DNA of 64,000 bases. Origin: Pseudooceanicola marinus. Its GTDB lineage: Bacteria; Pseudomonadota; Alphaproteobacteria; Rhodobacterales; Rhodobacteraceae. Where the stretch lies: the NCBI RefSeq assembly GCF_020177265.1, contig NZ_JAIVMC010000007.1, positions 124,001 through 188,000 on the forward strand, given 5' to 3'. The position numbers and the translations under genes were made by a program. Within the stretch, counting starts at the first letter, position 1. Every line of letters begins with the position of its first letter. A model generated the notes under the pieces. It searched no databases, had not been told where the DNA came from, and saw nothing but the letters and a program-made list of their open reading frames with translations. Of the stretch, positions 1 through 64,000 are shown piece by piece.

Positions 1-398
1 GCCTGCCGCGCGCCGACCACGGCCACGCCGGGCCGCATCAACAGCTCGGCCCGGCCGCGTAGCCACAGCAGGGGGGGGGCGTCGGGCAGGTCATCCAGGG
101 CGGAGGGGTAGGCGGCCTCGCCTCGCGCGACCAGCTGTGCCCCAAGGGCCTGGCCGCGGGCCAGTTCCTGTTCGGCGATGGAAAGAGGGCAGGGGGCGTA
201 GTCGGACAGGCCCGCTGCGCGCGCCACCTCCGGCAGGGCCTCCAAGGCCACCGCGGCGTTGCCGTGCTCGGCCAGCATGCGGTAGAAGGTGACCGGTCCG
301 ATCCGGCGAGAGCGCAAGAGACGAAGCCACGACAGACGCTCATCTTCCGTGGTGGGTGGGAGTGGGGGGTGAGTGGAAGGATGATTATCCACGACCAT
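1..398 (-). CDS. dprA: DNA-processing protein DprA, N-terminal part (runs off the window)
   Basis: Leftward reading frame that continues beyond base 1, so only about 132 N-terminal residues are present. DprA loads RecA onto incoming single-stranded DNA in transformation. What is visible is the N-terminal helical part (RLLRSRRIGPVTFYRML, helix-hairpin-helix-like, residues about 28-45) and the start of the Rossmann-like domain, where DLPDAPPLLWLRG and VAVVGARQA match the family's well-known PPLLW...GARxAS region. The ATG at 396-398 is chosen because the frame is open from there and the preceding residues are non-conserved. A C-run at 70-78 (nine G on the plus strand) lies in the DAPPLLW segment and keeps the frame. 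Recognition is confident; completeness cannot be judged. Confidence 0.85.
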   Translation of the reverse strand, partial: MVVDNHPSTHPPLPPTTEDERLSWLRLLRSRRIGPVTFYRMLAEHGNAAVALEALPEVARAAGLSDYAPCPLSIAEQELARGQALGAQLVARGEAAYPSALDDLPDAPPLLWLRGRAELLMRPGVAVVGARQ

Positions 399-583
399 CG
401 TGACTCCGCCTGCTTGCAGAATCATGTGTAGCGTTCGGGTGGTTAATTATGCGTGAAGGGTCGCGCAGCCGCCGGAGGCTTGGCCACTGGCGGCGCGGCC
501 CCTGCGGCAGCCCGCCGGCTTGCCCTCGTCGCGCGCGGCCGCCATGGTCCGCCGGACTGAACTGGCCGACGGAGGATCCTGTC

Positions 584-919
584 ATGACCTTTCCCGACTT
601 CATCATGGGCCTTCCCGCCCTCGACGTACCCTTCCCTGAGGATGTCGTGCAGACCCGCGCGGTCCAGTCGGACGCGGGGCTGGTGATCTTCTTCACCTTC
701 CTGCAGGACATGGTCCTGCCGCCCCATGCCCACGGGCCGCAATGGGGCACGGTGGTGGATGGGGAGATCACCCTGACCATCGACGGCGAGACCCGGACCT
801 ATGCCCCGGGCGAAAGCTACGACATTCCCGATGGCGCCCTGCATGGCGCGACGATCAGGGCCGGCACCAAGGTCATCGACGTCTTTGCAGAGGCGGATCG
901 TTACGCGTTGAAGGGCTGA
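584..919 (+). CDS. Small single-domain cupin protein
   Basis: 111-residue protein of the cupin (double-stranded beta-helix) fold. The first cupin motif is seen in LPPHAHGPQWGTVVDGEITL and the second in YDIPDGALHGATIRAGTKV, so most metal-ligand histidines of the family are present (H-A-H and a later H). The start at 584 is preferred over upstream in-frame codons because GGAGG lies 8 bases before the ATG and the cupin similarity begins just after it; the 45 preceding codons look like GC-rich intergenic sequence. The substrate is unknown; small cupins of this type bind metals or small acids, or act as isomerases or dioxygenases. It may be co-transcribed with the following Dabb-domain gene, 71 bases downstream. 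The fold is fairly sure, the function is not. Confidence 0.75.
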   Translation: MTFPDFIMGLPALDVPFPEDVVQTRAVQSDAGLVIFFTFLQDMVLPPHAHGPQWGTVVDGEITLTIDGETRTYAPGESYDIPDGALHGATIRAGTKVIDVFAEADRYALKG

Positions 920-990
920 TGCCCTCCAGCTGTTGCGCTTCCGTCGGCGGGGTGACAGGAGGGATCGCATCCATGAAGGAGGAGACCCCC

Positions 991-1284
991 ATGTCCGACC
1001 GCGGCTTCATCCGTCACGTCGTCTTTTTCAGCGCCAAGGACCCGGCCGACCGGGCCCGGGTTTACGAGGGCCTGTCGATCCTGAAGCAGAACCCCCATGC
1101 CCGCGTCCTGGAGGTGGTCGAGAACAGCCGCGTCGACAGCTGGTCGGGGGAGGTGGACGTGGTCGTCTACGGCGAATTCGACGATGAGGCGGCGCTGGCT
1201 GCCTACAAGGCGCATCCGCTGTACCAGCAGTCCATCGACCTGGTGAAACCCCTGCGCGAGCTGCGCATCGCCGCCGATTTCTGA
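991..1284 (+). CDS. Dabb-family (stress-responsive A/B barrel) protein
   Basis: 97-residue protein with the features of the Dabb ferredoxin-like alpha/beta barrel family: an opening strand IRHVVFFSAKD, a helix over residues about 20-33, and a closing AYKAHPLYQQSIDLVKPL segment, in which the H-P-x-H/Y pattern is typical. Members are small dimeric proteins, some being cyclases or stress-induced proteins without known activity. ATG at 991 is chosen over the ATG at 973 because AAGGAGGAG lies directly before it and the upstream ATG would sit inside that ribosome-binding site. It ends 31 bases before a strong bidirectional terminator shared with tldD. Confidence 0.75.
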   Translation: MSDRGFIRHVVFFSAKDPADRARVYEGLSILKQNPHARVLEVVENSRVDSWSGEVDVVVYGEFDDEAALAAYKAHPLYQQSIDLVKPLRELRIAADF

Positions 1285-1314
1285 GCGCGCTGCGCGCCGC
1301 AGGCCGAAACGACG

Positions 1315-1343
1315 AAAGGCGCGTGCCACCAGCACGCGCCTTT
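1315..1343. terminator. Bidirectional Rho-independent terminator
   Basis: Perfect 12-bp stem (AAAGGCGCGTGC at 1315-1326 pairing with 1332-1343) around a 5-base loop, with A-run and T-run at the two feet so that it works in both directions. It lies between the convergent ends of the Dabb gene (1284) and tldD (1404). Confidence 0.85.
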
Positions 1344-1403
1344 GTCCTGTCGGATCCTCTGCGTCGGCCCGAAGTCCATGTGGGGAAGATCAGTTGGCCG
1401 GGA

Positions 1404-2837
1404 TCAGGTGGCCGAGCCCCCCACGGTCAGACCGCCGATCAGCACGGTGGGCTGGCCCACGCCCACGGGCACCCACTGGCCCGACTTGCCGCAGTTGCCC
1501 ATGCCGGGATCCAGCGCCAGGTCGTTGCCGAGCGCCTTGATCTGCTTCATCGCCGCAGGACCCGACCCGATCAGCGTGGCGCCCTTCACCGGGGCGACGC
1601 GGCGGCCGTTCTTCACCAGGTAGGCCTCGGTGCAGTTGAAGACGAACTGGCCGTTGGTGATGTCCACCTGACCGCCGGAGAAGCCGACGGCGTGGATGCC
1701 GTCCTTCATCTCGCCCACCACCTCCTCGGGGGTGGCGTCACCGCCCAGCATGTAGGTGTTGGTCATGCGCGGCATCGGCGCATGGGCATAGCTTTCGCGT
1801 CGGCCGTTGCCGGTGGGATTCACGCCCATCAGGCGGGCGTTCTGACGGTCCTGCATGTAGCCCACCAGGATGCCGTCCTCGATCAGCACGTTCTTGCCGG
1901 AGGGCGTGCCCTCGTCATCCACGGTGATGGAGCCGCGGCGGTCGGGGATTGTGCCGTCGTCCAGCACCGTCACGCCCTTCGCGGCCACCTGTTCCCCGAT
2001 GCGCCCCGAGAAGGCGGAGGCGTTCTTACGGTTGAAATCGCCTTCCAGCCCGTGGCCCACGGCCTCGTGCAGCATGACACCGCACCAGCCGGAGCCGAGG
2101 ACCACGTCCATCTGACCAGCGGGAGCGGGGATCGCCTCCAGGTTGACCAGCGCGATGCGCAGCGCCTCACGCGCCTTGGCCTGCCAGTCGGCCGGATCGA
2201 TCAGGCCGTCCAGCGCAATGCGCCCGCCGCCGCCGGCGGTGCCGGTCTGGCGCTGGCCCTTGTCCTCGACGATGACCGAGACATTCACACGGGTCATCGG
2301 GCGGATGTCGCTGACCACGTGGCCTTCGGGGCGCAGGATAACCACCTCCTGGCACGACGCGGCGATGGTGGCCGACACCTGCACCACGCGCGGGTCCAGG
2401 TCGCGGCAGAAGGCGTCGATCTCCCGCAGGGTGTCCACCTTCACCGGGAAGCTGTGGCCGGCGATCGGATCGAGGTCCGCATAAAGATGTCGGTTGGTGC
2501 CGGCGGGTGGGGGCGCCATGGTGCCGCCCCCGTCGCCCACGGCCAGGCGCGCGGTGGACACGGCGCGTTTCAGAGCGCTTTCCGAGATGTCGGTGGCATG
2601 GGCGTAACCCGCCACCTCGCCGCGCACGGCGCGCAGGCCGAAGCCCTCGGCGGCATCATAGCTGGCGTTACGGATGCGCCCGTCGTCGAAGTGCAGCATT
2701 TCCGACCGGCGGCGTTCCAGGAACAGCTCGCCGTCATCGGCGCCGGCCACCGCGTCACGCAGCAGGCGCAGCGCGGCGGCCTCGTCCAGCATCGTCTCGA
2801 AGGGGCGGAACGGGGTTTCCGGGGCGGTTGCGGTCAT
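1404..2837 (-). CDS. tldD: Metalloprotease TldD
   Basis: 477 residues, close to the 481 of Escherichia coli TldD. With TldE/PmbA, TldD forms a heterodimeric zinc protease that degrades unfolded peptides; the complex is known for processing microcin B17 and for antitoxin CcdA turnover. The catalytic HExxxH (HEAVGH, residues 257-262, followed by GLEGD) is intact, and the conserved GFGLRAV and STNGRRES-like (NPTGNGRRESYAH) segments are present. Start ATG at 2835-2837 is favoured because similarity begins with the following residues and a GAAAGG element precedes it; an upstream in-frame ATG at 2921 would add 28 unconserved residues. The partner tldE is not in this window. Divergent from the cytochrome oxidase genes, an arrangement common in Rhodobacterales. 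Confidence 0.93.
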   Translation of the reverse strand: MTATAPETPFRPFETMLDEAAALRLLRDAVAGADDGELFLERRRSEMLHFDDGRIRNASYDAAEGFGLRAVRGEVAGYAHATDISESALKRAVSTARLAVGDGGGTMAPPPAGTNRHLYADLDPIAGHSFPVKVDTLREIDAFCRDLDPRVVQVSATIAASCQEVVILRPEGHVVSDIRPMTRVNVSVIVEDKGQRQTGTAGGGGRIALDGLIDPADWQAKAREALRIALVNLEAIPAPAGQMDVVLGSGWCGVMLHEAVGHGLEGDFNRKNASAFSGRIGEQVAAKGVTVLDDGTIPDRRGSITVDDEGTPSGKNVLIEDGILVGYMQDRQNARLMGVNPTGNGRRESYAHAPMPRMTNTYMLGGDATPEEVVGEMKDGIHAVGFSGGQVDITNGQFVFNCTEAYLVKNGRRVAPVKGATLIGSGPAAMKQIKALGNDLALDPGMGNCGKSGQWVPVGVGQPTVLIGGLTVGGSAT

Positions 2838-3165
2838 CGCTGGGGGCCTTTCAGGAGCGTGCGTGGCGCGAACGGGCGCGCAGCCAGACGGGGGAGAGGA
2901 CAGAATCGATACATTCCGCACCTATGTTCCGGGATGTGCAAGGGAAGGGCGCGGGGGCCTGCCTGCGACATATTTTCTTGATCTGGATCAAAAAACTGAC
3001 TTCTGACGCGCGCGTGATTATTGTCGTAAGCGCAAGAATATGATTTTAAGCTGCAACAAACAATGGGAGCGCCATGGCCATCGGGCGCTCTCCCCCGGTA
3101 GGAGGCCGGGCGGGGAGGAGGCCGAGACTGTGCAGGCGATCTGCCGCAACCGATCAGGGTGACCG
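2838..3165. promoter_or_regulatory. Divergent control region between tldD and the aa3 oxidase genes
   Basis: 328 bases without a gene. The segment 2960-3060 is clearly AT-richer than its surroundings and contains the FNR-type palindrome listed separately. Between 3018 and 3060 there are TTGTCG (3021-3026) and TATGAT (3039-3044), but the 12-base spacing is too short for a standard sigma-70 promoter, so no promoter is called. 3065-3160 is GC-rich leader up to coxB. Confidence 0.6.
2978..2991. promoter_or_regulatory. FNR/FnrL-type binding site
   Basis: TTGATCTGGATCAA is a perfect match to the FNR consensus TTGAT-N4-ATCAA. It is centred 141 bases before the tldD start and about 181 bases before coxB. 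FnrL, the oxygen-sensing Fe-S regulator of Rhodobacterales, uses this motif. It probably controls one or both divergent units with oxygen; the direction of control cannot be told from the sequence. Confidence 0.75.
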
Positions 3166-4002
3166 ATGCGACTGAAGACACATTTTCTTGGCCTGATGGC
3201 CGCCCTTGCCGCCACGCCCGCGATGGCGCAGGAGCTGGAGACGATCGGCAAGCCGACCCTCGGCGGGACCGGCTTCCAGACCGCCGCGACCGAGCTGGCG
3301 CGCGATCTGCAATGGCTTGAACACATGCTGATGTGGATCATCGTGCCGATCGTGATCCTCGTCGTCGCGCTGCTGCTGGTGGTGATCCTGAGGTTCAACC
3401 GCAAGTCCAACCCCAAGCCCGCGACCTTCACCCACAATTCGCCGCTGGAAATCGCCTGGACGATCGTGCCGATCCTGATCCTGCTGTTCATCGGTGCCTT
3501 CTCGCTGCCGACCCTGTTCAAGCAGCAGGTGATCCCCGAGGGCGACATCCACATCCAGGTGACCGGCTACCAGTGGTACTGGGGCTATGAGTACACCGAC
3601 AGCGAGGACCTGGCCTACGAGGGCTTCATGCTGCCGCGCGAAGACCTGGCGTCCTACGGCTACAACGATGACGAATACCTGCTGGCCACCGACAGCGCGA
3701 TCATCCTGCCCGTGGGCAAGACCGTCGTGATGTCCGTGACCGGTGCCGACGTGATCCACTCCTGGACCGTGCCCGCCTTCGGCGTGAAGCAGGACGCCGT
3801 GCCTGGCCGCTTCGCCCAGCTGTGGTTCACGCCTGAGCAGGAAGGCATATACTTCGGCCAGTGTTCGGAGCTCTGCGGCAAGGACCACGCCTACATGCCG
3901 ATCACCGTCAAGGTGGTCAGCCAGGAAGTCTACGACGCCTGGCTTGCCGCCTCGGAAGAGGCCGGTGGCTTCGTGCCGCTGAGCGAGCTTCCGGCGGTCT
4001 GA
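3166..4002 (+). CDS. coxB: Cytochrome c oxidase subunit II (aa3 type)
   Basis: 278 residues. Accepts electrons from cytochrome c at the binuclear CuA centre and passes them to heme a of subunit I. A signal peptide (about residues 1-21, ending AMA-Q) is followed by two transmembrane helices (about 52-75 and 95-118) and a periplasmic cupredoxin domain. All CuA ligands are seen: VIHSW histidine, C233 and C237 in CSELCG, H241 and the methionine of DHAYM; the aromatic electron-entry patch QWYWGYEY is present. First gene of a cox cluster. The subunit I gene is not nearby, as is usual in Paracoccus and Rhodobacter, where ctaD lies elsewhere. Confidence 0.97.
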   Translation: MRLKTHFLGLMAALAATPAMAQELETIGKPTLGGTGFQTAATELARDLQWLEHMLMWIIVPIVILVVALLLVVILRFNRKSNPKPATFTHNSPLEIAWTIVPILILLFIGAFSLPTLFKQQVIPEGDIHIQVTGYQWYWGYEYTDSEDLAYEGFMLPREDLASYGYNDDEYLLATDSAIILPVGKTVVMSVTGADVIHSWTVPAFGVKQDAVPGRFAQLWFTPEQEGIYFGQCSELCGKDHAYMPITVKVVSQEVYDAWLAASEEAGGFVPLSELPAV

Positions 4003-4014
4003 TTGACCCCGGCC

Positions 4015-4036
4015 GGGCGCCGCCACGGTGGCGCCC
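4015..4036 (+). other. GC-rich hairpin between coxB and ctaB
   Basis: Perfect 7-bp inverted repeat GGGCGCC / GGCGCCC with an 8-base loop starting 13 bases after the coxB stop codon, without a T-run. It sits where an mRNA-stabilising or partial-termination element would let subunit II be made in excess over the assembly factors. That role is inferred. Confidence 0.45.
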
Positions 4037-4189
4037 CCGACACCACGCCAGGACGACGGGCCGCAGGTCCGCCCCCCGTGGGAGGAGAGGGAGGAGGCGC
4101 CCGAAGCTGATCCGGGCCCCAGATGAAACCCGACCCGCCCCGGCCCCCGCGCCGGCCCACGGATCCCCCGCAAGATCGAGACCCAAGAC

Positions 4190-5128
4190 ATGACCGACGC
4201 AAGCATCCACACGCAGGCCAACCAGGGCGACGCCGAGTTCGGCGACTACATCGCTCTGCTCAAGCCGCGGGTCATGTCGCTGGTGGTCTTCACCGCGCTG
4301 GTCGGCCTGGTGGCCGCCCCCGTGCCGGTGCACCCCTTCATCGCCTTCTGCGCGATCCTGTTCATCGCCGTGGGCGGCGGTGCCTCGGGCGCGCTGAACA
4401 TGTGGTACGACAGTGACATCGACGCGGTGATGAAACGCACCAAGGGCCGGCCGATCCCCGCGGGCCGCGTCGGCCGCGACGAGGCGCTTGCCCTGGGCCT
4501 GGCGCTGTCGGGCTTCAGCTGCGTGATGCTGGCGCTGGCCGCCAATGTCTTCTCGGGCCTCTTCCTGGCCTTCACGATCTTCTTCTACGCCGTGGTCTAC
4601 ACCATGTGGCTGAAGCGTTCGACGCCGCAGAACATCGTGATCGGCGGGGCCGCGGGCGCCTTCCCCCCGATGATCGGCTGGGCCGTCGCCACCGGCGGCG
4701 TCAGCGTGGAATCGGTGCTGATGTTCCTGCTGGTCTTCATGTGGACGCCGCCCCACTTCTGGGCGCTGGCGCTGTTCATGCGGTCCGACTACGACGACGC
4801 GGGCGTGCCGATGCTGACCGTGACCCACGGTCGCCCGTCCACCCGCCGCCACATCCTGGCCTACACCGTGCTGCTGGCGCTGATCGCCCTGGGCACCGGC
4901 TTCACCTCCATTGGCGGGCCGGTCTACCTGGCCGTGGCCCTGGTGCTGAACGCCATGTTCCTGGCCGGTGCTGTCCGCATCTGGCGCCGGGACGAGGCGA
5001 TGGCCGAGGCCGATGACTACCGGGTCGAGAAACGTTTCTTCAAGCTGTCGCTGATCTACACCTTCCTGCATTTCGCCGCGATCCTGGTCGAGGCGGTGCT
5101 GAAACCCTATGGCCTTGGAGGCTGGTAA
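4190..5128 (+). CDS. ctaB: Protoheme IX farnesyltransferase (heme O synthase)
   Basis: 312-residue polytopic membrane protein of the UbiA superfamily. It transfers farnesyl from FPP to the vinyl group of heme B to make heme O, the precursor of heme A for the aa3 oxidase. LLKPRVMSLVVFT at the N-terminus and the prenyl-diphosphate/Mg2+ motif NMWYDSDIDAVMKRTKGRP (about residues 77-95) are diagnostic; about eight hydrophobic helices follow. The ATG at 4190 is used because conserved sequence begins within 25 residues; an upstream frame from 4123 is a different reading phase. Lies 187 bases after coxB and is followed closely by the small membrane protein and ctaG. Confidence 0.95.
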   Translation: MTDASIHTQANQGDAEFGDYIALLKPRVMSLVVFTALVGLVAAPVPVHPFIAFCAILFIAVGGGASGALNMWYDSDIDAVMKRTKGRPIPAGRVGRDEALALGLALSGFSCVMLALAANVFSGLFLAFTIFFYAVVYTMWLKRSTPQNIVIGGAAGAFPPMIGWAVATGGVSVESVLMFLLVFMWTPPHFWALALFMRSDYDDAGVPMLTVTHGRPSTRRHILAYTVLLALIALGTGFTSIGGPVYLAVALVLNAMFLAGAVRIWRRDEAMAEADDYRVEKRFFKLSLIYTFLHFAAILVEAVLKPYGLGGW

Positions 5129-5131
5129 GCG

Positions 5132-5326
5132 ATGCCGCTGACCCATGAACACGAATTGCACCAACGCCGCCGGGGCCTGAACATGGGCCTGGGGCTGGTG
5201 CTGGCCGGCTTCGTGGTGCTGGTCTTCGTGCTGACCTTCGTGAAGGTCACCGGCCAGAACCTTCAGATGCCCGACAATGTGCCGGGCGCAAGCGCCGCGG
5301 GCCAGTCCGCGGCGACGGAGGGGTAG
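5132..5326 (+). CDS. Small single-pass membrane protein of the cox cluster (CoxF-like)
   Basis: 64 residues with a basic N-terminus (HELHQRRRGLN), one hydrophobic helix (about residues 18-41) and a short polar C-terminal tail. It starts 3 bases after the ctaB stop and ends 2 bases before ctaG, so it belongs to the transcript. Small proteins at this position in alphaproteobacterial cox operons have been called CoxF or simply orf; no biochemical role is established. A role as an assembly factor or small accessory subunit is inferred from position only. Confidence 0.7.
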   Translation: MPLTHEHELHQRRRGLNMGLGLVLAGFVVLVFVLTFVKVTGQNLQMPDNVPGASAAGQSAATEG

Positions 5327-5328
5327 CG

Positions 5329-5916
5329 ATGGACCCGAAGAAGAAGACCGTCTTCCAGGCCCTCGGCGTGATCGTCACCATGGGCGCGCTCGCCTGGGCG
5401 GCGGTGCCTGCCTACAACTACTTCTGCGCCGTCACCGGCTTCGGCGGCGTCACGCAGGAGGCCGATGCGGGCTCCGACCATATCCTCAACCGGACCATCA
5501 AGGTCCGTTTCGACGCCTCGACCGAGCGTGACATGGCCTGGGATTTCAAGCCGGTGCAGCGCCAGGTGGAGCTGAAGATCGGCGAAACCGGCCTGGCCTT
5601 CTACGAAGCGCATAATCCGACGGACCGGCCGATCGCCGGCCAGGCCAGCTACAACGTCACGCCCTACGAGGCGGGCGGCTTCTTCACCAAGATCGACTGT
5701 TTCTGTTTCACCGAGCAGGTCCTGATGCCCGGTGAAACGGTGGAGATGCCGGTGACCTTCTACGTCGATCCCGAAATGGTCGAGGATCGCGACGCAAAGT
5801 ATATCCACACGATCACGCTGGGGTATACGTTCTACGAGATCGACATGCCCGAAGGCTACGCGGCGGACCATGCCGCGCTGCTGGACGGGCAAGCACCGCA
5901 AACCGATGTGAACTGA
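5329..5916 (+). CDS. ctaG: Cytochrome c oxidase assembly protein CtaG (Cox11)
   Basis: 195 residues, the usual length. Membrane-anchored periplasmic copper chaperone that delivers copper to the CuB site of subunit I. It has one N-terminal transmembrane helix (about residues 8-27), then an immunoglobulin-like domain carrying the copper-binding CFCF motif (C124 and C126 in DCFCF) and the conserved QVLMPGE and MPVTFYVDP segments. RBS GGAGGGG lies 7 bases upstream of the ATG. Its presence implies that a CuB-containing subunit I is made elsewhere in the genome. Confidence 0.95.
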
Positions 5917-5941
5917 GGGGCCGAGCCCGGGGAAGAGAACA

Positions 5942-6742
5942 ATGGCGCACGCAAAGAACCACGATTACCACATTCTGCCACCGTCGGTGTATCCGTTCAT
6001 CGGGGCGGTCGGCACCTTCGTCATGCTGTTCGGCGCCGTCATGTGGCTGAACGACAGCGGCCCCTGGCTGTTCCTCGCCGGGCTGATCGCGATCATCTAC
6101 ACCATGTTCGGCTGGTGGCGCGACACGGTGATGGAAAACATCGCCGGCGACCACACCGCCGTGGTCCGCATCGGCCTGCGCTACGGCGTGATCCTGTTCA
6201 TCATGTCCGAGGTGATGTTCTTCGCCGCCTGGTTCTGGAGCTTCTTCAAGCACGCCATGTACCCCATGGGCCCGGAAAGCCCGGCGGTGGACGGCGTCTG
6301 GCCGCCCGCGGGGATCGAAACCTTCGACCCCTGGCACCTGCCGCTGATCAACACGCTGATCCTACTGTGTTCCGGCGCCGCCGCGACCTGGGCGCACCAC
6401 GCCCTGGTGCATGAAAACAACCGCCGCGACCTGAAGGCCGGGTTGCTGCTGGCGGTCCTGCTGGGTCTGCTGTTCACCGCCTTCCAGGCCTATGAGTACA
6501 GCCACGCCGCCTTCGGCTTCGGCGGCAACATCTACGGCGCCAACTTCTTCATGGCGACGGGCTTCCACGGGGCGCATGTGATCATCGGCACGATCTTCCT
6601 GCTGGTCTGCCTGTTCCGCGCCAACGCGGGCCACTTCACGCCGACCAATCACGTCGGTTTCGAGGCTGCCGCCTGGTACTGGCACTTCGTCGACGTGGTC
6701 TGGCTGTTCCTCTTCGCCTCGATCTACATCTGGGGCCAGTAA
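5942..6742 (+). CDS. coxC: Cytochrome c oxidase subunit III
   Basis: 266 residues with seven predicted membrane helices. Subunit III stabilises the catalytic core and supports proton uptake; it has no redox centre. Family marks: N-terminal [28 protein letters not shown], the [10 protein letters not shown] stretch with its conserved glutamate, and the C-terminal HVDVVW-type end ([18 protein letters not shown]). It is followed by a hairpin that may end part of the transcription before SURF1. Confidence 0.96.
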
Positions 6743-6793
6743 GGCCTGCGGCGGGCGGGGTTTACCCCGCCGCCCGAAGAGCAGAGGATCCGA

Positions 6794-6820
6794 GGGCGCG
6801 GGCTTTCCGCGCCCTTCTTC
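6794..6820 (+). terminator. Probable partial terminator after coxC
   Basis: Perfect 8-bp stem GGGCGCGG / CCGCGCCC with a 5-base loop, followed by TTCTTC. A weaker 7-bp stem GGCGGGG / CCCCGCC lies at 6754-6771. Together they separate the structural cox genes from SURF1-thrC and could lower downstream expression. Confidence 0.6.
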
Positions 6821-6835
6821 ATGAACGGGGACAAT

Positions 6836-7525
6836 ATGCGGGGAAAACTGATCGGCGCGCTGGTGCTGGGGATCGGCGGTGTGGCCATTCTGCTGTCGCT
6901 GGCCAACTGGCAGCTTCAACGGCTGGAGTGGAAAACCGGCGTGCTGGACCGGATCGAGGCGCGCATAGCCGCCGATCCCGTGGCCCTGCCGGACGCGCCC
7001 GACCCGGAGGAGGACCGTTACCTGGCCGTGGCCCTGACCGGACGGTTCACCGGCGCGCCGCTGCGCGTGCAATCGGCGCGGGAGGGGCTGGGCGCGGGTT
7101 ACCTGATCGAACAGGCCTTCGAGATGCCGGAGGGTCGCCGGGTCATCGTCGAACGGGGCTTCGTGCCCCAGGCCGAGCCCATCCCGCAGGCGCCCGAAGG
7201 AACCGTGACGGTCTCCGGCAACCTGGTCTGGCCGGATGAGGTTGACGGTTTCACCCCTGCGCCGGATCTGGACAGCGGGCTGTTCTACGGGCGCGACCTG
7301 GCCGAACTGGCCCGCGCGCTGGACAGCGAACCGCTGCTGCTGGTACGCCGCGAAGGCCCGGCAGGGGGCGGGGCCTTGGTGGCGGCGCCCGTCGGGACGG
7401 TGGGAATTCCCAACGATCACCTGGAATATGCGATCACCTGGCTGTCTCTGGCCGCCGTATGGCTGGTCATGTCGCTTTATCTGATTTATCGCATGCGCAA
7501 ACAGTCGAGAGGCGAGACGACGTGA
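6836..7525 (+). CDS. SURF1 family heme A / cytochrome oxidase assembly protein
   Basis: 229 residues. Shy1/SURF1 proteins bind heme a and help insert it into subunit I. Topology is typical: a transmembrane helix at each end (about residues 5-22 and 198-219) flanking a periplasmic domain. Conserved segments: LANWQLQRLEWK after TM1, ERGFVP, and the C-terminal NDHLEYAITWLSLA. ATG at 6836 is chosen since it is followed directly by the basic-hydrophobic TM1; the ATG at 6821 overlaps the upstream hairpin tail. The stop codon overlaps the thrC GTG (7522). Confidence 0.92.
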   Translation: MRGKLIGALVLGIGGVAILLSLANWQLQRLEWKTGVLDRIEARIAADPVALPDAPDPEEDRYLAVALTGRFTGAPLRVQSAREGLGAGYLIEQAFEMPEGRRVIVERGFVPQAEPIPQAPEGTVTVSGNLVWPDEVDGFTPAPDLDSGLFYGRDLAELARALDSEPLLLVRREGPAGGGALVAAPVGTVGIPNDHLEYAITWLSLAAVWLVMSLYLIYRMRKQSRGETT

Positions 7526-8910
7526 TTTACGTATCGACCCGGGGGCAGGCCCCGGAACTGAGTTTCGAAGAGGCGATGCTGACCGGGCTGGCGCGCGATG
7601 GCGGCCTCTACGTGCCCGCCGAGATCCCGACCCTCTCGGAGGACGAGATCCGCGCCCTGCACGGCCTCAGCTACGAGGAAACCGCCTTCCGCATCATGTG
7701 GCCCTTCCTGGGCGGCACCTTCACCGAAGACGAGTTCCGCGGCTGCATCTCCCGCGCCTACGAGGGCTTCGGCCATGCCGCCCGCGCGCCGCTGGTGCAG
7801 CTGGAGCCGGGGCATTTCCTGCTGGAGCTGTTCCACGGTCCCACGCTGGCCTTCAAGGATTTCGCGATGCAGCTGATCGGTCAGCTGTTCCAGGCCGCGC
7901 TTGCCAAGAACGGCCGCCGCATCACCATCGTCGGCGCCACCTCCGGCGACACCGGTTCTGCCGCGATCGAGGCCTTCCGCGGGCTCGACAACGTCGATGT
8001 CTTCATCCTCTACCCGCACGGCCGGGTGTCCGAGGTGCAGCGCCGCCAGATGACCACGCCCGCCGACAGCAACGTGCACGCCCTGGCCGTCGATGGCGAT
8101 TTCGACACCTGCCAGGCGCGGGTGAAGGACATGTTCAACGATTTCGAGTTCCGCGACGAGGTCGGCCTCGCCGGCGTCAACTCGATCAACTGGGCGCGGG
8201 TGCTGGCGCAGGTCGTCTACTACTTCACCTCCGCCGTCAGCCTGGGCGCGCCCGAGCGCCGCGTCAGTTTCACCGTGCCCACGGGTAACTTCGGTGACAT
8301 CTTCGCGGGCTACATCGCGCGCAAGATGGGTCTGCCCATCGACACGTTGGTCGTGGCGACCAACCAGAACGACATCCTGCACCGCTGTCTCAGCACGGGC
8401 GAGTACAAGCCCGACGGCGTGACCCCCTCGATCAGCCCGTCGATGGACATCCAGGTCAGCTCCAACTTCGAGCGGGTTCTGTTCGACGCGCTTGGCCGTG
8501 ACGGGAGCGCCGTCGGCCAGCTGATGGATGAGCTGAAGGCGGGCGGCTTCACCGTGCCCCAGGGCGCGCTGCAGGCCCTGCAGGAAGCCTTCACCTCGGG
8601 CCGCTGCTCGGAGGAGGAGACGCTGTCGACCATCACCGAGATGCGCGACCTGACCGGCGAGCTGCTGTGCCCGCATAGCGCCGTGGCGGTGAAGGTCGCG
8701 CGCGAGATGCGCGATCCGGCGACCCCCATGGTGTCGCTTGCCACCGCGCATCCGGCCAAGTTCCCCGACGCGGTGGAACAGGCCAGCCATATCCGCCCCG
8801 GCCTGCCAGAGCGCATGGCCGACCTCTTCGACCGGGAGGAGCGGGTCACACGCATTACCGACGATCTGGGCGCCATCGAGGCCCTGATCCGTGAAAGGAG
8901 GGCGCATTGA
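7522..8910 (+). CDS. thrC: Threonine synthase
   Basis: 462 residues. PLP enzyme converting O-phospho-L-homoserine to threonine, the last step of the threonine pathway. K112 in PTLAFKDF binds PLP; the phosphate-binding loop GATSGDTGSAA and the N-terminal YVSTRGQAP signature of the long (proteobacterial) class are present. Start is GTG at 7522, inside the SURF1 stop region (GTGA overlap), giving the conserved VIYVSTRG N-terminus; starting upstream would add residues coded by the SURF1 tail. The stop overlaps the TTG start of the peptidase gene. Its pairing with respiratory assembly genes is a Rhodobacterales arrangement, not a functional link I can show. Confidence 0.95.
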   Translation: MIYVSTRGQAPELSFEEAMLTGLARDGGLYVPAEIPTLSEDEIRALHGLSYEETAFRIMWPFLGGTFTEDEFRGCISRAYEGFGHAARAPLVQLEPGHFLLELFHGPTLAFKDFAMQLIGQLFQAALAKNGRRITIVGATSGDTGSAAIEAFRGLDNVDVFILYPHGRVSEVQRRQMTTPADSNVHALAVDGDFDTCQARVKDMFNDFEFRDEVGLAGVNSINWARVLAQVVYYFTSAVSLGAPERRVSFTVPTGNFGDIFAGYIARKMGLPIDTLVVATNQNDILHRCLSTGEYKPDGVTPSISPSMDIQVSSNFERVLFDALGRDGSAVGQLMDELKAGGFTVPQGALQALQEAFTSGRCSEEETLSTITEMRDLTGELLCPHSAVAVKVAREMRDPATPMVSLATAHPAKFPDAVEQASHIRPGLPERMADLFDREERVTRITDDLGAIEALIRERRAH

Positions 8911-10169
8911 GCGTCGAACTGACGACCCTGAAAAACGGGTTTCGCGTTGTCACTGAAACCATGCCTGGCCTGCAATCGGCCTCCATCGGGATCTGGGTCA
9001 GCGCCGGGGGGCGGCATGAGCGGCCCGAACAGAACGGCATCGCCCATTTCCTGGAACACATGGCCTTCAAGGGCACGAAGACGCGCAGCGCGCTCGACAT
9101 CGCCGAGGTGATCGAGGACGTGGGGGGCTTCATCAACGCCTATACCTCGCGCGAGGTGACGGCCTATTACGCCCGCGTGCTGGAGGCCGACGTGCCGCTG
9201 GCGCTGGACGTGATCGCCGACATCCTGCGCGCCTCGGTCTACGATCCGCATGAGATCGAGATGGAGCGCGGCGTGATCCTCAGCGAGATCGGTCAGGCGC
9301 TGGATACGCCCGATGACGTGATCTTCGACTGGCTGCAGGAGCAGGCCTACCCGGAACAGCCCCTGGGCCGCACAATCCTGGGCCCCGAAGAGCGCGTGCG
9401 CGCCTTCAGCCGGGACGACCTGCAGGCCTTCGTGGCCGAACACTACGGGCCGGGCCAGATGATCCTGGCCGCCGCCGGTTCGGTGGATCACGCGGCGCTG
9501 GTGAAACAGGCCGAGGCGCTCTTCGGCGACATGCCGGCCCACGGACAGCCTGACATTGTGCCCGCCCGTTTCGTCGGCGGTGACCTGCGCCGGGTGAAGA
9601 CGCTGGAACAGGCCCATGTGACCTTCGGATTCGAGGGGCCGGATTACCGGTCCGAGCAGGCCTATGCGGCACAGATCTACGCCGCGGCGCTTGGCGGCGG
9701 CATGTCCTCGCGGCTGTTCCAGGAACTGCGCGAGAAGCGGGGCCTGTGCTACACCGTCTTCAGCCAGGCCGGGGCCTATGCCGACAGCGGGATGATGACC
9801 GTCTATGCGGGCACCTCCGCCGACAAGGTGGGCGAGCTTTCGGAGCTGATCCTGGACGAGATGAAGCGCGCCGCCGACGGGCTGAGCGTGGCCGAGACCG
9901 ACCGCGCCCGTGCCCAGATGAAGGCCGGGCTGCTGATGGGGCTGGAAGGCGCCAGCAACCGCGCCGAACGCCTGGCGCGGATGGTCGAGATCTGGGGCCG
10001 GGTGCCCGCGCTGGAGGAAGTCGTGGCGCGCATCGACGCGGTGACGGCCGAGGACCTGCGGGCCCATGCCGAGGTCATGGCCGCGCGCGCCCCCATGGCG
10101 CTGGCGCTTTACGGTCCCGTGGAGGGGGTGCCCGCCTTCGAGCGGCTGCAGGCCCGCCGCGCTGCCTGA
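8907..10169 (+). CDS. M16 family zinc peptidase (processing-peptidase-like)
   Basis: 420 residues. The inverted zinc motif HFLEH (H47, E50, H51) and the downstream glutamate region (ERGVILSEIGQALDTPDD) mark an active beta-type M16B peptidase, relatives of the mitochondrial processing peptidase. GGGMSSRLFQELREKRGLCY is the conserved substrate-contact segment. No signal peptide, so it is probably cytoplasmic. The start is an unusual TTG at 8907, supported by a strong AAAGGAGG 5 bases upstream and by the N-terminal VELTTLKNGFRVVTE similarity; the thrC stop overlaps it. Substrates are unknown. Confidence 0.9.
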   Translation: MSVELTTLKNGFRVVTETMPGLQSASIGIWVSAGGRHERPEQNGIAHFLEHMAFKGTKTRSALDIAEVIEDVGGFINAYTSREVTAYYARVLEADVPLALDVIADILRASVYDPHEIEMERGVILSEIGQALDTPDDVIFDWLQEQAYPEQPLGRTILGPEERVRAFSRDDLQAFVAEHYGPGQMILAAAGSVDHAALVKQAEALFGDMPAHGQPDIVPARFVGGDLRRVKTLEQAHVTFGFEGPDYRSEQAYAAQIYAAALGGGMSSRLFQELREKRGLCYTVFSQAGAYADSGMMTVYAGTSADKVGELSELILDEMKRAADGLSVAETDRARAQMKAGLLMGLEGASNRAERLARMVEIWGRVPALEEVVARIDAVTAEDLRAHAEVMAARAPMALALYGPVEGVPAFERLQARRAA

Positions 10170-10753
10170 TGTTGCGGTCCCGGCGGAAAGTACGGATCGA
10201 GACGGGGCGCATGGTGCTGCGCCTTCCGGTTCATGCCGATTTCCATGCCTGGACCGATCTGCGCGCCGAAAGCCGCGACTTCCTGACCCCCTGGGAGCCG
10301 GGCTGGTCCCGTGATCACCTGACCCGGCGCAGTTTCACCAACCGTGTCTACTGGGCGCAACGCTCGGTCACCGGGGGCACGGCCCTGCCGCTGTTCCTGG
10401 AACGGAGCGGCGACGGGGCCCTGCTGGGGGCGATCACGCTCGACAACATCCGCCGCGGCCCCAGCATGTCGGGCGTCCTGGGCTACTGGATCGGCGAGCG
10501 GTTCAAGCGCCAGGGCTACATGCGCGAGGCGATCGAGGGGGTGGTGCAGCACGCCTTCCACCGCATGGACCTCAGCCGGATCGAGGCTGCCTGCCTGCCC
10601 GAGAACACCCCTTCGCGCCGTCTGCTGGAAAGCTGCGGCTTCAAGTACGAGGGCGTCGCGCAGAGCTACCTGCAGATCAACGGACGCTGGCGCACCCATG
10701 TCCTCTATGCCTCGCTTCGGCTGGACCGGCGCGGGCGGACGGAGGCGGGGTAG
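10169..10753 (+). CDS. GNAT acetyltransferase, RimJ/RimL-like
   Basis: 194 residues. Acetyl-CoA-dependent N-acetyltransferase of the ribosomal-protein-alanine type: RIETGRMVLRLPVHADF at the start, YWIGERFKRQGYMREAI (acetyl-CoA pyrophosphate loop, about 109-125) and ENTPSRRLLESCGF near the C-terminus are family hallmarks. The ATG overlaps the stop codon of the peptidase gene by one base. True substrate unknown; RimJ-like proteins acetylate ribosomal proteins or other N-termini. Confidence 0.88.
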   Translation: MLRSRRKVRIETGRMVLRLPVHADFHAWTDLRAESRDFLTPWEPGWSRDHLTRRSFTNRVYWAQRSVTGGTALPLFLERSGDGALLGAITLDNIRRGPSMSGVLGYWIGERFKRQGYMREAIEGVVQHAFHRMDLSRIEAACLPENTPSRRLLESCGFKYEGVAQSYLQINGRWRTHVLYASLRLDRRGRTEAG

Positions 10754-10766
10754 ACGCGGCTCGCTC

Positions 10767-10831
10767 GGGCAGGGGCGTTGCCCCGCCGCCGGAGGGCGGC
10801 AGAGAGGACGGAAGGGGGCAGAGCCCCCTTG
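10767..10831. repeat. GC-rich palindromic repeat, degenerate copy
   Basis: GGGCAGGGGCGTTGCCCC at 10767-10784, then GGGGGCAGAGCCCCC at 10815-10829, located between the convergent ends of the acetyltransferase and flavin reductase genes. It resembles the exact repeats at 17567 and 63831. It may also serve as a two-way transcription stop. Confidence 0.55.
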
Positions 10832-10844
10832 CCCAAGGGTCCCC

Positions 10845-11450
10845 TCAGCTCTGACCGGGGCGGTTCAGGGGGAAGAGATCGGTGATGGCGGAATAGTCGC
10901 GGTAGCCCAGACGTGACAGGGTTTGCACCTTGGCCACGTCGAACATCCCCTCCGTCAGGGCGGCCTCGTCGATATGCACGCCCACGACCTCGCCGATGAC
11001 CATGACGTTGGGGGCCCCGGCCAGGTCGACGATCTGCGTCATCCGGCATTCCAGCGCCGCGGGCGCCGCGGCAACCCGCGGACAGTCGATCATCTGGCAC
11101 TGTGCCTTCTCCAGACCGGCCACCGCGAACTCGTCCTCGCCGGCGGCCAGCGCGGCGGAACTGGCGTTCATCGCGTCGCGCAGGGCGTAGGACACGATAT
11201 TGCAGCAGAAGACCCCGGTCTCCCGGATCTGCGCCACGCTGTCCTTGGTGCCGTCACGGTCGGGCTTGGCGCTGCTGGAGGCGAACATGACCTGCGGCGG
11301 GCTGTCCGCCACGGCGTTAAAGAAGGAATAGGGCGCCAGGTTGTCCCCCAGGTGCCCCCGGGTCGAGATCCACCCGATGGGGCGCGGCGCGATCAGCGCC
11401 TTGAACGGGTTGTGCGGCAGACCGTGGCCGTCTTTCGGTTCGTAGAACAT
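10845..11450 (-). CDS. Flavin reductase / flavin-binding domain protein
   Basis: 201 residues. FMN-binding split-barrel protein of the flavin reductase-like family: IAPRPIGWISTRG and NLAPYSFFNAVADSPPQVMF are the typical FMN-contact segments, and KDSVAQIRETGVFCCNIVS follows the family pattern. Such proteins reduce free FMN with NAD(P)H for two-component monooxygenases or act as uncharacterised flavoproteins; no partner monooxygenase is adjacent. The gene is divergent from an acetyltransferase with only 70 bases between starts. Confidence 0.85.
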   Translation of the reverse strand: MFYEPKDGHGLPHNPFKALIAPRPIGWISTRGHLGDNLAPYSFFNAVADSPPQVMFASSSAKPDRDGTKDSVAQIRETGVFCCNIVSYALRDAMNASSAALAAGEDEFAVAGLEKAQCQMIDCPRVAAAPAALECRMTQIVDLAGAPNVMVIGEVVGVHIDEAALTEGMFDVAKVQTLSRLGYRDYSAITDLFPLNRPGQS

Positions 11451-11520
11451 GCGTCTCTCCCATGGGTTTGCCGAGCAGGTAATCCCGTGCTAGGGGCGTT
11501 TCCAACCCAAAAGACTGATC

Positions 11521-12021
11521 ATGAGCGCAGAGACGATGTTCACTCTCACCCCCGAAACCGCGGATGACTGGTGGGAGGTCGAAGCGCTGTATGACCTCTG
11601 CTTCGCCCCGGGGCGGACCGCGCTCAGCTCCTACCGGCTGCGCGAGGACGTGGCGCCCGTGGCGGGCCTGTGCCAGGTGGCGCGGGACCGGGACGGCAGC
11701 GTCGGCGGGGCGATCCGCTATTGGCCGGTGCAGGCGGCGGGCCTGCCCGCCCTCCTGCTGGGCCCCGTGGCCGTTCACCCGACCCACCAGGGCGAGGGGC
11801 TGGGTGGCCTGCTGATCAACGCCTCGCTGCATGCCGCCCGCGACAACGGCTGGGACCGGGTTCTGCTGGTCGGTGACGCCCCCTACTACAGCCGGTTCGG
11901 ATTTTCGAAACTGCCGGACATCCGCATGCCCCCGCCCACCAACCCCGACCGGGTGCTGGGGCTGGCGCTGACGTCCGGTGCCTGGGACGGGCTGACGGGC
12001 GAGGTGACACGCGCCGCGTGA
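11521..12021 (+). CDS. GNAT family N-acetyltransferase (YhbS-like)
   Basis: 166 residues. The acetyl-CoA binding region is LGPVAVHPTHQGEGLGGLLI (about residues 80-99), with VLLVGDAPYYSRFGF after it, a pattern typical of the predicted acetyltransferases of COG3153. The substrate is unknown. It stands alone between divergent flavin reductase and the EcsC-family gene. Confidence 0.85.
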   Translation: MSAETMFTLTPETADDWWEVEALYDLCFAPGRTALSSYRLREDVAPVAGLCQVARDRDGSVGGAIRYWPVQAAGLPALLLGPVAVHPTHQGEGLGGLLINASLHAARDNGWDRVLLVGDAPYYSRFGFSKLPDIRMPPPTNPDRVLGLALTSGAWDGLTGEVTRAA

Positions 12022-12080
12022 GCGCCCTGCGGGCCCCATCACGGCTGCGCCGCTTGCCCGCGGGATTTTTCCGACAAGGA

Positions 12081-12148
12081 GAAGATGGGGCGGGGCACAC
12101 CGGGACGACCGTCCGCCCTTTCCTTTCAGCGCTGTCGCCCCCATCTTC
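12081..12148 (+). other. Long-range inverted repeat in the leader of the EcsC-family gene
   Basis: GAAGATGGGG (12081-12090) pairs perfectly with CCCCATCTTC (12139-12148); inside it GGGCGG (12088-12093) could alternatively pair with CCGCCC (12113-12118). The structure ends 21 bases before the ATG and just before AGGAGG, so folding could affect transcription or ribosome access. No known riboswitch class is recognised. Confidence 0.45.
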
Positions 12149-12169
12149 AGGAGGCAGACGGAGGATCCC

Positions 12170-12964
12170 ATGACCACAGCCGCCCCGACCCCCCTTGTCT
12201 TGCCCCGTGACGTGGCAGAGGACATCACGGAACTGGCCCGCATCCACCGCCGCGCGGGCGGGCCGGGCTTGCAGGTGCTGACCCTTCTGGGCACCCGCGC
12301 CGAAGGGCTGCTGGAACGGCTGCCTCTGGGCGTGCGCACCCGCCTCGACAGCGCCACGGAAAGCGCGCTGGAGGTGGCGATGACCGCCGCGCAGCGCTCT
12401 CGCGGGCTGGTGAAGGATCAGCCGGGCTGGCTCGACCGGGTGGTGACCACGGGCCTCGGTGCCGCCGGGGGGCTGGGCGGGCTGCCCTCGGCCCTGGCGG
12501 AGCTGCCGGTGACCACGACGGTGCTGCTGCGGTCGATCCAGGGGGTCGCGGCTGAAGAGGGGTTCGATCCCTCCGAACCCAATGTGCAATTCGATTCCAT
12601 GCGCGTCTTCGCCTCCGCCGGGCCGCTGGCCGAGGATGACGGGGCCGAGACGGCCTTCCTGGCCACCCGCCTGACCCTGACGGGGGCGACCATGCACGGG
12701 ATGATCTCTGCGGTGGCGCCGCGCCTGGCCGCAGCCCTGGGGCAGAAGCTGGCCGCGCAGACCGTGCCGGTGCTGGGTGCCGCTGCGGGGGCTGCCGTCA
12801 ACTATGCCTATACCAGCTACTACCAGGACATGGCGCGCGTGCACTTCCGCCTGCGCCGCCTGTCCATCGACTCCGATCAGACCCCGGAGACGCTGACCGA
12901 GGCCCTGCGCGCCGAGCTGACGAAGCGCCCCGTGCGCCAATCGGAAAGCCGCTCTGGCCGCTAG
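12170..12964 (+). CDS. EcsC family protein
   Basis: 264 residues matching the EcsC family: an N-terminal helical region, a glycine-rich hydrophobic core (LGAAGGLGGLPSALAELPVTT, split here over about residues 97-118, and GAAAGAAVNYAYTSYYQDMA near 205-224) and the conserved central GFDPSEPNVQFDSMRVF segment. EcsC is named after the third gene of a Bacillus ABC transporter operon; its biochemical role is unknown and no transporter is adjacent here. RBS GGAGG lies 6 bases before the ATG. Its last four bases overlap the convergent MBL-fold gene. Confidence 0.85.
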   Translation: MTTAAPTPLVLPRDVAEDITELARIHRRAGGPGLQVLTLLGTRAEGLLERLPLGVRTRLDSATESALEVAMTAAQRSRGLVKDQPGWLDRVVTTGLGAAGGLGGLPSALAELPVTTTVLLRSIQGVAAEEGFDPSEPNVQFDSMRVFASAGPLAEDDGAETAFLATRLTLTGATMHGMISAVAPRLAAALGQKLAAQTVPVLGAAAGAAVNYAYTSYYQDMARVHFRLRRLSIDSDQTPETLTEALRAELTKRPVRQSESRSGR

Positions 12965-13800
12965 TCGGGATCGCGCAGCGCCTCCGGGCGCAGCACCATG
13001 ATCGTGGGCCGGTCCGGCAGATCGCGCAACGACACCTCAAGCGCGTTCTCCTCGCGCAGCTCGATGGCGAACGCGCCCGACAGCCGGTCGAGAAAATAGC
13101 CCAGGCTCGCCCCCGAGAACCAGTGCATCGGCAGCACGATCGAGGCCTTCATCCGTTCCACCACCCGCGCCATGGTGGGCGTGTCCAGCGTCAGCCCGCC
13201 GTCCACCGGCACCATCACCACGTCCAGCCGCCCGATGGCCGCGTATTGCTGGTCGTTGGGTTCATGGTGCAGATGGCCCAGGTGGCCGATGCACAGGCCG
13301 CCGACCTCGAAGATGAAGATCGAGTTGCCGTTCTCCTCCACCCCGCCCATGCGGGAACGGATATCGGTCGACACGTTGCGGATCAGCATGTCGCCCACCT
13401 CCAGCATGTGGTTGACGGGCTGGCCGAAATCCTCGGACCAGCCGGGCAACACATGGGGGATGGCTGGATCAGGGAAGGCGGTGAAATGGCTGGAATGGGC
13501 GTGGTTCATGGTCACCACGTCGGGCAGGTAGTCGGCGGTGCCGATATAGCCCGGATAGTCGGTGACCGCCCCCACGCCGCCGGGCGACTGGATCAGGAAG
13601 GCGGAATGGGTCAGGTAGCTGATCCGCACGGTATACTCCGGCACCGGATCGCGGAACGAGGCCAGCTGGACGTACTCCGCCCCCGGCGTCGATTGCGCAA
13701 TGGCGATGCAATGGCTGACCGGCACCTGCGCGTTAACAGGCAGCGGCGCCAGGATCGGCAGGAGCGGGACGGCCCCCAGGGCCAGCAGGCGTCGAAACAT
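12961..13800 (-). CDS. Exported MBL-fold metallohydrolase-like protein with altered metal motif
   Basis: 279 residues with a cleavable signal peptide (about 1-24, ending VNA-Q). The rest follows the UlaG/YtkL-like branch of the metallo-beta-lactamase fold: SYLTHSAFLIQSPGG, the metal-loop NHAHSSHF, GHLGHLHHEP and a C-terminal LPMHWFSG. The normal HxHxDH signature reads HAHSSH, so the aspartate that binds the second metal is serine. It may be a one-metal enzyme or a divergent protein. Periplasmic location is predicted. Convergent and overlapping by 4 bases with the EcsC-family gene. Confidence 0.8.
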   Translation of the reverse strand: MFRRLLALGAVPLLPILAPLPVNAQVPVSHCIAIAQSTPGAEYVQLASFRDPVPEYTVRISYLTHSAFLIQSPGGVGAVTDYPGYIGTADYLPDVVTMNHAHSSHFTAFPDPAIPHVLPGWSEDFGQPVNHMLEVGDMLIRNVSTDIRSRMGGVEENGNSIFIFEVGGLCIGHLGHLHHEPNDQQYAAIGRLDVVMVPVDGGLTLDTPTMARVVERMKASIVLPMHWFSGASLGYFLDRLSGAFAIELREENALEVSLRDLPDRPTIMVLRPEALRDPD

Positions 13801-13993
13801 CGGCGGATCCTCCTCTGCAGCAGCCTAGCACGCGCTGCGCCCCCGACCGCCCTCAAGCCCGCGTGAGACCCCGATCACGTCCCCGTGCTGCCCGCCTTTT
13901 CACCAGGGACGCCACCCGTGCAGCGGACCGGCCCCTTCCGATGGCCCAAATTGTCCCGGGGGAGGCGCCGAGCCCGTCCGTCCGCCAAACGAA

Positions 13994-14025
13994 AACGGCC
14001 GGCGCGGGGGGACGCGCCGGCCGTT
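13994..14025 (-). terminator. Rho-independent terminator of the SulP gene
   Basis: Perfect 13-bp stem AACGGCCGGCGCG / CGCGCCGGCCGTT with a 6-base loop, followed on the minus strand by TTTTC. It starts 21 bases after the SulP stop codon. Confidence 0.9.
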
Positions 14026-14045
14026 CAGATGTCATGCCTCGGGGG

Positions 14046-15680
14046 TCAGTGTCCGCCTAAGATGCCCGTGCGGACGTGATAATCCACCGCCAGCTCGTAT
14101 TCGGGGTCATCGTCGCTGTCGACCATCAGATGACCGGCTTTCTTCAGCAGGTCATGGCAGTCGCGGCTGAGGTGACGCAGCTGGATCGTCTTGCCCTGGG
14201 CCTCGTACTTCGCGGCCACGGCCTCGATCGCCTGCAGGGCCGACTGGTCGACCACTCGACTGTCGTCGAAGTCGATAATCACCTGCGCCGGGTCTTCCTC
14301 GGGCTTGAACAACTCGATGAAACCGTCGGTGGAGCCGAAGAACAGCGGGCCGGTGATGCGGTAGACCTTGGCGCCCGCCTCGTTGATATCGGTCGAGGCC
14401 GAGATCCGGCGCGCGGCGTTCCACGAATAGGTCAGCGCCGAGACGATGACACCGGCGACCACGGCGGTCGCGAGGTCGGTCATCACGGTCACGACGGTCA
14501 CCAGGATGATGACCACGGCGTCTGTCAGTGGCACGCGCGTCAGGATCTTGAAGCTGTTCCAGGCGAAGGTGCCGATGACGACCATGAACATCACGCCCAC
14601 GAGCGCGGCCAGCGGGATCTGCTCGATCAGCGGCGCGGCAAAGAGGATGAAGCCCAGCAGGCAGAGCGCGGCGAAGATCCCCGCGATCCGCGTGCGGCCG
14701 CCCGATTTCACGTTGATCATCGACTGGCCGATCATGGCGCAGCCGCCCATGCCACCGAAGAAGCCGGTGATCACGTTCGCCGTGCCCTGGGCCACGCATT
14801 CCTGCGACGCGCCGCCCTTCTGGCCGGTCATCTCACCCACCAGGTTGAGGGTCAGCAGGCTTTCGATCAGGCCGACGGCGGCCATGATGATGGCGTAGGG
14901 CAGGATGATCTGGAAGGTTTCCCAGGTCAGCGGCACCATGGGGATGTGGAAGGGAGGCAGAGTGCCCTCGATGCCCGCCATGTCACCGACGCGCGGCACG
15001 TCCAGGCCGAAGACGATCACGATGACGGCGGTGATCAGGATGCCCGCCAGCGGCGCCGGAATCAGCTTCGTCACCCGCGGGATGAAGTGGATGACCGCCA
15101 TGGTCAGCGCCACCAGCCCCAGCATCAGGATCATCTGCGGCCCGGCCAGCCATTCGCCGCCCGAGGCGCCATGGCCCCCGGCTTCGGTCGTGCCGGGCAC
15201 CTTGAACTGCGACAGCTGCGCCAGGAAGATCACGATGGCCAGACCGTTGACGAAGCCCAGCATCACCGGGTGCGGCACCAGGCGGATGAATTTTCCCCAC
15301 CTCATGAAGCCGACGAAGATCTGGATCAGCCCCATCAAGACCACGGCGGCGAAGAGGTATTCGATGCCATGGGTCGCCACCAGCGACACGATGACCACGG
15401 CGATGGCGCCGGTGGCGCCCGAAATCATGCCGGGGCGCCCGCCCAGCACGGCGGTGACCAGCCCGATGATGAAGGCGGCGTAAAGGCCGACCAGCGGGTG
15501 CACATTGGCCACGAAGGCAAAGGCCACGGCCTCGGGCACCAGGGCCAGGGCCACGGTGAGGCCCGACAGCAGTTCGATCCGCAGCCGGTCCGGGGAGAAG
15601 CTGTCGTTCGTGGTCGGCGCGAGGCGCAGGTCGGGCAGGGTGATGCGATCGGCGAATCTCGCCAGAATGGCTTTGCGCAT
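14046..15680 (-). CDS. SulP family inorganic anion transporter with STAS domain
   Basis: 544 residues. Ten or more membrane helices (about 35-420) are followed by a cytoplasmic STAS domain (about 430-540). SulP marks: GLTVALALVPEAVAFAF and LYAAFIIGLVTAVLGGRPGM near the N-terminus, and the conserved VVGMIESLL-like AVGLIESLLTL. Members carry sulfate, bicarbonate or other anions, with H+ or Na+. The neighbours do not fix the substrate; no carbonic anhydrase or sulfate reduction gene is adjacent. Divergent from mtnP with a 169-base gap. Confidence 0.9.
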   Translation of the reverse strand: MRKAILARFADRITLPDLRLAPTTNDSFSPDRLRIELLSGLTVALALVPEAVAFAFVANVHPLVGLYAAFIIGLVTAVLGGRPGMISGATGAIAVVIVSLVATHGIEYLFAAVVLMGLIQIFVGFMRWGKFIRLVPHPVMLGFVNGLAIVIFLAQLSQFKVPGTTEAGGHGASGGEWLAGPQMILMLGLVALTMAVIHFIPRVTKLIPAPLAGILITAVIVIVFGLDVPRVGDMAGIEGTLPPFHIPMVPLTWETFQIILPYAIIMAAVGLIESLLTLNLVGEMTGQKGGASQECVAQGTANVITGFFGGMGGCAMIGQSMINVKSGGRTRIAGIFAALCLLGFILFAAPLIEQIPLAALVGVMFMVVIGTFAWNSFKILTRVPLTDAVVIILVTVVTVMTDLATAVVAGVIVSALTYSWNAARRISASTDINEAGAKVYRITGPLFFGSTDGFIELFKPEEDPAQVIIDFDDSRVVDQSALQAIEAVAAKYEAQGKTIQLRHLSRDCHDLLKKAGHLMVDSDDDPEYELAVDYHVRTGILGGH

Positions 15681-15849
15681 GTCTCGTCCTGTCTGGGATG
15701 TCTGTTCACGGTTCCGATAGCGGTTTTGCCCTCATGCAGCAACCTTGCAGCCCGTGAAACAGGAGGTTTCGAGGCGTTTCGGCCCCATGCCTTGCAGCTC
15801 GCGCAGCCGGACGGCAAGCTGACGGCGACTGACGAGGAAAGGGCAGAGC

Positions 15850-16734
15850 ATGACGGGCGTCAAACTGGCGGTGATCGGCGGATCGGGCATCTATGACATC
15901 GAGGGGCTGGAAGGGGCCAGCTGGCAGACGGTGGAGACCCCCTGGGGGGCGCCCTCGGATGCGATCCTGACGGGGCGGCTGGCCGGCCTCGATGTCTGCT
16001 TCCTGCCGCGCCATGGGCGGGGCCACCCGCTGCCGCCGACCGAGGTACCCTATCGTGCCAATATCGCCGCGCTGAAACAGCTGGGGGTGACCCATGTGCT
16101 GTCGGTCTCCGCTGTGGGGTCCTTCCGAGAGGAGATGGCGCCGGGGGATTTCGTCGTCGTCGACCAGTTCATCGACCGCACCGTGAACCGCGCCAAGACC
16201 TTCTTCGAGGCGGGGCTGGTGGCCCATGTCTCGGTCGCCCACCCGGTCTGCGCCGACCTAGCGGCACGGGCGGGCGCGGCGGCCCGCAGCGCCGGGGTGA
16301 CCGTGCATGACGGCGGCACCTACCTGGCGATGGAGGGACCGCAGTTCTCGACCCTGGCCGAAAGCCGCATGTACCGTGAAAGCTGGGGCGCCGACGTGAT
16401 CGGCATGACCAACATGCCCGAGGCGAAACTGGCCCGCGAGGCGGAGCTGCATTACGCCTCTGTCGCCATGGTCACCGATTACGACAGCTGGCACCCCGAC
16501 CATGGCGAGGTTGACGTGAACGACATCCGCCGGGTGCTGGCCGCCAATGGCGCTCACGCGCGGGCCACGGTGGCGGCGCTGGCGGCCGATCTGGCGGGCA
16601 CGGCGCCGGGCGCCTGTGCCACCGGCTGCGCGACGGCGCTGGATCACGCTCTGCTGACCCGGCCCGAGGCGCGCGACCCGGCACTGGTGACCAAACTGTC
16701 GGGCATCGCCGGGCGCGTCCTGGGCAACGGCTAG
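15850..16734 (+). CDS. mtnP: S-methyl-5'-thioadenosine phosphorylase
   Basis: 294 residues. Splits methylthioadenosine, the by-product of polyamine and homoserine-lactone synthesis, into adenine and 5-methylthioribose-1-phosphate. Family marks: IGGSGIYDIEGL at the N-terminus, LPRHGRGH phosphate-binding segment, HVLSVSAVGSF, EGPQFST, and IGMTNMPEAKLARE. RBS GGAAAGGG lies a few bases before the ATG. The next gene, apt, salvages the adenine released here, so the two form a metabolic pair on one strand, 104 bases apart. Confidence 0.94.
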   Translation: MTGVKLAVIGGSGIYDIEGLEGASWQTVETPWGAPSDAILTGRLAGLDVCFLPRHGRGHPLPPTEVPYRANIAALKQLGVTHVLSVSAVGSFREEMAPGDFVVVDQFIDRTVNRAKTFFEAGLVAHVSVAHPVCADLAARAGAAARSAGVTVHDGGTYLAMEGPQFSTLAESRMYRESWGADVIGMTNMPEAKLAREAELHYASVAMVTDYDSWHPDHGEVDVNDIRRVLAANGAHARATVAALAADLAGTAPGACATGCATALDHALLTRPEARDPALVTKLSGIAGRVLGNG

Positions 16735-16838
16735 CCGATGCGTCACGGGTCGGTCCCCACGCGGGGCCGCGCCCTTGCGCTCCGCCCGGGGCTGGGGCAT
16801 GACCCTGGCGTTTGAGCCGCAGACCCAGGAGCCGCCCC

Positions 16839-17360
16839 ATGAAGACCCTCGAGGATTACATCCGCGTCACCCCGGATTTCCCCAAGCCTGGGATCGTCTT
16901 CCGTGACATCTCGACCCTGGTGGCGGATCCCGAGGGCATGCGTCTTTGCGTCTCGCAGCTGGCCGAACCCTATCGCGCCGCCGGCATCGACCGGGTCGCG
17001 GGGCTGGAGGCACGCGGTTTCATCCTGGGCGCGGCCCTGGCACTGGAGCTGGGCAAGGGGTTCCTGCCGATCCGCAAGAAGGGCAAGCTGTCGGGGCCTG
17101 TGATCGGCGAAAGCTATGCCTTGGAATACGGCGAGGCCGAGATCGAGATGAACGACGACGTGCTGCGCCCCGGCGAACGGGTGCTGATGGTCGACGACCT
17201 GCTGGCCACCGGCGGCACCGCCGAGGCGGGGATCAACCTGGTGGAGCGCGTGGGGGCCGAGGTGGTGTCCTGCGCCTTCGTGGTCGACCTGCTGGACGTC
17301 GGCGGTCGTGCCCGGCTGGAGGGCCGCGGCATGGAGGTCTTCAGCCTGCTGCGCTACTGA
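16839..17360 (+). CDS. apt: Adenine phosphoribosyltransferase
   Basis: 173 residues, normal for the family. Forms AMP from adenine and PRPP. The PRPP motif VLMVDDLLATGGTAEA (about residues 118-133), the N-terminal DFPKPGIVFRDISTL and the EARGFILG segment are all intact. ATG at 16839 is chosen because AGGAG lies 7 bases upstream and the standard MKTLEDYIR start follows; an upstream in-frame start at 16812 would add nine arginine-rich residues. A T-rich hairpin 130 bases downstream ends the transcript. Confidence 0.95.
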   Translation: MKTLEDYIRVTPDFPKPGIVFRDISTLVADPEGMRLCVSQLAEPYRAAGIDRVAGLEARGFILGAALALELGKGFLPIRKKGKLSGPVIGESYALEYGEAEIEMNDDVLRPGERVLMVDDLLATGGTAEAGINLVERVGAEVVSCAFVVDLLDVGGRARLEGRGMEVFSLLRY

Positions 17361-17491
17361 GCCGGACCCCGGAACCCACCGTGCCCGACCGACCTGCGCT
17401 TTCGTAAACTTTTTGGAAAGATCTGCCGCTTAGCCATGTCCTGCCGGTCATGGGAGCCGGTCCTGCTTGCACCAGGTCCCGAAGGGAGCCG

Positions 17492-17525
17492 CGCGTCCTG
17501 CCATTCCCCCGGCAGGACGCGTTTT
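17492..17525 (+). terminator. Rho-independent terminator downstream of apt
   Basis: Perfect 11-bp stem CGCGTCCTGCC / GGCAGGACGCG with an 8-base loop and a TTTT tail. Confidence 0.88.
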
Positions 17526-17566
17526 CCATTCCGGCTCCGAGGATCGGCGTGGCGCTGGCGGCAATC

Positions 17567-17586
17567 GGGCAGGGGGCGCTGCCCCC
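17567..17586. repeat. GC-rich palindromic repeat, copy 2
   Basis: GGGCAGGGGGCGCTGCCCCC, identical over 20 bases to 63831-63850. It ends two bases before the stop codon of the FAD-linked oxidase and is followed by a CTCAACCTGCGG stretch that also resembles the flank of the 63.8-kb copy. Confidence 0.75.
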
Positions 17587-17588
17587 GC

Positions 17589-19013
17589 TCAACCTGCGGC
17601 GCGCAGCACGGCGCCGGGGTTGAGGATGCCGTTGGGGTCGAACAGCTGCTTGATGCCGCGCATCATCTCCAGCTTCACCGGATCGCCGTAGCGTTCCAGG
17701 TCTTCGACCTTCAGCCGGCCGACGCCATGTTCGGCGGAGAAAGAACCCTCGTAGCTCGCCACCAGGTCGTGCACCAGGTCCATGATCGCGCGCTTGGCGC
17801 CCATGTGATCGGCCTTCGCCTCTCCCGCCGGGGGGAAGACGTTGTAATGCAGGTTGCCGTCGCCCAGGTGGCCAAAGCAGTTCAGGCGGTAGGGGCCCAG
17901 ATCGGCCAGTTTGGCGGTGCCTTCCTCGATGAATTCGGGCAGGGCCGACAGGGGCAGGGCAATGTCGTGGGAGGAGATCGCCCCGATGGCGCGGTTGGCC
18001 TCGGGGATCGCCTCGCGCAGGTGCCACAGCTCATCCGCCTGGGCCTCGGACTGGGCGATGACGCCATCGGTGACCAGCTCCGCCTCGAAGGCCGCCTCCA
18101 GGATGCCCGCCATCATGCCCTCAGCGTCGCCCGTGCCTGACAGGCCGACCTCGGTCAGCACCATCCAGTCGGGCGCCGGGTGGAAGGGACGGCGGATGTC
18201 GGGCAGGGTCTCTTCCAGGAAGCGGAAGCTCTCGCCGGAGATCAGCTCGAAGCCGGAGATCTGTTCGCCCGCATGATCGCGCGCCAGGGCCAGCAGCTTC
18301 AGCGCCGCGGCGGGCGAGGGGACCACCAGCATCGCCGTGGCGCGGCGCGTGGGGCGGGAAAACAGCTTCAGCGCCGCGCCGGTGATGACGCCCAGCGTCC
18401 CTTCGGAACCGACCATGAGGTTGCGCAGGTCGTAGCCTGTGTTGTCCTTCCTCAGCCGCGTCAGCGTGTGCATCACCCGCCCGTCGGCCAGCACCGCCTC
18501 GATGCCCAGACAGAGCTCTCGCGTGTTGCCGTAGCGCAGCACGTTCAGCCCGCCCGCGTTGGAGGCCAGCGCGCCGCCGATCCGGGCCGAACCCTGGGCG
18601 CCGAACGACAGCGGGAAGAGGCGGTTCACCCCTTCGGCGGCGCGGTGCAATTCCTCGACCACGACACCGGCGTCGGCGGTGATGACGTTTTCGTCGGCAT
18701 CCACGCGGCGGATGCGGGTCATGCGTTCCAGCGACAGGATCAGCGGCGCGGGGCCCTCGGGCATGACCTGGCCCGCCACAAGCCCGGTGCCGCCGCCATA
18801 GGGCACCACGGCCACGCGCGCGTCGTTGGCCGCGGCCAGCACCGCCGAGACTTCTTCGGTGCTGCCCGGGGCCACCACCATGCCGGCCTGGCCGCGGTAG
18901 GCACCGCGCAGCTCCTGCACGTAGGGATCCTTATCCTCGCGCATGGCCTTTTCGGGCAGCAGCGCGCGCAGGCGGGCGCGGAAGGTGTCATCGACGGGGG
19001 AAAGCTGGGACAT
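17589..19013 (-). CDS. FAD-linked D-2-hydroxyacid dehydrogenase (GlcD / D2HGDH-like)
   Basis: 474 residues. VAO-type flavoenzyme: an FAD-binding half (PYGGGTGLVAGQ, about 74-85; RIGGALASNAGGLNVLRYG, about 144-162; MVGSEGTLGVIT) and an FAD-oxidase C half ending in NCFGHLGDGNLHYNVFP and EHGVGRLK, which carry the metal-ligand histidines of the D-2-hydroxyglutarate / D-lactate dehydrogenase group. It oxidises a D-2-hydroxyacid to the 2-oxoacid, giving electrons to ETF or a cytochrome; which substrate cannot be told. Directly downstream of ptsP (12 bases), so likely co-transcribed. Confidence 0.9.
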   Translation of the reverse strand: MSQLSPVDDTFRARLRALLPEKAMREDKDPYVQELRGAYRGQAGMVVAPGSTEEVSAVLAAANDARVAVVPYGGGTGLVAGQVMPEGPAPLILSLERMTRIRRVDADENVITADAGVVVEELHRAAEGVNRLFPLSFGAQGSARIGGALASNAGGLNVLRYGNTRELCLGIEAVLADGRVMHTLTRLRKDNTGYDLRNLMVGSEGTLGVITGAALKLFSRPTRRATAMLVVPSPAAALKLLALARDHAGEQISGFELISGESFRFLEETLPDIRRPFHPAPDWMVLTEVGLSGTGDAEGMMAGILEAAFEAELVTDGVIAQSEAQADELWHLREAIPEANRAIGAISSHDIALPLSALPEFIEEGTAKLADLGPYRLNCFGHLGDGNLHYNVFPPAGEAKADHMGAKRAIMDLVHDLVASYEGSFSAEHGVGRLKVEDLERYGDPVKLEMMRGIKQLFDPNGILNPGAVLRAAG

Positions 19014-19025
19014 GGGGACGGGTCT

Positions 19026-21269
19026 TCAGGCGGAGGTGTTGCGGAGATGGTCAAGGACGGCGCGGCGCACGCTCTGCTCGCCCCGGGCGGCGGCCTCTTC
19101 GATGACCTCCCGCAGGGCAACCAGATCGACACGCAGCAGCAGGGATTTCACCGGGCCGATGGAGGCCGGGCGCATCGACAGGGCGCGCAGGCCCATGGCG
19201 GCCAGACAGACGGCCTCCAGCGGGCGGCCCGCATCCTCGCCGCAGAACGACAGCGGCGTGTTGGTCTCCTCACAGCGTTCGACGATGCGTTGCAGGAAGG
19301 TCAGGAAACTGACGTTCAGCGTGTCGTAACGGCGCCGGACCCGTTCGTTTTCCCGGTCGGCGGCGAAGAAGAACTGTTTCAGGTCGTTGCCGCCGATCGA
19401 CAGGAACTCGACCTCCTCGAAGAAGGCCTTCGGGGCAAAGGCCAGAGAGGGGGTTTCCAGCATGGCACCCAGCTCGACCTTCTCGGGCAGGACGTGACCC
19501 AGGATGCGTTCGCGTTCCAGGGTACGAGCCAGTTCGGCCTTGGCGGCGCGGTATTCGTCGTATTGCGCGACGAAGGGGAACATCACGGTCAGCGGGCGCC
19601 CGTTGGCGGCGCGGATCAGGGCCTGCAGCTGCATCCGCATGACGCCCGGCTTGTCGAGGCCGACGCGGATCGCCCGCCAGCCAAGGGCCGGGTTCGGTTC
19701 CTCCGCCGGTTTCATGTAGCTCAGCACCTTGTCAGAGCCGATGTCGAGGGTGCGGAACACGACGCGCTTGCCGCCGGCATTGTCCAGCACGTGGGAATAG
19801 ATCGACGACAGTTCGGACCGGGTGGGCATCTTGTTGCGGATCAGGAACTGCAGCTCGGTGCGGAACAGGCCCACGCCCTCGGCGCCCGAGCTTTCCAGGC
19901 TGGGCAGGTCGGCCATCAGCCCGGCGTTCATGGTCAGCGAGATCTGGGTACCGCATTTCGTCACTGCCGGTGTGTCACGGATCGAGGCGTAGCGTTCCTG
20001 CGCCTTGGCCTGCATGGCGATCTTGTCGCGGAAGGCAGTGGTGACGGTATCCTCGGGGCGCAGGTGGGCGATGCCCTGATCGCCGTCGACCATGATGTGA
20101 TCGCCGTTCAGCGCCTCGTTGGTGATATCCTTGGCGTGGATCACCAGCGGAATGGCCAGGGCGCGCGCCACCACGGCGGCATGGCTGCCGACGCTGCCCT
20201 GTTCCAGGACGATGCCACGCAGGCTGCGTCCGTAATCCAGCAGCTCGGCAGGGCCGATGTTGCGGGCCACGAGGATCGGATCGGCGGGCATTTCCGCGCC
20301 CGTTTCCGTACCCTGGCCGGTCAGGATGCGCAGCAGGCGGTTGGAAAGGTCATCCAGGTCATGCAGCCGCTCGCGCAGATAGGGGTCCGAGGCCGTCGAC
20401 AGTCGCAACCGCGCCTGGGTCTGTTCCTTTTCCACCGCCGCCTCGGCCGACAGGCCGGAGGTAATGTCGGCCTGCATGCGCCGCATCCAGCCCTTGGAAT
20501 TGGCGAACATCCGGTAGGCTTCCAGCACCTGCAGGTGCTCGGCATCGGCGCTGGCCCCTTCCAGCATCTGGTCGACCGATACGCGTAGGCGGTCGACGGC
20601 CTCGGTCAGACGCTCGGCCTCCTTGGCCGGGTCCTCGGCGATGGGATTGGTGATGACCACGCGCGGTTCGTGCAGCCAGACATGCCCCTCGGCGGAGCCT
20701 TCCTGGGCACAGCTGCCACGGAACAGCACCGGTTTCGTGTGCCGCGCCGAAAGCGCCGCGCTGTCGCCGATGAAGGCGCCCAGCTCGGCCATCTCGGCCA
20801 GCACCATGGCCACGACTTCCAGCGCGTAAAGTTCTTCTTCGGTGTACTTGCGCGCCTCCTTCGACTGCACGACCAGCACGCCCAGGGTCTCGCCCAGTCG
20901 CTGGATCGGCACCCCGGCGAAGGAGCTGTAGATCTCCTCGCCCGTCTCCGGCATGTAGCGGAAGCCCGCCTCGGCAGGGGCATCGGCGGTGTTGACGATC
21001 TTGGCGGTGCGCGCGACGCGGCCGACCAGGCCCTCGCCCAGGCGCATGCGGGTCTGATGCACCGCCTCGGGCTTCAGGCCCTCGGTGGCGCAAAGCTCTA
21101 GCGTTTCGGCATCGCGGAAGAGATAGACCGAGCAGACCTCGGTGTGCATCGACGAGGCGATCAGCGCCGTGATCCGGTCAAGCCGCGCCTGGCCATGGGC
21201 ATCTTCGGCCATGACCTCTCGCAGACGGCCGAGCATTTGCCGGCTGTCGGTCTTGTGCTCCACGCTCAT
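19026..21269 (-). CDS. ptsP: Phosphoenolpyruvate-protein phosphotransferase PtsP (enzyme I-Ntr)
   Basis: 747 residues. First component of the nitrogen-related phosphotransferase chain: autophosphorylates from PEP and passes phosphate to NPr, then EIIA-Ntr. Domain order: GAF (about 20-165), PEP-utiliser N-domain, phosphohistidine swivel domain with H363 in GSVGSHAAVVAR, and the PEP-binding TIM barrel ending in SFCGEDAGRP with the catalytic cysteine. The GAF domain identifies it as the Ntr form, which senses glutamine. The true start is taken as ATG 21267-21269 (MSVEHKT); the frame is open further upstream but that part overlaps the divergent DUF429 gene. npr and ptsN are not in the window. Confidence 0.93.
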   Translation of the reverse strand: MSVEHKTDSRQMLGRLREVMAEDAHGQARLDRITALIASSMHTEVCSVYLFRDAETLELCATEGLKPEAVHQTRMRLGEGLVGRVARTAKIVNTADAPAEAGFRYMPETGEEIYSSFAGVPIQRLGETLGVLVVQSKEARKYTEEELYALEVVAMVLAEMAELGAFIGDSAALSARHTKPVLFRGSCAQEGSAEGHVWLHEPRVVITNPIAEDPAKEAERLTEAVDRLRVSVDQMLEGASADAEHLQVLEAYRMFANSKGWMRRMQADITSGLSAEAAVEKEQTQARLRLSTASDPYLRERLHDLDDLSNRLLRILTGQGTETGAEMPADPILVARNIGPAELLDYGRSLRGIVLEQGSVGSHAAVVARALAIPLVIHAKDITNEALNGDHIMVDGDQGIAHLRPEDTVTTAFRDKIAMQAKAQERYASIRDTPAVTKCGTQISLTMNAGLMADLPSLESSGAEGVGLFRTELQFLIRNKMPTRSELSSIYSHVLDNAGGKRVVFRTLDIGSDKVLSYMKPAEEPNPALGWRAIRVGLDKPGVMRMQLQALIRAANGRPLTVMFPFVAQYDEYRAAKAELARTLERERILGHVLPEKVELGAMLETPSLAFAPKAFFEEVEFLSIGGNDLKQFFFAADRENERVRRRYDTLNVSFLTFLQRIVERCEETNTPLSFCGEDAGRPLEAVCLAAMGLRALSMRPASIGPVKSLLLRVDLVALREVIEEAAARGEQSVRRAVLDHLRNTSA

Positions 21270-21446
21270 GTCCCCGGCTTCGCCTCCGTTCACTGCGGTC
21301 TGACTAGACCACAAAGTCCTGCGAAGTGAAACGCATAAGAGCGACCCGGCGGGTGCATGCTTTGCGACCTTTTGCCGAAGCGCCCGGACTTGCCCGATCT
21401 TCGGGCCTGTGCTGGGGTGCGCTCTGGAACGGGAGATGTGGGGCAT

Positions 21447-22262
21447 ATGACCGACAGCAGCGTGATCTTCGGCTTCGACAGCGCCTGGACGGACAACCCC
21501 CGCGCGCCGGGGGCGATCTGCGCGCTGATCCGCGACCCTGGCGCGCCGCCGCGCTTTGTCGCGCCGCAGCTGACGGGGTTCGACGCGGCGCTGTCCTTCA
21601 TCGACAGTCACCGCGCCGGGCGCCGCAGCCTGGTGGCGCTGGACCAGCCGACCGTGGTGCCCAACCTGACCGGCAGCCGCCCCGCGGACAGGGTGGCGGC
21701 CTCGGTCGTGTCCTACATCGGTGGCGGGGTGCAGCCCGCAAATCGTGGCAAGCGCGGCATGTTCGACGATGCTGCCCCGGTCTGGCGGTTCCTCGACGGG
21801 CTGGGGGCGGTGCAGGACCCGCAGGGCAGGCCCCACCACGGGGTGATGGAGGTTTTCCCGGCGCTGGCGCTTCCCGCCTTCGACCCGGCCTTCGGCGCCC
21901 GTCTGGGCGCGCCCAAGTACAACCCCGCCAACCGGCGCAAGTACCGTCCCGAAGACTGGGTCGCCGTCTGCCGGGCGCTGGCCGTGCAGGCGCAGGCGGC
22001 GGGGCAGGCCGACCTGGCCGCCTGGGCCGAGGCGATGGCCGCGCTGTCGCGCCCGGTGAAGGCGGATCAGGATCGGCTGGATGCGGCGCTGTGCGCGCTG
22101 ATCGGGTTGATCTGGGACACGGGCATGCGGCCGGCGGTGATGTTCGGGGACCTGGCGCAGGGCTATATCGTCACCCCGGTCTCGGCGGCGTCCCTGGCCA
22201 GGCTGGAGGCCGCCGCCGCCCGGCGCGAGGTGCCGATCCGGCAGCGGGGTGAGGGCGTCTGA
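21447..22262 (+). CDS. DUF429 family protein (RNase H-like fold)
   Basis: 271 residues. IFGFDSAWTDN at the N-terminus, VALDQPTVVPN in the middle and DQDRLDAALCALIG near the C-terminus carry the regularly spaced acidic residues seen in DUF429 proteins, which have an actin/RNase-H-like fold and unknown function. ATG at 21447 is used; the frame upstream overlaps the ptsP start region and lacks conservation. Divergent from ptsP (177 bases between starts) and convergent with lysC. Confidence 0.8.
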   Translation: MTDSSVIFGFDSAWTDNPRAPGAICALIRDPGAPPRFVAPQLTGFDAALSFIDSHRAGRRSLVALDQPTVVPNLTGSRPADRVAASVVSYIGGGVQPANRGKRGMFDDAAPVWRFLDGLGAVQDPQGRPHHGVMEVFPALALPAFDPAFGARLGAPKYNPANRRKYRPEDWVAVCRALAVQAQAAGQADLAAWAEAMAALSRPVKADQDRLDAALCALIGLIWDTGMRPAVMFGDLAQGYIVTPVSAASLARLEAAAARREVPIRQRGEGV

Positions 22263-22400
22263 CCGCCAATCTCGCGCAGGCTGCGGTGGAGATCCTCATC
22301 CTGTGAGGCGGATTACGCCCGCCCCGACGAGGCGGCGAGGCATCCCGACAAGACCCCAGGCGGCGCTGGTCCCGGCGTCGGGCGCGCCGCCCAAAACAGA

Positions 22401-22429
22401 ACGGGGCGGACCCGTCGGATCCGCCCCGT
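22401..22429 (-). terminator. Rho-independent terminator of lysC
   Basis: Perfect 10-bp stem ACGGGGCGGA / TCCGCCCCGT with a 9-base loop, followed on the minus strand by TCTGTTTTG. It serves the leftward lysC gene and probably stops rightward transcription from the DUF429 gene as well. Confidence 0.85.
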
Positions 22430-22463
22430 CTGATGTGTCGACGACCGCCCGAAGGCGCCGCGC

Positions 22464-23699
22464 TCAGGCCTTTTCCAGCTCGAACGCGTCGTGCAGGGCC
22501 TGCACGGCCAGTTCCATGTACTTGCGGTCGATCAGCACCGAGATCTTGATCTCGGAGGTGGCGATGACCTTGATGTTGATGCCCTCGTCCGAAAGCGTCT
22601 TGAACATCTTGGCGGCCACGCCGGACTGGCTGCGCATGCCGATACCCACGGCGGAGACCTTGCAGACCTCGGTGTCCGCTTCCAGCGACTCGAAGGCCAG
22701 GCTGCCCGCGGCCTGGGCGTCGTTCAGCGCCTTTTCGGCGCGTTTCACCTGGTCGATCGGGCAGGAGAAGGTCATGTCGGTCAGACCTTCCTCGCTGATG
22801 TTCTGGATGATCATGTCGACGTTGACGCCGGCCTCGGACAGCGGGCCGAAGATCGCGGCGGCGATGCCGGGGGTGTCGGCGACCGAGACGAGGGTCATCT
22901 TCGCTTCCTCGCGGGAGAAGGCGATGCCGTTGACGACGTTGGATTCCATGATGTCCTCCTCGGCACAGACAAGGGTGCCGGCTGTGTCGGATTGTTCCTC
23001 GAAACTCGACAGAACGCGCAGTTTTACGTTGTACCGCATGGCCAGCTCGACCGAGCGGGTCTGCAGCACCTTGGCGCCCAGCGAGGCCAGCTCCAGCATC
23101 TCCTCGAAGGCGATGCGGTCGAGCTTGCGCGCCTTGGGCGCGACGCGGGGGTCGGTGGTGTAGACGCCGTCGACATCGGTGTAGATGTCGCAGCGTTCGG
23201 CGTCGAAGGCGGCGGCGAAGGCCACGGCGGTGGTGTCGGACCCGCCCCGGCCCAGCGTGGTGATCCGGCCCTCGGGCGAAATGCCCTGGAAGCCCGCGAC
23301 CACGGCCACGCGCATGCCCTCGCCGAACTTGGCGGTGATGTTGTCGGTCGGGATCTCCTCGATCCGCGCCGCACCATGGGCCGAGTTCGTCTTCAGCGGC
23401 ACCTGCCAGCCCTGCCAGGACCGTGCGGGCACGTCCATTTCCTGCAGGGTCAGCGCCATCAGCCCGGCGGTGACGTTTTCGCCCGAGCTGACCACGGCGT
23501 CATATTCGCGCGCGTCGTACATCGGACTTGTCTCGCCGACCCAGCCGACAAGTTCATTGGTCTTGCCGGACATGGCCGAGACGATGACGATCACGTCATA
23601 GCCCTTGGCCACTTCCACGCCCACGCGCTTGGCCGCGCGGCGGATCCGGTCGAGGTTGGCGACGGAAGTGCCGCCGAATTTCATCACGAGAACAGGCAT
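22464..23699 (-). CDS. lysC: Aspartate kinase
   Basis: 411 residues. Phosphorylates aspartate, the first step to lysine, methionine and threonine. KFGGTSVANLDRIRRAA at the N-terminus and RGGSDTTAVAFAAAF are the kinase signatures; the C-terminal third carries two ACT domains (from about residue 265), where feedback inhibitors bind. Monofunctional, like other alphaproteobacterial enzymes. The same window encodes thrC, the other end of the threonine branch, but the genes are 14 kb apart. No lysine riboswitch is visible upstream. Confidence 0.95.
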   Translation of the reverse strand: MPVLVMKFGGTSVANLDRIRRAAKRVGVEVAKGYDVIVIVSAMSGKTNELVGWVGETSPMYDAREYDAVVSSGENVTAGLMALTLQEMDVPARSWQGWQVPLKTNSAHGAARIEEIPTDNITAKFGEGMRVAVVAGFQGISPEGRITTLGRGGSDTTAVAFAAAFDAERCDIYTDVDGVYTTDPRVAPKARKLDRIAFEEMLELASLGAKVLQTRSVELAMRYNVKLRVLSSFEEQSDTAGTLVCAEEDIMESNVVNGIAFSREEAKMTLVSVADTPGIAAAIFGPLSEAGVNVDMIIQNISEEGLTDMTFSCPIDQVKRAEKALNDAQAAGSLAFESLEADTEVCKVSAVGIGMRSQSGVAAKMFKTLSDEGINIKVIATSEIKISVLIDRKYMELAVQALHDAFELEKA

Positions 23700-23798
23700 G
23701 CCGGTCTCAAACCCCGTCGTTGGGAGAAACTGCGCGCCGGTTTACGCATCGTCGGGCACCGGCGCAAGCGTGATTGCGTCTGGCAGGCACTTGCGGCC

Positions 23799-24443
23799 TC
23801 AGAAGGGGACGGGGCTGCCGTCGTAACTCTCGAAACAGCCGGTGCTGGCCGGGGTCAGCGCGTCGAAGCGCGCGATCAGGCCGGCGGCGGAGGTCGGGGC
23901 GTCGATGTCTGCCGCCGCCCCGCCCATGTCGGTCTGCACCCAGCCGGGGTGATAGGCGCCCACGGCGATGCCTTCGGGGGCCAGGTCGGCGGCCAGGTTG
24001 CGGGCCACGTTCACCGCCGCCGCCTTGGAGGCGCGGTAGATGTAGGACCCGCCCGGCGCCCGCTGCTGGCTGCCCATGGCCGAGGCGATGACGGCAATCT
24101 TTGCGCCTGTCGCGGCCCGCAGGCGCGGCAGCAGGGCCTGCACCGTCAGGAAGGGGCCGGCAACGTTCACCTGCAGCTGTCGCGCCCAGGTCGTCGCATC
24201 GAAGCCCGTTTCCAGCGCCTGGCCCTTGTCCAGGTAGACGCCGGCGTTGCAGATCAGCAGATCGACGGGCGCGGTGACCTGCCCGGTCAGGGCGGCCAGC
24301 TGCGTTGGGTCGGTCACGTCGAGGGACAGCAGCCCGCCGCCGCCTGTGGTCGAGGTGCCGGACACGGTCGCGCCGCGCGCCTCGTACTGGCGTTTCAGTT
24401 CCGCGCCGATGCCACGGCTGGCGCCGGTGATGACGATATGCAT
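23799..24443 (-). CDS. Short-chain dehydrogenase/reductase
   Basis: 214 residues, classical SDR build: TGASRGIG cofactor motif (residues 6-13), LICNAGVY (NAG motif), and the YxxxK active site in YIYRASKAA with an upstream serine. Short C-terminus and the ending resemble CsgA/sniffer-like SDRs. The preference for NAD(H) or NADP(H) and the substrate are not evident. Isolated gene between lysC and the DUF1178 gene on the same strand. Confidence 0.88.
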   Translation of the reverse strand: MHIVITGASRGIGAELKRQYEARGATVSGTSTTGGGGLLSLDVTDPTQLAALTGQVTAPVDLLICNAGVYLDKGQALETGFDATTWARQLQVNVAGPFLTVQALLPRLRAATGAKIAVIASAMGSQQRAPGGSYIYRASKAAAVNVARNLAADLAPEGIAVGAYHPGWVQTDMGGAAADIDAPTSAAGLIARFDALTPASTGCFESYDGSPVPF

Positions 24444-24554
24444 GGGGATCCTCCTGTCTTGCCAAAGGCCTAGCGCGCGGGGCGGGGCAGGGCAAGCGCA
24501 GGGGCGCGGTCCAGCCTCATCCTCGGGCTAACGACGCCGGAGCTGGCCCCGGGG

Positions 24555-25034
24555 TCAGTTGGTCTTGCGTCCCGTGGCGAAGGGCAGGGGCAGCACCGGC
24601 ACGCCTTCCTCGATCAGGGCACGGGCCTCCTCGGGCTTCGCCTCGCCATAGATCGGGCGGTCGGGCTTTGTGCCATCGTGGATCGCGCGGGCCTCCGTCG
24701 CGAAGGTGTCGCCGACATAGGTGGCGTTCTCTTCCACCCGGCGGCGCAGCTCCGATAGGGCGGCCTCGGCCTCGGAGGAGGGGCGCGACAGGGGGCGCTC
24801 CGCCGGTCTGGACGGGACTGTGCTTGTCGAGGCGTCTTCGGATGCGGCCTGCGGGGCGGCGGCGCTGCGCGAAGGGCGCACGCGCGGCGCCATCAGCGCC
24901 TTTTCCACCACGGTGGAGCCACAGGCGGGGCAGGAGACGTGGCCCGCCGACGACAGGCTGTCGAAGGCGGCGGAGGATTGGAACCAGCTGTTGAAGCCGT
25001 GTCCCTGGTCACATTTCAGGTCGAAGTTGATCAT
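24555..25034 (-). CDS. DUF1178 family protein
   Basis: 159 residues. Typical alphaproteobacterial DUF1178 form: MINFDLKCDQGHGFNSWFQSS... start, a zinc-ribbon-like CPACGSTVVEKALMAP (about 35-50), a variable Ser/Pro/Ala-rich middle and a conserved helical C-terminal half (VENATYVGDTFATEARAIH, then YGEAKPEEARALIEEGV). It has four cysteine/histidine-type positions that could bind one metal ion. Function unknown. Confidence 0.85.
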   Translation of the reverse strand: MINFDLKCDQGHGFNSWFQSSAAFDSLSSAGHVSCPACGSTVVEKALMAPRVRPSRSAAAPQAASEDASTSTVPSRPAERPLSRPSSEAEAALSELRRRVEENATYVGDTFATEARAIHDGTKPDRPIYGEAKPEEARALIEEGVPVLPLPFATGRKTN

Positions 25035-25140
25035 CCTGTCAGATCCGCGAAGTGATCCTATTGAGATAGAGAGATTTCTCGCGGATGCAAGATTCCAACC
25101 CGCGTCTGCGGCGTCCCTGTCAGGCGGGTGAAACGCTGGA

Positions 25141-25611
25141 TCAGTTGCGCAGCTTCGACGGATCGAAGGTTTTCAGGATGCGAGCCAGTTCCGGCTCGGC
25201 CACCTGTTTGGCTGCCTTCTTGCGCGAGAACCACTTGCGCTTGCGCTCTCCTGCCTCCGGGTACTCGGCCTTCAGCAGGCGCACGTGCACCGGGTAGACG
25301 ATGCCGACACAGGGGATGTCGCTGCTCCTCTCCACGGTCTTCGTGTAGGGAAACAGACCGAGCGCGGTTTCCGAGACGCGGCCGATGACGCCGGCCTCTT
25401 CATAGGCTTCGCGCAGCGCCGCCTGGCCCGGGGTGCGGGATTTCATCGGCCAGCCCTTGGGCAGGATCCAGCGCTTCGTCCCGCGGGAGGTGATCAGCAG
25501 GATCTGCGGCTTGTCCTTCACGATCCGGTAGCACAGCGCGCAGTACTGCGTCTGCACCTCCTTGCCGGTGGTGCCGGGGATCTGGAACGAGGTCTGAAAG
25601 AGCGCGCTCAC
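25141..25611 (-). CDS. Nudix hydrolase-like protein with altered Nudix box
   Basis: 156 residues. The Nudix region reads G-WPMKS-R-TPGQAAL-REAYEEAG. The core REAxEEAG that binds the catalytic metal is intact, but the first glutamate of the canonical Gx5Ex7REUxEEXGU pattern is arginine. The protein otherwise resembles the small diphosphoinositol/diadenosine-polyphosphate group (RGTKRWILPKGWP). GTG at 25609-25611 is the best start. It ends with a basic KRKWFSRKKAAK helix. Substrate unknown. Confidence 0.82.
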   Translation of the reverse strand: MSALFQTSFQIPGTTGKEVQTQYCALCYRIVKDKPQILLITSRGTKRWILPKGWPMKSRTPGQAALREAYEEAGVIGRVSETALGLFPYTKTVERSSDIPCVGIVYPVHVRLLKAEYPEAGERKRKWFSRKKAAKQVAEPELARILKTFDPSKLRN

Positions 25612-25771
25612 CCTTGCCTGCCTTCCTGTCGCAATCTGCCCTCACTACCTGGCCCCCACCCGATCGGATCGGGGGCGGGACCGGCGGTCGGCCTTCTGAC
25701 CGTACCGTGGAGTGAGAATATGAAGGTCCGGTTAAGGTTGAAAAGAACTGTATACAGCCGGGGCGTCCGGC

Positions 25772-25803
25772 TGGCGCCATTTGGCGCCATATGTTGTGGA
25801 TAA
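25772..25803. promoter_or_regulatory. Tandem TGGCGCCA palindromes and a DnaA-box match
   Basis: Two identical 8-bp palindromes TGGCGCCA (25772-25779 and 25782-25789) sit exactly 10 bp apart, on the same face of the helix. Five bases on, TGTGGATAA (25795-25803) is a perfect minus-strand DnaA box (TTATCCACA). The group lies in the 233-base gap between the betA end and the Nudix gene start, which is the place for the Nudix gene promoter. No regulator is assigned. Confidence 0.45.
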
Positions 25804-25806
25804 GTC

Positions 25807-25838
25807 GCGCCCTGCCACCTCATCAGGCGGCAGGGCGC
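25807..25838 (-). terminator. Hairpin after betA
   Basis: Perfect 10-bp stem GCGCCCTGCC / GGCAGGGCGC with a 12-base loop starting 7 bases after the betA stop. There is no T-run behind it on the minus strand, so termination may be incomplete. Confidence 0.55.
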
Positions 25839-25844
25839 CAGTTT

Positions 25845-27506
25845 TCAACGGTCGCTGACCTGCCAGCGGGGGTTGATCCAGGGTTCCGCATTCTCGCGCG
25901 GCAGGGGGGGGCGGCCCAGGATGTGGTCGCTGGCCTTCTCCCCCACCAGAATCGAGGGACCGTTCAGGTTGCCGTTGGTGATCCGCGGGAAGATCGAGCT
26001 GTCGGCGAGGCGCAGCCCGTCCACCCCGATCACCCGGCATTCGGGATCGACCACCGCCATCGGGTCATCGGCGCGGCCCATGCGGGCGGTGCCGCAGGGG
26101 TGATAGGCACTTTCGGCGTGTTCGCGGATGTGCGCGTCCAACTCCTCGTCCGTCTGCTTGTCGGCGCCGGGGCTGATCTCCTTGCCGCGGAACGGATCAA
26201 AGGCCTGCTGGCCGAAGATCTCGCGGGTGACGCGGATGCAATGGCGGAAATCGCGCCAGTCATCGGGATGGCTCATGTAGTTGAACAGGATCTTCGGCGC
26301 CGTGCGCGGGTCGGCCGAGGCCAGGGTGACCGCGCCGCGCGACTTGGCGCGCATCGGCCCCACATGGGCCTGGAACCCGTGCCCCTCCGCTGCCGCCTGG
26401 CCGTCGTAGCGCACCGCGATCGGCAGGAAGTGGAACTGGATGTCGGGATAATCCACCCCGGCGGCCGAACGGATGAACCCCGCGCTTTCGAACTGGTTCG
26501 AGGCGCCCAGGCCCTGTTTCGTCAGCAGCCATTGCGCCCCCGCGATGGCCTTCCCCCAAAGGTTCCAGTGCTTATACAGGGTGATCGGCTGGGTGCTGGC
26601 CTGCTGGATATACAGTTCCAGGTGATCTTGCAGGTTCTGACCGACGCCGGGGCGGTCGGCCACCACCTCGATCCCATGGGCGCGCAGATGCGCGGCGGGG
26701 CCGATGCCCGACAGCATCAGGATCTTGGGCGAGTTGATCGAGGAGGCGGCGATGACCACCTCGCGCCGGGCGCGGACCACTTCGATCTTGCCGCCGCGTT
26801 CGATCTCTACCCCGGTGGCGCGGCCATTTTCGATCACCACGCGGCGGGCGAAACAGCGGATCATCTGAAGGTTCTCGCGTTTCAGCGCCGGTTTCAGATA
26901 GGCATTGGCGGTGGACCAGCGGCGGCCCCTCCAGACCGTCTGCTCCATCGGGCCGAAGCCCTCTTGTTTCTCGCCGTTGTAATCCGGGGTGGTCTCGAAC
27001 CCGGCCTGGCGCCCGGCCTCGACGAAGGCGTGAAACAGCGGGTTCTCGCGCGGGCCCCGGGTGACATGCAGCGGCCCGTCACTGCCGCGCCAGCTGGGAT
27101 CGCCGCCATGGCCGCCGTCATGCCAGGTTTCGGCGCGTTTGAAATAGGGCAGCACATCGGCGTAGGCCCAGCCCTGCGCGCCCTGATCCGCCCAATGGTC
27201 GAAGTCGCGGGCATGGCCGCGCACATAGACCATGCCGTTGATCGAGGACGAGCCCCCCACGACCTTGCCGCGCGGGGTGACCAGGCGGCGCCCGCCCAGA
27301 CCCGGTTCCGGTTCCGACATGAAGCCCCAGTCGTAGCGCTTCATGTTCATCGGATAGGACAGGGCGGCGGGCATCTGGATGAAGGGCCCGGCGTCGGTGC
27401 CGCCGTATTCCAGCACCAGCACCTTGTGCTGGCCGTCTTCCGACAGCCGCGCGGCCATGACGGAGCCGGCAGAGCCCGAGCCGATGATGACGTAATCCGC
27501 TTCCAT
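25845..27506 (-). CDS. betA: Choline dehydrogenase
   Basis: 553 residues. FAD enzyme of the GMC family, oxidising choline to betaine aldehyde at the membrane. The N-terminal dinucleotide fold is seen as [18 protein letters not shown]; the GMC signature in [19 protein letters not shown] and the C-terminal HPCGTARMG with the catalytic histidine region are intact. ATG at 27504-27506 is favoured by GAGGA upstream and by the conserved start; an upstream in-frame ATG (27536) would overlap betB. Last gene of the leftward betI-betC-betB-betA set. Confidence 0.95.
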
Positions 27507-27516
27507 CAATGGATCC

Positions 27517-28973
<1,457 letters not shown>

Positions 28974-28977
<4 letters not shown>

Positions 28978-30515
28978 TCTCCGCGGGGATAGCGCTGGTT
29001 TTCCTCCAGCACGTTGAGGTCCATGTGATTGCGCATGTAGCGTTCCGAGGCCTGTTGCAGCGGCTCGAAGTCCCAGGGGAAATACTCGCCGTTGCGTAGC
29101 GCCTCGTAGACGATCAGGCGGCGGGCCTGGCTTTCGCGCACCTCGGCGTCGAAGCGGTCCAGCTCCCAGTAGTCATCTGCCATCTTTGCAAACTGCTCCT
29201 CCACGCTTTGCAAGACGGGGTCGCCGGCGCGGTTCACCAGCTCGTTCGGGTCTTCGGCCAGGTTGTAAAGCTGCGGCGGATCCAGCTCGCAGCGGATGTA
29301 TTTCCAGTCGCCCATGCGCAGGCCGACCAGCGGCGCGTAGGAGCCTTCGGCGGCATATTCCATGCGGACGGGGGAGGTGCGTTCGACGCCATTGGCTAGG
29401 CCCACCAGGCTTTCACCATCGGTCCAGGGGGCAATCTCGGAAATGTCGATGCCCGCCAGTTCCGCCAGGGTCGGGTTCACGTCGATGGTGGAGACGGGCG
29501 TTTCCACCAGCCCCGGGGCCATCTGCGGTGCGGCGACCATCAGGGGCACGCGGGCCGAGCCTTCGAAGAAGGTCATCTTGAACCACAAGCCCTTGTTGCC
29601 CAGCATGTCACCGTGATCCGAGACCAGCATGACGATGGTCTCTTCGGTCTGGCGGGTGTTGTCGAGCGCCTCCAGAATCTCGCCGATCTTGTCGTCGAGG
29701 TAGGAGATGTTGGCGAAATAGGCCCGGCGGGAGCGTTTCACGTCCTCTTCGGTGATGTCGAAGTTGCGCCAGTCGTTGGCGTCGAAGATGCGCTGCGAAT
29801 GCGGGTCCATCTCCTCGTAGGGCTTGGCGGGCACCTCGGGCAGCAGGTGCTCGCAGTCCTCGTAGAGATCCCAGTACTTCTTGCGGGCCACGTAGGGGTC
29901 GTGAGGGTGGGTGAAGCTGACGGTCATCATCCACGGCCGGTCATCCAGGCGGCGGCCCAGGTGGCGCACCTTGGCGGTGGCCTGGAAGGCGACCTCGTCG
30001 TCATATTCCATCTGGTTGGAAATCTCGGCGACGCCCGCGCCGGTGACCGAACCCATGTTGTGATACCACCAGTCGATCCGTTCCCCGGGCTTGCGATAGT
30101 CCGGGGTCCAGCCGAAATCGGCGGGATAGATGTCGGTGGTCAGGCGTTTCTCGAATCCGTGCAGCTGGTCGGGGCCGACGAAGTGCATCTTGCCGCTGAG
30201 GAAAGTCTGGTAACCCGCCCGACGCAGGTGGTGCGCATAGGTAGGGATGTCCGAGGCGAACTCGGCCGCGTTGTCATAGACCTTGGTGCGGCGCGGCAGC
30301 TGGCCGGACATGTAGCTGGCCCGGCCCGGCGCGCAGAGGGGGCTACCGGTATAGGTATTGGCGAAACGGGTCGAGCGTTCGGCCAGCTTCCGCAGGTTGG
30401 GCGTGTGCAGCCAGTCTGCGGGGCCGTCGGGGAACAGTGTCCCGTTCAGCTGGTCGACCATGAGAATCAGGATATTGGGGCGTTTGCCGCCGGTCTGTGC
30501 CGCGGGGTCAGTCAC
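28974..30515 (-). CDS. betC: Choline-sulfatase
   Basis: 513 residues. Hydrolyses choline-O-sulfate to choline and sulfate, feeding BetA. Type I sulfatase: metal-binding [10 protein letters not shown] near the N-terminus, and C61 in [15 protein letters not shown], the CxPxR cysteine that must be converted to formylglycine. The following [14 protein letters not shown] and the C-terminal choline-sulfatase tail ([18 protein letters not shown]-like) fit the BetC family. The maturation enzyme is not in this window. The start lies 3 bases after the betI stop codon region, with the two genes overlapping by 8 bases. Confidence 0.93.
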
Positions 30516-31098
30516 GGGTCGTCCTTTCGAGCCAGAGGGTCAGGTAGTCGGCGATGGTCGCCTTGATCTTCGCGCGTTCGGGAACCGAATCCTGCAACGC
30601 GGAGCGGATATAGAAGCCGTCGATCAGCGCGGCGATGCCCTGCGCTATCTCCACGGCAATGTCGGTGGGGAAGATTTTCCTTAGGTCATACAAAAGATTC
30701 GACTGCAGCCGGTGCGCATAGATGTTCAGCAGCCGTCGGGTGTCGGCAGAATGCAGGGCGCGCACGTAGAAGTTCAGCCAGGCCGCCACGACCTCGCGTT
30801 CGAACTGGTTGGAGTCGAAGGAGGAATCGCTGATCGCCAGCACACGCTCCGCCGGGGTGGAGGCCTGTGCCAGGTTCCGGCGCACGGTTTCGCCCCACAG
30901 GCGCAGCACGTAGCGCATGGTCGCCAGGAAGATCTGTTCCTTTGATCCGAAGTAATGATGTGCGAGGGCTGAGGACATGCCGGCCCGCTTCGCGATCTGG
31001 CTGACCGTCACGTCGAGGGTGCCAGCCTGGCCGATCTCGGTGATGCAGGCTTCGATCAATGCCTGTTTTCGCACCGGTTCCATTCCGACCTTCGGCAT
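30508..31098 (-). CDS. betI: Choline-responsive repressor BetI (TetR family)
   Basis: 196 residues, the normal BetI length. N-terminal helix-turn-helix VSQIAKRAGMSSALAHHYFGSKEQIF (split over about residues 30-55) is the TetR DNA-binding part and is very BetI-like; the C-terminal domain carries the choline pocket (RLQSNLLYDLRK, IDGFYIRSAL). ATG at 31096-31098 (MPKVGMEPVRKQ) is the standard BetI start; the frame stays open far upstream but into the choX gene region. First gene of betICBA; expected to repress its own operon and the divergent choXWV through the inverted repeat at 31148-31167. Confidence 0.93.
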   Translation of the reverse strand: MPKVGMEPVRKQALIEACITEIGQAGTLDVTVSQIAKRAGMSSALAHHYFGSKEQIFLATMRYVLRLWGETVRRNLAQASTPAERVLAISDSSFDSNQFEREVVAAWLNFYVRALHSADTRRLLNIYAHRLQSNLLYDLRKIFPTDIAVEIAQGIAALIDGFYIRSALQDSVPERAKIKATIADYLTLWLERTTRD

Positions 31099-31123
31099 CT
31101 CGGTTGTCCTCGCATCTGAATGC

Positions 31124-31167
31124 TTTACATTTCGAACCACTTGTATTTTGATTAACTCATCAATCAA
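31124..31167. promoter_or_regulatory. Divergent bet/cho promoters with a BetI-type operator
   Basis: Inverted repeat TTGATT-N8-AATCAA at 31148-31167, in the style of BetI operators. Rightward promoter candidate: TTTACA (31124-31129), 17-base spacer, TTTGAT (31147-31152), so its -10 overlaps the repeat. Leftward candidate: TTGATT (minus strand, 31167-31162), 16-base spacer, TACAAG (31145-31140), so its -35 lies in the repeat. A repressor bound here would block both. Confidence 0.65.
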
Positions 31168-31204
31168 GAAAAACGCAACCCCAAGTCCAACGGAAGGAAA
31201 CGAC

Positions 31205-32128
31205 ATGACCCGTTTGAACCTGATGATGACCAGTGCGGCGGCACTGACCCTCTCGGCCGGCCTGGCATCGGCCCAGTGCACCGAGGTCAGCTTCTCGGAC
31301 GTCGGCTGGACCGACATCACCACCACCACCTCGGCCACCAAGCAGGTGCTGCAGGCGCTGGGCTACGACGTGGACGTGAAGGTGCTGTCGGTGCCGGTGA
31401 CCTTCGCCTCGCTGGAAAGCGACGACGTGGACATCTTCCTGGGCAACTGGCTGCCGGCACAGCAGGGCGCCATCGGCCCCTACCTGGACTCCGGCGAGAT
31501 CGAGACGGTCGCCACCAACCTCGAAGGCACCAAGTACACCCTGGCCGTGCCCGCCTACACCTATGAGAAGGGTCTGCAGTCCTACGCCGACATCGCGGAC
31601 TTCGCCGATGAGCTGGACGAGACGATCTACGGCATCGAGCCGGGCAACGAAGGCAACGCCTACCTGATCGGCCTGACCGAGGATGACGCTCATGGCCTGG
31701 GCGACTTCACCGTCCGCGAAAGCTCCGAACAGGGCATGCTGTCCATGGTGCAGCGCGCCTACGAGGACCAGGAAGACATCGTATTCCTCGGCTGGGAACC
31801 CCACCCGATGAACGCCAACTTCGACCTGGAATACCTGCCGGGCGGCGAGGACTTCTTCGGCGGCGAGGGCATCGTGAACACCGTGACCCGCAAGGGCTAC
31901 GTCGAGGAGTGCCCGAACGTCGGCACCCTGTTGAACAACCTGAAGTTCACCCTGCCGATGGAGAACGAGATCATGGGCGCCATCCTCAACGATGGGGAAG
32001 ATGCCGATGACGCCTCGATGGCCTGGATGAAGGCCAACCCGGACCTGGTGATGTCCTGGCTGGACGGCGTGACCACCGTGGACGGCGAAGACGGTGCCGC
32101 GGCGGTGAAGGACGCCTTCGGTCTCTGA
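31205..32128 (+). CDS. choX: Choline ABC transporter, substrate-binding protein
   Basis: 307 residues with a signal peptide (about 1-23, ending ASA-Q). Periplasmic type II binding protein of the OpuAC/ProX group: SFSDVGWTDITTTTSATKQ start, WLPAQQG and the aromatic WEPHPMN segment are typical of ChoX, which binds choline through an aromatic box. GGAAGGAAAC before ATG 31205 is a good ribosome-binding site; in-frame codons further upstream lie inside betI. First gene of choXWV; a hairpin after it probably lowers expression of the permease genes relative to the binding protein. Confidence 0.93.
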   Translation: MTRLNLMMTSAAALTLSAGLASAQCTEVSFSDVGWTDITTTTSATKQVLQALGYDVDVKVLSVPVTFASLESDDVDIFLGNWLPAQQGAIGPYLDSGEIETVATNLEGTKYTLAVPAYTYEKGLQSYADIADFADELDETIYGIEPGNEGNAYLIGLTEDDAHGLGDFTVRESSEQGMLSMVQRAYEDQEDIVFLGWEPHPMNANFDLEYLPGGEDFFGGEGIVNTVTRKGYVEECPNVGTLLNNLKFTLPMENEIMGAILNDGEDADDASMAWMKANPDLVMSWLDGVTTVDGEDGAAAVKDAFGL

Positions 32129-32141
32129 TCAACATGGTGGA

Positions 32142-32171
32142 AAGGCCCGGACGCACAGGACCGGGCCTTTT
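32142..32171 (+). terminator. Intra-operon attenuator between choX and choW
   Basis: 9-bp stem AAGGCCCGG / CCGGGCCTT, 10-base loop, TTTT tail. Placed 14 bases after choX and before a strong choW ribosome-binding site; likely a leaky terminator that sets a high binding-protein to permease ratio. Confidence 0.8.
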
Positions 32172-32205
32172 CGCTTCCAGGCATTAGCCCAAAAGGAGGT
32201 CCGCC

Positions 32206-33038
32206 TTGGATTGGCTGACAGAAAACAAGATCCCCGTAGGGGACTGGGCCAGTGATTTCTTCGACTGGCTGAGGGACAATTTCGAGGGTGTCGTCGACAT
32301 CCTGGCCAGCGGCGCCGAAAGCATGATCGACGGTCTGCTGTGGCTGCTGCAGGAGCCGCCCGAACTGCTGGTGATCGCCGCCTTCGTGGCGCTGACCTGG
32401 GTGCTGCAACGCAACTGGAAGACCTGCCTCTTCGTGGCCGTGGGCTTCCTCTTCATCCTCAACCAGGACTACTGGGAAGAGACGACCGAAAGCCTGACGC
32501 TGGTCATGTCCTCCTGTATTGTCTGCATGGCCATCGGGGTGCCCATAGGCATCTGGGCGGCGCACCGCCAGAAGGTCTATACCTTCCTGCAGCCGGTGCT
32601 GGACCTGATGCAGACCCTGCCGACCTTCGTCTACCTGATCCCGGCGATCGTCTTCTTCGGCATCGGCATGGTGCCGGGCCTGATCGCCACGGTGATCTTC
32701 GTCGTGCCCGCGCCGATCCGCCTGACCTATCTCGGGGTCAGCTCCACCCCGACGCCGCTGCTGGAAGCGTCGGAGGCCTTCGGCGGCACCAAGTGGCAGA
32801 CCCTGACCAAGGTGGAGCTGCCCTATGCCCTGCCGCAGATCATGGCGGGGCTGAACCAGACCATCATGCTGTCGCTGTCGATGGTCGTCGTCGCCGCCCT
32901 GGTGGGCGCGGATGGCCTGGGCGTGCCGGTGGTACGCGCGCTGAACTCGGTCAACACCTCGCTGGGCTTTGAATCGGGCTTCGTCATCGTGGTGGTGGCC
33001 ATCATCCTGGATCGCATGCTTCGCATCGGAGGTCGCAA

Positions 33039-33042
<4 letters not shown>
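32206..33042 (+). CDS. choW: Choline ABC transporter, permease
   Basis: 278 residues, about seven hydrophobic segments. ProW/OpuAB-type permease: the EAA loop is ASEAFGGTKWQTLTKVELP, followed by ALPQIMAGLNQTIMLSLSMVVVAALVG, read here over about residues 205-235. TTG at 32206 is the start, supported by AAAGGAGGT 5 bases upstream. Its stop overlaps the choV ATG. Acts with choX and choV to import choline at the inner membrane. Confidence 0.93.
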
Positions 33043-34106
<1,064 letters not shown>

Positions 34107-34132
34107 ACCGCGCCTCAGGCGAACCGCAACGG

Positions 34133-34164
34133 ACCCCGGCAGGCCACCTGCCGGGGTTCTTTTT
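34133..34164 (+). terminator. Rho-independent terminator of choXWV
   Basis: 9-bp stem CCCCGGCAG / CTGCCGGGG, 5-base loop, then TTCTTTTT. It separates the choline importer from the sulfotransferase cluster. Confidence 0.92.
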
Positions 34165-34223
34165 CTTGGTTAGGTCTTCGTTACCCCCGCCTCCTATAGT
34201 CCTGCGGGAGAGGGAGGACCTGC

Positions 34224-35459
34224 GTGAAGCACGAAAGGACAGGGCGCCCGGCAGGGCACCAGGGGCCGCCTGCGGAAGCGGGGCAGGGGGCCGCGCGGCC
34301 ACGTCAGCCGGCGCGGCCGCGGGATTTCGGCTATTCCCCCCTGATGCCACGGCTCTGGCACGGGATGACCTGGGGCGACTGGCGGGCCCTGTCGCGTGGG
34401 CAATGGGCGCGCTGCCGCGGCGATCTGCGGCTTGGTCTCTATGCCTCGATCACGGCGCTCAGCCTGGGCAACTCGCTGATGCAGGGGCTGGGTCAGATGA
34501 TCCACGGGCGCGCTCTGGCCCGGACCGAGATCCGCCCCGATCCGGTCTTCATCCTGGGCTACTGGCGGTCCGGCACAACCTGGCTGCACCAGTTGCTGAG
34601 CTGTGATCCGCGCTTCTGTTCCCCGACCTCGTTGCAGGTCTTCATGCCCAAGAGCTTCCTGATGCTGCGCCACGTGATGCGCCCGCTGGCGCCCCTGTGG
34701 CTGCCCGGGCGCCGCCCGATGGACAACGTGGCTCTGGAGGCCGACAGTTCGGAGGAGGACGAGGTGGCATTGCTGGTCGCAGGCGCGCCGTCGGTTATGC
34801 GGGGCATGGCCTTCGACGATCCGGAGGCCCCCGCGATGACCGATGACATCGCCGATCTGCCCGAGGCCCTGCGCGCCGACTGGCATCGCCGCTGGCGCGC
34901 CTTCCTGACGGCGGTGCAGTACCTGGCGCCGGATCGGCAGCTGCTGCTGAAATCTCCGGGTCACACGATGCGCCTGGCGGAGGTGCTGCGCGCCTTTCCG
35001 CAGGCGCGTTTCATTCATATTCTCCGCGATCCCTACGAGATTGCCCAGTCCAACATCCTGACCGCCGAGAGCATGACTGCCACCCAGACCCTGCGCCGCA
35101 CCATGCCCGCCCGCGCCGACCTCGAAGACGGCGTATTCCGCGCCTTCAGGGCCTTTCATGAGGCCTTCGAGCGCGACCGTGCCCTGATCCCCGAGGGGCA
35201 CTACACCTGCCTCCGCTACGAGGATCTGCGCCGCGATCCGAAAGCTGTCATCAAGGGCGTTTACGACGCAATCGGGCTGGGCGAGGCCGATGCACTGGAG
35301 CCGGCCCTTGACCGAATGCTCTCGGCACGTAAGGGCTATAGGGTAAATGAATTTTCCATGGACCCGGCGCTGGCACGGCGGGTCGAACGGGAATGGGCGG
35401 CCTATTTTCGGCGCTACGGCTACTCCCGGCGATCAGGGTGGATAACCGAAGACGAATGA
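34224..35459 (+). CDS. PAPS-dependent sulfotransferase (Sulfotransfer_3 type)
   Basis: 411 residues. Transfers sulfate from PAPS to an acceptor. The 5'-phosphosulfate loop GYWRSGTTWLHQLL (about 112-125), a LLLKSPGHTMRL segment (about 240-251) and the 3'-phosphate motif FIHILRDPYEIAQSN (about 263-277) are intact. The first 35 residues are Gly/Pro/Arg/Ala-rich and probably disordered; a hydrophobic stretch (LGLYASITALSLGNSLMQGL, about 70-89) may touch the membrane. GTG 34224 is supported by AGGGAGGA upstream. The stop overlaps the RND exporter start (ATGA), so the product is probably what is exported. The acceptor is unknown; a lipid is inferred from context. Confidence 0.88.
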   Translation: MKHERTGRPAGHQGPPAEAGQGAARPRQPARPRDFGYSPLMPRLWHGMTWGDWRALSRGQWARCRGDLRLGLYASITALSLGNSLMQGLGQMIHGRALARTEIRPDPVFILGYWRSGTTWLHQLLSCDPRFCSPTSLQVFMPKSFLMLRHVMRPLAPLWLPGRRPMDNVALEADSSEEDEVALLVAGAPSVMRGMAFDDPEAPAMTDDIADLPEALRADWHRRWRAFLTAVQYLAPDRQLLLKSPGHTMRLAEVLRAFPQARFIHILRDPYEIAQSNILTAESMTATQTLRRTMPARADLEDGVFRAFRAFHEAFERDRALIPEGHYTCLRYEDLRRDPKAVIKGVYDAIGLGEADALEPALDRMLSARKGYRVNEFSMDPALARRVEREWAAYFRRYGYSRRSGWITEDE

Positions 35460-37738
35460 GCACCTCGGACCGGATTGCAGAGTTTATCCTGCGCCATCTC
35501 ATCAAGCTGACCCTGCTGGTCCTGGCCCTCGTGCTGGGGCTGGGGGTCGGGGTGTCGCGGCTTTCCTTTTCGGCCGACAACACGTCGTTCTTCGGCAAGG
35601 ACAACCAGGAAAGCCGCGACCTGGCCGAACTGTCGCAGCACTATGCCAGCGCCAGTGGCTTTCTCATCATGATCGTCCCGCCGGAGGGCGAGATGTTCGC
35701 CCGCCCGACGCTGGAGGCGCTGCGCGACATGACGGCGGATGCCTGGATGGCGCCCTATGCGCTGCGGGTGGATTCGGCGGCGAACTTCCCCCACAGCCGG
35801 GCCGAGGGCGACGACATCCTGGTCGAGCCGCTGCTGGACGAATGGGCCGAAATCACGCCGGAGGTCGCCACGCGCTTCCGCGAGGTGGCCAGCACCAGCC
35901 CCGAGCTGCGCAACCGGCTGGTGGCCGAGGACCTGACCGCCTACGGCATCATGCTGAACGTGGTGCTGGGCGGGGACTTCGAGGCCCGGCGGGCCGAGCT
36001 TCTGGCCTACCTGGATGAGATGCGCGCCGAATGGGCCGAGCGCTATCCCGGTTTCGAGGTGCATGTGACCGGCGACGTCATCGGCGGGCTGACCCTGGCG
36101 AAGGCGGCGCGTGACGACATCATGACCCTGGTGCCCGTCGCCTTCGTGCTGGTTCTGGGTCTCTTCCTCTACTTCCTGCGCTCGCCCGTGGCGGTCATGG
36201 CCTCGGCGGTGGTGGTGCTGTCGGGCACCCTGGCCACCTTCGGCTTCGCCGGCTTCCTCGGGATCGAGCTGACGGCGGGGACGGCGATCAGCCCGATGGC
36301 GGTGATGGTGCTGACGGCCGCCTCCTGCATCCACATCATCCTCAGCTGGATCCGCGAACTGGACCACTTGGACGGCCCCGGCGCCGTGCGTCACGCGCTG
36401 GCGGGGAACCTGGCGCCGGTGCTGGTGACCACGGTGACCACCGCCATCGGCTTCCTCGGCCTGAACTTCGCCGAGGCGCCGCCGCTTCAGGACATGGGCA
36501 ACATCGTGGGCTTCGGCCTGCTGATCGGCATGCTGGCCACCTTCACCGTCCTGCCCCTGGGCCTGCGGATGAGCCGGGCCGCGGGCGGCGACAGCCTGCC
36601 GCTGACCGTCGGCATGATGCGGCGTCTGGCGGAGCTGGCAATCCGCTATCGCCGCGGCTGGCTGGCGGGCTTCGCGGCGCTGGTGGTCCTGTCGGTCTTC
36701 GGTATCTTCCGCATCGGCTATGACGACAGCCTGGTGCGCTATTTCGATCAGCGCTACGAGTTCCGCCGCGAATCCGACGAGATCCGGGCGCATCTGACCG
36801 GGCTGTCGAACCTGCAGTTCTCCTTCACCGCGCCGGAAGGTGGCTCGGTCTTCGAGCCCGCCTTCCTGCGCGACATCGACCGATTTACCGCCTGGATCGA
36901 GGCCCAGGACAACGTCGTCGGCGTCACCAGCATGACCCAGATCGTCAAGCGCATGAACATGAGCATGAACGGCGACGATCCCGCCTTCGCGCAGATCGCC
37001 GACAGCCGCGAGGCCAATGCCCAGCTGATGATGTTCTACGAGCTGTCCCTGCCCGTGGGGCTGGACCTGAACACGATGATCGACGTCGACCGGCTGCACA
37101 CGCGGGTGGTGGTGCTGCTGCGTTCGGACCATTCGCACCAGATCCGTGACCTCGGCGACCGCGCCCAGGCCTGGATGGCCGCAAACACGCCCGCCACGAC
37201 GGCCCGGCCGGCCGGGATCTCCTACGGCTTTTCGACCGTGTCGGAACGCAACAACTCGCAAATGCTGGCGGGGCTGCTGGTGGTCCTGGTGCTGGTGTCG
37301 ATGATCATGATGGCGACGCTGCGCAGCCTGAAGATGGGGCTGATCAGCCTGGCGCCCAACCTGATGCCGGCAATCATCGCCTTCGGGATCTGGGGCATGA
37401 CGTTCCGCGACGTGAACCTCGGCTCCACCGTGGTCACGACCATGACATTCGGCATCGTCGTGGATGACACGGTGCATTTCCTGATGCACTATCTTGACGG
37501 GCGGCGCCGGGGTCTGGCGCCGCGTCCGGCGTTGCACGACACCTTCCGCGTCGTCGGCTCCGCCATCATCGTCACCTCGATCTGCCTGGCGGTCGGTTTC
37601 CTGACCATGGCCACGTCGGGCTTTGCCATCAACCAGCACCTGGGGGCGCTGACGGCCATCGTGATCGTGTTCGCGCTGCTGGCCGACCTGCTGTTCCTGC
37701 CCGCGCTGCTGCTGACCCTCGACAGGACCAAGGACTGA
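35456..37738 (+). CDS. RND/MMPL superfamily exporter
   Basis: 760 residues, two repeated halves. Each half has one leading membrane helix, a large periplasmic domain (about 40-220 and 430-590) and a five-helix bundle. The acidic FGIVVDDTVHFLMHYLDG in the second half is the proton-relay signature of the COG1033 'predicted exporter' group, to which hopanoid exporter HpnN and MmpL-like lipid exporters are related. Smaller than drug-efflux RND pumps and without an adaptor gene, which fits a hydrophobe/lipid carrier. ATG 35456 overlaps the sulfotransferase stop; the stop overlaps the next start (TGATG). Confidence 0.88.
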   Translation: MSTSDRIAEFILRHLIKLTLLVLALVLGLGVGVSRLSFSADNTSFFGKDNQESRDLAELSQHYASASGFLIMIVPPEGEMFARPTLEALRDMTADAWMAPYALRVDSAANFPHSRAEGDDILVEPLLDEWAEITPEVATRFREVASTSPELRNRLVAEDLTAYGIMLNVVLGGDFEARRAELLAYLDEMRAEWAERYPGFEVHVTGDVIGGLTLAKAARDDIMTLVPVAFVLVLGLFLYFLRSPVAVMASAVVVLSGTLATFGFAGFLGIELTAGTAISPMAVMVLTAASCIHIILSWIRELDHLDGPGAVRHALAGNLAPVLVTTVTTAIGFLGLNFAEAPPLQDMGNIVGFGLLIGMLATFTVLPLGLRMSRAAGGDSLPLTVGMMRRLAELAIRYRRGWLAGFAALVVLSVFGIFRIGYDDSLVRYFDQRYEFRRESDEIRAHLTGLSNLQFSFTAPEGGSVFEPAFLRDIDRFTAWIEAQDNVVGVTSMTQIVKRMNMSMNGDDPAFAQIADSREANAQLMMFYELSLPVGLDLNTMIDVDRLHTRVVVLLRSDHSHQIRDLGDRAQAWMAANTPATTARPAGISYGFSTVSERNNSQMLAGLLVVLVLVSMIMMATLRSLKMGLISLAPNLMPAIIAFGIWGMTFRDVNLGSTVVTTMTFGIVVDDTVHFLMHYLDGRRRGLAPRPALHDTFRVVGSAIIVTSICLAVGFLTMATSGFAINQHLGALTAIVIVFALLADLLFLPALLLTLDRTKD

Positions 37739-38535
37739 TGCCCAGACATTTCCTCTCCCACATTCTCGCGGCGCTGGTGCTGCTGACCCTGCTTCCGGGA
37801 CCGGCGCTGGCGGAAACCGCGCAGGAGAAGGGGCGCCGCCTGGCCGCCCAGGTGGGGGTGGAGCCGGGGTTTCGCGACCAGTCGGTCTCGGGCGAGATGA
37901 TCCTGACCACCGCCAGCGGCCAGACCAGCACCCGCCGCTTCGAGGCCCGCTCGGTGGAGACCGGCCCTGAGGAAGCGCGTTCGGTGCTGATCTTCGACTG
38001 GCCGGGCGACATTCGCGGCACCGCCCTGCTGACCCATTCCCACGGCGGCGGGCGTGACGACGACCAGTGGCTCTACCTGCCGGCGGTGTCAAAGGTGCGC
38101 CGCATCTCGTCGTCGGGGCGGTCCGGTGCCTTCGTCGGCAGCGAGTTCGCCTATGAGGACATGGTCGATCAGGACGTGGAGAAATATACCTATGCCTTCG
38201 TCTCGACCGGGGCCTGCCCCGGGGGCGGGCGCTGTGACATCGTCGACCGCTTTCCGACCGGCCGCTCCGCCTACAGCGCACAGCGACTGTGGATCGACGC
38301 CGGGCGCCACCTGATCCGTCAGGTCCAGTACTTCGACCGCCGCAAGGCCCACGTGAAGACCATGGTCGTCTCGGGCTATCGCCAGTACCAGGGCCGCTAC
38401 TGGCGCGCCTCGCAGATGGTGATGACCAACCATCTGACGGGCAAGGGCACGACGCTGACCTGGAGGGACTTCCGGTTCAACCAGGGCCTGAACCCTGCCG
38501 ATCTGACCGTCAACGCCCTGCGCCGGGGGCTCTAG
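37738..38535 (+). CDS. LolA-like outer-membrane lipoprotein-sorting protein
   Basis: 265 residues with a signal peptide (1-25, ending ALA-E). The mature part follows the LolA/LppX-like half-barrel family that accompanies RND exporters: SVSGEMILTTASGQTSTRRFE, WLYLPAVSKVRRISSSGRSGAFVGSEFAYEDM (read over about 112-143) and QRLWIDAGRHLIRQVQYFDR. Such proteins bind lipids in a hydrophobic cavity and carry them over the periplasm. There is no lipobox, so it is soluble. Translationally coupled to the exporter gene by a one-base overlap. Confidence 0.85.
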   Translation: MPRHFLSHILAALVLLTLLPGPALAETAQEKGRRLAAQVGVEPGFRDQSVSGEMILTTASGQTSTRRFEARSVETGPEEARSVLIFDWPGDIRGTALLTHSHGGGRDDDQWLYLPAVSKVRRISSSGRSGAFVGSEFAYEDMVDQDVEKYTYAFVSTGACPGGGRCDIVDRFPTGRSAYSAQRLWIDAGRHLIRQVQYFDRRKAHVKTMVVSGYRQYQGRYWRASQMVMTNHLTGKGTTLTWRDFRFNQGLNPADLTVNALRRGL

Positions 38536-38776
38536 GTCCCCTCCGGACGGCTCCTGCGGCGGGACGGGCGACCTTCGCTTCGCACCGTTGCGCCCATGAA
38601 CCGCTCTGAAAGGCGGCCCTTGCGCAGGCTGGGCCCTGCTTTGTGTGGCTTTGCTGCATCTGAGCCCCTGTCACGACGCCCCCGCGCGTCGCTGTACCGG
38701 CCGGGCCGGCCGTCCCTGTGCCTATGATCGGTGAACATAGTGATTCTTTTCATTTCCCGATTTTACGGAGTGTCAG

Positions 38777-40162
38777 ATGACGGTCTCTCTCCCTCTCCGC
38801 ATGGCAGCCCCCGGCGCTGCGGCGCTTTTGACCTTTGCCGCCGGTTCGGCCCTGGCACAGGAGGCCTCCTTCAACGGTAGCCTCAGCGCCGGGCTGCGCT
38901 ACTACACTGAAGACGGGCTGTATGCCGGCCAGTCCTCCTCCGGGGTGGAGGCCTTCGGTGAGATGACCCTGGGCGGAGAGATCGCCCTGGGCGCCGGTCG
39001 CCTGACCTTCGACCTGGACGGGATCCTAGACAGCACCGGCACGCTGGACCGGGGCAATATCGCCGAGCTGCATTATTCGCAAAGCTTCGGGGACTGGAGC
39101 CTGCTGGCCGGTTTCCACACCGAGAACTGGGGCGTGGCCGAAAGCCGGTCGGTGATGAACGTGATGAACCCGGTCGATGGCACCGACCCGCTGGTCCAGG
39201 ACACGCTGCTCGGCACGCCGATGGTGAACCTGAACTACCACAGCGGTATCGGCACCTTCAGCGCCTACGCGCTTCTGGGCTTCATCGAGCCGACCTTCCC
39301 CAAGGGCGATGAGGGCCGTTTCCGCTCGCTGCTGCAATGGGACCCGGACCGGGCCTACTACGAGGAGGACCGGGACGCGCGGAACGTCGACCTGGCGCTG
39401 CGGTACGCGGGCTACTTCGCGCTCGGCAATGGCTCTCTCGACGTGCAGGCGACCTATTTCAACGGCACCAGCCGTGAGGCGCTGGCCATGCCCGGCTGCA
39501 TCAATGCCCTGGGTCCGGTCAACGAGGCCATGTGCGATGCGATCAACGATGCCATCGCCGATGGGATCGCCCAGGGCGACATGCCGGTCGACGCGGATGA
39601 CTTCTGGGACACGATGGACGACATCATGACCGATGACCTGGCCAGCGCCCTGTCCGGGCTGCCGCCGGTCGCGGGGCTGATCCCTTACTACCGCAAGGTC
39701 GAACAGGTCGGGCTGTCGGCCGTCTATGCCCTCAACGACCTGCAACTGCGGGCCGAGGCCTCCTGGCACGACGTCGGGACGGAAGAGTATCTTTCGGCCG
39801 TGGTCGGCGGCGACTACACCTTCAACGGCCTGGGCGGCGGAGACGGTGACCTGACCGTGGTGATGGAATACCTCTATGATGATCGCGGCGCGCTTCAGCC
39901 GGTGACGGTCTTCGAAGATGATCTATTCCTCGGCATGAACTACCGCCTGAACAACGCCAGGGACACCGAGGTGAAGCTGGGCGTCTTCCACGACATCAGC
40001 AGCGAGGCGCGTCTCTACACGCTGCGCCTGTCCTCGCGCCTGACCGATTCCAGCAGTTTCGAGGTCAATGCCAGCCATGCGACGACCACGGGCTGGAACG
40101 ATCCGCTGGCCTTCATCAAGGACGACAGCTTCGTCGAGGTGAAGCTGACCACCTACTTCTGA
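38777..40162 (+). CDS. Putative outer-membrane beta-barrel protein
   Basis: 461 residues; signal peptide 1-27 (ALA-Q). The rest is a run of alternating strands rich in aromatic girdle residues (SLSAGLRYYTEDGLYA, LTFDLDGILDS, WSLLAGFHTENWG, LRAEASWHDVG) and ends in KLTTYF, the terminal aromatic of BamA-assembled barrels. An acidic helical insert (about 234-300) carries C241 and C253, a possible disulfide. I recognise no named family. It follows the LolA-like gene after 241 bases that may hold its own promoter (AT-rich stretch 38738-38770, GGAG before the ATG). A role as the outer-membrane end of the export route is inferred. Confidence 0.72.
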   Translation: MTVSLPLRMAAPGAAALLTFAAGSALAQEASFNGSLSAGLRYYTEDGLYAGQSSSGVEAFGEMTLGGEIALGAGRLTFDLDGILDSTGTLDRGNIAELHYSQSFGDWSLLAGFHTENWGVAESRSVMNVMNPVDGTDPLVQDTLLGTPMVNLNYHSGIGTFSAYALLGFIEPTFPKGDEGRFRSLLQWDPDRAYYEEDRDARNVDLALRYAGYFALGNGSLDVQATYFNGTSREALAMPGCINALGPVNEAMCDAINDAIADGIAQGDMPVDADDFWDTMDDIMTDDLASALSGLPPVAGLIPYYRKVEQVGLSAVYALNDLQLRAEASWHDVGTEEYLSAVVGGDYTFNGLGGGDGDLTVVMEYLYDDRGALQPVTVFEDDLFLGMNYRLNNARDTEVKLGVFHDISSEARLYTLRLSSRLTDSSSFEVNASHATTTGWNDPLAFIKDDSFVEVKLTTYF

Positions 40163-40334
40163 TCCTCCTCGGCTGGCTTGGTCTCGGCCCCCGGGCGCGG
40201 GGGGCGGTCCTGCGCCGGTCCGCTCCGGCGACTAGATCGACTTTTCCGGGTTTATACCTGCTGCCTTCAGCGCAATTGAGGTTCCGTTAAACGTCTCTTC
40301 CTAGGCTCTGCTCGTTTCAGCGAGGGAGAGACAG

Positions 40335-41540
40335 ATGCCTTTCAGCCGGATCTTGCGCGCCTGCCTGATGGCGGCGCTGCCCGTGCTCATGCCCGCGGGC
40401 GTGGTACGGGCCGAAGAGGGCGTGACCGCCGACAGTGTCACCTTCGCCCAGGTCGCCGTGCTGGAAGGGCCGGCGGCCGCGCTCGGTCAGGGGATGAAGG
40501 CGGGGATCGAGGCCGCCTTTGGCGAGGCCAATGCCGCGGGAGGCGTGCATGGGCGGCGGATCCTGCTGGAAAGCGAGGATGACGGCTATGAGCCCGACCG
40601 TTCGGTCCAGGCGGTGAAGGCCGTGCTGGAGCGCAACGATGCGATCGCCCTGATCGGGGCCGTTGGCACGGCGACCTCCACCGCGGCCCAGCCGGTCGCG
40701 GGCCAGGCGCAGGTGCCCTTCATCGGGCCGCTGACCGGCGCCGGGGCCCTGCGGGAGCCCGGGCGCGACAATGTGTTCAACCTGCGGGCCAGCTACGCCG
40801 CCGAGACGGAGGCTTGGGTGGCTTACCTGGTGGATGACCTTGGCCTGTCGGAGATCGGCGTGCTCTATCAGGATGACGGCTTTGGCCGCAGCGGCCTGGA
40901 CGGTGTGACCCGCGCCCTGGCTGAGCGCGGCAAGGCGCCCGTGGCCCAGGGCAGCTACATCCGCAATACCACGGCGGTGAAGACCGCGCTGCTGACCCTC
41001 CGCAAGGCCCGGCCCCAGGCGGTGGTGATGGTGGGCGCATCGAAACCCGTGGCCGAGTTCGTACGCCTGTGTCGGATGCTGGAGTTCACCCCGACCTTCG
41101 TCGCGATTTCCTTCGGCGGAGACGGGCTGGTGGCCGATCTCGGCCCGGAGGGAGAGGGGCTTATCGTCAGCCAGGTCGTGCCCTATCCCGGCGATCCTTC
41201 GCTGCCGCTCGTCGCCCGCTACCAGGCGGCGCTGGCCGCCCATGCGCCCGGGGCTGAGCCCGGATTTGTCTCCCTCGAAGGTTACATGGTCGGGCGCCTG
41301 GCCCTGGCTGCGCTTCAGGCGGCGGGCCGCGACCTCAGCCGGTCCGCGCTGCAATCCGCGCTGGAGGGACAGCGGGTCGTTGATCTGGACGGGCTGACCC
41401 TGACCTTTGGGCCGGATGACAACCAGGGCATGGACCAGGTGTTCCTGACCCGCGCCGGTCCGGACGGGCAGCTGCTCCCGCTGGCAACCGGCGCGGCGGC
41501 GGAGTCCGCAGAGAGCGAGACCGGGGACGACAATGGCTGA
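40335..41540 (+). CDS. Leu/Ile/Val-type (ABC) substrate-binding protein, orphan
   Basis: 401 residues; signal peptide 1-26 (VRA-E). Periplasmic type I binding fold as in LivJ/LivK and amide-binding proteins: ADSVTFAQVAVLEGPAAALG start, RRILLESEDDGYEPDRSVQAVK, and VLYQDDGFGRSGLDGV. No ABC permease or ATPase is linked. The next gene, 72 bases on, is a methyl-accepting chemotaxis protein, so it may present a ligand to that receptor. The 172-base leader contains TTGAGG near 40275 but no convincing -10. The ligand is unknown. Confidence 0.85.
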   Translation: MPFSRILRACLMAALPVLMPAGVVRAEEGVTADSVTFAQVAVLEGPAAALGQGMKAGIEAAFGEANAAGGVHGRRILLESEDDGYEPDRSVQAVKAVLERNDAIALIGAVGTATSTAAQPVAGQAQVPFIGPLTGAGALREPGRDNVFNLRASYAAETEAWVAYLVDDLGLSEIGVLYQDDGFGRSGLDGVTRALAERGKAPVAQGSYIRNTTAVKTALLTLRKARPQAVVMVGASKPVAEFVRLCRMLEFTPTFVAISFGGDGLVADLGPEGEGLIVSQVVPYPGDPSLPLVARYQAALAAHAPGAEPGFVSLEGYMVGRLALAALQAAGRDLSRSALQSALEGQRVVDLDGLTLTFGPDDNQGMDQVFLTRAGPDGQLLPLATGAAAESAESETGDDNG

Positions 41541-41612
41541 TCGGCGTCAGGCAACCCCGTCGATTGGCGGCGCCCGCCACCGGAGCGCGGTTTGCGTCAT
41601 GGTGGTGCAGGG

Positions 41613-44249
41613 ATGGTGATGTCGTTTGTCAGGCGCGTGACGGGGTCAATCGGCACCAAGGTCACGCTGATCCTCCTTGCCATGGCGGCCACCACGGCCG
41701 TGGGCGGCGCCACCGCCCTGATGGTGTTCGACCGGATCGCGCGGGACATGGATCGGCTGACCGGGGAGATGCTGGTGCAGGTCGAGCAAAGCGCGGAGCT
41801 GATCGGCGCGGCCGACCTGGCCCGGGACACGGTCACCCGGACCCTTCTGGCGGCCACGCCCGAGGCGTTGGAGGAGGCGCGTGCCGACACGGCATCGGTC
41901 CTGTCGCAGTTGGAAAGACGCATCTCCGTCCTGCCGCCTGACGCGGCGCGCGACCTTGGCACGGCCTTCAACGAGGTTTCGGCCGGGCTGCGACGCCTTG
42001 CCGACAGCCGCGCGGCAGCCTTTGCCAGCGAGGCCCGCATAGACGGGCTGATCCTGGATCTGCAGACCCAGATGGGCGCGATGCAGCGCGGGTTGGTCGA
42101 ACTGGCCGACGATGCCTATTTCGATGTGGTTCTCCGGGGCGAGGAAACCATGGCCTCGGTTGCCGGAACGCTGCAGAAGCTTTCGGAAGAAGAGTTCGCT
42201 GCCGTCAGTGCCGTCCTGGAAACACGGGCGGACGTCAACCTGCTGACCGGCCTGGCGCTGGCCGCTGGTGCCAGCGCGAGGCCGGGCGACGCGGCGATCC
42301 TGCGCGACCTGGCGCAGGCAGCGACCGGGCGCCTCGATCAGAGGCTGGAAGAATTGGCGGGCAACCCTGCCGTCTCCATGCCCGCGGCGCCGGTCCGCGA
42401 GGCGATGGACGTCTTTTCCGCCGCCATCGACAGCGGCAGGATCGTTGCCGACAGTCTGCGCGGCGAGGTGCTGGCGGCGCGCCAGTCCAGCGATGTCGTG
42501 CTGGCGACAGCCATCGACGACCTGCTGTTCGACCTGACCTTGGGCGCCGAGGCCGCCAGTGCCGAGAACAGCGCCACGATCCAGGGCTTGCTGGATGAGG
42601 AATTCGGCTTCCTGATGGACCTGGTGGTGCTGAACGGTGCCCTGGGGGACTTCGCCGCCGCCGCTCTGCAGATTGTCAGCGGCGCCGATGCGGACGCGGT
42701 TGGCGTGGCGGCCGATGCCCTGCGTAGCGCGGCGGGGCACTTGTCGGATCGGCGCGATCTTCAGGACGGGCGCATCGCCGGAGAGATTGACCGTCTGGTC
42801 GCGCTGGCCGCGCCCGACACCGGACTGGTGGCGGCGCGCATCGCCACCCTCTCGGCGACCGCGGACGCCGAGACCGCCTCCATCGGGGCGGTGGATCGCG
42901 TGATCGCCATTGCCGAGCGGGCCGCCGAACTTGGCGCCGACAGTCGCGACCAGATCGATAGGATGGCCGAGACGATCACCGAAGACGTGGCCGGCGCGGG
43001 CCGTCGCATGCGGGAAATGGCCGTGGCCTCCGCCGGGGTGTTGATGCTGGCGCTGCTGCTGACCTGGGCGCTGATCCTGCGTCCCCTGGGCGCGATCAGC
43101 CGCACGACGGAACGTCTGGCCGGGGGTGACCTTGGCCCGGTGACCGGCTTCGACCGGCAGCATGGCGAAGTGGGGCGCATCGCGCGGGCGCTGAAGATCT
43201 TCCGCGACGGACTGGTGGAACGGGCCGAGGTCTCCCGCGCGGCGGAGGCCGAACGCGAGGCCCGCCGACAGGAGCAGGAGGCCATGGTGGCCCTGCTGGC
43301 CCGCGCTCTGGAACGTCTGTCTGCAGGGGATCTGACCGTGCGCATCGGGCCGGAGATGCAGGGCGGTTACGCCAAGCTGCGGGATGATTTCAATGCCGCC
43401 GTGGAAACCCTGGAGGCCTCGGTGCGCACGCTGGCGAGCAGCGGCCAGTCCATCGCCGGGGCCAGCTCCGAGATCACCAATGTCTCGCGCGAGCTGGCGG
43501 CGCGGTCGGAACAGACCGCGGGCACCCTGGCCTCGACCGCCCTGTCGATCGACAAGCTCTCGGCCTCGATCTCCGAAACCGCCCAGGCCTCGGGCGAGGC
43601 ACGCGACGCGGCCACACGGGCGCGCCTTCGGGCCGACGAAAGCGTCAGCGTCGTGCATCAGACCATCGGCGCGATGGAACAGATCCGCAGCTCCTCGAAA
43701 AAGATCGAGCAGATCATCGACATGATCGAGACGATCACCTTCCAGACGAACCTGCTGGCGCTGAATGCCGGGGTCGAGGCGGCGCGGGCGGGCGAGACGG
43801 GACGCGGCTTTGCCGTGGTCGCCAGCGAAGTGCGCGCCCTGGCGCAGCGGTCCAAGGAAGCGGCGGAGGAGATCACCGGCCTGGTGCAGGAAAGCCGTCG
43901 TCAGGTCGACGTGGGCTTTGATCTGGTCAGCCGGACCCGGGGTACGATCGAGGACATTTCCGAGACGGTCGGCACGGCCACCGGGCTGATGGCCTCGATC
44001 TCCGACGCGGTGGTGGAGCAATCCGCGAACCTGAGCGACATCAACGCCTCGATGTCCAGCCTTGACGAGGCGACGATGAAGAACACCGCGATGCTGGAGG
44101 AGGTTTCCTCGGCCAATGTCGCGCTCAACGAAGAGGCGCAGGGCATGGCCGGGGCCATTGGTCAGTTCAAGGTGACGCTGGACGGGGCGGCGGCCCATTT
44201 CGATACCGGGTTCGGAACCAGCGGCGAACGAGCAGCGCAGGTCGCCTGA
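41613..44249 (+). CDS. Methyl-accepting chemotaxis protein with a large sensor region
   Basis: 878 residues. TM1 about 17-38, an all-helical extracytoplasmic region of about 430 residues, TM2 about 470-492, a HAMP domain (about 493-545), a second HAMP-like segment (about 560-625, [20 protein letters not shown]) and the MA signalling domain, whose tip is [17 protein letters not shown] with [16 protein letters not shown] after it. There is no CheR-docking pentapeptide at the C-terminus. Candidate starts are ATG 41613, GTG 41616 and ATG 41619; none has a strong ribosome-binding site. No other che genes are here. Confidence 0.92.
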
Positions 44250-44304
44250 TCGTTCGGGCGCGAGCGGTGCGACCGTTGAACAGGGGTGGTGGGGCCGGGC
44301 GCGA

Positions 44305-45117
44305 TCAGTCCGGCCTGGGCCCGCCGGAGGCCCCCGGCGGGGCGACCCCGCCCAACCGTTCGGTCAGTTGCCGGGCGGCCTCGCGCACTTGCTGTCCGGC
44401 CTGGTCCAGCCGGTCCCGGGTCAGTCGGGCCGCAAGGCCGGAGATCGAGATCGCGCAGGCCGGTTCGGCACTTGGTGCCCAGACTACGGCGGCGACGCAG
44501 CGCAGGCCGGGCACATGTTCCTCGTCATCCAGTGCATAGCCACGTTGCCGGATCCGCGCCATGTCGGTCAGCACCGCCTCGGTCGTGGTCAGGCTGCGAG
44601 GTGTCATCGGCGGAAGACCGACCCGCGCCACCAGCGCCGTGATCTCCGCATCCGGCCAGGTGGCCAGCAGGGCCTTGCCCATCCCCGAACAGAAAATCGG
44701 CGCCTGGCCCCCGGGCGGGGCGATGGCGCGCACGATCTCGCGGCTTTCGACTTGGCTGATCGTCACCAGCCGATCCTGGTCGAGGATACCGAGGTTGGCC
44801 GTTTCATGGGTCTGGTCGCGGAGCCGCCGCAGAAAGGGCAGGGCGGGGCCGGTGAAGCTGTGGCGCCGGCCATAGGCGGCCCCCACGGCAAAGGCGGCGC
44901 GCCCGACGCTCCAGCTGGCGGTGTCGGGGTCGCATTGGGCAAACCCCTGCGCTTCCAGCGTTGTCAGTAGGCGATGCGTGGTCGACACCGCCAGGCCCGC
45001 GCGTCGCGCCAGTGCGCTGACGCCCAGCCCCTCTTCCTGTTGCTGGCCAAGCAGCTGTAGCAACTCCAGCGCGCGCCGTACCGACTTCACCCCGTCCGAT
45101 CCTGTCGCGCCCGTCAT
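44305..45117 (-). CDS. IclR family transcriptional regulator
   Basis: 270 residues. N-terminal winged helix (about 12-75: SVRRALELLQLLGQ, LARRAGLAVSTTHRLLTTLE) and C-terminal effector domain (CSGMGKALLATWPD, then RGYALDDEEHVPGLRCVAA) of the IclR family. The ATG at 45115-45117 gives the usual N-terminus; the frame is open upstream but unconserved. It is divergent from the hybrid kinase gene with 142 bases between starts, and convergent with the chemoreceptor gene. The effector, probably a small organic acid, and target genes are not known. Confidence 0.9.
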   Translation of the reverse strand: MTGATGSDGVKSVRRALELLQLLGQQQEEGLGVSALARRAGLAVSTTHRLLTTLEAQGFAQCDPDTASWSVGRAAFAVGAAYGRRHSFTGPALPFLRRLRDQTHETANLGILDQDRLVTISQVESREIVRAIAPPGGQAPIFCSGMGKALLATWPDAEITALVARVGLPPMTPRSLTTTEAVLTDMARIRQRGYALDDEEHVPGLRCVAAVVWAPSAEPACAISISGLAARLTRDRLDQAGQQVREAARQLTERLGGVAPPGASGGPRPD

Positions 45118-45259
45118 TTCGTTGCCCCGCTCCGTTTCTGCCGCGCCTTGCCGCCCTGCTGCCGCGATGCCGCCGCATTCGCGGTTTCTGGTAGCAAGAG
45201 GAGTAGGCAGTGCCAATCACTTCGCCTAGAACGGAAGTGGTGTCAGTCAGGGAACCCGC

Positions 45260-48200
45260 ATGTACCGTCGTTTCGCCCGTTTCAAGATCTGCGTTCTTGG
45301 TCCGCTTCTTCTGGTTCTGTTCCTTGCGGCCCCGGTCGCGGCCCCTGCACAGGACGGACCGGCCCCGGAGGAGGCGACCTCCGACCGCCCGCTGGTACGG
45401 GTGCCCTGGTCGCCCTACGCGGGCATCTACGAGATGCAGCCCGATGGCACCCTGACCGGCTATTTCGCCGAACTGGCCCGGCTGGTGGCCGGCGAGGCGG
45501 GGTTCGATGTCGAATTCGTGGGCTACGAGTCCACCCCTGATGTGATCGCGGCGCAGATGGTCGGGGATACCGACATGCTGGCCGGCGGATCGGGGGAACA
45601 GGCGCTGCGCCGCACCAACATCCTGTCGAGTCCCGTCCTGAAAAGCAGCGTCTACTTGATCGCCCGGAGCGATGCGCCGGCGGACTGGTCGCCTGACACG
45701 CTGGAAGGCGCGCGGATCGGGGTGATCCGCAACACCACCGGCAGCGAGCCCGGCGCACTGGCGGAGCGCAACACGATCCTGCCCTACGGCGGGGTCGAGG
45801 ACGCCCTGGGCGCCCTGCTTCTGGGCCAGATCGACGCCGTGATCAGCGTGCGCAAGGTGATCTTCGACACGCTGCGCCAGTGGCGCCTGGATCACCGGGT
45901 CCGCACGGTCGGTCCGCCGCTGATGGAGCCGGAGCATTACGTCCTGCTGCACCAGAGCCGGGCCGAACTGATGCCGCGCATCAATGCCGCGCTGGCCCGC
46001 CTGCAGGACAGTGGCGCCCTGACGGAACTGGGTGAACGCTGGGGCCTGGGCCTGGCCGCCCCGGTGCCCGATGTGCTGACCGTGGGGGTCAGCCACTTCC
46101 CACCCTACCAGGTGGTGACCGAGGACGGGACGCTGACCGGCTTTGGCGTCGAAAGCCTGCGCGACCTGGCGGAACGGGCCGGGGTGCAGCTGCAGTTCAA
46201 GGAAATCTCGACGGAGGACTGGGCCGCGGGGCCGTCGCCGGATCGATACGATATCCTGCCGCCGATCAGCGTGAATGCGGATCGCCAGCGGCGGATGGAT
46301 TTCACCACCCCGATCCAGCAGTCGCCCTATTCGATCTTCGTGCGGGCGGGCAGCGGCGAGGGGATCGCCGATCTCGATGACCTTGTGGGCCTGCGCGTCG
46401 GCGTGGGGGAGCAGAACGTGGCGCGCGCCCGGGCCGAGGCCCATGGAGGGCTGGACCTGGAGGTCTATGACAATGCCGCCGGTTTGCTGGACGGGCTTCT
46501 GGCGGGGGAGGTCGATGCGATCCTCTATCCCACCATGACCGTCCGGCGTCTTGCCGCGACCGGCGGGTTCGACAGCCGGATTGAGGAGGTGCGCCCGCCC
46601 TTCGAGGTCACACAACGGGCCATTGCGCTGCGTCCCGGGCTGGCGACCGTGCGCGAGCGGCTGAACGGGGTGATCCCGGGCTACCTCAGCTCGGAGCAAT
46701 ATATCGCCCTGCGCGAGGACTGGCTGGGTACGCCTGAGTTCTGGACGCCGGAGCGCCTGCGCATGGCACAGATCGGGGTGGTGCTGATCTCGCTGTTGGT
46801 GGTCGCCGCCTTTCTCGTGCAGAACGTGCTGGCGCGGCGCAACGCCGAACGTCTGGCGGCCGAGACGCGCCGGGTCAGCAATCGCCTGACCGCGATCCTG
46901 GATGCGGCGCAAAGCGGCGTGATCGGCCTGACCGCGGGCGGCCAGATCGCCGCGGTAAACCCCAGCGGACGCCTGATGCTGGGTGAGCTGGATCGCCCGA
47001 TCCCCTTCCCCTGGCCGGAAACCCTGGCCTTCGTCGATCCGGAGAAGATGGTGCCTGTGGGCGCCCACACCCCGGTGGCGCGCGCCATGGATGGCGAGGT
47101 GCTGCGCGGGGAAACGGCCCTTCTGCGCCGGGCCAACAGCGACGAGCCGCGCTACGTGCGCGTGTCCACCGCGCCGGTGAAGGCGCGCGATGCCGGCGAC
47201 GTGGCCACCGTGGTGATCCTGGACGACATCACCGAACAGGAACGCAACCGTCAGCAGATGGAACGCTCGGGGCGGCTCGATGCACTTGGCCAGCTGACCG
47301 GCGGCGTGGCGCATGATTTCAACAATATCCTGGCGACCATCGAATACGCGGTGCAACTGGTGAAATCCGAGGCCTCGCCGCGGATGATGCCCTTCCTCGA
47401 TACGGCCCATGCCTCGGTCCGGCGAGGGGCGGAACTGACCAAGCGGCTGCTGGCCTTCGCCAAGCGCCAGCCGGGTATGGAAAGCTCTGTGAAGACGTCC
47501 CGCGTGCTGGCCGATTTCCGCGACCTGGCCGCACCCACGATCGAGAAGAGCATCGACCTGGTCATCAACGACGAAGACGAGGATCTGCGCGTCTTCTGCG
47601 ATGTGGGGCAACTGGAAAATGCCCTGCTGAACCTGGTGCTGAACAGCCGCGACGCGATCATCGCCGCCGGCATGGGGGACCGGATCAGCGTCAGCGTGCG
47701 CAGCCTGTCGGAGGTCGACAGCCGCTCCAGCCTTTACCGCTCCGGCGGCGGGGAAGACGACGGCCAGAACCTGCGCTACGTCGAGTTCTCGGTCACCGAC
47801 AACGGCCCCGGCATGACCGAGGAGGTGCGCCGCCGCGCCATTGATCCCTTCTTCACCACCAAGGGGCAGAACTCCGGCACCGGGCTGGGCCTGTCGATGG
47901 TCTATGGCTTCGTCGAACAGTCCAACGGCGAGCTGCGGATCTATTCGGAGGAGGGGTTGGGGACCACCGTCAGCCTGGTCCTGCCACGCGGCACCGAGGA
48001 CAACCGGCGCGAGGCCCCGCATAAGCGCGCCAAGGCGCCGAAGGGGCAGGGGCAGCGAATCCTGGTGGTCGAGGACGAGGAAAGCCTGCTGAGCATCGTG
48101 ACCGAGGTCGTCCGCTCCTTGAATTACGAGGTCCTGCCGGCCAGTTCGGGGCGCGAAGCCCTGGACCTGGTGGAGGCCGGCGAGCCCTTCGACCTGTTGC

Positions 48201-48409
48201 TGACCGACGTGGTCATGCCGGGGGGGATCGGCGGGTTCAAACTGGCGGCCGAGGTGCGCAAGCGCTTGCCAGACATGCCGGTGGTCTACATGACCGGCTA
48301 TTCCGGGCTGCTGGAGGCCGAGATGGGCGCGGTGGTCGCGCCCACGCTGCAGAAACCCTGCCCGCCGGTGGACCTGGCGAAGACCCTGAAACAGGAGCTG
48401 GAGGGCTAG
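45260..48409 (+). CDS. Hybrid sensor histidine kinase with two solute-binding domains
   Basis: 1049 residues. Signal peptide about 1-31; two tandem family-3 solute-binding domains outside the membrane (about 45-270 and 273-500); TM about 505-527; PAS-like domain (about 540-660); HisKA with H685 in GGVAHDFNNIL; HATPase (NALLNLVLNSRDA, DNGPGM, GTGLGLSMVYGF); and a C-terminal receiver with D983 in LLLTDVVMP. The build is EvgS/BvgS-like in its input half but the phosphorelay ends in a REC domain without an HPt, so an external partner is needed. No response-regulator gene is adjacent. Amino-acid-like ligands are suggested by the binding-domain family only. Confidence 0.92.
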   Translation: MYRRFARFKICVLGPLLLVLFLAAPVAAPAQDGPAPEEATSDRPLVRVPWSPYAGIYEMQPDGTLTGYFAELARLVAGEAGFDVEFVGYESTPDVIAAQMVGDTDMLAGGSGEQALRRTNILSSPVLKSSVYLIARSDAPADWSPDTLEGARIGVIRNTTGSEPGALAERNTILPYGGVEDALGALLLGQIDAVISVRKVIFDTLRQWRLDHRVRTVGPPLMEPEHYVLLHQSRAELMPRINAALARLQDSGALTELGERWGLGLAAPVPDVLTVGVSHFPPYQVVTEDGTLTGFGVESLRDLAERAGVQLQFKEISTEDWAAGPSPDRYDILPPISVNADRQRRMDFTTPIQQSPYSIFVRAGSGEGIADLDDLVGLRVGVGEQNVARARAEAHGGLDLEVYDNAAGLLDGLLAGEVDAILYPTMTVRRLAATGGFDSRIEEVRPPFEVTQRAIALRPGLATVRERLNGVIPGYLSSEQYIALREDWLGTPEFWTPERLRMAQIGVVLISLLVVAAFLVQNVLARRNAERLAAETRRVSNRLTAILDAAQSGVIGLTAGGQIAAVNPSGRLMLGELDRPIPFPWPETLAFVDPEKMVPVGAHTPVARAMDGEVLRGETALLRRANSDEPRYVRVSTAPVKARDAGDVATVVILDDITEQERNRQQMERSGRLDALGQLTGGVAHDFNNILATIEYAVQLVKSEASPRMMPFLDTAHASVRRGAELTKRLLAFAKRQPGMESSVKTSRVLADFRDLAAPTIEKSIDLVINDEDEDLRVFCDVGQLENALLNLVLNSRDAIIAAGMGDRISVSVRSLSEVDSRSSLYRSGGGEDDGQNLRYVEFSVTDNGPGMTEEVRRRAIDPFFTTKGQNSGTGLGLSMVYGFVEQSNGELRIYSEEGLGTTVSLVLPRGTEDNRREAPHKRAKAPKGQGQRILVVEDEESLLSIVTEVVRSLNYEVLPASSGREALDLVEAGEPFDLLLTDVVMPGGIGGFKLAAEVRKRLPDMPVVYMTGYSGLLEAEMGAVVAPTLQKPCPPVDLAKTLKQELEG

Positions 48410-48484
48410 GCGCCCGGCGCCGCCTTCCGGCTCTGTCCCAGAGGTGAAGACAGACCTGAAAACAGACCTGCAAACGGACGTTCC

Positions 48485-49315
48485 ATGCCCCTGACAGATG
48501 ACGTTATGACCGGCCTGATCGAGGCCGTGCGCGACGCCGCGCGAACGGAGATCCTGCCGCGTTTCCGCAACCTTTCGGCCGACCAGATCGACACCAAGAG
48601 CGGCCCCGATGACCTGGTTACCGTGGCCGATCGCGCCGCCGAGGCGCGGCTGACCGCCGCCGCGCAGCGGCTGCTGCCGGGCGCCCTGGTCGTCGGTGAG
48701 GAAGGGGTGGCGGAGGATCCCACGATCCTCGACCGCTTTGCCGAGGCGGAGCTGGCGGTGGTCATCGACCCGGTCGACGGCACTTGGAACTTTGCCAACG
48801 GGCTGGCCAATTTCGGGGTGATCCTGGCGGTGGTCGAGGGCGGGCGGACGATCTTCGGCCTGCTGTATGACCCGGTGCTGGACGACTGGATCACGGCCAC
48901 CCCCGGGGGCGGGGCCTGGTTCTGCCGTCCCGATGCGGCGCCGCGCCGCCTGTCCGGCCCGCCGGCGCGGCCGCGTGACCGCTGGCAGGCCTTCGTGCCG
49001 CTGCGCCTGTATGTGCCCGAACACCGCGCCACCCTTTGGCAGCAGGCGCAGGGGTTCGGCGATGCCTTCACCCTGCGCTGTTCCTGCCATGAATACCGCA
49101 TGATGGCCCTTGGCCACGCCGACCTGATGTTGGCGCCCGTGGTGAAACCCTGGGACCATGCCGCGGGCGTCCTGATCGTCGAGGAATGCGGGGGCGCGGT
49201 CTGGTCCGGCGGCAGGCCGGGCTACCGGCCCGCGGGGCCGGCCCATCCCCTGATGGTCATGGGCCGGGCCGAGGCAGGCGAGGATCCGGCGCTGTGGCTG
49301 CCCGCGGGCGTCTGA
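48485..49315 (+). CDS. Inositol monophosphatase family protein
   Basis: 276 residues. Li+-sensitive Mg2+-dependent phosphatase fold: GEEGVAED (metal-binding glutamate), the IDPVDGTWNFANG motif (about 96-108) and WDHAAGVLIVEECGG (second metal aspartate) are all present. Such proteins dephosphorylate myo-inositol-1-phosphate, histidinol phosphate or PAP; for bacterial members the substrate is often uncertain. It could serve as a 3'-phosphoadenosine phosphatase for the sulfotransferase pathway nearby, but nothing in the sequence proves that. Its own bidirectional terminator follows. Confidence 0.9.
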   Translation: MPLTDDVMTGLIEAVRDAARTEILPRFRNLSADQIDTKSGPDDLVTVADRAAEARLTAAAQRLLPGALVVGEEGVAEDPTILDRFAEAELAVVIDPVDGTWNFANGLANFGVILAVVEGGRTIFGLLYDPVLDDWITATPGGGAWFCRPDAAPRRLSGPPARPRDRWQAFVPLRLYVPEHRATLWQQAQGFGDAFTLRCSCHEYRMMALGHADLMLAPVVKPWDHAAGVLIVEECGGAVWSGGRPGYRPAGPAHPLMVMGRAEAGEDPALWLPAGV

Positions 49316-49335
49316 GGCGCGCCGATCAGGATCAT

Positions 49336-49370
49336 GGAAAAGAGGCGGTCCCGGCGGGCCGCCCCTTTCC
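49336..49370. terminator. Bidirectional terminator
   Basis: Imperfect palindrome with outer arms GGAAA / TTTCC and an inner GGCGG-type stem, between the convergent ends of the inositol-phosphatase-like gene and the M20 peptidase gene. Confidence 0.65.
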
Positions 49371-49391
49371 AGTCCAACGGCGCGGCGCGCC

Positions 49392-50762
49392 TCAGACGCG
49401 GGCCAGCGCCTCCATCAGCTGCCCATAGGCCAGCTGGCCGGTGCGGAAGGCATCCAGCCGGAAGAACTCGTTCGGGGCGTGGATGTTCTCGTCGCCATGG
49501 CCGAAACCGAACATCACCGCATGCACGCCGAGCTCTCCCAGCAGGGTGGTCATGACCGGGATCGAGCCGCCGACACGGGTGCGGTAAGGCGCGCGGCCGT
49601 AGACCTCTTCCAGAACCTGTGCGGCGATGGCGGTGGCGTTGTGGCCGGCGGGCACCTGGAAGGGCTCGGCCCGACCGGGGTTCTGGGTGACCTCCGCCGT
49701 GATGCCCGGTGGGCAATGGGCGGCCACATGGGCGCGGATCGTCTCGAAAACCGCTTCGGGGCTTTGGCCGGCAACAAGGCGGCAGGTGATCTTGGCGCTG
49801 GCGTGGGCGGGCAGCACCGTCTTGGTGCCCGCGCCCTGCCAGCCGCAGGTCATGCCGTTCACCTCCAGCGTGGGCCGGGCCCAGAGGCTTTCGCGGACCG
49901 TATAGCCTGGTTCGGGCAGCACAGCAGGGGCGCCGGTTTCTGCGAGATAGCCCGCCTCGTCGTAGGGCACGCGGGCGATGGCGGCGCGGGTCTCCGCGTC
50001 CAGCGGCAGAACGTCGTCGTAGAACCCTTCGACGGTGATCTGCCCCTCGGGGGATTTCATCGAGGCCAGGATCTGCGCCAAAGCCATGCCGGGGTTGGCC
50101 ACGCCGCCGCCGTGTTGCCCGGAATGCAGGTCCGCCGCCGGTCCCTGCACATGCACCTCCAGACTGACCAGCCCTTTCAGCGCCTCGACGATCTGCGGCT
50201 GCCCCGGCGCCCATTGTGATCCGTCGGCGGAAAAGATCATGTCGGCCTTCAGCCGGTCGGCGTGTTCGGCCACGAAGGGCGGCAGGTCCGGGGAGCCGAT
50301 CTCCTCCTGGCCTTCGAAGAAGAACCTCACGTTGACCGGCAGCCTGCCGTCGGTCTTCATCATCGCCTCGGCCGCCAGGATGGGGATCAGCATGCCGCCC
50401 TTGTCGTCCGAGGCGCCGCGCGCCCAGACCCGGTTGTCACGCACCTCCGGCTCGAAGGGCGGGCTGTGCCACAGCTCGAAGGGCTCCGCGGGTTGCACGT
50501 CGAAGTGACCGTAGATCAGGATCGTCGGCTTCTCCGGTCCGGCGCCCATCCATTCCGCCAGGACGACCGGGTGGCCGTCGGTCGGCAGGATCTCAGCCCC
50601 GGTCACGCCCGCTGCCTCCAGCCGGTCGCGCACCCAACGGGCGGCGCGCATCACGTCGCCGGTGTTCTCGGGCTTGGCCGAGACCGAGGGGATGCGCAGG
50701 AAACCGAGAAGCTCTTCAGTGAAACGCGCCTGGTTGGCGTCGAGATAGCCGGTCCAATTCAT
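49392..50762 (-). CDS. M20 family metallopeptidase (dipeptidase-like)
   Basis: 456 residues. Di-zinc M20/M28 fold with lid domain. Metal and catalytic motifs: LIYGHFDVQPAEP (H, D), RGASDDKGGML (bridging D), FFFEGQEEIGSP (catalytic E-E), and the C-terminal GFGHGDENIHAPNEF histidine. The family contains broad dipeptidases and related amidohydrolases. ATG at 50760-50762 (MNWTGYLDANQARF) is used; the frame upstream, antisense to other sequence, is not conserved. Cytoplasmic. Confidence 0.92.
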   Translation of the reverse strand: MNWTGYLDANQARFTEELLGFLRIPSVSAKPENTGDVMRAARWVRDRLEAAGVTGAEILPTDGHPVVLAEWMGAGPEKPTILIYGHFDVQPAEPFELWHSPPFEPEVRDNRVWARGASDDKGGMLIPILAAEAMMKTDGRLPVNVRFFFEGQEEIGSPDLPPFVAEHADRLKADMIFSADGSQWAPGQPQIVEALKGLVSLEVHVQGPAADLHSGQHGGGVANPGMALAQILASMKSPEGQITVEGFYDDVLPLDAETRAAIARVPYDEAGYLAETGAPAVLPEPGYTVRESLWARPTLEVNGMTCGWQGAGTKTVLPAHASAKITCRLVAGQSPEAVFETIRAHVAAHCPPGITAEVTQNPGRAEPFQVPAGHNATAIAAQVLEEVYGRAPYRTRVGGSIPVMTTLLGELGVHAVMFGFGHGDENIHAPNEFFRLDAFRTGQLAYGQLMEALARV

Positions 50763-50899
50763 CGCGGGGTCTTTCGTCTGGGGATCCTTGCCCCCAGCTA
50801 GACCCGTTCGCGCGCGAATGGCCAGAGCGGTATCCCCGCGCGGCGCGGCCCCGGAGGCGCTGCGCCCAAGCGGCAGGCGATCCCGCGCGCGCCTCCCGT

Positions 50900-51994
50900 T
50901 CAGGCGGCCCCTTCCATCGAGCCGCGCAGGTAATGGGCCGTCATATGGGCGATCACCTCGGACACCACGGCGGGGCGGACGTGGACATTGTCGTTGTCGA
51001 AGGCCGCGAGGCCCATCGAGGTGACCATTTCGTAGCTGGGAAAGTAGTCGACGCCGTCGAACTGCTCCGCGACCTCCTCGGCCACCACGCGCAGCACAGC
51101 CTTGGAATAGGCGTTGCGCATGATCGCATCGCCTTCGACAAAGGTGGCCTGCAGGGGGACGGGCGACAGGGTCAGCAGCACCCGTTGGCCGCCCTCGGTG
51201 ACCAGACGGTCCATCATCTCGAACAGCATGTCGCGGCAGGTCGCTGTGTCCAGCCGGCGGAAGACGAAGCGCTCGGGCTCGGCGCGCAGCAGGCGTCGGT
51301 TTGGCACCTCGTTCAGGTAGATGCCCTCGAACTGGTCGAACCAGCATTCGACCAGGCCCAGGGTGACCACAACGGTATCGCAGGACGCCAGCCCTTCGGC
51401 GTAAAGTCGGCGGATCTGGGCGCGCCGTTCCAGGGCACGGGCGCGGGCCACGGCGCGCCCGCCGGTGGCCAAAAGGCAATCCTGCACCATCTCCTGGTCT
51501 TCCGCCGCAGCCTGGCCTGCCTCGCCCTGATCCGCTCCGGCGGCGGTCGGCAGCCGGTAGAGGCCGGCGCCGGTTTCGCCGGTTTCGGCATCGCGCAGGC
51601 ATTGCAGCATGGTGGCGGGGTTGTACTGGTTCAACAGACGGTTCGGTCGCCCCGGTGCCTCCTCCAGCGGGGCGCTGAAGGCGGTGGTGGGCACCTCCAG
51701 ACCGGCGGCGATCAGGGCGTCTTCGACATTGCGGGCGAAGCAGGAGCCAATGGTGAAGACACCGCCATTCGGGGCCAGGTGGAAGCTCGGGGTGATCTGC
51801 GGGCGCAGCATGCCCCCGGCGCTGCGGGCGTCGGACCGGTCGGGGTAGCGGCGCGCGGGATTACGCAGGGCGCGGGCGACGACCCCTTCGCCGTCAGGCG
51901 CCATGCCCCTGGCGGCAGGACCCGCGAGCCTGTGGCGGCCATCAGTCTGCGGCCTCTGCGACGGTTGTTGCCTGTCTTCTGACATATCCCTCAT
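50900..51994 (-). CDS. GSCFA family protein
   Basis: 364 residues. The family motif itself, GSCFARN, is at about residues 82-88, in the block FTIGSCFARNVEDAL; an SGNH-hydrolase-like order of motifs follows (VVTLGLVECW, LTLSPVPLQATF, FPSYEMV and a C-terminal DNVHVRPAVV with a histidine). Such proteins are probably esterases/acyl-modifying enzymes of polysaccharides. The first 60 residues are basic, Arg/Pro/Ala-rich and variable; no signal peptide. A later start is possible. No polysaccharide genes are adjacent, so the substrate is unknown. Confidence 0.82.
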   Translation of the reverse strand: MRDMSEDRQQPSQRPQTDGRHRLAGPAARGMAPDGEGVVARALRNPARRYPDRSDARSAGGMLRPQITPSFHLAPNGGVFTIGSCFARNVEDALIAAGLEVPTTAFSAPLEEAPGRPNRLLNQYNPATMLQCLRDAETGETGAGLYRLPTAAGADQGEAGQAAAEDQEMVQDCLLATGGRAVARARALERRAQIRRLYAEGLASCDTVVVTLGLVECWFDQFEGIYLNEVPNRRLLRAEPERFVFRRLDTATCRDMLFEMMDRLVTEGGQRVLLTLSPVPLQATFVEGDAIMRNAYSKAVLRVVAEEVAEQFDGVDYFPSYEMVTSMGLAAFDNDNVHVRPAVVSEVIAHMTAHYLRGSMEGAA

Positions 51995-52200
51995 GGGCGC
52001 CTCCTGGCGTCGATTCTTGGCGGTACAATCGGGCAGGGTGGGTTAATATCCCTTCAATCGCCGTGGCTGTTCCGGCCGGAGCGATGCAAAATGTGACCCC
52101 GGAAGCGCAATGCGCGAATGCAGGACATCGCGGCGTTGCCGTGGTCGCATCCTTGTGGCACAACCGGGTCCGAGAGGATTCTGAACGAAAGAGTCTAGTT

Positions 52201-52854
52201 ATGACCGACTACGCCGCCCGCCGCACGATGATGGTCGATGCGCAGGTCCGCCCCTCCGACGTGACCAAATTCCCGATTATCGAGGCCATGCTCTCGGTTC
52301 CGCGCGAGCTGTTCGTGCCGCAGGAGCGCAAGGAGGCCGCCTATCTGGGCGAGAACCTGCCCCTCGGCGGAAACCGCGTCCTGCTGGAACCGCGCACCTT
52401 CGCCAAGATGCTGGACGCGCTGGACATCCAGCCCGAAGAGCTGGTGCTGGATCTGGGCGCCGCCCAGGGCTACTCCGCCGCCGTCATCGCCCGCATGGCC
52501 GAGGCCGTGATCGCCGTCGAGGAAGACAGCGAACTGGCCGGCGATAGCCAGCAGATCCTCAGCGATCTGGGCGCCGACAACGTGATCCTGCACGAGGCCA
52601 AACTGGCCGAGGGGGCGCCGGAACACGGCCCCTACGACGTGATTCTGATCGAGGGCGCGGTGGAACACCTGCCCGAGGCGATCACCGACCAGCTGAAGGA
52701 AGGCGGTCGCATCTGCGTGCTTTTCGCCGAGGGTCATCTGGGTGTCGTGCGTGTCGGCTACAAGATCGACGGCAAGATCAGCTGGCGCTTCTCCTTCAAT
52801 GCAGGAGCACCGGTGCTGCCCGGTTTCGAACGACATGCGGCCTTCACCCTTTGA
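52201..52854 (+). CDS. pcm: Protein-L-isoaspartate O-methyltransferase family protein
   Basis: 217 residues. SAM-dependent methyltransferase fold with PCMT features: VDAQVRPSDVTKFPIIEAM, VPRELFVPQ, and LDLGAAQGYSAAVIARMA (SAM motif I, about 81-98). The family repairs isoaspartyl residues, but alphaproteobacterial copies at this tolC-linked position are shorter and may have a different role. ATG 52201 matches the conserved MTDYAARRTMMVDAQ start; the open frame upstream is not conserved. Followed by tolC after 73 bases. Confidence 0.88.
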   Translation: MTDYAARRTMMVDAQVRPSDVTKFPIIEAMLSVPRELFVPQERKEAAYLGENLPLGGNRVLLEPRTFAKMLDALDIQPEELVLDLGAAQGYSAAVIARMAEAVIAVEEDSELAGDSQQILSDLGADNVILHEAKLAEGAPEHGPYDVILIEGAVEHLPEAITDQLKEGGRICVLFAEGHLGVVRVGYKIDGKISWRFSFNAGAPVLPGFERHAAFTL

Positions 52855-52927
52855 TCCTTCGGGTCGGTCAGGCGCCGCGTCTCAAACAAACTGAGCCGGG
52901 CCAACCGGCGGAACGAGGAAGAACAGG

Positions 52928-54364
52928 ATGATGGAACAGGTCAAGGCGCCCCGGCGTCGCGGAATCTTTGCCGGGCTGCGGCAATCGGCACGGGCGCTCC
53001 TGTCGGGGGCGGCCTGCGCCGCAGCTCTGGTGGCGCTGCCGGGCGCCGCCAGTTCGGAAACGCTGGGGCAGGCCCTGGCGGATGCCTATCGTAATTCGGG
53101 CCTGCTGGAGCAGAACCGCCTGTTGCTGAAGGCCACCGATGAAGACGCCGCCGGCGCTCTGGCGGCGCTGCGCCCGGTCCTGGCCTGGAGCGCGAACGCC
53201 TCCAGCGACTACAACGATGCCACCGGCGTGACCTCCAACGGGCTCGGGGCTGGCCTCTCGGTCAGCTATACCCTGTTCGACTTCGGCAAGGGCCAGCTGG
53301 GTCTCGACATCGCCAAGGAAACCGTCCTGGTGACCCGCCAGCAGCTGCTGGCCATCGAGCAGCAGGTGCTGCTGCGCGCCGTCAGTGCCTACATGGAAGT
53401 GCGCCGCGCCCTGCAGACGCTGCAGCTGCGCCGTGCCAACGTCCGCCTTCTGAGCGAGGAACTGCGGGCCGCGCAAGACCGGTTCGAGGTGGGTGAGGTG
53501 ACCCGCACCGATGTCGCCCAGGCCGAGGCCGCGCTGGCCGGGGCCCGGTCGGGCCTGACCGCCGCGCAGGGCTCGCTGATCCAGGCGCAGCTGGAATACG
53601 AGGCCGCCGTGGGCCACAAGCCCGGCGACCTGGCGCCGCCCGCCCGCCTGGGCCGGGTGCCCGGCCAGGTGTCCGAGGCCGTGAATATCGGCCTGCAGAC
53701 CCATCCCAGCATGAATGCGGCCCGCCGTCAGGTGACGGTGGCAGAGCTGCGCATGCGGCAGGCCGACCTTCAGGTGGCGCCCGACATCGACCTGTCGGCC
53801 AGCGTGTCGATCTCCCGTGACCTGGACAATGACTTCACCACCAACAGCCGTTCCATCGGCCTCGGCGCCTCCGGCCCGATCTACAGCGGGGGGGCCATCG
53901 CGTCGGCCCGTCGCCAGGCGGTCCTGAGCCGGGACGCACAGCTGGCCAACCTGCGCGTGGTCAGCACGGATGTGACCCAGAACGTCGGCAATGCCTTCTC
54001 CGGCGTGCAGATTGCCCGTGCGGCCTCGGTCGCCGGCGAGGAACAGGTGCGTGCTGCCGAGGTGGCCTTCGAGGGCGTCCGGGAAGAGGCGAACCTCGGG
54101 TCGCGCACCACGCTCGACGTGCTGACCCAGGAACAGGCGCTGCTGGATGCCCGCGTCGATTACCTGTCCTCGCAGGTCGACGAGGTGCTGTCGCGCTATT
54201 CGCTGCTGTCCACCATGGGGCTGCTGACGGCAGAGAACCTCGGCCTGAACGTCGAGATCTACGACCCGGCGGCCTACTACAACATGGTCAAGGATGCGCC
54301 GGCGGGGATCTCCTCCCAGGGGCGGAAGCTCGATTCCGTTCTGCGCCGCATCGGGAAAGAGTAA
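52928..54364 (+). CDS. tolC: TolC family outer-membrane efflux protein
   Basis: 478 residues. Signal peptide about 1-46, then the two-fold repeated TolC pattern: helical coiled-coil blocks with the LTLxxAL-like SETLGQALADAY start, RFEVGEVTRTDVAQAEAALAGAR (split here) and its second-half counterpart EEANLGSRTTLDVLTQEQALLDARVDY (about residues 383-409). Outer-membrane channel for type I secretion and RND/ABC efflux. Position after pcm and before the acidic PopZ-like gene is the same as in other Alphaproteobacteria. Confidence 0.93.
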   Translation: MMEQVKAPRRRGIFAGLRQSARALLSGAACAAALVALPGAASSETLGQALADAYRNSGLLEQNRLLLKATDEDAAGALAALRPVLAWSANASSDYNDATGVTSNGLGAGLSVSYTLFDFGKGQLGLDIAKETVLVTRQQLLAIEQQVLLRAVSAYMEVRRALQTLQLRRANVRLLSEELRAAQDRFEVGEVTRTDVAQAEAALAGARSGLTAAQGSLIQAQLEYEAAVGHKPGDLAPPARLGRVPGQVSEAVNIGLQTHPSMNAARRQVTVAELRMRQADLQVAPDIDLSASVSISRDLDNDFTTNSRSIGLGASGPIYSGGAIASARRQAVLSRDAQLANLRVVSTDVTQNVGNAFSGVQIARAASVAGEEQVRAAEVAFEGVREEANLGSRTTLDVLTQEQALLDARVDYLSSQVDEVLSRYSLLSTMGLLTAENLGLNVEIYDPAAYYNMVKDAPAGISSQGRKLDSVLRRIGKE

Positions 54365-54437
54365 AACTCTGCTCATCCATTGTGAAAAACCCTTGCCCGG
54401 GCTAGACTTCGGGCTTGGGGATTAACGGTTAGAGCAG

Positions 54438-55781
54438 ATGAACGACCCTGTCAGCAACGTCCAGATCGAGGATGTCCTGGCTTCCATTCGGAAGCTGGTA
54501 TCGGAAGAAGTGCGCGCCCAGACGCAGCCCGAGGAGGCCCGCAAGGGGCCCACGGCCTTCGGGCGCAAGGGCGAGGCGGCTCCGGAAGAGAAAGCCCCCG
54601 CCGCGCCCGAGAAATTGATTCTGGCGCCGCATCTGCGCGTGGCCGATCCGGAGCCGGGTAGCGCTCCCGAAAGGGACGCGGAGACCGCGATCGGCACTGC
54701 TGACGATGATCTGAGCGACAGCTTTGCCGATGCCGGCCTGTCCTTTGCCCCGGAAAACGACCCTGAAGACCCTCTCGCGGAAGAGATCGAAGAGGCGCCC
54801 TTTGCCGAGGTGTCGGACGAAGCCGCCCTGCGCGGCTTCGACGATGCGCCGGTGGCCTTCGACGGCAGCAGCTGGGTGCCCGCCTATACCGGGGCACAGC
54901 GCGATGATGATCTGACTGGGAACGCGGCGGAGGACGACGTCCTGGGTGCGCAGCGCGAAGATGAAGAGCCCGAGGATGACGTGCTGGAGGGCACGGAGGA
55001 TGACGACGACGAGTTCGACTTCGACGAGATGCTCGCCTCGCTGAACGCCGATCATGCCCGGTCCACCGATTTCTCCGATTTCGGCGATGGTGCTGCCGAG
55101 GCGCTGGCCGCCGCTGCTCACGTCGACGCCGCTCCCGTCGAAGACATGGCCGATGACCCCGCCAAGGATGATACCGCAGAGGACGAGGCCGCGGAGGATG
55201 CGCGGTTCGACGATCTGGACGCGGTTCTCAGCCGCCTTGATTTCGATACCGACCCGGCGCCACGCCACGACCGGTCCGGGCTGCGGGACGACATCGAGGA
55301 CGCGGAACTGGTCGAGGGGCAGGGCGACAATGTCCGCAGTTTCGAGTCGCTGTTCCGCCGCAATGAGACCGTGACGCCGGTGGCAGAGCCGGAGCCGGTC
55401 GAGGCCGAGGACGAGCCGGCAACAGAGGCCCCCGAAGGATACCGTTTCGTCGCACCGGATGCGGATGATCCGACACAGGACGCCGATTTCCTGGATGGCA
55501 ACAGGACGGATCCGCTGCCCGAGGCGGACTTCGACGCGATGCCGGAGCATGACGCCCTTGTTGGCGGCGCGGCGCAGTCGCCATCCGAACTGGCTGATCC
55601 CTATCAGGATGACGCGGACGACGGCAGCGTCACCGTGGATGAGGAGGCCCTGCGCGAGCTCGTCTCCGAGATCCTGCGGCAGGAGCTTCAGGGTGCCCTG
55701 GGCGAGCGGATCACCCGCAACGTGCGCAAGCTGGTGCGCCGTGAGATCCAGCGCGCGCTGCAGAGCAAGGATTACATCTGA
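54438..55781 (+). CDS. PopZ-like / DUF2497 acidic scaffold protein
   Basis: 447 residues in three parts. A short N-terminal helix (IEDVLASIRKLVSEEV, about 10-25) resembles the MEEILASIRRIISED start of PopZ. A long, very acidic, Ala/Pro-rich disordered middle (about 30-390) follows. The C-terminal pair of helices (VDEEALRELVSEILRQELQG, then ERITRNVRKLVRREIQRALQ) resembles the DUF2497 oligomerisation end. PopZ builds polar assemblies that tether chromosome origins. The pcm-tolC-popZ-valS order is known in Caulobacter relatives; here cobQ, not valS, follows. Identity is supported by ends and synteny, not by overall similarity, and the middle is much longer than in Caulobacter. Confidence 0.65.
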   Translation: MNDPVSNVQIEDVLASIRKLVSEEVRAQTQPEEARKGPTAFGRKGEAAPEEKAPAAPEKLILAPHLRVADPEPGSAPERDAETAIGTADDDLSDSFADAGLSFAPENDPEDPLAEEIEEAPFAEVSDEAALRGFDDAPVAFDGSSWVPAYTGAQRDDDLTGNAAEDDVLGAQREDEEPEDDVLEGTEDDDDEFDFDEMLASLNADHARSTDFSDFGDGAAEALAAAAHVDAAPVEDMADDPAKDDTAEDEAAEDARFDDLDAVLSRLDFDTDPAPRHDRSGLRDDIEDAELVEGQGDNVRSFESLFRRNETVTPVAEPEPVEAEDEPATEAPEGYRFVAPDADDPTQDADFLDGNRTDPLPEADFDAMPEHDALVGGAAQSPSELADPYQDDADDGSVTVDEEALRELVSEILRQELQGALGERITRNVRKLVRREIQRALQSKDYI

Positions 55782-55850
55782 GGCCGGCTCGGGGGCGCGG
55801 GCCGCAAGTGCCCGGGCTTGGTGTGCTCCTGTCGCGCCCGTGTGGCCTGA

Positions 55851-57329
55851 TCAGCCCGCCGGGGCGTTGACCTCCCCTGACATCGCCAGAAGCCCGTCCA
55901 GGTCGAGGTGGGCCGCCATGTGGTCGGCCAGCCGGTCCAGGACGCTGTCCACCTCGGTCTCGTAGCGCAGGGCGGAGGCGGGGGTGCCAAGCTCCGCCAG
56001 CAGCGCGGCGCGGAAGCCGTCGGCGGCGAAGAGGCCATGCAGGTAGCTGCCCCGCACCAACCCATTCTCCGACATGGCGCCCTCGGGGCGACCCGCGATC
56101 TGCAGCCAGGGGCGGTCCGTGTCGGGGCCGGTAGTCTCGCCCAGATGGATTTCATAGCCTTCGACCGGGTTGCCGCTGGCCGGGTGGGACCCCTGGCGCA
56201 GGTGCAGCTGTTTCTCGGGGTGCAGCACGGTGTCGATCTGCAGGTGTCCCAGCCCTTCCGTGACGCCTGGAGGGCCTTCGAGGCCCTCAGGGTCCGATAG
56301 GGTCCGGCCGAGCATCTGAAAACCGCCACAGAGGCCCATGACATGGCCGCCGCGGCGCAGGTGCGCCGCCAGGTCGATATCCCAGCCTTCCGCCCGGAAG
56401 GCCGCCAGATCGGCGCGGGTGCTTTTTGAGCCGGGCAGCAGGATCAGCGCCGCATCGGCGGGCAGGGGGCGGCCAAGCGGCACCAGGTCCAGCGTGATGC
56501 CCGGTTCGGCGGCCAGCGGGTCCAGGTCGTCGAAATTGGCGATCCGGGGAAGGCGGGGCACCGCGATCTTCGCCGCGCCGGCGGCGGGGGCATCCGCCGG
56601 GCGGTCCAGATCCATCAGGTCCTCGGCGGGCAGGCGCCAGGCTTCGGCGAACCAGGGTAGCACGCCCAGGCCGGGCCAGCCGGTGCGCCCCGCGATCGCG
56701 GCGTAGCCTTCGTCAAAGAGGCGGGGGTCGCCCCGAAACTTGTTGATGAGGAAGCCGCGGATCATCGCCCGGTCTTCAGCGTCCAGCACCTCGGCCGTGC
56801 CGACCATCTGGGCGATGACACCGCCCCGGTCGATGTCGCCTGCCAGCACCACCGGCACGCCCGCCGCCCGGGCGAATCCCATGTTGGCGATGTCGCGGGC
56901 CCGCAGGTTGATCTCTGCGGGGCTGCCTGCGCCTTCGACCAGCACCAGGTCGGTGTCACGGGCCAGGCGGTGGAAGCTGTCCAGCACCCGGTCCATCAGG
57001 CCCGCGCGCAGGGCGGGGTAGTCGCCGGCGGCGCTGCTGGTCAGGCGCCGGCCCTGGACGATGACCTGGGCGCCGGTCTCGCTTTCGGGCTTCAGCAGGA
57101 CGGGGTTCATGTGGACCGAGGGCGGCAGGCCGCAGGCTCGAGCCTGCAGGGCCTGGGCGCGGCCGATCTCGCCGCCGTCCGCCGTCACTGCGGCATTGTT
57201 CGACATGTTCTGCGGCTTGAAAGGGGCCACGCGCAGGCCGCGCCGGGTCAACGCCCGGCCAAGGCCGGCCACCAGCAGTGACTTGCCCACGTTGGAGCCG
57301 GTCCCCTGAATCATGATCGCGCGGGCCAT
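55851..57329 (-). CDS. cobQ: Cobyric acid synthase
   Basis: 492 residues. Amidates adenosylcobyrinic acid a,c-diamide at four side chains using glutamine and ATP. N-terminal dethiobiotin-synthetase-like domain ([21 protein letters not shown]-loop, about 6-25) and C-terminal class I-like glutaminase domain with the cysteine in [10 protein letters not shown] (about 330-339) and the histidine in SYLHGLFA. The only cobalamin gene in the window; no cobalamin riboswitch is visible in the 87-base upstream gap. Confidence 0.95.
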
Positions 57330-57350
57330 GATACCCCCCTTGTCAAAAGG

Positions 57351-57379
57351 AAAACGCGCCCCTTTCGGAGCGCGTTTTT
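57351..57379. terminator. Bidirectional Rho-independent terminator
   Basis: 9-bp stem AAAACGCGC / GCGCGTTTT with a 10-base loop. It ends transcription of the small leftward DUF6280-like gene (stop at 57417) and isolates cobQ. Confidence 0.88.
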
Positions 57380-57416
57380 CATGGCGAAACCGGCTGGGCT
57401 GGTTCCGTCAATGGGC

Positions 57417-57737
57417 TCAGGCCGCTTCGGCCTGTTCCGCTGCGTGGCGACGCTCGCTCTCTTCGCGCGAGAGGGCGACGGAGGTCCGGACACCTTTGGA
57501 AACGAACTCCATCAGGCCACCGACCACGCGTTCATTCGGGTCGATGCCGGCACAGGACAGAACTTCACGGCCGTCACGAGACCGGGCCCAGCGGGCGATC
57601 TGTTCCGGGCCGTTGCCGTATTTCTTGTCGTCTGCAATGGCGTCATCGAGGGCCGCCAGTACGACAGCGGCAAACAGTTTGCGTGCGCGGTTGCCCTGTT
57701 CGTTATTGAAGGCGGTGCCGTCAACGAAATCTTTCAT
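57417..57737 (-). CDS. DUF6280 family protein, Rhodobacterales-type
   Basis: 106-residue hydrophilic protein (MKDFVDGTAFNNEQGNRAR start; KYGNGPEQIARWARSRDGRE and GIDPNERVVGGLMEFVSKGV inside; Glu/Ala-rich end). I recognise it as a small conserved protein of Rhodobacterales with a domain of unknown function (DUF6280). It is predicted to be mostly helical and cytoplasmic. Stand-alone gene with its own strong terminator, divergent from efp (219 bases between starts). Confidence 0.78.
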   Translation of the reverse strand: MKDFVDGTAFNNEQGNRARKLFAAVVLAALDDAIADDKKYGNGPEQIARWARSRDGREVLSCAGIDPNERVVGGLMEFVSKGVRTSVALSREESERRHAAEQAEAA

Positions 57738-57891
57738 GATCCGTCCTTGCTTATTGCTCTTGTGTTTCGGGCGTGCCGCCCCTTATGACCAAAAAGAACC
57801 GATTCGGATAGCGCAATCACGCATCCCTGCGTTGCGTTCACCGCATGGCTCATTGGGCCACACCCAAGCGTGACACCCCCGTGGCGATGAC

Positions 57892-57920
57892 TTGTCACGG
57901 GGCTGAAGGCCATATATAGG
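57892..57920 (+). promoter_or_regulatory. Sigma-70 type promoter of efp
   Basis: TTGTCA (57892-57897), 17-base spacer, TATAGG (57915-57920). This predicts a start near 57927 and a 5' leader of about 30 bases before the efp ATG. Confidence 0.75.
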
Positions 57921-57956
57921 CTGGCCCGGAAACGGATCAACACGCAGGCTTCCCGA

Positions 57957-58520
57957 ATGCCCAAGATCAACGGAAACGAAATTCGTCCCGGCAACGTGCT
58001 GGAACACAACGGTGGCCTCTGGGCGGCCGTCAAGGTGGACCACGTCAAGCCCGGCAAGGGCGGCGCCTTCGCCCAGGTCGAGATGAAGAACCTGCGCAAC
58101 GGCTCCAAGCTGAACGAGCGTTTCCGCAGCGCCGACAAGGTCGAGCGTGTGCGGCTGGAGCAGAAGGACATGCAGTTCCTGTTCGAAAGCGACGGGATGC
58201 TGAACTTCATGGATATCGAAACCTTCGACCAGGTCGAGGTTTCCGCTGATTTGCTTGGCGATCGTCGGCCCTTCCTGCAGGACGGCATGACCATCGTGGT
58301 GGAATTCTACGAGTCCGAGGCGCTGAACGCCACGGTGCCGCAGAAGGTGACCTGCAAGATCGTCGAGACCGAGCCGGTGGTGAAGGGTCAGACGGCGGCG
58401 AATTCGTTCAAGCCGGCGATCCTCGACAACGGCGTCAAGGTCATGGTGCCTCCCTTCGTGGGCCAGGACGAGGACATCGTCGTCAACACTGAGACCATGG
58501 AATACGCCGAACGCGCCTGA
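57957..58520 (+). CDS. efp: Elongation factor P
   Basis: 187 residues in three beta-barrel domains. Relieves ribosome stalling at consecutive prolines. The tip of domain I carries K34 (KPGKGGAF), the residue that can be modified by EpmA/EpmB-type enzymes. The C-terminal signature [19 protein letters not shown]-like stretch (about 152-170) is intact. No epmA or epmB is adjacent. A strong promoter and a terminator frame it as a single-gene unit. Confidence 0.97.
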
Positions 58521-58554
58521 GCGTGCCCGCCGCGGCGGAATCGGATTGATAAGG

Positions 58555-58577
58555 AGGCCGCGCGACGCGCGGCCTTT
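58555..58577 (+). terminator. Rho-independent terminator of efp
   Basis: 8-bp stem AGGCCGCG / CGCGGCCT with a 5-base loop and a TTT tail, 34 bases after the efp stop. Confidence 0.85.
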
Positions 58578-58893
58578 CACGTTCTCAGCGGGCATCTGGG
58601 GGGCTGTTGCCCGCTCCGAAAAGCTGCATCTTCCCAGTGCATATGAAGCGGCTGCATGGCTGCGGCGGCCCATTCTGGCTTTGGCAGCTTGGTGAAATTT
58701 CCGCCATTTAGGCGCGCTTCAGCCCCCAATTTCCCTCGGCTTGGCCGCGCGTGCCTGTCCAGCGCAAGGCTGCCGGTGCGTCGCGACCTGGACAGATTGG
58801 CGCGTTTGCCTGAAATTTGTGCAATTTTCTGTGGCGGCGCTGCAACGCGGCCCTGCGGCCTGTTGTCCTGGCGCAGGAGCCGCCAGACGCGGC
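58578..58893. other. Non-coding gap between efp and the fructosamine-kinase-like gene
   Basis: About 316 bases with lower GC than the neighbours in places (for example TGAAATTTGTGCAATTTTC near 58812-58830). Frames that cross it lack codon bias and ribosome-binding sites. I see no RNA gene, repeat or regulatory motif that I can name. Confidence 0.5.
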
Positions 58894-59727
58894 TCAGAGC
58901 CGGTCCAGCAGGTCCTCGACAAGCGTGCGGTAACTGGGCCCGAAGAGGCGCAGGTGAACCAGGGCGGGCCAGAGCTGGTAGATCACCCGGCGCGTGCCCC
59001 AGCCGGGCGGCAGGGAGCCGTAGTTGGCGGTGAACCCCGGCCCCGGCTGGCCGAAGAGATGCAGCATCGCCAGGTCGACCTCCGCATCGCCGCGGGCGCA
59101 GGCGGGGTCGATCAGATGGACATTGCCCGACGGGCCGAACAGCAGGTTGCCGGCCCAGAGATCGCCGTGCAGCAGCGAGGGCCGCGGAGCGGCGGGCAGC
59201 ATGTCCGGCAGCCGCTGCGCCAGGGCCTCGATCCGTCGCGCAAGCGGCATGGGCAGGGTCTCGATCCCCTGCAGCAGGCGTGCCTCGGCCCAGAAGCGGG
59301 GCCAGTCGGTGGCCGTGCCAGGCGCCTCACCGGGCAGGCCGCAGGGAATGGGCACCGGGCCGAAGGCATAGTCCTCGGGCCAGCCATAGCCCGCACCCTC
59401 GGGCGCCGGCGCGTCGTGCATGGCGCGTAGGCGGCGTCCCAGGCGGCCCCAGGCCCCGGGCAGGGCGTGGCTTTCGGGCAGGTGTTCGAGGATCAGCATC
59501 AGCGGCCGCACCTCCAGCACCTTGGGCACGGGGGCCCCCGTCCGCGCCATCGCCTCCAGCATGCCGGCCTCGGCGCGGGCATGGCTGCCCAGCTTGGCAA
59601 CCCGGTGGCTGCCGTCCGCCAGCGTCAGCAGGCGCACCTCCGACAGGTCGCCGCCCTGCAACTGGCGCATCCCGGTGACGGGCTGGCCTACCAGGTCGGC
59701 CAGCAGGGCGGAGGACGGATCGCTCAT
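58894..59727 (-). CDS. Fructosamine kinase family protein
   Basis: 277 residues. APH-like kinase fold: an N-lobe with lysine in HRVAKLGSHA, catalytic loop LLHGDLWAGNLLF (HGDxxxxN, about 192-204) and LIDPACARGDAEVDLAM (metal aspartate). It fits bacterial fructosamine/ribulosamine-3-kinase proteins, which phosphorylate ketosamines for deglycation. The stop-start overlap with the upstream ygfZ gene (ATGA at 59724-59727) indicates coupling. The substrate is unproven. Confidence 0.85.
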   Translation of the reverse strand: MSDPSSALLADLVGQPVTGMRQLQGGDLSEVRLLTLADGSHRVAKLGSHARAEAGMLEAMARTGAPVPKVLEVRPLMLILEHLPESHALPGAWGRLGRRLRAMHDAPAPEGAGYGWPEDYAFGPVPIPCGLPGEAPGTATDWPRFWAEARLLQGIETLPMPLARRIEALAQRLPDMLPAAPRPSLLHGDLWAGNLLFGPSGNVHLIDPACARGDAEVDLAMLHLFGQPGPGFTANYGSLPPGWGTRRVIYQLWPALVHLRLFGPSYRTLVEDLLDRL

Positions 59728-60479
59728 TCGGGCGCGTCGGGCAGGGCGGTGACCCGGGCGTCGCCGGCGCTCAGCACGCCCGTGGCACGGTCGAAGCGCA
59801 GGTAGGCGATGCCTTCGCCGCCCGCCTGGGTGTAGAGCGTGCCGGCGGCCTTGCCGTCCTCGCTTGCCAGCGCGGTGCCCGGGGGCGCACTGCCCTCCAC
59901 GGCGACGCGGCGCAGGCCCTTCCGCAGTTCAGTCTTGTGCTTCATCCGTGCGGTCACCTCCTGGCCGACGAAACAGCCCTTGCGGAAGTCGACCCCGTGC
60001 AGCCGCTCGAACCCGGCCTCCAGGATGAAGGTGTCCGGCGTCAGCTCGATCCCCGTCTCGGGGATGCAATGAGCCACGCGGATGGCCACGAAATCGCTGC
60101 CGTCATCGCCCGCCTCGGTGCCGTAGAGCCGCCAGCCAAGCGCCGGGTGACGCGGATCGGGCACGGCGCCCTCGGGCGCCTCGCCGGTGCCGCGGTAGAC
60201 CTTCAGATCGGTGTCCTCGATCTGCACGTCGGCGCGCAGCTTGTAGAGGGTCAGCTTCTGCAGCAGCGCAGGCGCCAGATCGGCGGCCACGTCCAGCAGC
60301 AGAGCATCGCCCTGCGGGACCAGCAGGAAATCGGCCTGGTACTTGCCCTGGGGCGTCAGCAGGGCGGCGTAGACGGGCCCCTGGTCGAGGCGCCCCAGGT
60401 CGTTGGTGACGAGGTTCTGCAGGAAATCGTGTGTATCGTTGCCGGTAAGGCGCAGCACGCGGCGATCTGTTTCGGACAT
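59724..60479 (-). CDS. ygfZ: Folate-binding Fe-S cluster protein YgfZ (GcvT-like)
   Basis: 251 residues. Tetrahydrofolate-binding protein that supports iron-sulfur cluster enzymes. The hallmark KGCFVGQEVTARMKHK (KGCxxGQE with R, about 172-187), the N-terminal RLTGNDTHDFLQNLVTND and the LTPQGKYQADF segment are conserved. ATG at 60477-60479 is used, since upstream frame overlaps the divergent glycosyltransferase-like gene. First gene of a two-gene unit with the fructosamine-kinase-like gene. Confidence 0.93.
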   Translation of the reverse strand: MSETDRRVLRLTGNDTHDFLQNLVTNDLGRLDQGPVYAALLTPQGKYQADFLLVPQGDALLLDVAADLAPALLQKLTLYKLRADVQIEDTDLKVYRGTGEAPEGAVPDPRHPALGWRLYGTEAGDDGSDFVAIRVAHCIPETGIELTPDTFILEAGFERLHGVDFRKGCFVGQEVTARMKHKTELRKGLRRVAVEGSAPPGTALASEDGKAAGTLYTQAGGEGIAYLRFDRATGVLSAGDARVTALPDAPE

Positions 60480-60545
60480 CGGGGACTCCCGGTTTTCGAT
60501 TTGCTCCCTTATAGCGGGCCGAGGAACTGGCCGACAGGGGGTGAC

Positions 60546-61016
60546 ATGCGCGCAGCTATTTCGGTGATCGTGACCACGCGAAATGCAGAGCGGGATCTGC
60601 CGGATCTGGCCCCGCTGATCTTCGAGGCGGTGCAGGAGGGGATCCTGCGGGAGCTGATCTTCGCCGATGCGGGTTCGACCGATGCCACTGCCGAGATCGC
60701 CGAGGCGATCGGCGCCGAGGTGGTGCGCGGGGATCGCAACGCTGCCGCTGCAGAGGCGCAGGGCGAATGGCTGCTGTTTCTCGACCAATGCGACCGGCCC
60801 GAAAGTGGCTGGACCCGGGCCGCGGCGGATCACCTGGGCGCGAGGGCGCCGGGGGTCTTCCGGCAGGGCCGGATCGGCGATCTGCGGGCGCGGGTCCTGG
60901 CGCCAGGGGCCGACCGGGCGCTGATGATCCGCGCCGTGGACTGGCGGGCCGGACGCCTGGGGCGCGCGCGGGTCTGGTCCGCGCGCAACCGCCCCGTCAG
61001 CCGCCGAACAGCCTGA
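60546..61016 (+). CDS. Short glycosyltransferase family 2-like protein
   Basis: 156 residues, about half the length of normal GT2 enzymes. ISVIVTTRNAERDLPDLAPL and LIFADAGSTDATAEIAEAIGA are the nucleotide-sugar-binding half of a GT-A fold, and LLFLDQCDRPESGW takes the place of the DxD region but reads D-Q-C-D. The acceptor half is missing apart from a basic tail. It could be a small functional GT2 of the kind found in Rhodobacterales or a decayed remnant. Its last 20 bases overlap the end of the convergent ABC exporter gene. Confidence 0.75.
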   Translation: MRAAISVIVTTRNAERDLPDLAPLIFEAVQEGILRELIFADAGSTDATAEIAEAIGAEVVRGDRNAAAAEAQGEWLLFLDQCDRPESGWTRAAADHLGARAPGVFRQGRIGDLRARVLAPGADRALMIRAVDWRAGRLGRARVWSARNRPVSRRTA

Positions 61017-62985
61017 GGAAGGCGCGCCGGAAAATACCGGCGTCATCGGCATCCGCAGCGCGGCCGCGATTGCGGGTGCGGTCCCGTTCCTGTTCCAGCG
61101 CCATGCGATCGGCGGTGCGACCATCGGTGCGGAACTGAAGATCATGCAGATGCGCATAGATCCCGCCGTGCGCCATCAGCTCCTCGTGAGAGCCTTGGTC
61201 GGTGGCCCGGCCGCGATCCATCACCACGATCTGATCGGCGCCGCGCACGGTGGACAGGCGGTGCGCGATGACCAGCGTCGTGCGTCCTTCCGCCAGCCGG
61301 TCCAGCGCCGCCTGCACTACGGCCTCGGATTGCGCATCCAGCGCCGAGGTCGCCTCGTCCAGCAACAGGATCGGCGTGTCGCGCAGCAGGGCGCGAGCGA
61401 TGGCGACCCGCTGACGCTGCCCGCCCGACAGGGACGACCCGCGCGGGCCCACTGGCGTGTCGAGACCCTGGGGCAGATTCTCGGCGAAGTCGCTGACATG
61501 GGCGGCGGCCAGCACCTCGGCCAGACGGTCCTCGCTGACATCGGTGCGGCCCAGCAGGATGTTCTCGCGCAGGGTCTCATCGAAGAGGGCGGCATCCTGC
61601 GACACGACGGAGAAGAGACTGCGCAGGTCAGGCAGGGACATGGCCGAGACCGGCACGCCGTCGATCTCGATCTTGCCGGAGGTCGGGTCGACCAGCCGGG
61701 TCAGCAGGTTGAAGACGGTGGATTTGCCCGCGCCCGACGCGCCGACCAGCGCCGTGGTCTGCCCCGGCCGCGCGGTAAAGCTGAGGCCGTTCAGCACCGG
61801 CGTCTCGCCGTAGGAGAGGTGGACATCGGTCAGGGTCACGCCCGGCATGCCCTTCGGCGGGGCGACGGGATTGGCCGGGGAGACGAGGGAGGGCTTCGTC
61901 TCCATCAGTTCCTTGATCCGCTCCAGCGCGGCGGCGGCCACTTGCCAGGTGCCCGAAACGGCGCCCAGGCGCCGCAGCGGTTCGAAGGCAAATCCGATGG
62001 CGGTGAAGAAGGACATGAACTGTCCCACGGTTTTCTCGCCGTCGATGATCTCGGAGCCGCCGAAGATCAGCACGCCCAGGAAGCCGATGCCGGCCATGAT
62101 GTCGATCATGCCGGGGATCGAGGCGGTGCCGATGGTGGAGCGGATCGAGGCGCGGACCAGGTCGTCAGTCAGGGCGCCGTATTGTCGTGATTGATACTCC
62201 TCCAGGCGGTTCAGCTTCACCGGGACGATGCCGTGGAAAATCTCGTCCAGGCGGGTGGCCAGCCGGGCGCCGAGGTCACGCGCCTCGCGCGAGCGGGCAC
62301 GTACGAAGCGTTGCACGATCATCGAGGGCGCCACCAGGATCGGCGCGCCGATCAGCGCCACGGCGGTCCATTGCCAGTCCACCGAGATCGCCACGCCCAT
62401 CAGGATCACCAGCGAGATCAGGTCGCGGCCCGCGCCTGTCAGGATTGCGGTCCAGACGCCGTTGACGGCGGCCACGTCCGCCTGCACCCGCTGGATCAGG
62501 AAGCCCGGCGGATGGGTCTGGTGAAAGGTGCCATCCTGGCGCATGAGGTTCGCCAGCAGGTCCATGCGCAGGTCCGCCGCATTTAGCTGGCCCACGCGTG
62601 CCAGCAGCGCCTTCTGCCCCATGGAACTGAGCGCGCGAACTATGAAGATCGACAGGATGGCGGCTCCGACCCAGCCGAGCGCACCGGTCTGGCCCTCGAT
62701 GAAGACGGTGTCGAACATCGGCTTCATCATCCAGCTGAGTGCGCCCAGCATCGAGCCCTCCAGCGACATCAGCACGAAGGCGGCGATCAGCGTCCAGCTG
62801 TGTTTCTTCAGGTAGTTGACCCAGAGCCAGCGCGCCAGGATGCGGCCGGGCACATGGGCCTCCGTGCCGGGGACAGGCTTGCCGCCCATGGTGGGGGCGG
62901 GCTTGGAGGCCTTGTCAGCCGGGCGGGGACTACCTGTCGCCGCGCCGGTCGGGGTGGTGCTCTTCGGGGTATTGTCGTCAGTCAT
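60997..62985 (-). CDS. ABC exporter, fused permease-ATPase (MsbA-like)
   Basis: 662 residues. Six-helix ABC transmembrane domain (about 65-345), then the ATPase: Walker A GASGAGKST, signature LSGGQRQR, Walker B ILLLDEATSALD, and the H-loop VIAHRLSTV. Closest in style to MsbA lipid flippases and related multidrug half-transporters; acts as a homodimer. An extra Pro/Thr/Lys-rich N-terminal stretch (about 45 residues) and an Arg-rich tail are additions. ATG at 62983-62985 overlaps the stop of the upstream phosphatase gene (ATGA); a GTG nine bases earlier is less likely. Confidence 0.9.
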   Translation of the reverse strand: MTDDNTPKSTTPTGAATGSPRPADKASKPAPTMGGKPVPGTEAHVPGRILARWLWVNYLKKHSWTLIAAFVLMSLEGSMLGALSWMMKPMFDTVFIEGQTGALGWVGAAILSIFIVRALSSMGQKALLARVGQLNAADLRMDLLANLMRQDGTFHQTHPPGFLIQRVQADVAAVNGVWTAILTGAGRDLISLVILMGVAISVDWQWTAVALIGAPILVAPSMIVQRFVRARSREARDLGARLATRLDEIFHGIVPVKLNRLEEYQSRQYGALTDDLVRASIRSTIGTASIPGMIDIMAGIGFLGVLIFGGSEIIDGEKTVGQFMSFFTAIGFAFEPLRRLGAVSGTWQVAAAALERIKELMETKPSLVSPANPVAPPKGMPGVTLTDVHLSYGETPVLNGLSFTARPGQTTALVGASGAGKSTVFNLLTRLVDPTSGKIEIDGVPVSAMSLPDLRSLFSVVSQDAALFDETLRENILLGRTDVSEDRLAEVLAAAHVSDFAENLPQGLDTPVGPRGSSLSGGQRQRVAIARALLRDTPILLLDEATSALDAQSEAVVQAALDRLAEGRTTLVIAHRLSTVRGADQIVVMDRGRATDQGSHEELMAHGGIYAHLHDLQFRTDGRTADRMALEQERDRTRNRGRAADADDAGIFRRAFLRLFGG

Positions 62986-63665
62986 CGGCGCCACCAGGGC
63001 AGGGCGCGGAAGTCTGCCTTGATCCTGTCCGCATCATATTCGGTCCGTATCCAGTCTTCGAAGCCGATCGGCTCTTTCGCATTGCGCGCGGCGTAGACGT
63101 CGAGCAGGTGATCGAGCACGCCGGTCTTGCTCTTGCGGATGTGGATGTACTTCAGCGAGAGCATCTTGCGGGCCTCTTCCACGGGGCGGCCTTCGATCAC
63201 CATCAGGTAGATCGCCGAGGCCAAGCCTGCCCGGTCGGCACCGGACTTGCAATGCATCACGAACGGGCGGGGGATGGTGCGCAGGGTCTCGATGACTGCC
63301 AGCACCTCCTCCCGGCTCGGGGCCTTGCGGGCATGCAGGCGGCGCGCGATCAGCGTCAGGCCCAGTTCGCGGCAGCTTTCGACCTCGGTCAGGTAGTGCG
63401 CCGTCGGCTTGTCTCCCCGCAGGGTCAGGACATGGGTGATGCCCATGGCCTTCATCTTCGCGAAACGCCGGTGCGTGGGGTGGTTCGAGCGCCAGACGCC
63501 CGGGGCGATCTGGAAAAAGTTGGTCCACAGGATGCGCAGCGCGGCGTGATCGAACCAGAGGTTGTAGACATTCGCGCGCCGCCGCAGTTCGGGCGTGGAA
63601 AGATCGGTGTTGTAGTGGTCGCGCAGGTCGCGCTCAAACTTGCGGATCTTGTCAGCCAGTGTCAT
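62982..63665 (-). CDS. Dual-specificity/tyrosine phosphatase-like protein
   Basis: 227 residues. Cysteine-based phosphatase with the P-loop HCKSGADRAGL (CxxxxxR), preceded by SNHPTHRRFAKMKAMGITHVLTLRG, read over about 62-86, and a family aspartate region near residue 90-110. This CKSGADRAG form is common in proteobacterial phosphatases near lipid-A or lipid genes and in PTPMT1-like lipid phosphatases. ATG at 63663-63665 (MTLADKIRKFERD) is used; an open frame further upstream is GC-rich and unconserved. It precedes and is coupled to the MsbA-like exporter gene. Confidence 0.85.
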   Translation of the reverse strand: MTLADKIRKFERDLRDHYNTDLSTPELRRRANVYNLWFDHAALRILWTNFFQIAPGVWRSNHPTHRRFAKMKAMGITHVLTLRGDKPTAHYLTEVESCRELGLTLIARRLHARKAPSREEVLAVIETLRTIPRPFVMHCKSGADRAGLASAIYLMVIEGRPVEEARKMLSLKYIHIRKSKTGVLDHLLDVYAARNAKEPIGFEDWIRTEYDADRIKADFRALPWWRR

Positions 63666-64000
63666 CCCGAACCCTTGTCTGTCAGTTCCGGCGTCCGTAC
63701 CGGCGCGTCCCCGCGAAACCCGCCCCCATGTAGGCGAGCAGGGGCCGTCGCGCAAGCGTGGTGGGGGTGACGTAGCGATCTGGCCGAGGGCAGCGGTAAG
63801 GGGGGCCGGAGAAAGGCGTGGGCAGGCCGGGGGCAGGGGGCGCTGCCCCCTCTTGAGCCTGCGGCTCAATTCACCCCCGGAGTATTTCAGACAAGGTGAA
63901 GCAAGGGGCCGGCGGCGCGATGCAGGCGCAGGTGCCCATGAGCCGGAGGGGCAGGCCGGACAACGCGAAAGGCGCCGGCCTGGCGGCGGGGCGCATGGGG
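63666..64000. other. Intergenic sequence at the right edge
   Basis: 335 bases without a supported gene. It holds the upstream region of the phosphatase gene, the palindromic repeat described separately, and CCCCCGGAGTATTT (63873-63886), a sequence that I recognise as often following such palindromes at gene ends in Rhodobacterales. The next gene, if any, lies beyond the window. Confidence 0.5.
63829..63869. repeat. GC-rich palindromic repeat, copy 3
   Basis: GGGGGCAG / CTGCCCCC hairpin (63829-63850) containing the same 20 bases as 17567-17586, followed by a second hairpin TTGAGCC-TGC-GGCTCAA (63853-63869). Confidence 0.75.

Follow-up and report, generated by a model that had tools for sequence, protein, structure and literature searches.

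The window analyzed here, a stretch of 64,000 nucleotides from a Pseudooceanicola genome, hosts four consecutive genes of the same direction encoding a sulfotransferase (ST), an RND/MMPL transporter, a LolA-like carrier and a candidate outer-membrane beta-barrel. This raises the question of what such a set might sulfate and export, and whether the four genes represent a complete system. We consider them, with a probability of roughly 60%, to be one half of a six-gene pathway for a sulfated polyketide lipid, namely the part responsible for sulfation and export, the species having lost its own lipid synthase.

Gene layout and family assignment

The ST gene is an open reading frame with a GTG start at 34224-35459 (forward strand, as all features named here), and its product scored 117.2 bits against the Pfam cut-off of 27 for Sulfotransfer_3 (PF13469, E 1.7e-33), being a member of this family by score. 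The motif RSGTTW, which we take to be the phosphosulfate loop, and R268/S276, presumably the 3'-phosphate site of a PAPS-type ST, are intact; the GTT, R and S of these motifs are invariant in an alignment of 24 out of 24 homologues. None of the tested residue-level features indicated a lipid specificity of the ST, and its structure model was set aside (pLDDT 34.6). The HAE3-like RND/MMPL gene follows at 35456-37738. Its product is by score a member of MMPL (PF03176, E 1e-28; 100.7 bits over two stretches, cut-off 20.5), while its best NCBIfam match, HAE3 TIGR00921, stays below membership with 154.8 bits at a cut-off of 351.9. D670 in the C-terminal half is conserved in 57 of 57 relatives. The LolA-like gene (37738-38535) encodes a member, by score, of LolA_like (PF17131, E 8.8e-51; 172.6 bits, cut-off 30) with an apparent signal peptide as read by eye, the closest solved structures being 3bk5 (E 3.5e-55), 9tp6 and 4z48.

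The fourth gene (38777-40162) encodes the barrel candidate, for which no Pfam or NCBIfam match at E <= 0.01 and no PDB sequence match at E <= 1 was found. It shows an apparent signal peptide and a C-terminal phenylalanine, both read by eye, and its model is rich in strands at low confidence (pLDDT 53). The 50 rows listed in a Foldseek search with this model were outer-membrane barrels, e.g., OmpU and OprP, with TM-scores of at most 0.40, the exceptions being three "artificial Zn metalloproteins" and one title without a protein name. The model supports the assignment as a putative outer-membrane barrel only.

The common direction and the two overlaps reported in the earlier note are confirmed by the sequence and the Pfam matches: the stop of the ST and the start of the RND gene share ATGA (35456-35459), the stop of the RND gene and the start of the LolA-like gene TGATG (37736-37740). 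The longer RND reading frame listed begins at 35393; the gene most likely spans 35456-37738, because most relatives align from about the ATG at 35456. A gap of 241 bases precedes the barrel gene, making its place in the operon less certain. Between choV and the ST gene, a terminator-like hairpin (34131-34159; 13 pairs, 10 of them G-C, loop of 3, then TTTTTCTTGG) has the longest stem among three such sites in 34000-40500, a count that alone is not significant compared with 2.0 (sd 1.6) in shuffles. Judging by this hairpin, the sequence suggests a transcription unit apart from choXWV.

Distribution of the set among relatives

Five relatives carry a larger set of six genes, in the order polyketide synthase (PKS), condensation-domain protein, ST, RND, LolA-like and barrel: Pseudooceanicola G597, G583 and G593 (the latter spread over two contigs) as well as G064 (locus L022) and G756 (L204), representing two other genera of the same family. 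The PKS is of the highly reducing type I, and the condensation-domain protein is PapA-like. HHxxxD is kept in five aligned condensation sequences, namely the fused domain of L088 and four of the five proteins that stand alone. For the 400 C-terminal residues of the cluster PKS, no Pfam match was obtained; a profile comparison with the condensation proteins (probability 76%, E 2.3e-5) makes a resemblance to these suggestive, although not firm. The earlier note described a four-gene unit and thereby missed the synthase: the ancestral unit probably comprised six genes, of which the lipid-making half is gone here.

The order ST-RND-LolA-barrel is found in 5 of 22 Pseudooceanicola genomes plus L022 and L204, and this identity of order across three genera argues that the four-gene set is not a product of chance. 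The STs of these seven clusters form a single clade (support 100/99). A contig search with the RND protein returned five loci, the short match L044 being dropped from later counts. Within the 59 RND stretches read, an ST was present in seven (six genomes, P. marinus being counted twice) and neither ST nor PKS in 48. On two Sulfitobacter plasmids, a PKS gene lies directly before the RND gene. The exporter trio of MMPL/RND, LolA-like and barrel proteins is widespread, mostly without an adjoining ST. In the midpoint-rooted RND tree, the group of ten rows including the window received a support of 86/86, and nine of these rows 100/100. A PKS or ST gene adjoins the RND gene in 8 of these 10 rows versus 1 of 47 others, supporting a common inheritance of ST, RND, LolA-like and barrel genes in the RND subclade of the window. 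An ST is absent near most members of the exporter family (present in 7/59 stretches), the finding named in the earlier note as speaking against its proposal, but not within this subclade; the generality of the ST link was overrated. The contig of G133 (L023) weakens a universal ST/PKS link further: its RND protein (57%) is the second closest outside the genus to the group of G064, and neither ST nor PKS is present on its 5.6 kb.

The wide occurrence of the trio without ST or PKS would also fit an expulsion of a hydrophobic toxic or catabolic compound, comparable to AmeABCD, tied to monoterpene tolerance (PMC6394551), with the ST acting on something unrelated. We regard this as unlikely, since in the subclade of the window the ST and RND genes overlap and the ST is inherited together with a lipid-type PKS; in addition, a PKS gene immediately precedes the RND gene on the two Sulfitobacter plasmids. 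The claim of the earlier note that all four products form one sulfation and export route thus gains from this co-inheritance and from the PKS in the loci of relatives, but does not extend to the trio in general.

In Pseudooceanicola, the set is located between betC-betI-choXWV upstream and Peripla_BP_6-MCP downstream. Directly after choV follows the PKS gene in G597, G583 and G593 and the ST gene in the window and G588. With genes for choline sulfatase (betC), BetI and a choline transporter directly upstream, the ST could be thought to form choline-O-sulfate or another small osmolyte, an assumption we consider most improbable in view of the hairpin separating both groups of genes and of their independent distribution. 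A choV match at E <= 1e-140 was obtained in 15 of the 22 Pseudooceanicola genomes, and 10 of these 15 show none of the four genes within flanks of ~1.5 kb. Conversely, G064 and G756 carry the set without any match to betC, betI, choX or choW in the 17-20 kb read, the sole choline-gene match in L204 being one of 28% to choV, as expected of any ABC ATPase. The choline link was rejected as an accident of position.

On phylum level, the ST profile matched 7 of 398 sampled genomes at E <= 1e-45, including the window genome. Among the six others only G756 carries the set, and no RND-LolA-barrel trio was found in the seven stretches read from the remaining five. A PKS-type gene (27-28%) precedes the ST gene in L205, and L208 shows weak RND matches (E about 1e-24). 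The neighborhood reading covered the matches other than a third Sulfitobacter plasmid (H9), Photobacterium (H12) and three of four Azospirillum STs (H1, H3 and H4).

Synthase loss and state of the remaining genes

In the window genome and in P. marinus, the PKS and condensation genes are absent from the site. A PKS orthologue (identity 50% or more) occurs in 3 of the 22 Pseudooceanicola genomes, not including G000 and G588, both of which also gave no match to the condensation domain PF00668. The choV-ST interval of the window measures 117 bases and yielded neither a usable scar of lost genes nor a usable likeness to the region preceding the PKS gene in relatives: alignment scores were 33 against G583 (100 shuffles: mean 24.4, maximum 42), 40 against G597 (100 shuffles: mean 35.4, maximum 54) and 34 against G593 (unshuffled), and the best condensation match lies on the wrong strand and contains a stop. 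The lineage of the window has probably lost its own lipid synthase.

Within the window genome, the PKS closest to the lost synthase is encoded on contig 3 in a capsule-type cluster. With 35% identity and such neighbors, it was discarded as the missing synthase and kept only as part of a rival explanation, in which a surface polysaccharide from this cluster, or its lipid anchor, is the substrate of the ST and the RND module exports the product. The cluster indeed holds glycosyltransferases, a BioF-like enzyme and Capsule_synth, and the second PKS is present in 5 of 5 module-bearing Pseudooceanicola versus 1 of 17 others (Fisher p 0.0002, relatedness ignored). As the species with the module might all belong to a single clade and, in the window genome, the second PKS sits on a different contig than the module, we judge this scenario as quite improbable.

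The four genes might alternatively be a remnant, useless since the loss of the synthase and on its way out. Apart from the absent PKS and condensation genes, this is favored by P. marinus, sharing the same layout: no APS kinase match was obtained in its genome, leaving its ST possibly without PAPS. The window genome, by comparison, contains cysD as well as cysNC, the latter with APS kinase. In the window, none of the four frames is interrupted, the ST motifs are intact, and the dN/dS values between the window and P. marinus, 98% identical at the exporter, are low (ST 0.155, RND 0.065, LolA-like 0.066, barrel 0.066) and within the range of eight neighboring genes (0.043-0.177), although a very recent loss of function would escape such a comparison of two close species. 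Compared with G583, values of 0.421, 0.286, 0.289 and 0.386 were determined in the same order, next to 0.147-0.316 for the choline genes; in both comparisons the ST shows the highest value of the four, as a remnant would suggest. Altogether, we consider decay rather unlikely.

Proposed pathway and known systems

Gene content, order, co-inheritance, the absence of two genes, low dN/dS and, in the window genome, genes for the supply of PAPS are observed; all chemical and transport steps as well as the cargo identity we infer. In six-gene relatives, the iterative highly reducing type I PKS would provide an acyl chain that is completely or largely reduced, to be transferred by the PapA-like acyltransferase onto some alcohol or sugar acceptor. 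The ST would place sulfate from PAPS on a hydroxyl of the acylated product or acceptor, whereupon the RND protein would lift the amphiphile from the inner membrane, the LolA-like protein carry it across the periplasm and the barrel insert it into the outer membrane or pass it through. The four genes of the window species and P. marinus would still sulfate and export an amphiphile, which fits the lipid-type PKS in the loci of relatives. Its acyl part would most likely stem from another enzyme, because the PKS and condensation genes are missing from the site and no orthologue was found elsewhere in either genome.

A counterpart in function is mycobacterial SL-1, which uses Stf0, PapA2/PapA1, Pks2 and MmpL8 (PMC9989471); as a further parallel, MmpL7 binds the synthase PpsE (PMC1238737). 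With the SL-1 system (Pks2, PapA1/PapA2, Stf0, MmpL8, Sap), the six-gene relatives share a reducing type I PKS, a condensation-domain protein, a PAPS-type ST and an RND/MMPL protein. A Pks2-type PKS and a PapA-type acyltransferase thus have equivalents by type in five relatives and are absent in the window genome. The ST here belongs to PF13469, whereas the Stf0 family is a different Pfam entry. The RND protein of the window scored far under the NCBIfam MMPL actII cut-off (103.1 vs 874.7 bits), LolA-like protein and barrel replace the mycobacterial partners, and trehalose is not indicated for the present set. By analogy, the best reading is a pathway probably working like SL-1 without being a member of it.

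More tentatively, and perhaps somewhat against the odds, Alphaproteobacteria of the Pseudooceanicola family may have built a complete surface-sulfolipid pathway independently of mycobacteria, with iterative reducing PKS, PapA-like acyltransferase, ST and an RND-LolA-barrel route across the entire Gram-negative envelope, the lineage of the window having rewired the sulfation-export half to another acyl source after synthase loss. If true, the mycobacterial sulfolipid system would have an equivalent in a second phylum, and a class of sulfated surface lipids not yet described would be implied for marine bacteria. Marine Gram-negatives of this group could then serve as a test bed for how a polyketide lipid is made, sulfated and exported in a coupled manner, and for its hand-over from RND protein to LolA-like carrier to outer-membrane barrel. 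A comparison of four-gene with six-gene species would amount to a natural experiment, asking if the export half is bound to one cargo.

The set had been claimed to be undescribed; our literature search found no system with all of its parts, but the trio type itself is known. AmeABCD of Castellaniella defragrans combines an HAE3-type RND protein with DUF1329/LolA-superfamily and DUF1302 proteins (PMC6394551), and thus has an RND, a LolA-superfamily periplasmic and an outer-membrane protein in common with the window. It differs in that the barrel of the window has no DUF1302 match, the LolA-like protein is only marginal for DUF1329 (24.8, cut-off 23.1), an AmeC-like fourth gene is lacking and no monoterpene link was seen. 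Aryl polyene clusters (ApeL/ApeM/ApeN) likewise join a biosynthetic locus with a LolA-like chaperone and an RND transporter, but have a LolB-like protein and no barrel, separate fatty-acid-type enzymes instead of a single type I PKS, and a gene table without an ST (PMC8253772). The hopanoid transporter HpnN, reported to function without partner proteins (PMC6394551), shares an HAE3-like RND protein; the one in the window reached 97 bits against NCBIfam TIGR03480 at a cut-off of 751.85.

A four-gene set behind the choline genes

The Pseudooceanicola genome carrying the window (4.55 Mb in 28 contigs) encodes an exporter 98% identical to that of P. marinus LMG 23705. All four genes and both gene overlaps described in the earlier note were confirmed in the sequence: a sulfotransferase (34224-35459, PF13469), an MMPL-type RND transporter (35456-37738), a LolA-like protein (37738-38535, PF17131) and a barrel-like protein (38777-40162), of outer-membrane type by appearance and without a family match. 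The barrel model is rich in strands, though poor (pLDDT 53); the 50 Foldseek matches listed comprise 46 entries naming an outer-membrane protein, three under the title of artificial Zn metalloproteins and one (5nup) whose title gives no protein name. Upstream of the sulfotransferase lie betC, betI and choXWV, followed by a terminator-like hairpin closing the choline genes.

Comparison of the window with P. marinus, neither of which has the synthase discussed below, gave dN/dS values of 0.155 for the sulfotransferase, 0.065 for the RND transporter and 0.066 each for the LolA-like protein and the barrel, with eight neighbouring genes at 0.043-0.177 (an IclR value was left out owing to a wrong pairing). 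Compared with the six-gene species G583, the respective values were 0.421, 0.286, 0.289 and 0.386 versus 0.147-0.316 for betC, betI and choXWV; thus, sulfotransferase and barrel evolve faster than the choline genes. Both the R/S pair and the phosphosulfate loop are kept in the window sulfotransferase; GTT and the residues R and S are invariant in 24 of 24 relatives. The genome also provides for PAPS synthesis, encoding cysD together with a cysNC fusion that includes APS kinase. Because of the dN/dS values, the kept motifs and the PAPS genes, the four genes are likely functional in the window lineage. A counterpoint is P. marinus (G588, 99% complete), which keeps the four-gene set but gave no APS kinase match, whereas 20 of the 22 genus genomes did.

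The six-gene cluster and probable loss of the synthase

A sulfotransferase adjoining the RND gene is mostly one component of a larger gene set. In G064, a genome of another genus of the family (locus L022), a polyketide synthase (PKS), a stand-alone condensation-domain protein, sulfotransferase, RND, LolA-like and barrel genes follow each other in one direction, the PKS being of the highly reducing type I with the domains KS-AT-DH-ER-KR-ACP. A third genus (G756, L204) carries the six genes in identical order; its PKS is 60% identical to that of G064, its condensation protein 37% to that of G583, and its sulfotransferase, RND, LolA-like and barrel proteins 39%, 50%, 57% and 36% to those of the window. 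Within Pseudooceanicola, the RND gene occurs in five of 22 genomes, all five having the four genes together. Three of these (G597, G583, G593) encode the PKS and condensation protein immediately 5' of the sulfotransferase, with PKSs 57-59% identical to that of G064 over most of the length (in G593 split in two contig pieces). Related arrangements comprise PKS, RND, LolA, galE and barrel without sulfotransferase on two Sulfitobacter plasmids, a PKS with a terminal condensation domain followed by RND, LolA and barrel in G460 (L088), and PKS, LolA, barrel and RND in Pseudomonas (L043).

The midpoint-rooted RND tree placed the window within a group of ten rows (support 86/86; nine of them 100/100), of which eight have PKS or sulfotransferase neighbours, all but L023 and L024, versus one of the 47 other rows. 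In a set of 24 sulfotransferases, the seven from PKS/sulfotransferase loci group in a single clade (100/99). The C-terminal 400 residues of the PKSs of L022, L136 and L135 gave no Pfam match. Profile comparison with the condensation proteins (probability 76%, E 2.3e-5) suggests that this region, in L204 and L133 as well, may be a degenerate condensation domain, in agreement with the fused domain in L088.

Directly after choV, the PKS gene is found in G597, G583 and G593 and the sulfotransferase gene in the window and P. marinus, while Peripla_BP_6 and MCP genes lie downstream of the set, with other genes intervening in G593 and G583. The four- or six-gene set therefore occupies one shared site within Pseudooceanicola. 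Neither a PKS orthologue nor a PF00668 match was found in the window or P. marinus genomes. Since the six-gene order is common to two other genera, the difference is most simply explained by the window lineage having lost the synthase; a scar of the lost genes was looked for and none was found. The choline genes were considered as partners of the set and rejected as neighbours by position, because not one of the four genes occurs in the flanks read in 10 of 15 genomes with a choV match (E <= 1e-140), and no choline genes lie near the set in G064 and G756.

Spread of the exporter and the sulfotransferase

In a family sample of about one genome per genus, RND matches (E <= 1e-50) occurred in 13 and sulfotransferase matches (E <= 1e-20) in seven of 198 genomes; in a class sample (385 genomes, 277 genera) the counts were 59 (E <= 1e-90) and five (E <= 1e-35), and a six-row sulfotransferase profile matched in seven of 398 phylum genomes (E <= 1e-45), all counts including the window's own genome. 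Neighbourhoods were read for part of these matches. Both LolA-like and barrel relatives were present in 31 of 52 RND stretches, several of which are short contig ends where a missing neighbour is no proof of absence, and 26 of the 31 show the order RND, LolA, barrel. In L026, L030 and L032, RND and LolA-like parts form one fused protein (1081-1109 residues) encoded ahead of the barrel; the fusion suggests that both parts act together. In L024 (G184, 9858-11822), an AsmA-like protein (64.5 bits, well under the NCBIfam cut-off) comes after an RND and LolA-like pair, no barrel being detected.

Among 59 RND stretches (the window and 58 loci, L040 and L132 apparently being one P. marinus contig, as their length and identity agree), a sulfotransferase was found in seven, a PKS in eight and a condensation domain in five, some PKS and condensation queries having been taken from loci within the set; 48 have neither sulfotransferase nor PKS. 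The trio of RND, LolA-like protein and barrel is thus a widespread exporter type and the sulfotransferase a special addition. The earlier proposal that the four genes form one route of sulfated-lipid synthesis and export holds in part, most of these exporter stretches having no sulfotransferase.

Proposed route, known systems and other relatives

The window feature is best read as a reduced version of a gene cluster for making and exporting a sulfated polyketide lipid. The PKS would provide a reduced chain, which the condensation protein (HHxxxD kept in five of five sequences aligned) would esterify onto an acceptor; the sulfotransferase would sulfate the product, and RND protein, LolA-like carrier and barrel would carry it to the cell surface. 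One candidate acyl source for the four-gene set is a second large reducing PKS (G000:C3:182083-189735, L127; 2550-residue frame) within a capsule-type cluster of BioF-like, Capsule_synth and glycosyltransferase genes, reminiscent of the rhizobial rkp-1 capsule region. This second PKS is present in five of five module-bearing versus one of 17 other Pseudooceanicola genomes (p 0.0002, relatedness ignored), the copies being 56-93% identical to that of the window genome.

In the biosynthesis of mycobacterial SL-1 (PMC9989471), trehalose receives its sulfate from Stf0, acylation is the task of PapA2 and PapA1, and the chains are made by Pks2, with MmpL8 and Sap being required for biosynthesis and transport; these kinds of step match those proposed here. 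MmpL7 couples physically to the synthase PpsE (PMC1238737). The trio is similar to AmeABCD (PMC6394551) and to the paired LolA and RND proteins encoded in aryl polyene clusters (PMC8253772). DUF1302 and AmeC are both absent from the window set, and its RND protein scored 154.8 bits for HAE3 TIGR00921, below the cut-off of 351.9, and fails the HpnN and actII MMPL models; the trio would thus work like these systems and is not classed with them. The cluster is assembled from known kinds of parts, and no description of it was found in the titles and abstract openings listed from open-licence PMC papers on PKS, MMPL, sulfotransferase and sulfolipids, which is no proof of novelty.

Other sulfotransferase relatives lie at 7-9 kb in L114, L116 and L117 (G398, G288, G507), divergent from an adjoining hopanoid-type RND gene (HpnN model: 759 bits in L116, above the cut-off of 751.85; 671 in L117, below). 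They are located upstream of an HpnA-like epimerase (249 bits in L117, below its cut-off), with a protein of ~400 residues without known identity between, and squalene/phytoene-synthase-type genes follow in L114 and L117; judged by gene content, these loci possibly concern sulfated hopanoids. In L033, L034 and L035 (G026, G006, G161), sulfotransferase relatives directly adjoin a cytochrome P450-type gene (tested in L034), pairs presumably resembling stf3-cyp128 of mycobacteria. In seven loci, the RND gene has an MPAB/Lcp-type oxygenase gene close by, immediately upstream and co-oriented in L025, L078, L079, L080, L084 and L093 (Pfam tested in L084 and L078) and also near it in L027, pointing to a putative different cargo class. 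On an Azospirillum oryzae plasmid (L139, 4763-10891), a sulfotransferase relative closes a gene run that also encodes an acyltransferase, a glycosyltransferase and two CrtI-type desaturases; the product of the run is perhaps a sulfated glycosyl carotenoid. On plasmid p1 of Pseudoalteromonas rhizosphaerae (24 kb, L138), RND and LolA-like genes adjoin gamma-mobile-trio recombination genes.
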